Assembly (NCBI GenBank): GCA_020054095.1
Contig: JAGVMA010000003.1
Span: 1-35,731, forward strand
DNA length: 35,731 nt
Source: Bacteroidia bacterium
GTDB taxonomy: Bacteria; Bacteroidota; Bacteroidia; JADZBD01
Direction: 5' to 3'
Below, piece by piece: positions 1 to 35,731 of the stretch. Made by a program: the position numbers and the translations under genes. Position 1 is the first letter of the stretch. Each line of letters begins with the position of its first letter. The notes beneath the pieces are model-generated. The model worked only from the letters and a program-made list of their open reading frames with translations. It was not told the DNA's origin and ran no database searches.

Positions 1-278
1 CCAACTGCCTTTTTTAAGATATCCCTCTCCAGTTTAACTTCATAAAGTTCTTTACGAAGTTTTGCTAATTCTAATTCATCTTTACTTTTCTGTTTTCCAA
101 CTTTGTCTTCCTCAGATAAAATGAGCTTCCCTTCTTTATAGGCTTTTCGCCACAATCGAAGCGTTTCTACATATACATTTAATTCATCTGCAACGCTTTG
201 GATGTTGCCTCGCTCGGTGCTTAATTCTACAGCTTTTATTTTAAATTCTTTGCCGTAACGACTTCTTACTTGTTTCAT
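1..278 (-). CDS. IS3-family transposase OrfA, partial
   Basis: This is the OrfA protein of an IS3-type transposase, a small helix-turn-helix protein that binds the element ends. It starts at ATG 276-278 with MKQVRSRYGKEFK and then shows the HTH segment (SVADELNVYVETLRLWRK). A charged coiled-coil stretch follows, ending in ERDILKKAVG at the window edge. The last codons lie on the run A AAA AAG (minus strand, bases 15-9), the classic -1 slippery heptamer at which IS3 elements make the OrfAB fusion. The 3' end and orfB are cut off by the window edge. The family assignment rests on the HTH plus 'ERDILKKA' signature and the slippery site. Confidence 0.88.
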   Translation of the reverse strand, partial: MKQVRSRYGKEFKIKAVELSTERGNIQSVADELNVYVETLRLWRKAYKEGKLILSEEDKVGKQKSKDELELAKLRKELYEVKLERDILKKAV

Positions 279-321
279 GGATCTAAGGTCGCGATTTTAA
301 ACTAAATAATTTGTCCACTCA
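1..321 (-). mobile_element. IS3-family insertion sequence, one end
   Basis: This is one end of an IS3-family element whose body continues to the left of the window. The outer end appears to be at about 321, where the minus strand reads TGAGTGGACAAA. Starting with TG is usual for IS3-family inverted repeats. OrfA starts 43 bases inside this end. The other end, orfB and the target duplication lie outside the window, so the boundary is inferred from one side only. Confidence 0.75.
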
Positions 322-329
322 AAGGTAGG

Positions 330-521
330 AACTCCTCAATTGAGTTGGTGGAGCAAATTGGTCAGATTATTAAACATGATTTTACAGGCGATTGGGACAA
401 GAAAAGTATATTTGCAAAAAAAGATGGTTTATCGGCAAATGTAAACGAAGAGTATTGGAAGGAAAAGTATATTGCCTTAATGGAAAAATATCTTGCTCTA
501 TTGGAGTCAATAGGCGAATGA
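330..521 (+). pseudogene. 3' remnant of a gene truncated by the IS element
   Basis: An open frame of about 63 codons runs from the IS end to TGA at 519-521, with no plausible start codon or promoter of its own. The peptide begins NSSIELVEQIG and ends in an aromatic, charged helix (EEYWKEKYIALMEKYLALLE). From memory, that kind of tail is found in Bacteroidota XRE-type helix-turn-helix regulators, whose DNA-binding domain would lie upstream. Only the C-terminus survives; the N-terminal part was presumably lost or displaced when the IS3 element landed at about 321. The family call is tentative. Confidence 0.5.
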
Positions 522-611
522 AAAGTACAAAGCATTTTTAAACACAACATTCCAAACTTTTTTACCTTTATGAGCTAATTTGTAAGCACTTATTAAATTA
601 GTATAAATACT

Positions 612-1988
612 ATGAACACATTAATACTTATATCATCACTTGGCGGATTTGCAATGCTTGCCGATATTTTAAAGTTGCGCAAATTAGTGTACCCCATAGC
701 ATTGCTTGGGCTTATAGGTGCAGCTGCTCTTGCTGCTTTAGATTGGAATGGCGGACAGCTTGCCCCAATTTTTAAGGGTATGCTTGAGTTCGATCACTTT
801 GCAATCCTGTTCAGCATTGTAATGATTGTAACGCTTTTCTTTTGGCTACTCATGTCGCAAAAATATTTAGATGATGAAGCACACGCGATTGATCATATTG
901 CATTAGTATTATTTGCACTGGTTGGCGGCTTGTGTATGGTATCGTATCAAAATCTTACCATGCTTTTTATCGGCATCGAAATACTTTCTATCTCCATGTA
1001 TGTTTTATGCGGAAGCAATAAAAACGATTTATCGTCAAACGAATCGGCATTAAAATATTTTTTAATGGGCTCGTTTGCTACCGGCTTTTTATTGTTTGGC
1101 ATTGCATTAATTTATGGTGCCACCGGCAGTTTCGATATTATGACTATTGCCGATAGCATTGGCGAAAATTACCAAGATTACAATGTATTAGTTTACTCGG
1201 GTGTTATTATGCTGCTCATTGGCATGTTGTTTAAAGTATCGGCCGTGCCATTCCACTTTTGGGCGCCCGATGTATATCAAGGCGCGCCAACGCATGTAAC
1301 AGCTTACATGGCAACCATTGTAAAAACGGCTGCGTTTGCTGCCTTCTTCCGCTTGTTTTTTGTTTTCTCTACAGTAACGGGCGCTTGGTTAGATATTTTA
1401 ACGGTTGTAATTGCGCTTACCATTATTGTAAGTAACACTACTGCGGTTTTTCAGCAAAACGTGAAACGTATGTTAGCATACTCAAGCATATCTCATGCGG
1501 GTTATATGTTGCTTGCATTAATTAGTTTAAGTGCGCTTTCTATTAACTCGGTTTTGTTTTATACTGCCGCTTATTCTATTGGTAGCATTGCGGCATTCAC
1601 CGTATTACTAATTGTAGCATCAGGTAAAAATGATTTAAGTTTTGATGCGTTTAATGGATTGGCAAAATCAAATCCGGTGCTTGCATTTGTGATGACGTTG
1701 GCAATGCTATCGTTGGCCGGAATACCGCCTACTGCAGGGTTTTTTGCCAAATACACTGTGTTTAATGCTGCGTTAAATGGGGGCCACACCGCTATTGTAT
1801 TAATAGCCGTAATTGGTTCGCTTATTAGTTTGTATTATTATTTTAAAGTGATTATTGCAATGTATTTTAAATCGGGCGAAAGCGATACCTATCAACTTGC
1901 CAATGTGCAACAACTCTTGCTGGTATTAACATCGGCACTCACCATTGCACTGGGTTTGTTCCCCGATTTGATTTTACGCTGGATGTAG
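612..1988 (+). CDS. nuoN: NADH-quinone oxidoreductase subunit N
   Basis: This is the NuoN membrane subunit of respiratory complex I, one of the three antiporter-like proton-pumping subunits. The 458-residue length is normal for the family and the protein is almost entirely hydrophobic helices. The key charged residues are present: Glu123 in GIEILSISMYVL, Lys208 in GMLFKVSAVPFHFWAPDVY and Lys238 in ATIVKTAAF, together with the YQGAPTHVTAYMA segment of the proton_antipo_M domain. NuoN is normally the last gene of the nuo operon, directly behind nuoM. Here the upstream side holds an IS end and a gene remnant, so either the operon has been split or the other subunits lie elsewhere. No clear promoter or ribosome site was found ahead of ATG 612. 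It could only be confused with NuoM or Mrp antiporter subunits, and the length and N-terminus favour NuoN. Confidence 0.93.
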   Translation: MNTLILISSLGGFAMLADILKLRKLVYPIALLGLIGAAALAALDWNGGQLAPIFKGMLEFDHFAILFSIVMIVTLFFWLLMSQKYLDDEAHAIDHIALVLFALVGGLCMVSYQNLTMLFIGIEILSISMYVLCGSNKNDLSSNESALKYFLMGSFATGFLLFGIALIYGATGSFDIMTIADSIGENYQDYNVLVYSGVIMLLIGMLFKVSAVPFHFWAPDVYQGAPTHVTAYMATIVKTAAFAAFFRLFFVFSTVTGAWLDILTVVIALTIIVSNTTAVFQQNVKRMLAYSSISHAGYMLLALISLSALSINSVLFYTAAYSIGSIAAFTVLLIVASGKNDLSFDAFNGLAKSNPVLAFVMTLAMLSLAGIPPTAGFFAKYTVFNAALNGGHTAIVLIAVIGSLISLYYYFKVIIAMYFKSGESDTYQLANVQQLLLVLTSALTIALGLFPDLILRWM

Positions 1989-1992
1989 TTTT

Positions 1993-2026
1993 TATACGTA
2001 TATTCGCATTAATAAATATACGTATG
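1993..2026 (+). promoter_or_regulatory. Tandem palindromic operator of the toxin-antitoxin pair
   Basis: The perfect palindrome TATACGTATA occurs at 1993-2002, and a 9/10 copy (TATACGTATG) occurs at 2017-2026. Their centres are 24 bases apart. The second copy covers the ATG of the antitoxin (2024-2026) and the first starts 5 bases after the nuoN stop codon. Paired palindromes over the start of an antitoxin gene are the usual layout of autoregulated toxin-antitoxin operators. Binding by the DUF6364 antitoxin is inferred. Confidence 0.6.
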
Positions 2027-2272
2027 ACTACAAAACTCACATTATCAATAGAAGAAGGAATTATAAAGCATGCAAAAAAGTATGCGGAGAAAAAAGGGCG
2101 GTCTCTTTCTGAAATAATACAGTCCTATTTAGAGGCACTTACATTAAACCGGAAAGAAGAAAAAGAAATTTCACCTAAAATAAAAAAACTTTTAGGCGCA
2201 GTAAAATTGCCGAAAGATGCCGACTACAAAAAAATACTTGCCGAAGAATTATCTAAAAAAAGAAATAAATGA
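2024..2272 (+). CDS. DUF6364-family antitoxin
   Basis: This is an 82-residue basic protein of the DUF6364 type, the antitoxin partner commonly found beside PIN-domain toxins in Bacteroidota. The N-terminus (KLTLSIEEGIIKHAKKYAEKKG, then RSLSEIIQSYLEAL) has the beta-strand plus two-helix pattern of ribbon-helix-helix DNA-binding proteins. The lysine-rich C-terminal half would wrap the toxin. Its stop overlaps the toxin start in an ATGA, so the two are translationally coupled. The start codon lies inside a palindromic operator, and there is no Shine-Dalgarno sequence. Autorepression is inferred from that layout. The operon sits 35 bases after nuoN and could also receive read-through from it. Confidence 0.82.
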   Translation: MTTKLTLSIEEGIIKHAKKYAEKKGRSLSEIIQSYLEALTLNRKEEKEISPKIKKLLGAVKLPKDADYKKILAEELSKKRNK

Positions 2273-2685
2273 AGCATCTTTTTTTAGATACTAACGTGGT
2301 TTTAGATTTTTTATCTGACAGAAAACCACACTCAACAGATGCCGCTGTTTTATTCGAACTTGCCGAAAAAGAAAAAGTGACGCTGCACCTCTCGGCAATA
2401 TCATACAATAATATTTACTATATCATCAGAAGAGTGGTGGGGTACAAGAAAGCACTTGCGCTACTGAGCGAGATAGCAGAATTGGTTTATTGTATTGAGT
2501 TGAATGAGGGAATTATAAACAAGGCAATGAAATCTGATTTTCCTGACTTTGAAGATGCCATACAATTTTACAGCGCTCTATCAAATAATAAAATAAATGC
2601 AATAGTAACGCGCAACACTAAGGATTATAAAAAAAGTACAATTTCAATAGTGTCGCCAAAGGAGGCGGTTACCATCATTAATTAA
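2269..2685 (+). CDS. PIN-domain ribonuclease toxin (VapC-like)
   Basis: This 138-residue PIN-domain protein is the predicted RNase toxin of the pair; such toxins cut tRNA or rRNA with Mg2+ held by acidic residues. Visible signatures are FLDTNVVLDFL with Asp7 and Asp13, the PDFEDAIQFYSA segment with Asp93, Glu95 and Asp96, and the strand motif VTRNTKDY near residue 113. The middle position that carries a Glu in classic VapC reads SAISYNNIYYI, with Asn instead. That pattern belongs to the PIN_3-like branch common in this phylum, so it is not evidence of inactivation. It overlaps the antitoxin by 4 bases, and the transporter gene starts 3 bases after its stop. Confidence 0.85.
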   Translation: MKHLFLDTNVVLDFLSDRKPHSTDAAVLFELAEKEKVTLHLSAISYNNIYYIIRRVVGYKKALALLSEIAELVYCIELNEGIINKAMKSDFPDFEDAIQFYSALSNNKINAIVTRNTKDYKKSTISIVSPKEAVTIIN

Positions 2686-2688
2686 TTT

Positions 2689-4146
2689 ATGTCATCGTCA
2701 AATAAACTAACCTTATTTATTTTTGTTGCATTACTGCTCGGCATTGGCATTGGCTGTTGGCTTAATGTGCAATACCCGGCTCCCGAAAAAAAATCGTACA
2801 CGCAATCAGTTGCCGATGCAAAAAAACTGCTCACCGGTTTTGAGCAACGCAAAACACCGGTTAATCAGTACACTGCTATTATTGCGGATAGCGCAAAAAA
2901 CGATAAAGCAAAATGGGAAGAATTAATTACGGCTGTGCAAAAAGAAAAAAGCGGTTCGTCATTATCACAACAATTAGAAAAAACAATAAAGCGCGATGAG
3001 CAAATAAGCCCAACGCTTAAATCAATACTCGATTACATTACCATTTTTACCGATATTTTTTTACGGCTTATTAAAATGATAATTGCCCCGCTTGTTTTTT
3101 CCACGCTGGTGGTGGGCGTTGCTAAACTAGGCGATTTAAATGCGGTGGGGCGCATTGGCGGAAAAACTATGCTTTGGTTTATTTCAGCTTCATTTGTTTC
3201 GCTGCTGCTGGGCTGCTTGCTTGTAAATATTTTTAAGCCCGGCTTAATGATGGATTTAGAATTGCCTTTTGCCGGTGCTGATAGCGGAATTGATAAAGCC
3301 GCCATGACGCTGAAAAATTTTATTACACACATCATCCCATCGAGTGTGGCCGATGCAATGGCGCATAACGAAATTTTGCAAATAGTAATTTTCTCACTCT
3401 TTTTTGGAGTTGCCACTGCAGCAATGGGCACAAAAGGAAAAGTAATAATTGATTTTTTTGATGCCGTGGGGCATGTGATGTTAAAAATTACAACTTATGT
3501 AATGTACGTGGCGCCACTCGCAGTATTTGCCGCCATCACGGCAGTGGTAGCAAAAAAAGGATTAGGCGTTTTAAGCACTTACGCCATTTTTATTGGCGAA
3601 TTTTACAGCGGCCTTTTATTGCTTTGGCTCATTTTATTATTAGTTGGATTCATATTAGTCCGCAAGCGTATTTTTACATTAATAAAATATTTGCGCGAAG
3701 CATTGCTGCTTGCGTTTTCTACCGCCAGCAGCGAAGCCGCTTACCCAAAAATGTTAGAACAGTTGGAGCGATTTGGTTGCCCTAATCGTATTGTGAGTTT
3801 TGTTTTGCCGCTCGGTTATTCTTTTAATCTCGATGGCTCGATGATGTACATGACTTTTGCAAGCATATTTATTGCACAAAGCTATGGCATTGCTATGCCT
3901 ATTGAAACACAATTATCAATGCTATTAGTGCTGATGGTAACAAGCAAAGGCATTGCAGGTGTGCCGCGCGCATCGCTGGTGGTTATTGCCGGCACACTTT
4001 CGTCATTCAATATTCCTGAGGCAGGTTTGCTTTTGCTGCTCGGCATTGATCATATTTTAGACATGGGGCGCTCAGCTACCAATGTGGTAGGCAATGCAGT
4101 GGCAACGGTGGTAGTAAGCCGATGGGAAGGTAATTTAAAAGAATAA
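2689..4146 (+). CDS. Dicarboxylate/amino-acid:cation symporter (DAACS family)
   Basis: This is an inner-membrane secondary transporter of the GltP/DctA family, which takes up dicarboxylates or acidic amino acids with Na+ or H+. Family hallmarks are the serine-rich hairpin TASSEAAYPKMLE (about residues 345-357), the cation-binding NLDGSMMYMT in TM7, the second hairpin GVPRASLVVIAGTL, and RSATNVVGNAVAT in TM8. NLDGS replaces the usual NMDGT. The terminal RSATN favours the dicarboxylate branch, but the substrate cannot be fixed. The 485-residue length exceeds the usual 400-430 because about 75 hydrophilic, lysine-rich residues (roughly 30-105) lie between TM1 and TM2, facing the periplasm. The gene begins 3 bases after the toxin gene, which is an odd operon partner. 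Confidence 0.9.
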   Translation: MSSSNKLTLFIFVALLLGIGIGCWLNVQYPAPEKKSYTQSVADAKKLLTGFEQRKTPVNQYTAIIADSAKNDKAKWEELITAVQKEKSGSSLSQQLEKTIKRDEQISPTLKSILDYITIFTDIFLRLIKMIIAPLVFSTLVVGVAKLGDLNAVGRIGGKTMLWFISASFVSLLLGCLLVNIFKPGLMMDLELPFAGADSGIDKAAMTLKNFITHIIPSSVADAMAHNEILQIVIFSLFFGVATAAMGTKGKVIIDFFDAVGHVMLKITTYVMYVAPLAVFAAITAVVAKKGLGVLSTYAIFIGEFYSGLLLLWLILLLVGFILVRKRIFTLIKYLREALLLAFSTASSEAAYPKMLEQLERFGCPNRIVSFVLPLGYSFNLDGSMMYMTFASIFIAQSYGIAMPIETQLSMLLVLMVTSKGIAGVPRASLVVIAGTLSSFNIPEAGLLLLLGIDHILDMGRSATNVVGNAVATVVVSRWEGNLKE

Positions 4147-4158
4147 TATTTTTTTGCC

Positions 4159-4791
4159 GTGCACGAAACTTGGGAATTTTTAAAAGAACTTACCGACCCT
4201 AATTCGATTATAGAATATGGCGGATTAGCACTTTTACTTGTTGTGGTTTTTGCCGAAACAGGTTTGCTCATCGGTTTTTTTTTGCCTGGCGATTCACTCA
4301 TTTTTATTTCAGGAATAATATGCAGCACCAAACCCGAGTTGCTGAATGTAAATTTATTTTTACTCATCACATCACTCACTGCTGCTGCTGTGCTTGGCAA
4401 TGTAGCAGGGTATTGGTTTGGACGAAAAGCAGGGCCTCCGCTTTTTAAGCGCGATGATTCCATTCTATTTAAAAAAAGATACTTGGAAACCACACACGAT
4501 TTTTATGCTCGGCACGGAGGCAAAGCACTTGTACTGGGCAGGTTTTTGCCCATCATTCGCACCTTTGCACCCATACTTGCCGGAGTTATAAAAATTGATT
4601 TCAAACTTTTTATGCTCTATAATATAACCGGTGCCATTGGCTGGATTGCATCGCTAAGTGTGTGTGGCTATTATTTGGGCCGCTTTGAATGGGTGCGAAA
4701 TAATATAGCTTACATCGTAATTTTTTTAATCGTAATTACCATTATTCCTGTAATAAATACTTACCGCAACGAGCGGAAAAGGGGAGAGTGA
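4159..4791 (+). CDS. DedA family membrane protein
   Basis: This 210-residue inner-membrane protein belongs to the DedA/SNARE-associated (VTT) superfamily. Members act in membrane homeostasis and are thought to flip or recycle lipid carriers. Family motifs are FAETGLLIGFFLPGDS near residue 30, GNVAGYWFGRKAGPPLF near 80, and HGGKALVLGRFLPIIRTFAP near 115, with the characteristic Arg residues. The start is GTG at 4159: the in-frame stop of the transporter is only 12 bases upstream and no ATG lies between, so this GTG is well supported. It follows the symporter closely and is probably co-transcribed. The C-terminus is a membrane helix and a short basic tail. Confidence 0.9.
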   Translation: MHETWEFLKELTDPNSIIEYGGLALLLVVVFAETGLLIGFFLPGDSLIFISGIICSTKPELLNVNLFLLITSLTAAAVLGNVAGYWFGRKAGPPLFKRDDSILFKKRYLETTHDFYARHGGKALVLGRFLPIIRTFAPILAGVIKIDFKLFMLYNITGAIGWIASLSVCGYYLGRFEWVRNNIAYIVIFLIVITIIPVINTYRNERKRGE

Positions 4792-4796
4792 TTTTT

Positions 4797-5592
4797 TTTA
4801 CTCAAAAAACGCACGATTGTGTGAGTGGATGGTTAACTATAATGTTACTTTAAAAAAACATTTGGGCAATAATGTTATTTGGCAAATATCAAATGATACC
4901 TCAATCATGTAAAACGGGATTCAGCCATTGTATGTGAGAACAGATACGATGGGGAACATTTATGTTGCTGGAAATAAAAGTACAAGTGATTTTAAATATT
5001 TCGTAAAAAAATTTGATTCGAATGGTGGATTTTTATGGCATAGTGAAATTAATCCCAGTACGCAAAACGATTTCTTGGAAGATTTACATATTGATAAATT
5101 CGGAAATGCATATTTGGTTGGAACAATAAACGAACCAAATGGCGGTTTTGAAATTGCAAAGTTCAATACGAGTGGTGTGTTAGTGTGGGATATACAGTAT
5201 GATACGAATGTGAGTAATGCGCTATAACCTAAAATTGATGTTGATAGTACCGGTAATGCATATATCTGTGGTAGATATAGAACCACTTCCATAAATACAA
5301 TTCCACAGGTCTAATGCAATGGAGCACCTCGGTTGACACAGTCGGTGTTTCAAATAAAAGTGATTTATCCTTAGACAAACAGGGCAATGGATTATACACT
5401 GTGTATGCAGTTAAAGTGCTTATTAAAAACATTGTTGTGTACACAGTAATTGGCGATGTTGTTTTAGAAAAAAGTATAAATAACCTGCCCAACACACCAC
5501 TTGATATTAGCAATTTAGCTAAAGGTGGCTACTACATAAAAGTTATATCGGCAACGGGAGAAATAAATATTGAAAAATTGATTTATCAGTAA
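4797..5592 (+). pseudogene. Decayed secreted beta-propeller protein with T9SS tail
   Basis: Fragments of one ancestral gene can be followed in two frames. The first frame reads from about 4829 (MVNYNVTLKKHLGNNVIWQI), is broken by TAA at 4910-4912, continues with DTMGNIYVAGNKS and IDKFGNAYLVGTINE, and is broken again at 5225-5227. It goes on with DVDSTGNAYICGRY to another stop near 5315. A frame change then leads to LDKQGNGLYTVYA and a T9SS sorting domain (VYTVIGDVVLEKS to IEKLIYQ). The repeated 'D..GN.Y..G' units are SBBP-type propeller repeats. No signal peptide or start remains, and a deletion seems to have joined a repeat to the tail. This is a non-functional remnant. Confidence 0.8.
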
Positions 5593-5634
5593 TTACATTT
5601 TTGTATTTCTAAAGCAAGGTATAAGAATATAAAA

Positions 5635-6624
5635 CTAATACGCCCAAGTGAGGTAAATAGCGCCCCAAGTAAAACCTCCGCCAAAAGCAGATATTAAAAG
5701 TTTATCGCCTTTTTTTAATTTTTTTTCGTAATCCCAAAGTAATAATGGTATGGTGCCTGCTGTGGTGTTGCCATATTTTTCGATGTTCATCATCACTTTA
5801 TCGTGTCTTAGGTTAATGCGATCGGCAGTGGCATCAATAATGCGCTTGTTGGCTTGGTGCGGCACTAACCATGCCAGGTCTTCGCCTTTTACGTTGTTGC
5901 GCTCAAGCACTTCTACCGATACATCGGCCATGCCTTTAACGGCAAATTTAAAAACAGTTTGTCCTTCTTGCACCACATAGTGCATCTCTTTGTCAATGGT
6001 TTCGTGCGAGGGCGGCATAATAGAACCGCCTGCGGGTTGGTACAAGAAATTACGCCCTGCTCCATCGGCTTTAAGCACAAAATCTTTTATGCCATCGCCA
6101 TCGGTACTTGGTTCTAATAAAACTGCTCCGGCTCCATCGCCAAATATGATGCAGGTAGCACGGTCTTTATAATTTATGATAGACGACATTTTATCGCCAC
6201 CTACAACAATTATTTTTTTGTAACGGCCGGTTTCAATAAACTGTGCGCCTGTAGATAGCGCATAAATAAAGCCCGAGCAAGCAGCCGATAAATCGTAACC
6301 CCAAGCGTTTTTCATGCCCAGTTTATCGCATATTACATTAGATGTAGAAGGGAAAACATAATCTCCCGTGATGGTGCCCACTATTACCATGTCAATTTCT
6401 TCGGGTGCAATATTTTTCTTTTCTAAAATTTCTTTTATCGCTTCCACGCACATCACCGATAGGCCTTGGCTCTCGCCTTTTAAAATTCTGCGCTCTTTAA
6501 TTCCGGTGCGCGATGTAATCCACTCGTCATTGGTCTCTACTAATTTTTCTAACTCTTTATTGCCCAATACATATTCCGGAACATATCCGCCTACGGCTGT
6601 AATGGCTGCTGTTGTTTTACTCAT
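5635..6624 (-). CDS. fabH: 3-oxoacyl-ACP synthase III
   Basis: FabH condenses an acyl-CoA primer with malonyl-ACP to start fatty-acid synthesis; in this phylum branched primers are common. The 329-residue length is typical. The catalytic triad is intact: Cys116 in DLSAACSGF, His256 in VPHQANKRIID and Asn286 in GNTTAGTIP. The oxyanion-region glycines (ISAFGGGFTWGA) close the protein. ATG 6622-6624 gives the expected N-terminus (ITAVGGYVPEYVLGN). It lies downstream of plsX in the yceD-rpmF-plsX-fabH order. The 168-base gap after plsX is filled with small hairpins, so its expression may differ from the front of the operon. No good promoter was seen in that gap. Confidence 0.96.
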   Translation of the reverse strand: MSKTTAAITAVGGYVPEYVLGNKELEKLVETNDEWITSRTGIKERRILKGESQGLSVMCVEAIKEILEKKNIAPEEIDMVIVGTITGDYVFPSTSNVICDKLGMKNAWGYDLSAACSGFIYALSTGAQFIETGRYKKIIVVGGDKMSSIINYKDRATCIIFGDGAGAVLLEPSTDGDGIKDFVLKADGAGRNFLYQPAGGSIMPPSHETIDKEMHYVVQEGQTVFKFAVKGMADVSVEVLERNNVKGEDLAWLVPHQANKRIIDATADRINLRHDKVMMNIEKYGNTTAGTIPLLLWDYEKKLKKGDKLLISAFGGGFTWGAIYLTWAY

Positions 6625-6711
6625 GGATTAAATATTAAAAACGGTTAAAAAATTATGCCGACAAAAGTGGAAAAAGCCCACGATATATCAAAATAGAAAA
6701 AATTTACTGAA

Positions 6712-6774
6712 ACGCTTGTTAGCGAGACTTTGCGCTTTAGCATAATTAGTCGAACTAATTCCGCTTTTTAGCGG
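6712..6774 (-). other. Cluster of small hairpins between plsX and fabH
   Basis: Read on the minus (operon) strand, the gap holds CCGCTAAAAAGCGG (6774-6761), a 7-bp stem with a 3-base loop (6760-6744, halves AATTAGT and ACTAATT), a weaker TGCTAAAGCGCA (6742-6731), and CGCTAACAAGCG (6724-6713). Three of them share a GCTAA...GCG core, as if one short element had been repeated and had drifted. T-rich sequence follows at about 6705-6695. It could be a processing site, a weak terminator or a degraded repeat; the sequence does not decide. Confidence 0.45.
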
Positions 6775-6792
6775 GATTGAAAATTAATCTGA

Positions 6793-7731
6793 TTACTGAA
6801 ATGCCTGTTTTATTTTATCGGCAAGGTTTACTTCAGCCACGTCTTTTGCAAGAAGTATCATGTTTTTTATGGCCTTATCGTTAGATATGCCATGGCCTAT
6901 AATTACGGTGCCGTTAATTCCCAAAATAGGAGTACCTCCATAGTTTTCGTAATTGAAGCGTGCAAAATAATCGTCAACAATGCCGCGCTTGCGCATGATA
7001 GTATAAAATGCTTCGGCTTCCTTTAAAACTACATTTCCGGTAAATCCTTCGCACACTATCACATCGGCTTTATCGTTAAATAAATCGCGCCCTTCCACAT
7101 TGCCGTAAAAATTAAAGTCTTTCGATTCTTTCATTAAATTGTGTGCTGCTTGTGCCACCAGGTTCCCTTTTTCGGGCTCTTCGCCAATGTTAAGCAAGCC
7201 CACTTTGGGATTATCAATTTTGTAAACATACTTTGCATACAGCGATCCTAAAATACCAAATTGGTAAAGCACATCGGGTTTGCAATCGGCATTAGTACCC
7301 ACATCTAATATTAAACCAAATCCGCCTTTTTCTTTAGGTAATATTGAAGTAATACATGGGCGAATAACGCCCGGAACCGCTTTTACCGTGTACATAGAGC
7401 CCACAAGCATAGCGCCTGTATTGCCTGCACTTGCAAAAGCATCAATTTTGTTTTCTTTTAAAAGTTTAAACCCAACGTAAATAGATGAATTGGGTTTTTG
7501 TGTAAATGCTTTGGTAGGATGCTCGCCCATACCAATAACATCGGGGGCGTGCACAATTTCGAAATTCGCAACCGGTGCGTTTAGCTTTTGTAATTCGGCT
7601 TTAATAGCAGTTTCATCGCCTATTAAAACTAATTTACAATCGGCCGATAGTTCTTTAACTGCAAGCAATGCACCTGCAACAGTAGCTGCCGGAGCATAAT
7701 CGCCTCCAAGTATGTCAATTCCTATTTTCAG
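6793..7731 (-). CDS. plsX: Phosphate acyltransferase PlsX
   Basis: PlsX makes acyl-phosphate from acyl-ACP for phospholipid synthesis. The N-terminus KIGIDILGGDYAPAATVAGA is the family signature and lies upstream of the first conventional start codon in frame (TTG at 7668). Only three codons separate a preceding in-frame TAA (7743-7741) from CTG at 7731-7729, and that CTG sits exactly where the family's initiator Met is expected. Starting there gives 312 residues, the usual length. Other conserved segments are SAGNTGAMLVGS, LDVGTNADCKP, NIGEEPEKGN and CEGFTGNVVLK. It starts 12 bases after rpmF in the operon. The non-standard CTG start, or a mutation of an original ATG, is the one oddity. Confidence 0.93.
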   Translation of the reverse strand: MKIGIDILGGDYAPAATVAGALLAVKELSADCKLVLIGDETAIKAELQKLNAPVANFEIVHAPDVIGMGEHPTKAFTQKPNSSIYVGFKLLKENKIDAFASAGNTGAMLVGSMYTVKAVPGVIRPCITSILPKEKGGFGLILDVGTNADCKPDVLYQFGILGSLYAKYVYKIDNPKVGLLNIGEEPEKGNLVAQAAHNLMKESKDFNFYGNVEGRDLFNDKADVIVCEGFTGNVVLKEAEAFYTIMRKRGIVDDYFARFNYENYGGTPILGINGTVIIGHGISNDKAIKNMILLAKDVAEVNLADKIKQAFQ

Positions 7732-7743
7732 CGAACTGTATTA

Positions 7744-7935
7744 TTAAGCGTTAACTTCTTTTTCCATCACCACTTTACCACGATAGTAAAGTTTGCCATC
7801 GTGCCAATAAGCACGGTGTGAAAGATGAGTTTCGCCTGTTACCGAACATACCGACATGGTAGGAACTTCGGCTTTATAATGTGTTCTGCGGCTACGGCTA
7901 CGAGCCTTAGAGTGTCTTCGTTTTGGATTAGGCAT
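7744..7935 (-). CDS. rpmF: 50S ribosomal protein L32
   Basis: L32 is a small protein of the large ribosomal subunit. The 63 residues begin [20 protein letters not shown], the universal L32 start. Only one Cys (Cys30 in [17 protein letters not shown]) remains where zinc-type L32 has four, so this is the zinc-free form usual in Bacteroidota. The C-terminal [14 protein letters not shown] is also typical. It sits between the YceD homologue and plsX, the widely conserved order that links ribosome and membrane synthesis, with a 43-base gap upstream and 12 bases downstream. It ends in TAA, followed directly by a second in-frame TAA. Confidence 0.97.
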
Positions 7936-7978
7936 TTTATATTTATTTTATTGTTTAACTTTTATTTTATAATTGGTT

Positions 7979-8527
7979 CTAATTTTTAAATTTTAGCGCT
8001 TTTAGCTTTTCCCAACGCGGGTCTGTTTCCTTTTGGGCAGCTTTGGCTTTAAGTTCGTCTAATTTTTTTAATACCTCCGGATCACATCTCTGATTGCCAT
8101 CTTCATCATCGGGGTGCACCCTTCGTGCGGGTAAGCCCAATACAATGTATTCGTAAATAAAATGCGAAACATCTATTTGTGTTTCACCTATTGGCAATGC
8201 TATTACATCATCGTTTTCATCAGCTGCAGATGAGTTTAATTTTACAATTAACTCGTTATTGGTGTGCATTGGCACATCTATCACTTCGCCACACCTATCG
8301 CACGGCACATTAATAATGCCGTTAATATCAAACCCCAAAGCAAGCATGGTGCTTTGCTTTACCAACTCAATATTTACTTCAAATTTTCCGGATGTAATTT
8401 CATCGGTATTAAATGACTCAAAGAACTTTTGGTTAATGGTAAAATCAAAGAAATGTTTGCCCTGATTTAACCCTGCAAACGAAATTTTAAACTCATCGCC
8501 AAATGGGTTATCGTTTCGCTTTTTCAT
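7979..8527 (-). CDS. YceD/DUF177 family protein
   Basis: This 182-residue soluble protein belongs to the DUF177 (YceD, plant DUF177A) family, which is implicated in 23S rRNA accumulation and is nearly always next to rpmF. Its centre carries the CxxC pair (VPCDRCGEVIDVP, about residues 106-118) and the acidic segment IDVSHFIYEYIVLGLPARRVHP. The Lys-rich end DPRWEKLKALKFKN is typical. It is the first gene of the operon, with a strong promoter upstream (8573-8603) and a hairpin at the predicted mRNA 5' end. Its exact biochemical role is unknown. Confidence 0.92.
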   Translation of the reverse strand: MKKRNDNPFGDEFKISFAGLNQGKHFFDFTINQKFFESFNTDEITSGKFEVNIELVKQSTMLALGFDINGIINVPCDRCGEVIDVPMHTNNELIVKLNSSAADENDDVIALPIGETQIDVSHFIYEYIVLGLPARRVHPDDEDGNQRCDPEVLKKLDELKAKAAQKETDPRWEKLKALKFKN

Positions 8528-8543
8528 TTACAGAACCTTTTAA

Positions 8544-8567
8544 CTTTTTACCGGCTTTGGTAAAAAG
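8544..8567 (-). promoter_or_regulatory. 5'-leader hairpin of the yceD-rpmF-plsX-fabH mRNA
   Basis: A perfect 9-bp inverted repeat (CTTTTTACC at 8544-8552, GGTAAAAAG at 8559-8567) has a 6-base loop. It lies 17-40 bases before the yceD ATG. From the -7 box at 8573-8580, transcription should begin at about 8566, so the stem would form the very 5' end of the mRNA. A role in mRNA stability or in feedback control by L32 or YceD is speculation. Confidence 0.55.
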
Positions 8568-8572
8568 GACGG

Positions 8573-8603
8573 CAAAGGTAAAAAAATATGGATTACAGCC
8601 AAA
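8573..8603 (-). promoter_or_regulatory. Bacteroidota-type promoter for yceD operon
   Basis: On the minus strand, TTTG (8603-8600) and TACCTTTG (8580-8573) are separated by 19 bases. This is a full match to the Bacteroidota consensus (-33 TTTG, -7 TAnnTTTG). It lies about 46 bases before the yceD start. Confidence 0.7.
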
Positions 8604-8721
8604 TTAACCTGCTGTTACTACTTCATCAGCAAAAAAGAAGCACTTATAGCATATTTAATACGTGTTTGTCTATAAATATCATCGTTTAGTCTAAGGTGTG
8701 ATTTTTTGTTCCGGATGGGCA

Positions 8722-8752
8722 TTTGTGCTAATGCAAAATAGTTATACCTTGC
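8722..8752 (+). promoter_or_regulatory. Probable promoter for the lysyl oxidase gene
   Basis: TTTG at 8722-8725 is followed after 19 bases by TACCTTGC at 8745-8752, which matches the first four fixed positions of TAnnTTTG and misses the last two. The start codon is 24 bases further on. Confidence 0.5.
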
Positions 8753-8776
8753 TGCATCAAAAATCCTAATATACTC

Positions 8777-10843
8777 ATGAAAAAAATTTTACTCTCTGTT
8801 TTATTTTCTATTGTTGCACTAATTGCCGGAGCGCAGTGTACAACCACTAATGCTACAAGTTGCCAGTGCCAAGATAATCAGCAATCAAACTGCGATTTAT
8901 TACCGAATATTACTGTATCGTGGTATGGTATTTTAAACTATTTGGGCGGGCCAAATGAATACGAACAGGTTTGTAACCCACCATGCAATGGCAACGATGG
9001 TCGCTTGCGCATAACTGCATCTACTCCAAATATTGGCCATGGTCCGTTAACAGTTAGCGCAAGCACATTTTACGTGTGTGGAACCGATACAACAAATTTT
9101 AATCCGGGTCCTTGTCCTGATGGTTCATATCCTCGCCAATTAATTGAGCAACGCATCTATCATAAAAATGGCAGCGCCATGAGTTCTTATACTCGCTGGG
9201 CAGGTAGCATGACTTATCATCCCTCACATAGCCACAGTCACGTTGACGATTGGGGTGTTTTCACATTGCGTTACCAAACATCTGATCCCGATCCGCGCAA
9301 CTGGCCAATAGCAGCTACTGGTGCTAAACTAGGTTTTTGCTTAATGGATTATTACCAATGCGGTAATTCTAATGCTTTAAATCAGTGTAAAGATGTGAAC
9401 ACCACTTATAATTTCGGGAATACAATGATTAATAACAGCTTTCCAAATTTTGGATTAGGTGGTGGTAATTATAATTGTAACCCTTCTACACAGGGTATTT
9501 CATCAGGTTATACAGATGTGTATGACGAAACTTTGGATATGATGTGGATTAATTTACCTGCTGATTTGTGCAACGGCCAATACTGGATAGTGTGCGATGT
9601 TGATCCTAACAATAATTTCTTGGAAGAAGACGAAACTGATAATTATACTGCTGTGCCTTATACGCTAACGCAACAAAATCCTCCAAACACTAACCCCGCT
9701 TCATACATCACGCTAAACAAGCCATCGCCAAAAATATGTGTGGGCGAAAGCATTACGCTCAAAGGTAACGGTGCGATGTCGTATTTATGGAGCACGGGAG
9801 ATACTACGCAATCAATAACAGTAAACACTCCGGGGACTTATAGTGTAACCACGGTTACACATTGCGGAACTTCTACTGCAACTATGACCATTGCTCAATA
9901 CACAGCTACTCCTGCACCTGTTGCAACTGGCGATACAGTTTGTGTGGGTGGTTCGGCAACTTTAACTGCTACAGGCACAGGAACTTTAATTTGGGAAGAT
10001 GCTAACGGGAATTCATTAGATACGGGAAACACTTATATTACTTCTAACTTAAATATTACAGATACTTTTTATGTGCGCAACGAAGCTTATTTTATTGATA
10101 CGGCAAGTGTAGGCCCTGTAAACAATAAATATGGCGTGGGCGCAAATTCTACAAGTGCTAACCACCTTGCGTTTACAACCGAACAACCAATAAAAATAAT
10201 AAGTGTAAAGGTTTTGGCCGCTGCAAGCGGAACAAAAACTATTGAATTGCGCGATAGCTCTAATACGTTAATACAAACCATGACTGCTAACGTGGTAAGC
10301 GGATGGAACACTGTTACACTTAACTGGAATGTACCTGCTGGCATGTATTATCGCTTGGGCGGAACAAATGGCGGTGTGAATCTTTACAGAAATAACACTA
10401 ATGCTACTAATTTCCCTTACACCATTCCTGGCGTTATGAGCATTACTGGTTCTTCGGCCGGTGATGCGTATTATTATTATTTCTATGACTGGAAGGTGGA
10501 AGTACAAAACCGCGCCTGCTCAAGTGCGCCTGTTATGGCGATTGCAACTGTAGAAATTTGCACATCTGCTCCACAAGGGAAAGACCTTAGTAATTCTATT
10601 TCAGTTTATCCCAATCCATCAAATGGTTTATTTAGTTTAAATATGGCATTGCCCGGAATGGCTAATGCAGTTATTAATGTGGTTGATATGGTGGGCAAAA
10701 CAGTTTATACTCAAAAAGTAATTAGTGCAAATGGCAACTACCAGCAAACAATTGATTTAAGCGGCCTTGCAAAAGGATCGTATATCTTAAATGTAAATGT
10801 TGATGGACACAAGCCTGCTTACAAACGCATTACTATTCAGTAG
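8777..10843 (+). CDS. Secreted lysyl oxidase-like protein with T9SS sorting domain
   Basis: This 688-residue exported protein has a signal peptide (residues 1-19, cut after AGA) and a lysyl oxidase domain (about 40-298). The copper motif is intact as YHPSHSHSHVDDW, with His148, His151, His153 and His155, matching WHSCHQHYH of animal LOX. Both precursors of the lysine tyrosylquinone cofactor are present: Lys184 in GAKLGFCLMD (LOX KASFCLED) and Tyr249 in GYTDVYDETLDMMW (LOX GCYDTYGADIDCQW). The domain ends with the conserved GQYWIVCDVDPNNNFLEEDETDNY. Ig-like segments follow (about 310-376, with CVGESITLKGNGAMSYLWSTGD), then a further beta-rich region, and a T9SS type A tail from about 607 (ISVYPNPSNGLFSL). 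The predicted activity is oxidation of amine side chains, perhaps crosslinking surface or matrix proteins. The substrate is unknown. Confidence 0.85.
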   Translation: MKKILLSVLFSIVALIAGAQCTTTNATSCQCQDNQQSNCDLLPNITVSWYGILNYLGGPNEYEQVCNPPCNGNDGRLRITASTPNIGHGPLTVSASTFYVCGTDTTNFNPGPCPDGSYPRQLIEQRIYHKNGSAMSSYTRWAGSMTYHPSHSHSHVDDWGVFTLRYQTSDPDPRNWPIAATGAKLGFCLMDYYQCGNSNALNQCKDVNTTYNFGNTMINNSFPNFGLGGGNYNCNPSTQGISSGYTDVYDETLDMMWINLPADLCNGQYWIVCDVDPNNNFLEEDETDNYTAVPYTLTQQNPPNTNPASYITLNKPSPKICVGESITLKGNGAMSYLWSTGDTTQSITVNTPGTYSVTTVTHCGTSTATMTIAQYTATPAPVATGDTVCVGGSATLTATGTGTLIWEDANGNSLDTGNTYITSNLNITDTFYVRNEAYFIDTASVGPVNNKYGVGANSTSANHLAFTTEQPIKIISVKVLAAASGTKTIELRDSSNTLIQTMTANVVSGWNTVTLNWNVPAGMYYRLGGTNGGVNLYRNNTNATNFPYTIPGVMSITGSSAGDAYYYYFYDWKVEVQNRACSSAPVMAIATVEICTSAPQGKDLSNSISVYPNPSNGLFSLNMALPGMANAVINVVDMVGKTVYTQKVISANGNYQQTIDLSGLAKGSYILNVNVDGHKPAYKRITIQ

Positions 10844-10851
10844 TAAATAAA

Positions 10852-12096
10852 ATGCGTTTTAAAAGATTGGTTCTAACAGTGGCAGTATTTTTTACTGCCA
10901 CTGTTTTTTTTTATGCACGTGCACAAAGTGCGTTTACAATTTTTAATTCGCAAAATTCGCAACTGCCAATTAATACCGTTAGGGCAATTGCAATAGATAG
11001 CTTAAATAGAAAATGGGTGGGCACCGATTACGGTCTTGCTGTTTTTGATGAAACCAATTGGACTATTTATCAAACATCTAACTCCGGCTTGCCCGATAAT
11101 GCAATCCGTTCAATCGCATTTGATAATAACGGGGCAGCATGGATAGGAACCATTAATGGTGGTGTGGCAAAATTTGATGGTACCAACTGGACTGTTTACG
11201 ATCAATTTAACTCCCCCTTGCCATCGCAGCAAATAAACGCTGTAGCTTTTGATAGCAGTAATAACAAGTGGATTGGCACCACGAGCGGGCTTGTAAAATT
11301 TGATGATACAAATTGGACTGTGTGGGATAACACCAACTCGGCATTAGTATCTAACAATATACAAACCATTGCCATAGGGCGCAACCAATTAAAATACTTG
11401 GGCTGCATAAATGGCGGAATGGCTTACTTTAATGATACCGTTTTCACCGTATACTCTGCTTGGAATTCGCAAATACCCGACAACACTGTTATACATATTG
11501 CACTTGACAGTAACGATAGCCGATGGGTTGCAATGCCAACAGGCGGATTATGCACCCACTTTGGCGGAAGCGCCTGGAGTTACTATTCCACTTTTAACAG
11601 CACTATACAAAGCGATGCGCTCGATGGCGTTTTTGTAGATAAACAGCAAAATAAATACATCGCATCTATGCAAAAAGGCTTAATTATTTTTAAGAACAAT
11701 AATTTTGTTTTTTACGATAGTACTAATAGCGATATGCCCGATACTTGGGTTTATTGTGTTATAAAGGATACCAATAATATTATTTGGCTTGGCACTTACG
11801 ATGGCGGGTTGATAAAGGTGAGCGAAAGTGTTTTAAATAGTATAGGCAATACACAAGGCGACTTTTTTATTGATGTTTTTCCTAATCCGGCTACAACATC
11901 TATTACAATTTTAATTTCTGATATGAATGAAGAAAAAAAACTGGCGCTTTTTGATTGCAGTGGCCGTAAAATAACTGAAACCTATTTTACCGACTCGAAT
12001 TATAAATTACCATTGGATGTAGATGTCGGAATTTATTTTATTACAATTACATCTGGCAGTAGAGCCTACAGCCGAAAAATAACTGTGGTTAAATAG
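10852..12096 (+). CDS. Secreted Reg_prop beta-propeller protein with T9SS tail
   Basis: This 414-residue protein has a signal peptide (MRFKRLVLTVAVFFTATVFF, cut near ARAQS). A beta-propeller is built from about seven or eight repeats of roughly 45 residues with the Reg_prop pattern (AIDSLNRKWVGTDYGLAVFD, AFDNNGAAWIGTINGGVAKF, AFDSSNNKWIGTTSGLVKFD, and so on), each followed by 'NWT.Y...NS.LP'. A T9SS sorting domain begins at about 335 (DVFPNPATTSITILI). Reg_prop repeats are known as sensor domains of hybrid two-component systems, but here no kinase is attached, so the protein is probably a surface binding module. It starts 8 bases after the lysyl oxidase stop. An intrinsic-terminator-like hairpin lies inside the codons of its signal peptide. 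Confidence 0.87.
   Translation: MRFKRLVLTVAVFFTATVFFYARAQSAFTIFNSQNSQLPINTVRAIAIDSLNRKWVGTDYGLAVFDETNWTIYQTSNSGLPDNAIRSIAFDNNGAAWIGTINGGVAKFDGTNWTVYDQFNSPLPSQQINAVAFDSSNNKWIGTTSGLVKFDDTNWTVWDNTNSALVSNNIQTIAIGRNQLKYLGCINGGMAYFNDTVFTVYSAWNSQIPDNTVIHIALDSNDSRWVAMPTGGLCTHFGGSAWSYYSTFNSTIQSDALDGVFVDKQQNKYIASMQKGLIIFKNNNFVFYDSTNSDMPDTWVYCVIKDTNNIIWLGTYDGGLIKVSESVLNSIGNTQGDFFIDVFPNPATTSITILISDMNEEKKLALFDCSGRKITETYFTDSNYKLPLDVDVGIYFITITSGSRAYSRKITVVK
10875..10912 (+). terminator. Intrinsic terminator inside the signal-peptide codons
   Basis: A perfect 13-bp stem (10875-10887 with 10893-10905, core AACAGTGGCAGTA) and a 5-T loop are followed by a run of nine Ts (10904-10912). It sits 31 bases after the lysyl oxidase stop, where a terminator is expected, yet inside codons 8-21 of the next gene. 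The reading frame through it encodes the hydrophobic part of the signal peptide. Confidence 0.8.
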
Positions 12097-13025
12097 CTAT
12101 CGCCTAAAAAATTCTGCTTCCGAAATTTCTTTTTCTTTTTCACCCAATACTTTGTTCAAGTCAATTTCGTAGTTAGTGTAAACTTTGTTGTCGCCTTTAT
12201 CAAATTGTTTTGTTACAAATAGTCCCTGCTTTTTGTTGGTTGAATAAAAGCCAACATTATTCAGAAACGCGCCTTTTATTGTGCGGTTATTTATTAATTT
12301 CTTAGGGCTCCATTTTTTTCCGAAATAAGCCCTCAAATAAAATTCTCCGTTAGGCACACCCCTAAAATTGTACGATGAATTTGCACTCACATATTCATTT
12401 CGCATCACAATATCGCTGTCGGTTTTTTGAACCAAGCACACAATTACTTCGCACGGATTATTGTTGTTAACCGTTATTGTGCTTTTGCTGTAATCTTCGG
12501 CATAGCCATCGCCAAAATAACTGTCGTAAGGCGAATCGGCATCTTTTAAAGCAGTGTCTATCGGAATAATAATATTGCTTGGCAAGTTTCTCGTTTTGCC
12601 AAGCGAATCTGACTTGCGCATCATTTCTTCCGCCATTTTAGTTTCATCGTCCTTGGGGTTAATGATGAGCATGATTATGATTAAAGATATAAATGCTACA
12701 GGCAGTATAACTATCCATTTATTCGTTTTTTGATTTACTCTTTGCTTGCGCTTATAATTAGGTTTATTAAAATTTGGTTTGGCGGTTTGCTTAGTTCCTT
12801 GCGATGAGGAATAAAAAAACTTAAGGTCGTATTTTTTCGCGCCTCATTATCCGAAAGTGTATTGTACGCTTCCGACACCTGCTTGAAGTACTCCTCGTTG
12901 CTTTTGTTATTCGGGTTTTTATCCGGATGATGGCGCTTTGCAATACGGTGATATGCCCTTTTTATTTCATCAGGCGTAGCACCGTATTTTATGCCTAATA
13001 TTTTATAATAATCCGATATAGCCAT
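12097..13025 (-). CDS. J-domain (DnaJ-like) membrane protein, split by a -1 frameshift
   Basis: The gene begins at ATG 13025 with a J domain (SDYYKILGIKYGATPDEIKRAYHRIA; HPD motif at residues 33-35; SEAYNTLSDNEARK). The frame then runs into nonsense and stops at 12737-12735. Reading one base back at the A6 run (minus strand, 12837-12832) gives the expected J-domain end KKYDLKFF. It continues through a basic linker and one membrane helix (WIVILPVAFISLIIIMLIIN) to a roughly 175-residue C-terminal domain ending at 12097. The restored protein has about 309 residues and matches a family of single-pass J proteins in this phylum, whose partner would be DnaK. Slippage at A AAA AAT, a real mutation or a sequencing error could each explain the break. 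Its start lies 12 bases after a terminator. Confidence 0.75.
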
Positions 13026-13036
13026 TTCTTTAAATT

Positions 13037-13062
13037 AAAAACCCCGAGATGAACTCGGGGTT
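13037..13062 (-). terminator. Intrinsic terminator of the peptide-binding protein gene
   Basis: A perfect 9-bp stem (13040-13048 with 13054-13062, AACCCCGAG/CTCGGGGTT) has a 5-base loop. On the minus strand it is followed by a short T run (13041-13037). It ends the oligopeptide-binding protein gene and lies just 12 bases before the J-domain start codon. Confidence 0.85.
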
Positions 13063-13084
13063 AGTTAAACGTAAATTTTAAAAA

Positions 13085-14842
13085 TTAGTTATGGCTTTCT
13101 TCTTTTTTATCTTCGCTTTTTACTTCTTCTTTTTTCAAGTAAACTTCGGTATAGCTGTTATAGTTAAGTGCATTAAAATAAAAATTCTTTAAATAGCCGT
13201 GGGCTAATTTCATATTCTCGGTGTACCACAATACCATTATAGGTGCATCGTTAATCATAATTTGTTCGGCCATTAAAAATGCAGCGTAGCTTTCGTCTTT
13301 GGTTTTAGCGGTGCGTCCCAATTCAAAATATTTGTCGTACTCGGCATTTTTATAGCGAGGTATGTTATAAACCGATGGTTGAGATAAGCTATCGGGTACG
13401 TTTTTGCCATAAAGTATGAAAAGAAAGTTTTCAGGACTAGGAAAATCTGCAGTCCAGCCGGCACGATACATATTAGCGCTGCGCGCATGTTGTGCATCAT
13501 CTAATTTTTGTGCAAAAGGTACAATATCAAAATCAACTGTTACATTCAACACTTCCATTAATTGTTTTTTAATTTCCTCCACCACTTTTGAGTTTTTATT
13601 TCCGCCACTGTTCAGCATAATTTTTACTACCGGAAATCCTTTCCCATCGGGGTAGCCGGCTTCTTTTAGTAATTGTTTTGCTGAATCGGGGTTAAATTTA
13701 TAGCCACGCAGTTTAGTTACATCATAACCCGATAAGCTTTGCGAACAGATTCCATAATTACCCGGACTAAAAGCTTCGCCACGCAACACATTCTCAACTA
13801 TTGTTTCTTTATTTATTGCAAAGTTGAACGCTCGCCTAACTTTAGGATTATTAAACGGGGGCATAGTGGTATTAAATTCGTAATACTGGGTGCCTAATTC
13901 TGCAGTTCTGTCAATAATAAATTTAGGTGGCTTGTTTTGGAAATCTTCTATTTGTTGCGATACTATTTCTTTTACAGATTCAGATGGCAAGCCAAATACT
14001 ACATCTAAATCTCCGTTTTTAAATGCATCTAATTCGCGTGACTTAGATGGTATAAATGTTACTATAACGCTGTCAATAAACGGCAGTTTATTGCCGAGTG
14101 AATCTACACCGTGATAGTTTTTATTTTTTACTAATATTACTTTATCTCCTTTAGGGTCGGCATTAGCAGCCACAAACGGACCCGTGCCAAACTTTAAAAG
14201 GTTCCCATATTTTTCGTAACCCTCTTTGGCAATTATAAATGCCGATGGGCTTGCTAAAACATAAAGGAAAGAAGAACTTGGTTGAGTTAAAGTAATTTCT
14301 ACGGTGTGGTCGTCAACAATTTTTAACCCCTCTAAGCCAGAATTGGGTTTGCCATTTGCACTGTTAGTATAGTATTCATTTGCTCCTTTTACCCTGTCTT
14401 TAAACGAGCCGTTAAAAGTGGTATTGTATTTCGATTGTGTACAAAGCAATTCAAATGAAAATTTAACATCATTTGCGGTCAACTCTCTTCCCTTGCCTTC
14501 CGGAAAACAAGCGTCATCGTGGAATTTTACTCCGCTTTTAAGTTTAAATGTATAAACTGTACCTGTTGCGTCCACCGTCCACGATTCAGCTATACAAGGC
14601 ACTACCTCGGTTATATTTTTGGGATTGAATTTTACCAATCCCTCAAATACCTGAAATGCGATGTTTGAAGATATAATATCGTTGATATTATGCGGAAATA
14701 GTGTACGAAATTTTTCTGTTTCGTTTACATTAATAATGCCTCCATAAATGCGCCCGCCATTGCCTTCATTGGGATTACCACCTAAACCCGAGCAAGCAGC
14801 TAAGCCAACAGCAATAGAAAAATAAAATAGTACTTTTTTCAT
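13085..14842 (-). CDS. Oligopeptide ABC transporter substrate-binding lipoprotein (family 5)
   Basis: This 585-residue periplasmic lipoprotein of the DppA/OppA (SBP_bac_5) family captures peptides or similar solutes. ATG 14842 gives a lipoprotein signal MKKVLFYFSIAVGLAAC with the modified Cys at residue 17; the more upstream TTG would put charged and polar residues ahead of it for no gain. Family signatures are AESWTVDATGTVYTFKLKSG, NDVKFSFELL, FGTGPFVA, NNPKVRRAFNFAINKE near residue 330, and GYPDGKGFPVVKI. No permease or ATPase genes lie beside it, so it must work with a transporter encoded elsewhere. A promoter-like pair is found at 14889-14923, and a clean terminator follows. Confidence 0.92.
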   Translation of the reverse strand: MKKVLFYFSIAVGLAACSGLGGNPNEGNGGRIYGGIINVNETEKFRTLFPHNINDIISSNIAFQVFEGLVKFNPKNITEVVPCIAESWTVDATGTVYTFKLKSGVKFHDDACFPEGKGRELTANDVKFSFELLCTQSKYNTTFNGSFKDRVKGANEYYTNSANGKPNSGLEGLKIVDDHTVEITLTQPSSSFLYVLASPSAFIIAKEGYEKYGNLLKFGTGPFVAANADPKGDKVILVKNKNYHGVDSLGNKLPFIDSVIVTFIPSKSRELDAFKNGDLDVVFGLPSESVKEIVSQQIEDFQNKPPKFIIDRTAELGTQYYEFNTTMPPFNNPKVRRAFNFAINKETIVENVLRGEAFSPGNYGICSQSLSGYDVTKLRGYKFNPDSAKQLLKEAGYPDGKGFPVVKIMLNSGGNKNSKVVEEIKKQLMEVLNVTVDFDIVPFAQKLDDAQHARSANMYRAGWTADFPSPENFLFILYGKNVPDSLSQPSVYNIPRYKNAEYDKYFELGRTAKTKDESYAAFLMAEQIMINDAPIMVLWYTENMKLAHGYLKNFYFNALNYNSYTEVYLKKEEVKSEDKKEESHN

Positions 14843-14888
14843 AATATTGATTATCAATTAATTATACCGAATTATAGTATATAACTTG

Positions 14889-14923
14889 CAAATGTATAAA
14901 TATCTGCCCAATCTATAAACAAA
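14889..14923 (-). promoter_or_regulatory. Promoter for the peptide-binding protein gene
   Basis: On the minus strand, TTTG (14923-14920) and TACATTTG (14896-14889), a full -7 match, are 23 bases apart. That spacing is at the long end of the accepted range. The ATG follows 47 bases later. Confidence 0.55.
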
Positions 14924-15002
14924 AAGAATAAAAAAGCGATATTTTTAACTGTTTATCGAAAGAATATGTATTTTTGACGTCATAAAAAAAACATTTATTT
15001 TC

Positions 15003-15033
15003 TTTGTTAAACCAAAATAACATTATAATATTG
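15003..15033 (+). promoter_or_regulatory. Promoter for the secreted protein at 15057
   Basis: TTTG (15003-15006), a 19-base spacer and TAATATTG (15026-15033) match the Bacteroidota promoter with one mismatch in the -7 box. A second -7-like TATTTTTG lies at 14969-14976 without a partner. Confidence 0.6.
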
Positions 15034-15056
15034 CACACGAATTTCAAAAGAAAGAA

Positions 15057-15872
15057 GTGAAAGTATTAAGTTTTATGCGACACAAAAAATTAACAGCAGT
15101 AATTACATCAGGGATCATTTCTTTTTCTGCCTTTGCCGGTAACATTATATTGGAAGGTAACTATCAAGGAAAAAATTTATATGTGCAAAATCCTTTTGCC
15201 GGTTCAGGTGTTGGTTTCTGTGCTATAAAAGTAGAAGTAAATGGTCAAGTTACTACAGATGAGATTAACTCCAGCGCATTTGAAATTGACTTTACTAACT
15301 TACAATTAAAAATTGGCGATAAAGTTTCAGTAAAAATTGAACACAAAGACGATTGCAAGCCAAAAGTATTAAATCCTGAAGTATTAAAACCTAAAAGCAC
15401 GTATGAAGTTACTTCAATGAGTGCATCGCCTGATGGAACTGTAAAATGGACTACAACTGGTGAGCAAGGTAAACTTCCATTCATAATAGAGCAATTCCGT
15501 TGGAACAAATGGGTAAAAGTTGGCGAAGTAGATGGAAACGGTACTCCGGGCGCTAATAACTATTCATTTAAGGTTCCTACTCACTTTGGCGAAAACCAAG
15601 TTAGACTTAAACAAGTTGACTACACAAGCCAACCGCGCTACTCTAAACCTACAAAATTTCAAGCGAGTTCAAGCGAAGTTACTTGCCCTACTTTGAAAGT
15701 GAACAAACAATTAGATTTTGTGGGTGGTGAAACCATGTATGAGATCTACGATAAATTTGGAAACATAGTTAAGAAAGGATTTGGAGCTAACGTAGATGTT
15801 ACAAATCTTGCGGTTGATGTTTATTATCTGAATTATGATAATAAAACTACTGAGTTTATGAGAAAAAAATAA
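15057..15872 (+). CDS. Secreted protein of unknown function
   Basis: I do not recognise the family. The product has a signal peptide ending near SAFAGN and about 240 exported residues rich in beta-strand patterns (NIILEGNYQGKNLYVQNPFA, KIGDKVSVKIEHKDDC, TYEVTSMSASPDGTVKWTTT). The start may be GTG 15057 (271 residues) or ATG 15075 (265 residues); the second gives the more usual signal peptide (MRHKKLTAVITSG). The C-terminus (YEIYDKFGNIVKKGFGANVDVTNLAVDVYYLNYDNKTTEFMRKK) has the 'D..G....G.....V..L....Y.L' rhythm of a T9SS tail, though it is divergent. It has its own promoter and terminator, so it is a single-gene unit. Confidence 0.8.
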   Translation: MKVLSFMRHKKLTAVITSGIISFSAFAGNIILEGNYQGKNLYVQNPFAGSGVGFCAIKVEVNGQVTTDEINSSAFEIDFTNLQLKIGDKVSVKIEHKDDCKPKVLNPEVLKPKSTYEVTSMSASPDGTVKWTTTGEQGKLPFIIEQFRWNKWVKVGEVDGNGTPGANNYSFKVPTHFGENQVRLKQVDYTSQPRYSKPTKFQASSSEVTCPTLKVNKQLDFVGGETMYEIYDKFGNIVKKGFGANVDVTNLAVDVYYLNYDNKTTEFMRKK

Positions 15873-15892
15873 CAACTAAAAATTATACTTTA

Positions 15893-15928
15893 AAATCCCG
15901 ACCCTTATAAGTCGGGATTTGTTTTTTT
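15893..15928 (+). terminator. Intrinsic terminator after the secreted protein gene
   Basis: A 10-bp perfect stem (15893-15902 with 15911-15920, AAATCCCGAC/GTCGGGATTT) has an 8-base loop and is followed by seven Ts (15922-15928). The next gene, on the same strand, begins only 15 bases later. Confidence 0.9.
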
Positions 15929-15943
15929 AAAGCAATTTAAACC

Positions 15944-16345
15944 ATGAATAAAATTGAACACATCGGCATAGCAGTTAAAAACATTGCAGAATCAAATGCG
16001 TTATTTGCTAAGCTACTTGGTAAGCCATATTATAAATCCGAAAGGGTAGAGAGCGAAGGAGTGAACACGTCTTTTTTTATGGTGGGTAACAATAAGGTAG
16101 AATTATTAGAAGCCACAACAGCCAATAGCCCGATAGCAAAATTTATAGAAAAAAAAGGAGAGGGAATACATCATATTGCATTTGATGTGGATGATATAGT
16201 TGCCGAAATGGCTCGCTTAAAAAATGAAGGATTTACGTTGCTGAACGAAAGACCAAAAAAAGGCGCTGACAATAAATTAGTTTGTTTCTTGCACCCTAAA
16301 GGCACCAAGGGGGTGCTCATTGAACTTTGCCAAGAAATCAAATAA
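15944..16345 (+). CDS. mce: Methylmalonyl-CoA epimerase
   Basis: This enzyme interconverts the (R) and (S) forms of methylmalonyl-CoA in the route between propionyl-CoA and succinyl-CoA. The 133 residues form two glyoxalase/VOC half-domains. Metal-site residues are visible as His6 in IEHIGIAV, Glu53 in KVELLEA, His76/77 in GIHHIAFDV and Glu127 in GVLIELCQ. KGADNKLVCFLHPKGTKGVLIE is strongly diagnostic. The mutase genes are not nearby. The start lies 15 bases after the T run of a terminator, leaving no room for a promoter in between. It overlaps the HAD gene tail to tail by 8 bases. Confidence 0.93.
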   Translation: MNKIEHIGIAVKNIAESNALFAKLLGKPYYKSERVESEGVNTSFFMVGNNKVELLEATTANSPIAKFIEKKGEGIHHIAFDVDDIVAEMARLKNEGFTLLNERPKKGADNKLVCFLHPKGTKGVLIELCQEIK

Positions 16346-16964
16346 CAGTGCCCAGTATTGTTTCCTTTTTTGTATCGAGCCAATAGGTATTAATACCTGA
16401 TTTTTTTGCAGTAGCAATATGCTGCTGCGAATCATCAATAAAAAGTGTTTCGGTGGCATTCAGTTTGTTTTCGCGCAGCACAAAATTAAAAATATCGTTA
16501 TTAGGCTTTCGCATACCCACTTTATTTGAATAATACTGCCTTTCAAAAACATGTGCCAATTCGTTATCGAATCCAAATGTATGCCTCATGTAATTGGAGT
16601 ATGCAGCTAAATGTATGTCATTAGTATTGCTAAGTAAAAAAATGCGGTGTGTAGTTTTTAATTTTTCCAGAAAATGAATTCGCTCGGGCGGAAAATCAAG
16701 CAGCATGGCGTTCCAAGCATCGTCTATCTCTGTATCAGTAATGTTATTATCTAAGTAAGCTTTTATGCCGGCTCTAAATTGCGAGGATGATATAGCGCCC
16801 GTTTCAAATTTTTCGAATAATTCTGTTTGCAGGTGCTGCGAATAAATAGCGTCAAAATTTTTCAATCCAAATTTCACAAATGCATCCTCGGTACGCTTAT
16901 AATCAAGATTAAGTAGCACCCCGCCCAAATCAAATATTACGTTTTTATACCCGTTAAGTATCAT
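16338..16964 (-). CDS. HAD-superfamily hydrolase (subfamily IA)
   Basis: This 208-residue phosphatase-like protein belongs to the haloacid dehalogenase superfamily. Motif I is IFDLGGVLLNLDY, motif II is FLLSNTN near residue 107, the Lys motif lies in YYSNKVGMRKPNNDIF, and the acidic motif IV is LFIDDSQQHIATAKKSG. This set fits the YihX/epoxide-hydrolase-like IA group acting on small phosphorylated compounds; the substrate is unknown. ATG 16964 is preferred over a TTG eight codons upstream because the -7 box TATATTTG (16993-16986) would overlap the longer form. It ends inside the mce gene on the opposite strand. Confidence 0.85.
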   Translation of the reverse strand: MILNGYKNVIFDLGGVLLNLDYKRTEDAFVKFGLKNFDAIYSQHLQTELFEKFETGAISSSQFRAGIKAYLDNNITDTEIDDAWNAMLLDFPPERIHFLEKLKTTHRIFLLSNTNDIHLAAYSNYMRHTFGFDNELAHVFERQYYSNKVGMRKPNNDIFNFVLRENKLNATETLFIDDSQQHIATAKKSGINTYWLDTKKETILGTVI

Positions 16965-16985
16965 ATTTTTTTGGCAAATCGAGCA

Positions 16986-16993
16986 CAAATATA
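16986..16993 (-). promoter_or_regulatory. -7 element for the HAD hydrolase gene
   Basis: The minus strand reads TATATTTG, a full match to TAnnTTTG, 21 bases before ATG 16964. No convincing TTTG -33 partner is present, so this is a partial promoter call. Confidence 0.4.
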
Positions 16994-17030
16994 TACTTTC
17001 GCTCCTCTAAAAATTGATTGTAATTTTTAA

Positions 17031-17104
17031 GGGCCTATAGCTCATTCGGTTAGAGCATCAGACTCATAATCTGAGGGTGCTTGGTTCGATCCCAAGTGGG
17101 CCCA
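17031..17104 (+). tRNA. tRNA with CAT anticodon (Met, possibly Ile2)
   Basis: The 74-base sequence folds as a tRNA. The acceptor is GGGCCTA with TGGGCCC (one G-U pair), the D arm holds GCTC...GAGC, the anticodon loop is CTCATAA (anticodon CAT), and the T arm is CTTGG-TTCGATC-CCAAG with discriminator A17104. CCA is not encoded. An elongator tRNA-Met is the simplest reading, but a CAT anticodon modified to lysidine (tRNA-Ile2) cannot be excluded from the gene alone. Confidence 0.92.
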
Positions 17105-17122
17105 CTTAACTTAAAAATAGAT

Positions 17123-17199
17123 GGGGGATTAGCTCATTTGGCTAGAGCGCTTCGCTGGCAGTGAAGAGGTGATCGGTTCGAATCCGATATACTCCACCA
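17123..17199 (+). tRNA. tRNA-Ala (GGC)
   Basis: The acceptor is GGGGGAT with ATACTCC, the anticodon stem and loop are CTTCG-CTGGCAG-TGAAG (anticodon GGC), the T arm is ATCGG-TTCGAAT-CCGAT, and the discriminator is A17196 followed by an encoded CCA (17197-17199). The acceptor contains the G3-U70 wobble that marks alanine tRNAs. Pair 5-68 is a G-A mismatch. It lies 18 bases after the CAT tRNA in the same direction, so the two are probably one transcript. Confidence 0.94.
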
Positions 17200-17284
17200 A
17201 TATTTCACACTACTCTTTCCTAAGTTTTATTTAATCGGTTCGTCCCGATGTTCTATCAAACAGCTTATGCAGAATTATTTTTTT

Positions 17285-17755
17285 TCAAAATCGGGTTAAC
17301 TGCCGAATAATCTCCGTGTGATGTGGGAATTTATTTTGCAATTTTAGTCGCTCGGCCATTTCAAAATCATTAAAGTCAAATCCGGGCGCCACGGTACATC
17401 CTACCAACGAAAAGCTTCCGCCCTGCTTCACGCGCGAACCAAACCAATTACCTGCTGGAACAATATGCTGAAAATTATTTTTCCATAATAACGTAATAGT
17501 TAGATTGCCAACTATGTCAATCTCAATTATTTCTAATTCGTCTCCGTCATAAAAATGCCAAACCTCGTCTGACTTAATTCGGTGCAGTGCAGAAAAATTA
17601 CCGACTTCAATTAAAAAATAGATAGCTGTTGAGGCGTCTCTTTCTCCTGCGATTGTATTTACTTTGGATTTGCAACGGTGCGTTTCTTTATAAAACCCTC
17701 CCTCTGGGTGAGAAAGCAATTTTAATTTCTCAATATAATATCTTGCCGATGGCAT
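17285..17755 (-). CDS. Cupin protein, DUF985 family
   Basis: This 156-residue protein of the cupin_5 (DUF985) family forms a single-domain beta-barrel. Signatures are LLSHPEGGFYKETHR near residue 13, STAIYFLIEVGNFSALHRIKSDEVWHFYDGD (about 42-72, with the metal-type His residues) and GSFSLVGCTVAPGFDFNDFEMA near 112. The family has been linked to sugar or lipid modifying steps, but its reaction is not established. Its ATG shares a base with the TAA stop of gltX (TAATG), so it is translated as the second gene of a gltX operon. Confidence 0.88.
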   Translation of the reverse strand: MPSARYYIEKLKLLSHPEGGFYKETHRCKSKVNTIAGERDASTAIYFLIEVGNFSALHRIKSDEVWHFYDGDELEIIEIDIVGNLTITLLWKNNFQHIVPAGNWFGSRVKQGGSFSLVGCTVAPGFDFNDFEMAERLKLQNKFPHHTEIIRQLTRF

Positions 17756-19284
17756 TATACAATAGCTCTAACAGCGGTGTTTAATCTATTAACCACTCCT
17801 GCTTTTCCGATTAACGAAACTACTTCAAATAATGCAGGACCTCCGCCTACCCCACTCACACACACGCGCAAGAGTTGCATTACCTCGCCCGTTTTTATTT
17901 GTTGCTCTTCGCAAGTTTGCTTAAAAATGTTTTCGGCATGCTGCGCACCAAAGCTTGATGCCGCCTCATAATTTTTTGCCAAAGCAGAAATAAATTTTTT
18001 TGATTTTTCATTCCATCTTTTTTTCACCACTTCGGCATCGTAAATTGTGGGAGCAATAAAAAAATACTTGCCCAAGTCCCAAAACTCGTTTACAAAATGT
18101 GCTTTTTCTTTTATCAGCCTACAAACATTTTTCAGATAAGCAAAATCTGGATTTAGATTTTTTATGTTCGTATCGTTAGAAAAAATTTCTGCCAATGCAT
18201 CATCGGTTTTCAATCGCAAGTATTGCTGATTAAACCACTTGGTTTTCTCCGGGTCGAATTTTGCCCCTGACTTATTTATTCGCTCCAATGAAAATGCTTG
18301 AATAAGCTCTTCTATGGAAAAAATTTCTTGATTAGTACCGGGGTTCCAACCCAAGAATGCGAGCATGTTAATAAATGCCTCAGCAAAAAAGCCGGTTTCG
18401 CGATAACCGGCATAACTTTCATTGGTGCGCTCGTCAAACCAGTTTAATGGAAACATAGGCAATCCTGATTTATCTCGTTTAGATAATTTTCCATTACCAT
18501 CGGGTTTTAAAATAAGTGGCAAGTGTGCCAACTTTGGCATTTCATTTTCAAGTCCTAAATATCTATAAATTAAAATATGTGCCGGTGCCGAAGGTAGCCA
18601 CTCTTCGCCACGCATGGCATGCGAAATTTGCATTTCTATATCATCCACAATGTGTGCTAAATGATAGGTTGGCATTCCGTCCGATTTTAAAAGTACTTTA
18701 TCATCAACCTGCGATGAGTTTACAACCACCCATCCGCGAATAATATCGTGAAAGCGAATTTCTTCGTTACGCGGAACTTTTAATCGGATAACATAAGGCG
18801 TATTTGCGTCAATCAATTTCTTCACCTCGTCTTCCGATAGCGTGAGTGAGTTGCGCATATTTTGCCGCGATACGGCATTGTATTGAGGAGCAGCAACTTT
18901 TGCCGCCTCTAATCGTTTTCGCATTTCGTCTAATTCTTCGGAAGTATCAAAAGCGTAGTAAGCATTTCCGCTTGCAATTAATTTATCAGCGTATTTTTTG
19001 TAAATACCTTTTTCTTTTCTTTCGCTTTGTCTGTAAGGCGCATGTGAGCCATCGCCAAAGCCCACTCCTTCATTTGGGGCTATGCCACACCATTTTAACG
19101 ATTCAATAATATATTCTTCGGCACCTTTTACATATCGTGTTTGGTCGGTGTCTTCAATTCGCAAAATAAAATCTCCGTTGTGTTTTTTTGCAAATAAATA
19201 ATTGAACAATGCCACACGCACACCGCCCATATGTAAGCCGCCTGTGGGGCTTGGCGCAAATCGTACCCGTACTCGTTTTTCCAT
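17755..19284 (-). CDS. gltX: Glutamyl-tRNA synthetase
   Basis: This is a class I aminoacyl-tRNA synthetase that charges tRNA-Glu. The 509-residue length is typical for Bacteroidota. The HIGH-type motif is FAPSPTGGLHMGGVR (His18), LRIEDTDQTR follows at about 41-50, and the KMSKS-type motif is KLSKR at 266-270. The C-terminal half is the helical anticodon-binding domain. A discriminating versus non-discriminating role cannot be judged here. A divergent promoter region of about 55 bases is shared with the rRNA methyltransferase gene, and the cupin gene follows in the same operon. Confidence 0.97.
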   Translation of the reverse strand: MEKRVRVRFAPSPTGGLHMGGVRVALFNYLFAKKHNGDFILRIEDTDQTRYVKGAEEYIIESLKWCGIAPNEGVGFGDGSHAPYRQSERKEKGIYKKYADKLIASGNAYYAFDTSEELDEMRKRLEAAKVAAPQYNAVSRQNMRNSLTLSEDEVKKLIDANTPYVIRLKVPRNEEIRFHDIIRGWVVVNSSQVDDKVLLKSDGMPTYHLAHIVDDIEMQISHAMRGEEWLPSAPAHILIYRYLGLENEMPKLAHLPLILKPDGNGKLSKRDKSGLPMFPLNWFDERTNESYAGYRETGFFAEAFINMLAFLGWNPGTNQEIFSIEELIQAFSLERINKSGAKFDPEKTKWFNQQYLRLKTDDALAEIFSNDTNIKNLNPDFAYLKNVCRLIKEKAHFVNEFWDLGKYFFIAPTIYDAEVVKKRWNEKSKKFISALAKNYEAASSFGAQHAENIFKQTCEEQQIKTGEVMQLLRVCVSGVGGGPALFEVVSLIGKAGVVNRLNTAVRAIV

Positions 19285-19302
19285 TTAATTTTTAATAGCC
19301 GT

Positions 19303-19331
19303 CAAAGATAACTAATGTATTTTTGCTGCAA
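19303..19331 (-). promoter_or_regulatory. Promoter for gltX, with an overlapping -7 box for the divergent gene
   Basis: The minus strand has TTG (19331-19329), 18 bases, then TATCTTTG (19310-19303), a full -7 match about 19 bases before the gltX ATG. On the plus strand TATTTTTG (19318-19325), also a full -7 match, lies 14 bases before the methyltransferase ATG. The two promoters would overlap, so their polymerases should compete. Confidence 0.6.
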
Positions 19332-19339
19332 TACATTTA

Positions 19340-20722
19340 ATGAAAAACAAAGAAATACCGCCACAATTATTGCTTAATCTTTCGTCACTTAACGAGTTTA
19401 ATGAATACGAATTTATTGCTGCTCACGACAAGGTGCAAACAATTACATCCATTAGATTAAACCTCAAAAAAGAAAAAAATGAATTGCCGAAAGAAGACAA
19501 TGTCCCCTGGTGCACAAGTGGCTATTATTTAAACAACCGACCAAATTTTACTGCCGACCCGCTATTTCACGCTGGCTGTTATTATGTACAAGAGGCATCG
19601 TCAATGTTTATAGAGCACATTTTAAAGTTGGCTGTTGATTTAAAACGCAATTTACGTGTACTCGATTTGTGCGCAGCACCCGGTGGTAAAACCACATTGA
19701 TATCTTCTGTAATTTCTGAAAATAGTTTTTTGATTGCAAACGAAGTGATAAAAAGTAGAGTGCATATTTTAGAAGAAAATATTACAAAATGGGGCAGTGA
19801 AAATGTAATTATCACTAATAACGATCCTAAAGATTTTTCAGGCATGGAAAATTATTTTGATGTTATACTTGTAGATGCCCCTTGTTCGGGCTCTGGTTTA
19901 TTCAGAAAAAATAATGGTGCAATAGATGAGTGGAGCGAAGAAAATGTATTACACTGTTCGCAGCGCCAGCAGCGTATATTGGCCGATATTATTCCTGCAC
20001 TAAAAGAAAACGGGGTATTAATTTATTCTACTTGCTCCTATTCGCCAGAAGAAAATGAAAAAGTTTGCGATTACATCGCAGATAATTTCGGATTAGAATC
20101 GCAAAAAATTACAATTAACGAAAAATGGGGAGTTGTTGAAACAGTTTCGGAAAATAAAAAATGTTTTGGCTATCGTTTTTATCCCGACAAAATAAAAGGA
20201 GAAGGGTTTTTTGCTGCTGCATTTGTTAATAAAAATAGTATTGCAGAGCAAAATGAAAGTAGCAGAAAAAAAGTTAGTTTGAAACATTTAACAGCAGCAG
20301 AAATAAAAATTATTTCGGATTGGGTAAAAAATACAGAACAGTACAGTTATTTTAAAAAAGAAAATTCAATTATAGTGTTACCAACTGTTGTAAAAGAAAA
20401 TCTTGACTCATTATCTCACCTGTACATAAGAAAGGCTGGCGTAGCAATTGGCGAAATAATGAATGGAGGTTTAATCCCATCACACGAATTGGCGATGAGC
20501 AAATTAATTGCAGACAAGATTACGAGGATAGAGGTGGAAAAAGATTTAGCAATAAAATATTTGAAGCGCGACACAATTTCGCTAAGCGAAGCCCCCAAAG
20601 GATGGGTGCTGCTAACCTATCTTGATATGCCACTGGGCTGGGCAAAAAATTTGGGAAATCGGATTAACAATTATTATCCTAAAAACTGGCGAATCATGAA
20701 ACCCGACAATAATGTTTATTAA
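19340..20722 (+). CDS. RsmF/RsmB-type RNA (cytosine-C5) methyltransferase
   Basis: This 460-residue SAM-dependent enzyme methylates C5 of a cytosine in rRNA or tRNA. The SAM motif is LDLCAAPGGKTTL (about 108-120). The two family Cys residues are Cys182 in VDAPCSGSGLFRK and the nucleophile Cys232 in YSTCSYSPEENE. The C-terminus (SEAPKGWVLLTYLDMPLGWAKNLGNRINNYYPKNWRI) resembles the PUA-like RNA-binding end of RsmF, which favours 16S rRNA as substrate. The start at ATG 19340 is 14 bases from a -7 box, giving a very short leader. The 3' end overlaps the GH92 gene on the other strand by 4 bases. Confidence 0.92.
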   Translation: MKNKEIPPQLLLNLSSLNEFNEYEFIAAHDKVQTITSIRLNLKKEKNELPKEDNVPWCTSGYYLNNRPNFTADPLFHAGCYYVQEASSMFIEHILKLAVDLKRNLRVLDLCAAPGGKTTLISSVISENSFLIANEVIKSRVHILEENITKWGSENVIITNNDPKDFSGMENYFDVILVDAPCSGSGLFRKNNGAIDEWSEENVLHCSQRQQRILADIIPALKENGVLIYSTCSYSPEENEKVCDYIADNFGLESQKITINEKWGVVETVSENKKCFGYRFYPDKIKGEGFFAAAFVNKNSIAEQNESSRKKVSLKHLTAAEIKIISDWVKNTEQYSYFKKENSIIVLPTVVKENLDSLSHLYIRKAGVAIGEIMNGGLIPSHELAMSKLIADKITRIEVEKDLAIKYLKRDTISLSEAPKGWVLLTYLDMPLGWAKNLGNRINNYYPKNWRIMKPDNNVY

Positions 20723-23601
20723 TTTATTTTTATTTCATCAATAAAAATAAAAGCATCGCCACCGGCACCCTGATGCCATGCAGGTAATTTGCCATAATTG
20801 TAAGCAACTACTTTTACATGTTTTGCTTTTAGCGATTCCGAAAGGGTAAATATCAAATCAGCGGTTTGTACTTTTTCGTCTTTATCTTGCACAGTATTTA
20901 AAATTGTGCCGGCAAGTGTAAAATCAATTCCATTTTGTGAAATAAAATAATCCACTTTTGTGGGCATCATAATCCATGAGCGTTGGTCTTGCAAAAAACC
21001 CGCAGCTATTTTTTTAATATTATTTTCTCCCTTTAAATCAATCACACATTCAAAATTTTGACCTTGATATCCTTGCCAGCGACCCTTTCTCCAGTTTTCA
21101 TCTCCGCGCAATCCATCTATAATTCCTTCATTGCCACCGGCTGTGTATTGTTTATTATAGGCAGCATATAATTTCAAAGTCCAATTATTCGGTCGTTTGT
21201 AATAGTATGCGTGCGATGGTTTACTGTTTTTATCTCCGGAAACCGAGACGGCAATTATTTCTGCAGTTTTGTTAATGAAAAATGGTTTTGTGTATTTTGT
21301 TACCTCTGATGTTTCTTCGCCCTGGCCAACAACTATTGAATACATAATCTCTTCTGTTGTATTTGCCGAAGAAATAGAAACCAAAATAGAATCGTTAAAA
21401 ACTTGCGATGTGGCTGTAATAATTGGCGAACTGACGTATGTGTGCTTTTTATGCTCCAAAATTGTTGGGGAAGAGCTTTTAATATTTAGCAGCTCGTTAT
21501 GCGATATGAAATTTTTACTTTTTAATGTGGTAGTAATTATCTCACCAGTAAATAATTTTTTTTCGTTTACTGTTATTGTATATTTAGGAAGAAGCGGTTC
21601 AGTGATGGTATATAAATTATTGCCGGGGCAAACTTGGTAAAAACCCAAAGCGCTCATCACACACCAAGCGCTCATTTGGCCGCAATCTTCGTTTCCAATT
21701 AATCCATCGGGTGTTGGTTTGTAAAAATTTGCAAGAATCTGTTTTACTCGCTGCTCCGTTTTTTCGGGCTTGCTAATATAATTGTAAAGATATGCCATGT
21801 GATGGCTCGGCTCGTTTCCGTGAGCGTACTGACCTATTAAACCCGTTATGTCTGCCTGTTCACGACCTGTTGTTTTACTGTCGGTAGTAAAAAGTTGATC
21901 TAATTTTTTTTCGAATTTTTCATTCCCTCCCATTGCATTTATCAAACCATAAATATCTTGCGGAACAAAAAAGCTATACTGCCAACTATTTCCCTCTGTA
22001 AAATTATTATCAACGCGCTTGGCATCAAATTCTTTTTGCCAACCACCATTACTGCGCGGCTGCATAAAACCGGTTTGCGGATTAAAAATATTTTTCCATG
22101 ACTGCGAACGAATAGTGTATTGATTACACACCGAATCGTTACCAATTGCTTTTGCAAATTGGGCTATGCACCAATCGTTATATGCATATTCCAATGTTTT
22201 GGAAACGCTCTCCGGCTCATCCTCAACTTCTAAAAATCCTTTTTCTTTATAGGCACCTAATCCGCGATAGTTTTTCAAATTACTCATTGCTATCATTGCT
22301 TCGAGTGCAAGCTTGGTGTCGAAATTTTTTATCCCTTTCATATACGCATCTGTAATTACGCTAACGGCATGGTAGCCAATCATGCAATCGGTTTCGTTTG
22401 CCGATAGTTCCCAAACGGGCAGCCGACCGGTTTGCTTGTACATTTCTAAAAAGGTTTTTATAAAATCGAGTGTGCGTTGCTCATCAATAATTGTGAGTAG
22501 CGGATGTAGCGCCCTAAAAGTATCCCACAGGGAGAACACGCTGTAATAATTAAAATCTTTTGCAGTATAAATTTTATTGTCCATTCCACGGTAACGCCCA
22601 TCCACATCATTAGCAATGCTTGGATGTATCATGCAATGGTAAAGTGCAGTGTAAAAATTAGTGAGTTTATTTTTGTCGTTGTCTGTTATTGAAATTTTAG
22701 AAAGCTCTTTAGCCCAAAGCAGCTCAGCGTCTTTTTTTACTTTCTCGAAATCCCAATGAGGTAATTCTGTTTCCATATTTTTTTTTGCACCATCATAATC
22801 AACTGATGAAATTGCAACTTTTAAAAAAATACTTTCGTTTTGCTCTACACTAAATCCAAAGGCAGCTTTCACGCCTTGACCATTTATTTCAACCACAATT
22901 TTGTCTTTACTTTCAATAAGATTATCTATTCCTTCTATTGTGTATTTCTTGTCAAATGATTTTGAGAACTGTATGGTTGCGTAAATTTGCTGCTCGGCAG
23001 CCCATGCCTTGCTTTTTCGGAAAACTTGTATTGTGGAATCATTAACTGGTTTTATTGTTGCGCCAATCAATTCGTCTCTGTGCGTTAAGTCAAGAATAAT
23101 ATTGGCTTCGCCAGATTTATTGAATGTGTATTTATGAAACCCCACACGGCTGGTTGCGGTAAGTTCCACATCTATATCATCATCAGCTAATTTTACAGCA
23201 TAAAAACCTGCGCTCGCTTTTTCATTCAGGTGTGAAAATTTTGATGAATAAACATTTTTATCGAACGAGTGTTTTCCCATCATGGGCATCAAAGCTATGT
23301 CGCCCCAATCGCTGCAACCCGTGCCACTCAAATGCGTGTGCGAAAATCCGTAAATAACCGAATCGGAATGATGATAGCCGCTGCATCCGTCCCAGCTTCC
23401 GTCAATGCGCGTATCTGGCGAAAGCTGCACCATCCCGAACGGAACGGTGGCTCCCGGAAAGGTATGCCCATGTCCGCCTGTTCCAATAAATGGGTTTACA
23501 TATTGCAGCAACGATGTATTGTCATCGGCAAATTTTGTCGGTTTAGTTTTTGAAAACGAACCGGCAACAAAAATGATGGATACGAAAAATAATTTTCTCA
23601 T
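20719..23601 (-). CDS. GH92 alpha-mannosidase with carbohydrate-binding C-terminus
   Basis: This exported exo-acting alpha-mannosidase belongs to glycoside hydrolase family 92, calcium-dependent inverting enzymes that trim mannose from N-glycans. It has 960 residues with a signal peptide. The N-terminal signature is VNPFIGTGGHGHTFPGATVPFGMVQLSPD. Catalytic-domain motifs are EGNSWQYSFFVP (Glu536, likely general acid), YAHGNEPSHHMAYLYNY (592-608) and GNEDCGQMSAW (Asp639). After about residue 750 come a chitobiase/hexosaminidase-type beta domain and an F5/8-type C domain (from about 815), which probably binds sugar. ATGA coupling links it to the glycosylasparaginase gene upstream. Linkage preference (alpha-1,2 or another) cannot be fixed from sequence alone. 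Confidence 0.93.
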   Translation of the reverse strand: MRKLFFVSIIFVAGSFSKTKPTKFADDNTSLLQYVNPFIGTGGHGHTFPGATVPFGMVQLSPDTRIDGSWDGCSGYHHSDSVIYGFSHTHLSGTGCSDWGDIALMPMMGKHSFDKNVYSSKFSHLNEKASAGFYAVKLADDDIDVELTATSRVGFHKYTFNKSGEANIILDLTHRDELIGATIKPVNDSTIQVFRKSKAWAAEQQIYATIQFSKSFDKKYTIEGIDNLIESKDKIVVEINGQGVKAAFGFSVEQNESIFLKVAISSVDYDGAKKNMETELPHWDFEKVKKDAELLWAKELSKISITDNDKNKLTNFYTALYHCMIHPSIANDVDGRYRGMDNKIYTAKDFNYYSVFSLWDTFRALHPLLTIIDEQRTLDFIKTFLEMYKQTGRLPVWELSANETDCMIGYHAVSVITDAYMKGIKNFDTKLALEAMIAMSNLKNYRGLGAYKEKGFLEVEDEPESVSKTLEYAYNDWCIAQFAKAIGNDSVCNQYTIRSQSWKNIFNPQTGFMQPRSNGGWQKEFDAKRVDNNFTEGNSWQYSFFVPQDIYGLINAMGGNEKFEKKLDQLFTTDSKTTGREQADITGLIGQYAHGNEPSHHMAYLYNYISKPEKTEQRVKQILANFYKPTPDGLIGNEDCGQMSAWCVMSALGFYQVCPGNNLYTITEPLLPKYTITVNEKKLFTGEIITTTLKSKNFISHNELLNIKSSSPTILEHKKHTYVSSPIITATSQVFNDSILVSISSANTTEEIMYSIVVGQGEETSEVTKYTKPFFINKTAEIIAVSVSGDKNSKPSHAYYYKRPNNWTLKLYAAYNKQYTAGGNEGIIDGLRGDENWRKGRWQGYQGQNFECVIDLKGENNIKKIAAGFLQDQRSWIMMPTKVDYFISQNGIDFTLAGTILNTVQDKDEKVQTADLIFTLSESLKAKHVKVVAYNYGKLPAWHQGAGGDAFIFIDEIKIN

Positions 23602-24587
23602 TTAAAATAATAATCTGCATCAATTAGTTTATTGCCACTATCGTCATACACTGCATAGTTAAATCCTTTTTGCAAAGCAAATGCGCCTACTTCGCCATTT
23701 TTATTAAGCGCTAAAAATCCAACTTGAATTTCTTTTAAATTTTTTGAGCTCTTTTTTACAATGCGTTCTACGGCTGCTTTGCATGCTTCCATTGGCGATT
23801 TCCCGTTACGCATCAGCTCAACAATAGTGTGTGCACCACACATACGTATAACTTCTTCGCCAACACCTGTTGCGGTAGCACAACCAATTTCGTTATCTAC
23901 AAAAAGACTTGCTCCAATAATTGGCGAATCGCCAACGCGGCCATGTAACTTATAGGCTAACCCGCTGGTGGTACATGAGCCGGAACAGTTTCCTGTTGCG
24001 TCAATTGCAATCATTCCTATCGTATCGTGATTTTCAATATTTGCTTTTGGCTTGTATTCCGATTTTTTTAACCACTCGTTATATTGTTTCTCCGCTTCGG
24101 GCGAAAGTTTTTTAGGTTCTAATTTGAATCCATTTTCCAATGCAAATTTTTGTGCGCCATTCCCGGCCAACATAATGTGCGGAGTTTTTTCCATCACCAA
24201 TCTCGCAACTGATACCGGATGTTTTATACGCTGCAAAAAAGCCACCGAGCCGCAATTGGCATTTTCATCCATGATGCAGGCATCTAATGTAACATGCCCT
24301 TCTCTGTCGGGTAATCCGCCAAGCCCCACCGAAAGGTTTGAAAAATCTGCCTCGGTTACATTCACGCCTTTTTCTACTGCATCTAATGCTTTGCCTCCGG
24401 CCGAAAGTATTTTCCACGCTCCTTCGTTTGCTGCCAAGCCGTGTTTCCAGGTTGATACAACTATTGGGTTTTTTGCAGGCATTTTAGTTGTGTATTTGTT
24501 TTCGGATTTTACATTTTGTGTGGCTCCCACCACTACGGCTGCCGATGCAAGTGCCGATGTTTTTAAAAAAATTCTGCGTGTTGTCAT
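23598..24587 (-). CDS. Glycosylasparaginase (N4-(beta-N-acetylglucosaminyl)-L-asparaginase)
   Basis: This Ntn-hydrolase cleaves the bond between asparagine and the first GlcNAc of N-linked glycans. It matures by self-cleavage before a threonine, here Thr189 in ENHDTIGMIAID. Other conserved parts are WKHGLAANEGAW, DREGHVTLDACIMDE, SGSCTTSGLAYKLHGRVGDSPIIGA and GCATATGVGEEVIR. The N-terminus MTTRRIFLKTSALASAA is a twin-arginine signal, so the enzyme is folded before export. 329 residues is the usual length. It overlaps its neighbours by 4 bases on each side (ATGA), placing it between the kinase and the mannosidase in one operon. Confidence 0.94.
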   Translation of the reverse strand: MTTRRIFLKTSALASAAVVVGATQNVKSENKYTTKMPAKNPIVVSTWKHGLAANEGAWKILSAGGKALDAVEKGVNVTEADFSNLSVGLGGLPDREGHVTLDACIMDENANCGSVAFLQRIKHPVSVARLVMEKTPHIMLAGNGAQKFALENGFKLEPKKLSPEAEKQYNEWLKKSEYKPKANIENHDTIGMIAIDATGNCSGSCTTSGLAYKLHGRVGDSPIIGASLFVDNEIGCATATGVGEEVIRMCGAHTIVELMRNGKSPMEACKAAVERIVKKSSKNLKEIQVGFLALNKNGEVGAFALQKGFNYAVYDDSGNKLIDADYYFK

Positions 24588-25519
24588 TGTTTTGCATTTT
24601 TTTGTTTGTTAAAAATGAGTGATGCCGCACCAAGTATTGCTGCATCATTTTCGTTTAACGATGATAGTGTAATATTTACTTTTCCGCGGTAGACAGGATA
24701 AAGATTTTTTTCAAAACTTTTGATGGTTGGTTTCAGCAATAAATCGCCTGCTTGGGCTAGCCCGCCAAATAAAAAAATAGTTTTCGGGCTGGTGTATGCA
24801 ACACTGTTCGCTAATACAAGGCCCAACAAGTCTGCAGTATAGTGAAACGAGTGTATTGCTTCTTTTTCGCCTTCGGTTGCTCGCTGAAAAATATATTTTG
24901 CAGTTATTGAATTTTCGGTTGCCGATATTTTTTTCATTTGCAAATACGTGGTTACAATTCCGGTGGCAGAGCAATAAGTTTCTAAGCAGCCCCGATTACC
25001 ACAGCCGCATAATCGTCCGTTACGCTCAACAATGACATGACCTATTTCTCCTGCATTACCATCGTTACCATAAATTAATTCGCCATTAACCACAATGCCG
25101 CTACCTAAACCCGTACCTAATGTGATGAACAAAAAATCTTTTATTCCCTTTGCGCCACCAAATAGCATTTCGCCCAACGCTGCTGCATTTGCATCGTTAG
25201 TAAGTGCCACAGTGCAATTTAATTTTTGTGAAAATAAATCGGCTAAGGGCACTATCCCTTTCCAAGGCATATTAGGCGCATACTCAATAGCGCCTGAAAA
25301 ATAATTTCCGCTTGGAGCGCCAATGCCAACTCCATCAATCTGAAACGAACTACCACATAGCTTTTTAATTATAGCATAAACCTGGTTTACAAAATGAACG
25401 GGGTCGGTGTGCTGTTGCGTGCTAATTACATCACGGGTAATAATAGTTCCATCGGCATTTACCAATCCAATTACCGTGTTGGTTCCGCCAATATCAACTC
25501 CCGCTATTATTTTTTGCAT
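24584..25519 (-). CDS. ROK-family sugar kinase
   Basis: This 311-residue cytoplasmic kinase of the ROK family phosphorylates a hexose with ATP. The phosphate loop is GVDIGGTNT at the N-terminus. The catalytic Asp109 lies in LTNDANAAALGE, LGTGLGSGIVVNG follows, and the zinc site is CGCGNRGCLET (Cys171, Cys173, Cys178) with His161 upstream. There is no DNA-binding domain, so it is an enzyme and not a repressor. Glucose, mannose or GlcNAc are all possible; in this operon mannose or GlcNAc released from glycans is most likely. It overlaps the transporter gene by 26 bases and the asparaginase gene by 4. Confidence 0.9.
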   Translation of the reverse strand: MQKIIAGVDIGGTNTVIGLVNADGTIITRDVISTQQHTDPVHFVNQVYAIIKKLCGSSFQIDGVGIGAPSGNYFSGAIEYAPNMPWKGIVPLADLFSQKLNCTVALTNDANAAALGEMLFGGAKGIKDFLFITLGTGLGSGIVVNGELIYGNDGNAGEIGHVIVERNGRLCGCGNRGCLETYCSATGIVTTYLQMKKISATENSITAKYIFQRATEGEKEAIHSFHYTADLLGLVLANSVAYTSPKTIFLFGGLAQAGDLLLKPTIKSFEKNLYPVYRGKVNITLSSLNENDAAILGAASLIFNKQKNAKQ

Positions 25520-26951
25520 CGTAATCTATGCCTTGTTGTTTTAAAATTTGTTTAACGCGCACGCCATAAAAAACTAAATATGCAAAACACGCAACGCCCA
25601 CCACATAACTAAACTGAATTCCGAGTAAATCGTTTTTTGACAAGTATCCTTGTAGCCAGCTTATAAGGCCGCCACCCATTATCATCATTATTAAAAAACT
25701 TGCGCCTTCGTTTGTTTTTTTTCCAAGCCCTGCAATGGCAAGTGTAAAAATACAAGGCCAAAGTGTTGAACAAAATAACCCCACACTAATAAATGCATAT
25801 ACGCTTAACATTCCATCGGCAAGCATACCTATTATTAGTGAGCTAATGCCGCATACTGAAAATATTACTAATTGCCTTGCCGGATTTCCTTTACTTAAAA
25901 TATCGGCAATTATAACGGCTACAATTATTAATGCATAAATATAAAATGGGGTTAAATCGTGGTTAGCTATTTTATTTACCAATAAAAAAACTCCGAATGC
26001 CACATAAGGCATAGTAAACGACAAAATATTTTTTATTCCTTTGCCGATGTCTAACGCACCAACAGCACCTGCCCAGCGACCAATCATTAAACTTGCCCAA
26101 AACAAGGACACATAAGGTGCCACATCGGCAGTTGCAGTGCCCACATGTTGTTTCATAAACTCGGGCAAATTAGCAGCAGTTGCTACCTCCACACCTACGT
26201 AAACAAAAATAGCAATCATGCCGAGCCAAAGTTGTGGATAGGCGAAAACTGATTTGTTTGCATTTTCATTATTGGTTTCAGCATCGGTGCTGACGTTATT
26301 AATTTGATTGGGTACGGATGAAAATTTAAACAGAATGGCAACTAAAATAAATGCTGCTGCTAAAATGAGATAAGGTGTTTTTACGGCATCGAGCGATTCT
26401 AAGTTTTGCCCTTCGGCAATGGAGCCAAATATGGCAAAACTTACAAGTACCGGGCCGATAGTGGTTCCGATATTATTTATACCGCCCGCCAAACTTAATC
26501 GCTGTGCGCCTTTTTGCGGATTGCCCATTGTTATCGTGAGCGGATTGGCAGCGGTTTGTTGCAAGGAAAATCCGAGCCCGATAATAAAAAGTCCGGCTAT
26601 CATCAGTGCAAACGATTCGGTTTGGGCTGCAGGATAAAATAACAGGGCGCCCACTGCAGATATCATCAGCCCCAAGGCGATTCCGTTTTTATATCCTATT
26701 TGGTTTAAAATATCACCGCCTCTAATTTTTGAAAGTAAAAAATAAATTAACGAACCTACTGTGTAAGCAACATAAAAAGCTACATCAATAAACATGGTTT
26801 GCCATTGCTCCAAATTAAGTCGGTCTTTATAAACCGGAATTAATATGCCATTGCTGGCGGCAACAAATCCCCAAAAAAAGAAAACAGAAATTAATATTAA
26901 AAATCCGGAGTTGGATTTATTGTTGAGTGGCAAAGAATCAATTGTTTTCAT
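25494..26951 (-). CDS. Sugar:H+/Na+ MFS transporter (FucP/GluP-like)
   Basis: This 485-residue, twelve-helix major facilitator belongs to the FHS branch (FucP, GluP, NagP-like), which imports monosaccharides across the inner membrane. Features are FFFWGFVAASNGILIPVYKD in TM1, GLGFSLQQTAANPL in TM4, and RLSLAGGINNIGTTIGPVL in TM5. A polar, asparagine-rich loop near residues 215-232 separates the halves. It is the first gene of the glycan operon. A 22-base palindrome lies just upstream of its ATG. The likely cargo is mannose or GlcNAc, judged from the neighbours; sequence alone does not decide. Confidence 0.9.
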   Translation of the reverse strand: MKTIDSLPLNNKSNSGFLILISVFFFWGFVAASNGILIPVYKDRLNLEQWQTMFIDVAFYVAYTVGSLIYFLLSKIRGGDILNQIGYKNGIALGLMISAVGALLFYPAAQTESFALMIAGLFIIGLGFSLQQTAANPLTITMGNPQKGAQRLSLAGGINNIGTTIGPVLVSFAIFGSIAEGQNLESLDAVKTPYLILAAAFILVAILFKFSSVPNQINNVSTDAETNNENANKSVFAYPQLWLGMIAIFVYVGVEVATAANLPEFMKQHVGTATADVAPYVSLFWASLMIGRWAGAVGALDIGKGIKNILSFTMPYVAFGVFLLVNKIANHDLTPFYIYALIIVAVIIADILSKGNPARQLVIFSVCGISSLIIGMLADGMLSVYAFISVGLFCSTLWPCIFTLAIAGLGKKTNEGASFLIMMIMGGGLISWLQGYLSKNDLLGIQFSYVVGVACFAYLVFYGVRVKQILKQQGIDYDAKNNSGS

Positions 26952-26958
26952 GCAAGGA

Positions 26959-26980
26959 ATTTACTTTCGGAAAAGTAAAT
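26959..26980 (-). promoter_or_regulatory. Palindrome ahead of the glycan operon
   Basis: A perfect 9-bp inverted repeat (ATTTACTTT at 26959-26967, AAAGTAAAT at 26972-26980) surrounds a 4-base centre, 8-29 bases before the transporter start. It could be an operator for a sugar-responsive repressor or a leader hairpin. No regulator gene is next to the operon. Confidence 0.5.
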
Positions 26981-26994
26981 AAAATCATTGCAGA

Positions 26995-27027
26995 AAAATT
27001 TAGATGCAATTGTTTGTTATCACCAAA
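26995..27027 (-). promoter_or_regulatory. Candidate promoter of the glycan operon
   Basis: On the minus strand TTTG (27027-27024) and TAAATTTT (27002-26995, one mismatch to TAnnTTTG) are 21 bases apart. Transcription would begin just before the palindrome at 26959-26980. Confidence 0.35.
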
Positions 27028-27040
27028 AGATAAACAGTGA

Positions 27041-27400
27041 TTAGTTATTGGGTGCGCCTGCGTTATACCAGCAGCGAAGTATTTCAAGCTCGGTAGTTGT
27101 AAGTGGGCCATTGGCGCTGTAGGTCGGAGGCATATTGCCTTGTACAAAAACTCTGTTATTAAACTGCCCGCCAGTAACTTTTGCATTTAGCCCTGCATAA
27201 GTTGTAAAATCGCCCGAACCAAAATTAGCAACATGGCAACTTGGAATGGCACACTTTGCATTTACCACTGCGGTTACTGAAGTGGTATTGGTAATTGTGT
27301 CGCAGCTAACGAGGGCTTTGGGCTTGATTGCCCCTTTATCAACTGTGCATGATATGGCAAAAACGAAAAAGATAAATATTGCTGTATAGGTTTTGTTCAT
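27041..27400 (-). CDS. Small c-type haem lipoprotein (CX4CH)
   Basis: This 119-residue lipoprotein has its lipobox Cys at residue 18 (FVFAISC). It carries a haem-attachment motif of the rarer CX4CH form, Cys50-AIPS-Cys55-His56. A possible distal haem ligand, Met90, lies in the segment FVQGNMPPTYS, followed by LTTTELEILRCWYNAGAPN; that layout (haem motif, 'MPP', then 'L...E...I..W...GAPN') is the fold seen in small extracytoplasmic cytochromes of this phylum. It is the last gene of a three-gene cluster in which every product has a haem motif, and it begins 16 bases after the preceding gene. The likely role is electron transfer at the membrane surface. Confidence 0.72.
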   Translation of the reverse strand: MNKTYTAIFIFFVFAISCTVDKGAIKPKALVSCDTITNTTSVTAVVNAKCAIPSCHVANFGSGDFTTYAGLNAKVTGGQFNNRVFVQGNMPPTYSANGPLTTTELEILRCWYNAGAPNN

Positions 27401-27416
27401 ATTAGAAAAACTTAGC

Positions 27417-28250
27417 TTACAATTTTACAATTTTTTTGGTATAAGCGCCTTCTGTTCCGCTGATATTTAACAGATACATTCCGCTCGAAAATTCTTGTGT
27501 ATCAATATTTATTATTGAATTGATAGACGAAACATAAACCACTTTGCCGCTAATATCGAAAAGAGTAATCGCTCCATCGGTAATCTGCTTTTGAATGTTT
27601 ACAGAAATTGACTCGTTGAACGGAACAGGGAAAACAGAAACAGTACCATCAGTAAAATAAGTATTTATGCCCGATAGCGGATCTTGCTGAACGGTGAGCG
27701 ATGAAAGTAAGCACTGGTCGCCCGATGAGTTAGCTTGGTTATTAGTAGCCATAAACGCACCATAAAAAGTAACAGCTCCGTTGTTAGGTGCTGGGGCTTG
27801 CCAATTAAATGTCCACGTTTTAGTTCCAGTTCCGCTTGTGCCGGCTGTTTTATGTTCTATGTATTTTGTTCCGCCAACCAATTGTGTTTCAGTTGAGTTA
27901 GTAACAATCAATGTTCCCTCTTGCTGTCCGGCTGTATTTTGCGGTGATATTTGAAAGCCAAATTTGTTGATGTTCGGAACAGCAATTGTAGCTGTTATGG
28001 TGTATATCGAGTCGGATAAATAACCTGTACCCGGAATATTGGATGTAATCATGCCGGGAAGTGTTTGTGGCGTTCCGGTATGGCAGCTTGTACAATTGGA
28101 GTTATCTCCGGGCGAGCCCGTTTTGCCCGCAGGCGGACCACTTGTATATGAGATGGCGTTAAAATTACAAACCGCCACGAGGAAAACAGAAACTGCAATT
28201 GATAAGGTCGCAGTATAAGCGAGTTTCTGTGCTGTCATATTTTTTTTCAA
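27417..28250 (-). CDS. Choice-of-anchor V (reelin-like) protein with haem motif and T9SS tail
   Basis: This 277-residue exported protein has a classical CX2CH haem motif (Cys53-TS-Cys56-His57) in the segment SPGDNSNCTSCHTGTPQ directly after the signal region. A beta-sandwich of the choice-of-anchor V/reelin type follows (PNINKFGFQISPQN, TKTWTFNWQAPAPNNGAVTFYGAFMATN). From about residue 205 it has a T9SS type A tail (VSVFPVPFNESISVNI to YTKKIVKL). Proteins of this type are known in Bacteroidota only by domain name. The position between the copper monooxygenase and the haem lipoprotein points to a shared redox process outside the cell. Confidence 0.8.
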   Translation of the reverse strand: MKKNMTAQKLAYTATLSIAVSVFLVAVCNFNAISYTSGPPAGKTGSPGDNSNCTSCHTGTPQTLPGMITSNIPGTGYLSDSIYTITATIAVPNINKFGFQISPQNTAGQQEGTLIVTNSTETQLVGGTKYIEHKTAGTSGTGTKTWTFNWQAPAPNNGAVTFYGAFMATNNQANSSGDQCLLSSLTVQQDPLSGINTYFTDGTVSVFPVPFNESISVNIQKQITDGAITLFDISGKVVYVSSINSIINIDTQEFSSGMYLLNISGTEGAYTKKIVKL

Positions 28251-28319
28251 GAAAATTTGTTATGTCAATTCTAATTCTATGTTAGGCGTATTTCCTAAAT
28301 TATTTTTAGCGCACTATTA

Positions 28320-29894
28320 CTAATCAGAAACAACCAACTTGCCCGTGTTAACTGTAGTGTTATTGTGTATAAACTTATATATATACACTCCGCTATTAAA
28401 ACGGGTGCAATCCAATACCGATTTTTCGGCATAAAGTTCGCCCCTGTAAACTGTTTTTCCCAGCAAATCGGTAATATCAATGTATGTATTTCCGTTGAAG
28501 TTATCAATTCCGCTAATTTCCACATTCACCTTATCTTTAGCAGGATTAGGATAGAGCTTAACAGCATAGCCATCGTCATACACAATATTGTTTTGTGATA
28601 ATAGTAAAGTGCTGTCAAGAATAATGTTTTCATCTCCGGGGAAATAAGCTAAAAAAGCAAAAAACACCATCATCATTTCTTCATCAGTTGCTTCACCAGG
28701 CAAAACCCAATTATTGGGATTTGGCGCATTGGGATTGTTAGTGGTGTTATCGTAAAGCGCTTCGGCATACAGCATGGAGTTAGCCGGCAGTTTTATTAAT
28801 TTTTGGAAAGAATAAAATCCCTGCCAACGAAAATCCCAATTTTCGATATTGATAAAAGGGATAGTTTGATTTTGTGGTGTAACCGCCCACGATTTAATTT
28901 TTGTTCCCACCAAATGCATGTGAGGAGCTACCCATAACAACGATAAATCAATAACTGGCGCCTGATATTGCTCGTAAAATGTGGCCGTACTGTTTGGGGG
29001 AATAACCAGTGGACCATTGGTGATAGAAGCAAAGTGTTCGAGTGGTGCTGCCAAATAAACCCTGCGAACAAAATTATTAGGGGTATAATATATTTTTACA
29101 AATGTTGTATCGGATAGACCATGTGCCCAACTTGGATAATGTATTTGCAAAATAAAATCGCCATTAGCCGCCTGCCTTATTCCCATCCCATTCGGCAGAA
29201 ACTGACTGACAGTTCCCGGAGTCCATGCGCCAAGAAGTTCAATATCATTCACGCCCACTCCACCAGAAGAGGTGTATCCGGGATCAGGATCGTTTTGGTC
29301 TAAAACAGCTGCCTGTCCTGTTGTATCGTAATACATTAACACGTGATGTACTATTTGATGATTTTTGGGAACAATATCAATTCCTTTAATAAACTTCGGA
29401 TTTATTAAACCGCCCGGAATCACAAAACATCGATACATGTCATCGCCATTTAGGCCATTGGTATCAACGGTGTAAGGTGGTATTTGTATAATTAAATCAG
29501 GTGTTCCGCTTAGTGTGCCCGATGTAGGGAAAACAGGTAGTGGGGCCTGCTGAGTAGTATCGCCCGATTGACCACCTTGGTTAATCCAATCTTGTATAGT
29601 TTGAATTTCTATAGAAGTTAACGTGCGGTGCGATTCGCCTTTCAACTGGGAATACGTTGTATCGGGGGGCCAAGGTGGCATTTTTCCAATCATAGTATAG
29701 CCGCCAATACTGTAACGATTATTATAGGCATCGGTGTAGGTTTCTAGCTTTAAATAGTTGGCGCCAACGCCATTGGTGTTATGGCAACTAAGGCATTTGT
29801 TGTAAAATATGGGAAGCACATCGTTAACCCATGTAGTTTGTGCGGTTAATGGCAAAGATGCCGTAATAGATAAAGCGAGTAAAAGTTTTTTCAT
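28320..29894 (-). CDS. PHM-like type II copper monooxygenase with haem domain and T9SS tail
   Basis: This 524-residue exported protein has a signal peptide (residues 1-19) and a cytochrome c-like domain (about 20-108) with CLSCH (Cys34, Cys37, His38) and a distal Met72 in KMPPWPPD. A copper type II ascorbate-dependent monooxygenase region follows (about 130-440). All expected copper ligands are visible: His183/His184 in HQIVHHVLMYYD and His252 in LQIHYP for the first site, and His325/His327 in APHMHLVG plus Met407 in TDEEMMMVFFAFLAYFP for the second. A T9SS tail begins at about 446 (KLYPNPAKDKVNVEI). Relatives such as PHM and dopamine beta-hydroxylase hydroxylate C-H bonds using two one-electron donations. 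The fused haem could be the donor here. The substrate is unknown. It has its own promoter and heads the cluster. Confidence 0.87.
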   Translation of the reverse strand: MKKLLLALSITASLPLTAQTTWVNDVLPIFYNKCLSCHNTNGVGANYLKLETYTDAYNNRYSIGGYTMIGKMPPWPPDTTYSQLKGESHRTLTSIEIQTIQDWINQGGQSGDTTQQAPLPVFPTSGTLSGTPDLIIQIPPYTVDTNGLNGDDMYRCFVIPGGLINPKFIKGIDIVPKNHQIVHHVLMYYDTTGQAAVLDQNDPDPGYTSSGGVGVNDIELLGAWTPGTVSQFLPNGMGIRQAANGDFILQIHYPSWAHGLSDTTFVKIYYTPNNFVRRVYLAAPLEHFASITNGPLVIPPNSTATFYEQYQAPVIDLSLLWVAPHMHLVGTKIKSWAVTPQNQTIPFINIENWDFRWQGFYSFQKLIKLPANSMLYAEALYDNTTNNPNAPNPNNWVLPGEATDEEMMMVFFAFLAYFPGDENIILDSTLLLSQNNIVYDDGYAVKLYPNPAKDKVNVEISGIDNFNGNTYIDITDLLGKTVYRGELYAEKSVLDCTRFNSGVYIYKFIHNNTTVNTGKLVVSD

Positions 29895-29914
29895 CCTGTG
29901 GTGATTTGGTGATT

Positions 29915-29943
29915 CAAATTTAATGAAATTTGCCTATTACCAA
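29915..29943 (-). promoter_or_regulatory. Promoter of the haem/copper cluster
   Basis: The minus strand has TTG (29943-29941), 18 bases, then TAAATTTG (29922-29915), a full -7 match, 20 bases before the start codon of the monooxygenase gene. Confidence 0.6.
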
Positions 29944-30010
29944 TAGGACTAAATGGATTGCAATAGGTTTAATGAAGATGTCTTCTTTATTTAAATCATA
30001 CCTTTGGCGC

Positions 30011-30886
30011 ATGTTATTACTAAAGCCCGAAAATTTTTCGGATTACGAACTAATTGATTGTGGCAATTTTGAAAAGTTAGAACGATTTGGCAATTGCATC
30101 ACCATCAGGCCCGAGCCACAAGCGCTTTGGGATAGAAAATTATCGGTAACCGATTGGGAAAAGCGAGCGCATCTAAAATTTTTACCGCGCTCAAGTTCTT
30201 CTGGCGAGTGGAAAAAAATAAAACCGCACCCCGATAGATGGAACGTACACTTCAAATTGGGCGATTAGGCAATAAATTTCAGATTGGCGTTAACTTCTTT
30301 TAAGCACGTTGGCATTTTCCCTGAGCAAGCCGTTAACTGGAATTATATTTACCAGTCAATTACCGAAATAAAGAAAACGGTTGCCGCACCTAAATTTTTG
30401 AATTTATTTGCATACACAGGTGGTGCCTCATTAGCAGCTAAAGCTGCCGGAGCAGATGTAACACATGTTGATTCAATAAAGCAGGTGGTAACTTGGGCGC
30501 GCGAAAACATGGATTTATCAAAACTCGAAAACATAAGATGGGTGGTGGAAGATGCCATGAAATTTGTAAAGCGCGAAGTAAAACGCGGCAATAAATACAA
30601 TGGAATTATTTTAGACCCTCCTGCTTATGGCCATGGCCCTGATGGCGAAAAATGGAAACTGGAAGACAACATAAATGAAATGATGAAACTTGTTTTGCAG
30701 TTGCTTGACGATGAGAAATGCTTCGTGATTTTAAATGCTTACTCACTCGGACTATCAGCAATGGTAACCGAAAATTTATTAGCCGAAAAACAAAATCCAA
30801 AAATTGAAATAGGCGAATTGTATCTGCAATCAACTACTAATCAAAAACTGCCGCTGGGAGTTTTTGGCAGGTTTAAAAATTTTTAA
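30011..30886 (+). pseudogene. RlmI-like rRNA methyltransferase interrupted by in-frame TAG
   Basis: This is a class I SAM-dependent methyltransferase of the RlmI/RlmK-related family (PF10672 type), expected to modify cytosine in 23S rRNA. From ATG 30011 the frame reads LLLKPENFSDYELIDCGNFE and IRPEPQALWDRKL, then meets TAG at 30266-30268 after VHFKLGD. It continues in the same frame with AINFRLALTSFKHVGIFPEQAVNW, the SAM motif FAYTGGASLAAKAAGA, and the catalytic-region ILDPPAYGHGPDGEKWKLED, ending at 30886. No other defect is visible in about 290 codons. A recent nonsense mutation, a sequencing error or stop-codon read-through would all fit. Longer TTG-led starts upstream add nothing conserved. 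Confidence 0.8.
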
Positions 30887-30929
30887 TGATGCGCAGTGTT
30901 GTAAATAGTTGCCTCTTTTTTCTTGCCCT

Positions 30930-30958
30930 CGTCATTGCGAGCGCAGCGAAGCAATCGC
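30930..30958. repeat. Intergenic palindromic repeat (GTCATTGCGAGCGnAGCGAAGCAATC type)
   Basis: The sequence at 30930-30958 (core ATTGC at 30934-30938, GCAAT at 30951-30955, with CGC/GCG inside) is the well-known type of dispersed repeat seen in many bacterial genomes between convergent genes. Here it lies between two convergent genes and also supplies the last codons of the minus-strand gene. Only one copy is present in this window. Confidence 0.6.
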
Positions 30959-32452
30959 ACTTATTATTTCCCTAAATTTTTTACCCTCAATTTTCGCGCT
31001 AAGCCAAGCTATTAAATTAAAATACTCTAATGGCCGGCTTTCCATTCTGTCTTTTTTTAATCGCAGTAATTCTTTTCTCAGTAATGTAAATTTTTCAATT
31101 ATATCTTCTTCGTCTTTTGCTTTTGATAGTTTAGATTTTATGAAGCTTAAAATCACAGTTTCAAAACGGTGTAATGTTTTTCGTTTTAGCAAAACACGGT
31201 AAGTGCGCTTAACCAATGTTTTCAAAAATTCGGGCGAAGCGCCTTTTTCAAAATGAACGATGATGAAAAAAATATTTACCATGCTTTCCATGTCCCACCT
31301 AACATCTAAATGATGTTCGTTTAGGGTTTTGTTCAACCAATAAAGCGATTCTTTATAGCGCTCGTTCACAAAATAATTCATCGCTATATTAACGCAATAG
31401 CCCGCCACTTCTAATTCGGCAAGGTTGGCACGGTGCAAATCAAGTTCGGTTATTAGTTGTTCGGTTTTTTGCAATCCTTTGTCAAATTGCCTCACCAAAT
31501 TGTGATAAGTTATTTCATGACTATAAATTACAAGCGAAGCCGTAAGATGGTTAGGGTTTTTAAACTGCACACGCGATTGCTGAAAAAAAGCGATGTAGTT
31601 TTTTAAATGATCGGTATAATTTAATTGTGTGCAACAATATAAAAATGCATTAATGGCAGATATAAAACCACTTGTGTTTATTTTCACTTGCTCGGGCGCG
31701 GTTAAATAAGTATCCACATTTTTTTTACTGCTCGCAAATTGATTTTTTAAATCGCCTTTCATAAAATAATAAATAAACCGCGCATAATAAACTTGGCGCT
31801 TGGCTGCCAAGCTCATTGCTTTTTCATCGGCATCAAAAATACTTTTGCCAATTATCTTTCGCGTTTTCAGCTCATCGTTTTTTGTTCTGAAAAATCCGAG
31901 ATTCAAATGCTGTTTGTACAGCTTCATAAAAGCGGTTTTATACTGCTGCTGATTTTGAACCACCGCAAGTGTTTTATTCATTTCATCCACCCGTAATTGC
32001 TGGCCTCCAAAATCAAATAATTTGCTGCACACTAATTCTTCCAGCCGCAGCACATCAAAAAGCAATAATTGCAATTCGTGTTTTTGCGCAAGCACCTTTG
32101 CCTTTGTAATTGTTTTTTTACACAAGCCGTATAATCCTTTGTCAAATAAAATGGTGGCTCGGTGTATGAGCGAATATATTTCCGATTCGGGGCTTTTGTG
32201 AAACGATTCTAAACTGAACAAAATCATACTTTGCAAATGATGCTTGCGCCAAGTGTAGTTATCAATAAAACTTGCTTTTGCATTTTTTGTCTTGAATTTT
32301 TTTTCGTCATAAAGCTTCAATTTGTCTAACGCATCAAACAAAAGCAAATATGTTTTATCGCCTTTTTGCAGGTTTGAGTAAAGTTTAAAATACCTTTTCT
32401 CGTTTCCGGTAAGTGATTTAATGAGCTGGAACAGCTCGTCTTTATGCTCCAT
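30932..32452 (-). CDS. Helical repeat protein of unknown function
   Basis: I can name no function. The 506-residue, lysine- and leucine-rich protein has no signal peptide and appears wholly alpha-helical, with TPR-like spacing in the middle (LFDKGLYGLCKKTITKAKVLAQKHELQLLLFDVLRLEELV). It opens with HKDELFQLIKSLTGNEKRYFKLYSN, a start I associate with a family of uncharacterised cytoplasmic proteins in Bacteroidota. ATG 32452 is chosen because the 21 residues upstream look untranslated and the conserved part begins here. Its final residues (SAIASLRSQ) are encoded by an intergenic repeat, so the native end has been replaced or extended. It converges with the methyltransferase gene 45 bases away. 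Confidence 0.75.
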   Translation of the reverse strand: MEHKDELFQLIKSLTGNEKRYFKLYSNLQKGDKTYLLLFDALDKLKLYDEKKFKTKNAKASFIDNYTWRKHHLQSMILFSLESFHKSPESEIYSLIHRATILFDKGLYGLCKKTITKAKVLAQKHELQLLLFDVLRLEELVCSKLFDFGGQQLRVDEMNKTLAVVQNQQQYKTAFMKLYKQHLNLGFFRTKNDELKTRKIIGKSIFDADEKAMSLAAKRQVYYARFIYYFMKGDLKNQFASSKKNVDTYLTAPEQVKINTSGFISAINAFLYCCTQLNYTDHLKNYIAFFQQSRVQFKNPNHLTASLVIYSHEITYHNLVRQFDKGLQKTEQLITELDLHRANLAELEVAGYCVNIAMNYFVNERYKESLYWLNKTLNEHHLDVRWDMESMVNIFFIIVHFEKGASPEFLKTLVKRTYRVLLKRKTLHRFETVILSFIKSKLSKAKDEEDIIEKFTLLRKELLRLKKDRMESRPLEYFNLIAWLSAKIEGKKFREIISAIASLRSQ

Positions 32453-32576
32453 GAGAATCAAATTAAATGATAAATGATACTGTTTTAACCCTTTAATTAC
32501 AGTGCAAGTAAACACATTTATACCGTATTGCCAAAAATGGGAATCAAATTGTATTTTTCATTTAACGCCCTTTTTC

Positions 32577-32607
32577 TTGACTTCAGTATCACGGCAATCT
32601 ACTTTTG
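32577..32607 (+). promoter_or_regulatory. Promoter for the FG-GAP protein gene
   Basis: TTG (32577-32579), 20 bases and TACTTTTG (32600-32607), a full -7 match, lie 26 bases before ATG 32634. This also argues against the longer ORF that would begin at 32502. Confidence 0.6.
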
Positions 32608-32633
32608 GCAAACAAACAACAAAACTCTTTCAC

Positions 32634-34397
32634 ATGAAAACCCTACACCTAACCATTGCGATTACAAGTTTGTTTGCAGCAGTAAATGCACAACAAATAA
32701 ATTACACGCAAATAACCACCGGCCTTAACACCGTTACTTACGAAATAGGTTACACCGAACTGGAACTTGCCGACATGAACAACGATGGAAATTTAGACAT
32801 CGTTTCCATAGGCGACCACGGCAGCCCTAATATAAATGCCACCGAAGGCGGAGTAATGGTGTGGCTCAATAACGGAAACGGAACATCGTTCACGCTGAAA
32901 AAAACAGGCAGCTTGGGTTATGGCGGCATTGCGGTGGCAGATATTAATAACGATGGCAAAAAAGATGTTGGCATAGGCATGCACCATAATTATGGTACTA
33001 CCGATTTGGGCGACCAATTAATTGAAGTGCTTTTAGGTAACGGCACATCACAATCGTGGACTCCTTATGATGATGGCTTGGCAACCAATGGCGAAACATA
33101 CGGCATGTTCGGGGTTGATTTTGCAGACATTAATAACGATGGCTTGCTTGATATTGGCGCAAATTCGTTTGGCTGCTGCGCGGGTATTCACGTATATAAA
33201 AATAACGGCAACGGCACCTGGACACAAACCGATGGCGCTGTGGGCGGAAACGCAAAACACTGGTTTAAGTTTGGTGATTTAAACCGCGATGGTAACGTAG
33301 ATTGTGTGGTAGCAAGCGAATTGGGTGCAATATTTAAAAACGATGGCACAGGTTATTTCACTTCCATGCAAAATGGTTTTCCTAATGAATGGTACATGGA
33401 ATACGATTTGGCTGACATCAATCACGATGGTGCAAAAGACATTGCCTTTGTTGAAAGCAACAATATGCTTTATGCTTACACTTACAATACCCAATTGCAA
33501 ACCTGGCAAAACATTTCTACCGGCTTACCCACAGCGCCCATCTGGCAAGGCGTTTCGTTATTTGATATGAATATGGATGGCCACCAAGACATAGTTGCTT
33601 GGACATCGGGTACCATTTCTATCTATCTCGGAAACGGTGCCGGCAACTGGACTTTTTTGCAAAACATTTACATCACCGAAACCCAATTTAGCAGCATGCG
33701 CGTGGGCGATTTTAACCACGATGGCTTGGGCGATATTTTATACATGGCAAAAACATCTACCATGAATTCGCGTAATAAATTAAACTTGTATTTAAGCACA
33801 CCGGCTAGCCCAACGCTGAACATTGCTCCGCTTCATCCGCAAGGTGCAGAATGTTTTATGCCAAACTCGGTTCAGTTTTTAACCTGGAATTCGAGTGTGC
33901 CGGTAAATAATACCGCAACCGTTACCATTGAGTTTTCGCAATTTGGCACAAGCGGCCCGTTTGCTTCCATTGCAAGTAATATTCCCAATTCAGGTAATTA
34001 CCAATGGACGCTGCCCAATATTGTATCTAACAATTGCTTGCTCCGATACACTATAAACGATGGCAACACTAATCAAATTGTAACCATGTCAACCCCTTTT
34101 GGCATAGGCGCTTGCAACTTAACCACCGATATTGAAAACGCTGGAACAACCGAAACCAACTTAACCGTTTACCCTAATCCGCTAAGCGAAAACGGTTACA
34201 TCCAATTTATTGCAACTAATGAGTTAAACACTACCATTACCATTACCGATGTTACAGGCAAAATTGTGAATGAACTAAAAGCAGATAATTTACGCGAAGG
34301 GGAAAACAAAATTGCATTTGATGCATCGCAGTTACAGGCGGGGGTTTATTTCTGCACGGTGAATAATAAATCGGTAAAATTTGTGGTTATAAAATAG
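32634..34397 (+). CDS. Secreted FG-GAP/VCBS beta-propeller protein with T9SS tail
   Basis: This 587-residue surface protein has the signal peptide MKTLHLTIAITSLFAAVNAQ. Seven calcium-binding loops of the form D-x-N-x-D-G-x-x-D follow (ADMNNDGNLD, ADINNDGKKD, ADINNDGLLD, GDLNRDGNVD, ADINHDGAKD, FDMNMDGHQD, GDFNHDGLGD), one per blade of a seven-bladed propeller. An Ig-like domain (about 400-500, with GAECFMPNSVQFLTWNSS) and a T9SS type A tail (LTVYPNPLSENGYIQF to SVKFVVIK) complete it. Such propellers bind proteins or glycans at the cell surface. It is a single-gene unit with its own promoter and a strong terminator. Confidence 0.9.
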   Translation: MKTLHLTIAITSLFAAVNAQQINYTQITTGLNTVTYEIGYTELELADMNNDGNLDIVSIGDHGSPNINATEGGVMVWLNNGNGTSFTLKKTGSLGYGGIAVADINNDGKKDVGIGMHHNYGTTDLGDQLIEVLLGNGTSQSWTPYDDGLATNGETYGMFGVDFADINNDGLLDIGANSFGCCAGIHVYKNNGNGTWTQTDGAVGGNAKHWFKFGDLNRDGNVDCVVASELGAIFKNDGTGYFTSMQNGFPNEWYMEYDLADINHDGAKDIAFVESNNMLYAYTYNTQLQTWQNISTGLPTAPIWQGVSLFDMNMDGHQDIVAWTSGTISIYLGNGAGNWTFLQNIYITETQFSSMRVGDFNHDGLGDILYMAKTSTMNSRNKLNLYLSTPASPTLNIAPLHPQGAECFMPNSVQFLTWNSSVPVNNTATVTIEFSQFGTSGPFASIASNIPNSGNYQWTLPNIVSNNCLLRYTINDGNTNQIVTMSTPFGIGACNLTTDIENAGTTETNLTVYPNPLSENGYIQFIATNELNTTITITDVTGKIVNELKADNLREGENKIAFDASQLQAGVYFCTVNNKSVKFVVIK

Positions 34398-34465
34398 CTT
34401 TTTTCATGGAGGTGTGATTGAAAGCAAAACCCAAAAATTAAACCTGCCCGTTTAGTTATTGGGTT

Positions 34466-34504
34466 AACCTCCGCCAGAAGTGTAGGGCTGGCGGAGGTTT
34501 TTTT
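34466..34504 (+). terminator. Intrinsic terminator after the FG-GAP gene
   Basis: A perfect 12-bp GC-rich stem (34466-34477 with 34488-34499, AACCTCCGCCAG/CTGGCGGAGGTT) has a 10-base loop and is followed by Ts at 34500-34504. It lies between convergent genes. Confidence 0.92.
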
Positions 34505-34529
34505 CACATTATCAAAAAGTAGTATGGAA

Positions 34530-35531
34530 TTACTTATTTAAAACTATTTTTTGTTTTTGGCTGTAACCACTGCTTAACTGCACGCTCACATAATAAGCGC
34601 CACTTGCTATGTTAGGCAATATTATTTTTTTACTGTAGGCGTAAGGCGGTAAAACTTCTTTGTAAACTAGTTGACCAAGCATGTTGTGTATTTGCAATTC
34701 TCCTGTATCTTCTTTATTAAAACCATACTCAATTATAAACTCTCCGTTATTTGGGTTAGGATATATGGCTATTGTTAACGGGGCATCTGCACAGCTATCT
34801 GTATCACAACAATATACACTCACATCGTCTATATAGTAGTATGAAAAATCACCATTACAAAGACCACCATTGGTTGGAATTACTCCACCAACAAAAGAGG
34901 TATCGCTATTTGCATCATCATTAAAATTGCCAATTAAAATATATTTTTCTCCACCTTCGGCAATAAAGCTGCCTTCTATTTTTGTCCAGCCGTTCTTATT
35001 GGTTAGTGGATTACTAGCACCATCGTTTATAATTTGTGGTGTACGATTAAAGGGCATTTGAAATAATGTGTTGGGAGCGTAGTACGTAACATAGGAAGTA
35101 TCACTTAAAAAAGCGCCAATATTATTTACTGAATACCGAACACTATCACACACACTTATCCAAAACTCGACACAATACTTTTTGCCCTTTTTTAGTTCTC
35201 CGATTAAAAGACCCTGCATGATTTCTCTAACATTTGGGGAAAAAGAACAAGAAGGGGTTCTTATATAGCATACTATACCTGCATATCCATTACCCGAATG
35301 TGCATTTTCATATCCTACATAGTTTTGTGGAACTTGAGAGGCAAGCCAACAGTTTGCATTAAAATAATCAGGGGTGGAAGAAACTATATCCCACGAGCCA
35401 AATCCATCAGGAAAAGCACATGAATTGACAGTAGTATCTTCAAAACTGTTGTTAATTACAAGGTTTATTTGTGCTTTAGTTGCCAAGCAAAATAAGTCCG
35501 TAAATAAAAATACAAAAAAAACTTTTTTCAT
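34530..35531 (-). CDS. Secreted T9SS protein with gliding/OmpA-associated N-terminal domain
   Basis: This 333-residue exported protein has a signal peptide ending near TKAQ. It begins LVINNSFEDTTVNSCAFPDGFG with DYFNANCW and VPQNYVGYENAHSGNGYAGIV, the pattern of a jelly-roll domain found in this phylum at the N-terminus of some OmpA-type and T9SS proteins. Then come KKGKKYCVEFWISVCDS and YYIDDVSVYCCD (end of the jelly roll, about residue 243) and a T9SS tail from about 253 (IAIYPNPNNGEFIIEYG to QKIVLNK). The function is unknown; carbohydrate or surface binding is likely. Its ATG abuts a terminator of the upstream gene, and the tails of the two proteins are very alike. Confidence 0.82.
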   Translation of the reverse strand: MKKVFFVFLFTDLFCLATKAQINLVINNSFEDTTVNSCAFPDGFGSWDIVSSTPDYFNANCWLASQVPQNYVGYENAHSGNGYAGIVCYIRTPSCSFSPNVREIMQGLLIGELKKGKKYCVEFWISVCDSVRYSVNNIGAFLSDTSYVTYYAPNTLFQMPFNRTPQIINDGASNPLTNKNGWTKIEGSFIAEGGEKYILIGNFNDDANSDTSFVGGVIPTNGGLCNGDFSYYYIDDVSVYCCDTDSCADAPLTIAIYPNPNNGEFIIEYGFNKEDTGELQIHNMLGQLVYKEVLPPYAYSKKIILPNIASGAYYVSVQLSSGYSQKQKIVLNK

Positions 35532-35532
35532 T

Positions 35533-35572
35533 AAAAAACTAACGTACTCCCTTAATCATAGTACGTTAGTTT
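35533..35572 (-). terminator. Intrinsic terminator directly before the start codon at 35531
   Basis: A perfect 13-bp stem (35536-35548 with 35560-35572, AAACTAACGTACT/AGTACGTTAGTTT) has an 11-base loop. On the minus strand the A/T end of the stem runs into TTTTTT (35538-35533). It ends the partial gene at 35581 and stops 1 base short of the next ATG. Confidence 0.75.
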
Positions 35573-35580
35573 AAAGATAA

Positions 35581-35731
35581 TTATTTATTTAAAACAATTT
35601 TTTGTTTAAACACATAGCCATTACTTAGTTGTACGTTTATAAAATAAACTCCGTTAGCTAAATCGTTGGTTTTAATTGTAACCGGATTTTCGGCCGATGA
35701 AAAATTAAGTGCTAACATTTCTTCGCCCATC
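35581..35731 (-). CDS. T9SS sorting domain of a secreted protein, 3' part only
   Basis: Only the last 49 codons are in the window, ending in TAA 35583-35581. They read TIKTNDLANGVYFINVQLS and then NGYVFKQKIVLNK, the end of a T9SS type A sorting domain. The final 20 residues are nearly the same as those of the downstream neighbour (VQLSSGYSQKQKIVLNK), suggesting tandem duplication or gene conversion between the two. The rest of the protein lies to the right of the window. Confidence 0.82.
   Translation of the reverse strand, partial: MGEEMLALNFSSAENPVTIKTNDLANGVYFINVQLSNGYVFKQKIVLNK

Follow-up and report, generated by a model that had tools for sequence, protein, structure and literature searches.

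The first gene of a three-gene locus in a Bacteroidota draft genome (gene 1) probably encodes a two-copper monooxygenase of the PHM/DBH class that is secreted and anchored at the cell surface; a fused monohaem cytochrome c would take the place of ascorbate as the donor of single electrons. What the data show are the sequence, ligand conservation, predicted fold, the domain fusion and genomic associations, whereas haem and copper loading, the direction of electron flow, catalysis and the substrate are inferred. In animals, enzymes of the class make noradrenaline and amidated hormones and are supplied by vitamin C. They require two electrons, which are delivered singly. How two separated coppers obtain these electrons is a long-debated step, and a widely distributed bacterial branch carrying its electron donor in cis would make it testable in one spectroscopically visible protein. 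The fusion would, in addition, give Bacteroidota another class of surface oxidation.

Organization of the locus

The analysed stretch of 35,731 nucleotides, termed the window, is contig C77 of a draft genome of 3.17 Mb (G000). All three open reading frames of the original prediction were present on the minus strand, and every motif listed for them was located (Table 1). Gene 2 encodes 277 amino acids if translation starts at a TTG codon and 273 if it starts at the ATG at position 28238. Because the three genes lie on one strand and are separated by gaps of only 69 and 16 bp, a single transcript is plausible. Promoter- and terminator-like sites around them occurred in numbers close to the shuffle expectation. 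T9SS tails had been predicted for two of the products and were recovered by Por_Secre_tail in gene 1 (E = 1.2e-11) as well as in gene 2 (E = 5e-11). The source genome encodes GldM twice, which is consistent with the tail marking the gene 1 product as T9SS cargo. Further downstream on the same strand, positions 20722-26951 of the window hold genes for a GH92 enzyme, an asparaginase-2 family protein, an ROK kinase and an MFS sugar transporter, an arrangement resembling an operon for N-glycan catabolism.

Table 1. Features of the three-gene locus (window positions) and of the phage-encoded fusion copies (contig positions)
Feature	Position	Strand	Description
Gene 1	28320-29894	-	524 aa; predicted signal peptide, monohaem cytochrome c domain, PHM/DBH-type dicopper monooxygenase core and T9SS type A sorting tail
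Cytochrome c domain of gene 1	29565-29831	-	~residues 22-110; invariant C34, C37, H38, M72; profile and fold matches
CLSCH haem attachment motif of gene 1	29781-29795	-	C34-H38; invariant in alignments
Met72 of gene 1	29679-29681	-	putative sixth haem ligand; MPPW motif (GKMPPW), invariant
PHM/DBH-like double jelly-roll core of gene 1	28641-29507	-	~residues 130-418; VIA Z 22.3 to DBH 4zel and 22.1 to PHM 6ala; Foldseek E 4e-13
H183-H184 of gene 1	29343-29348	-	predicted CuH ligands; align with HH pair of DBH and PHM
H252 of gene 1	29139-29141	-	predicted third CuH ligand; invariant; aligned to DBH/PHM by profile
H325-M326-H327 of gene 1	28914-28922	-	predicted CuM ligands H325 and H327; align with HxH of DBH and PHM
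M407 of gene 1	28674-28676	-	presumed CuM Met ligand; invariant EM; equivalence to CuM Met of PHM/DBH by fold order only
T9SS type A sorting domain of gene 1	28329-28556	-	residues 447-522; Por_Secre_tail E 1.2e-11; TIGR04183 over cut-off
Gene 2	27417-28250	-	choice-of-anchor V domain, residues 25-184; CTSCH; T9SS tail, residues 206-275
CTSCH of gene 2	28080-28094	-	C53-H57; read from sequence; top-scoring relatives have CXCH
Gene 3	27041-27400	-	119-aa lipoprotein; lipobox Cys18; C50AIPSC55H56; MPP at M90
Phage fusion copies	L107:2757-4025, L108:1339-2607, L109:74-1342, L110:2956-4227		marine IMG/VR contigs, beside T4-like terminase genes

Haem domain of gene 1

A c-type haem domain with CLSCH and Met72 had been proposed for gene 1. 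The motif was confirmed, and the four haem residues (C34, C37, H38 and M72) were invariant in the family alignments, including one of 30 sequences. Pfam gave a weak, sub-threshold cytochrome match, and Foldseek alone returned no significant match for the domain. Modelled by itself, the domain reached a pLDDT of 81. When this predicted model was compared with solved structures, only cytochromes appeared at Z >= 2, the best being PccH (Z 6.5), followed by hydrazine synthase alpha (4.1) and cd1 nitrite reductase (~2.5). The closest solved relatives by profile and fold are the monohaem cytochrome PccH (4rlr) and the haem domain of hydrazine synthase alpha (5c2v). Unlike gene 1, neither is fused to a copper core.

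Copper core of gene 1

The AlphaFold2 model of full-length gene 1 had a mean pLDDT of 74, with low confidence at residues 74-88 and 123-129. It superposed on dopamine beta-hydroxylase (DBH, 4zel) with Z 22.3 and an rmsd of 2.8 over 274 residues (VIA), and all matches other than DBH and PHM had Z values of about 10 or lower. The family profile, compared with the PDB, retrieved DBH (E = 8.5e-8) and PHM (E = 1e-4) with the HH, H and HxH ligands in register; these five copper ligands are therefore aligned by profile, and the Met by order only. Family models responded less clearly. In the Pfam/NCBIfam search Cu2_monoox_C (PF03712) barely passed its cut-off, with 24.6 bits against 23, and PF01082 scored 14.8 bits, below its cut-off of 30. 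The PHM-like domain of the original prediction, with all copper ligands visible, is borne out, as the six ligands are present and invariant and the predicted fold matches DBH/PHM (Z 22). PNGase F was considered as an identity for the core. It has a related fold, but it was rejected because its Z value was 8.7 as compared with 22 for DBH/PHM and because the dicopper ligands are conserved.

DBH itself carries a DOMON domain and uses ascorbate as reductant. Gene 1 resembles DBH in the double jelly-roll dicopper core, the ligand set and the presence of an extra N-terminal domain; it differs in that this domain is a predicted haem c cytochrome, in its bacterial origin and in its T9SS tail. With PHM (1phm, 1sdw and 6ala) it shares the core fold (Z 20-22) and the HH, H, HxH and M ligands. 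In contrast to PHM, it lacks the Arg for the substrate carboxylate, has a fused cytochrome and is not accompanied by an amidating lyase.

Conservation and distribution of the fusion

Relatives of gene 1 were found in 25 of 395 Bacteroidota genomes, a count that leaves out one tail-only match, and a search of genome contigs added four further loci. CXXCH, the axial Met and the six copper ligands were kept in all 31 Bacteroidota relatives. In the 30-sequence alignment, where identity to the window protein was 27-42%, neither the four haem residues nor the six copper ligands varied, and the ligand columns were also invariant across 32 aligned sequences of the family. Every full-length relative had the cytochrome domain followed by the PHM domain. 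Because the ligands are invariant in the relatives and the predicted fold matches DBH/PHM, we regard the haem-copper fusion as a genuine, widespread and conserved family and not as a product of chance. Plasmids yielded a single weak match to gene 1. Spread beyond Bacteroidota had been considered on account of one locus titled Thermoanaerobaculia (L033), but no further phylum could be established: the search of that phylum returned the same Bacteroidota loci, so this record is probably mistitled.

In the open literature searched, no paper described a fusion of cytochrome c with PHM, which is a weak indication that the family is undescribed. PHM is widespread in eukaryotes according to a structural survey (PMC8812541), and in the table of a cuproprotein survey PHM and DBM stand on the eukaryotic side, the column being read from plain text (PMC7435645).

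Genes 2 and 3

Gene 2 matched the choice-of-anchor V family with high significance (choice_anch_V, NF041895, E = 1.7e-28, 99.6 bits against a cut-off of 42). Both this domain and the CTSCH motif of the original prediction were confirmed. Haem in gene 2 is not to be assumed, since the top-scoring choice-of-anchor V proteins (L066-L075) have CXCH in place of CXXCH; haem binding as a trait of the family appears doubtful. Gene 3 gave no match in Pfam/NCBIfam. Its description as a CX4CH lipoprotein was upheld by the lipobox Cys18 and by C50AIPSC55H56. The gene 3 profile also retrieved the haem domain of gene 1 and PccH, and CX2CH and CX4CH interchange at one column among gene 3 relatives. By homology, gene 3 encodes a small lipoprotein of the cytochrome c type, related to the gene 1 haem domain. 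Relatives of gene 2 occurred in 105 of the 395 Bacteroidota genomes, and those of gene 3 in 27 by single sequence and in 147 by profile.

Genes 2 and 3 may derive from an outer-membrane redox neighbourhood, comprising a choice-of-anchor V protein, a haem lipoprotein, a DUF5777 barrel, YceI and cytochromes, and may merely abut gene 1; we hold the chances of this to be evenly balanced. In genome G041 (L129) the choice-of-anchor V gene adjoins genes for a haem lipoprotein, YceI and DUF5777. In G395 (L130) it lies within 6 kb of genes for a haem lipoprotein, DUF5777, a cytochrome c, a 4Fe-4S protein and a lysyl oxidase homologue. Gene 3-like lipoproteins adjoin DUF5777-like genes in the remaining loci that were inspected, several of which also have YceI; Pfam confirmation covers L129 and L130 only. 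Most choice-of-anchor V genes, however, have no adjacent gene 3 relative, and the window copy has neither DUF5777 nor YceI alongside.

Across loci L119-L130 a haem lipoprotein, a DUF5777-like barrel, YceI and other cytochromes form a recurrent module. The window also encodes a T9SS-tailed lysyl oxidase-domain protein at positions 8777-10843, whose homologue in G395 directly adjoins the choice-of-anchor V gene (L130).

Substrate of gene 1

Arg240 of PHM binds the substrate carboxylate. The corresponding position, two residues before the first CuM His, is occupied by Ala323 in gene 1, and no Arg was found there in the 30-sequence alignment or in the extended family alignment. Given this absence, gene 1 is unlikely to serve in peptide amidation, and its substrate is probably not a peptide with C-terminal glycine.

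From the neighbouring genes, a glycan or glycoconjugate is weakly favoured as substrate. Genes 1-3 are followed after 89 bp, in the same orientation, by the genes for the MFS sugar transporter, ROK kinase, asparaginase-2 family protein and GH92 enzyme. In another subclade, six genomes (L056, L058, L060, L061, L062 and L063) carry the fusion within an ROK-SusC-SusD-cytochrome/PHM-FG-GAP/UnbV cluster, which contains a redoxin in five of the six cases (not in L063) and usually a PAP2 protein. Both settings hint weakly at sugar uptake. A more specific version, namely that the fusion oxidises surface glycans or glycoconjugates before their uptake as an analogue of cytochrome-driven LPMOs, draws on the same two settings and seems doubtful to us: relatives from the subclade of the window protein adjoin unrelated or housekeeping genes, SusCD pairs import non-glycans too, and the likeness of the core to the PNGase F fold is only distant (Z 8.7).

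Electron supply and direction of electron flow

Because the fused haem is always present in the family, it may act as a built-in electron donor to CuH. If haem and copper are loaded as the ligands predict, an external reductant, either another c-type cytochrome or a small molecule, would reduce the haem of gene 1, which would hand single electrons to CuH (H183, H184 and H252). O2 would be activated at CuM (H325, H327 and M407), and an extracellular substrate would be hydroxylated. Gene 3 could supply electrons to gene 1, though not as a fixed partner.

The nearest tested precedent comes from a separate copper system. There, bacterial LPMOs are reduced and activated by CjX183, a cytochrome of the c type, with less H2O2 produced than with ascorbate (PMC8981238). 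CjX183 (from Cellvibrio Cbp2D) with AA10 LPMOs thus resembles gene 1 in that a small secreted c-type cytochrome reduces a copper monooxygenase (PMC8981238). The two differ in that the copper site and fold of LPMOs are unrelated to those of gene 1 and in that CjX183 and the LPMO reside on separate polypeptides.

The fused protein might instead run in reverse, with the haem taking electrons from a copper oxidase, or might be a copper-binding or copper-sensing module. Single haems may accept as well as donate electrons. We consider both variants improbable, as the six PHM ligands have stayed unchanged even among deeply diverged relatives. Moreover, PHM and DBH both activate O2 at such a dicopper site with incoming electrons. 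The original prediction of a haem-fed copper oxygenase stands in part: because the fusion in cis is real and conserved, copper chemistry supplied by the haem can soundly be inferred, whereas the extension of the chain to two further proteins found no support.

That extension held that the three genes form one dedicated, self-contained surface electron chain, with electrons passing by way of the CX4CH lipoprotein and the choice-of-anchor V protein to the fused enzyme. The common strand and short gaps, the T9SS tails on two products and the homology of gene 3 to the gene 1 haem domain would fit such a chain. The gene 1 and gene 2 families also share genomes above chance (choice-of-anchor V in 16 of the 25 genomes with gene 1 as compared with 89 of the 370 others; odds ratio 5.6, uncorrected for kinship). 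The neighbourhoods of the 32 other gene 1 loci, however, read up to ~9 kb in either direction as far as the contig extended, contained no relative of gene 2 (T9SS tail aside) or of gene 3 in any case. In genomes with both families, the matches listed sit on separate contigs or tens of kb apart, and G395, the only other genome of the same order examined, has choice-of-anchor V and gene 3 relatives and lacks gene 1. With CXCH frequent among gene 2 relatives as well, a dedicated chain is very unlikely, and as a conserved system it was rejected by co-occurrence across Bacteroidota genomes and loci, rare co-occurrence of the three genes being an outcome that the original prediction had itself named as refuting.

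Redoxin partner of the fusion family

A thioredoxin-fold protein adjoins the gene 1 family member in 13 of 33 loci, in several families. It has two invariant Cys residues, located in a CP motif and in a C-terminal GC, and its closest match in the PDB is 2cvb. The second fusion copy of the source genome (contig C26, L057) has a redoxin directly upstream, and at L106:1104-2990 redoxin, cytochrome c and PHM core form one protein of 629 amino acids. In the tree of the family, no adjacent redoxin was found in the T9SS-tailed subclade to which the window protein belongs. The redoxin thus appears to be a feature of the fusion family and not of the window locus. It may protect the fused enzyme against peroxide, supply it with copper or reduce it.

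Phage-encoded copies

Four marine contigs from IMG/VR encode tail-less copies of the fusion of 423-424 amino acids (Table 1). Every haem and copper ligand is kept, and identity to the L107 copy is 87-88%. No match was found among phage isolates in the collection searched. There is about an even chance that bacteria and at least one marine T4-like phage group rely on an as yet undescribed PHM/DBH branch that is independent of ascorbate by virtue of its built-in cytochrome c. If so, the phage copy between terminase genes would represent a haem-copper monooxygenase of viral origin that acts on the medium or on the envelope of the host. The phage fusion adjoins a T4-like large terminase gene, and tail sheath genes follow further on where the contig reaches. 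A small terminase gene lies on the other side of the fusion in L107, L108 and L110; L109 starts just before the fusion gene.
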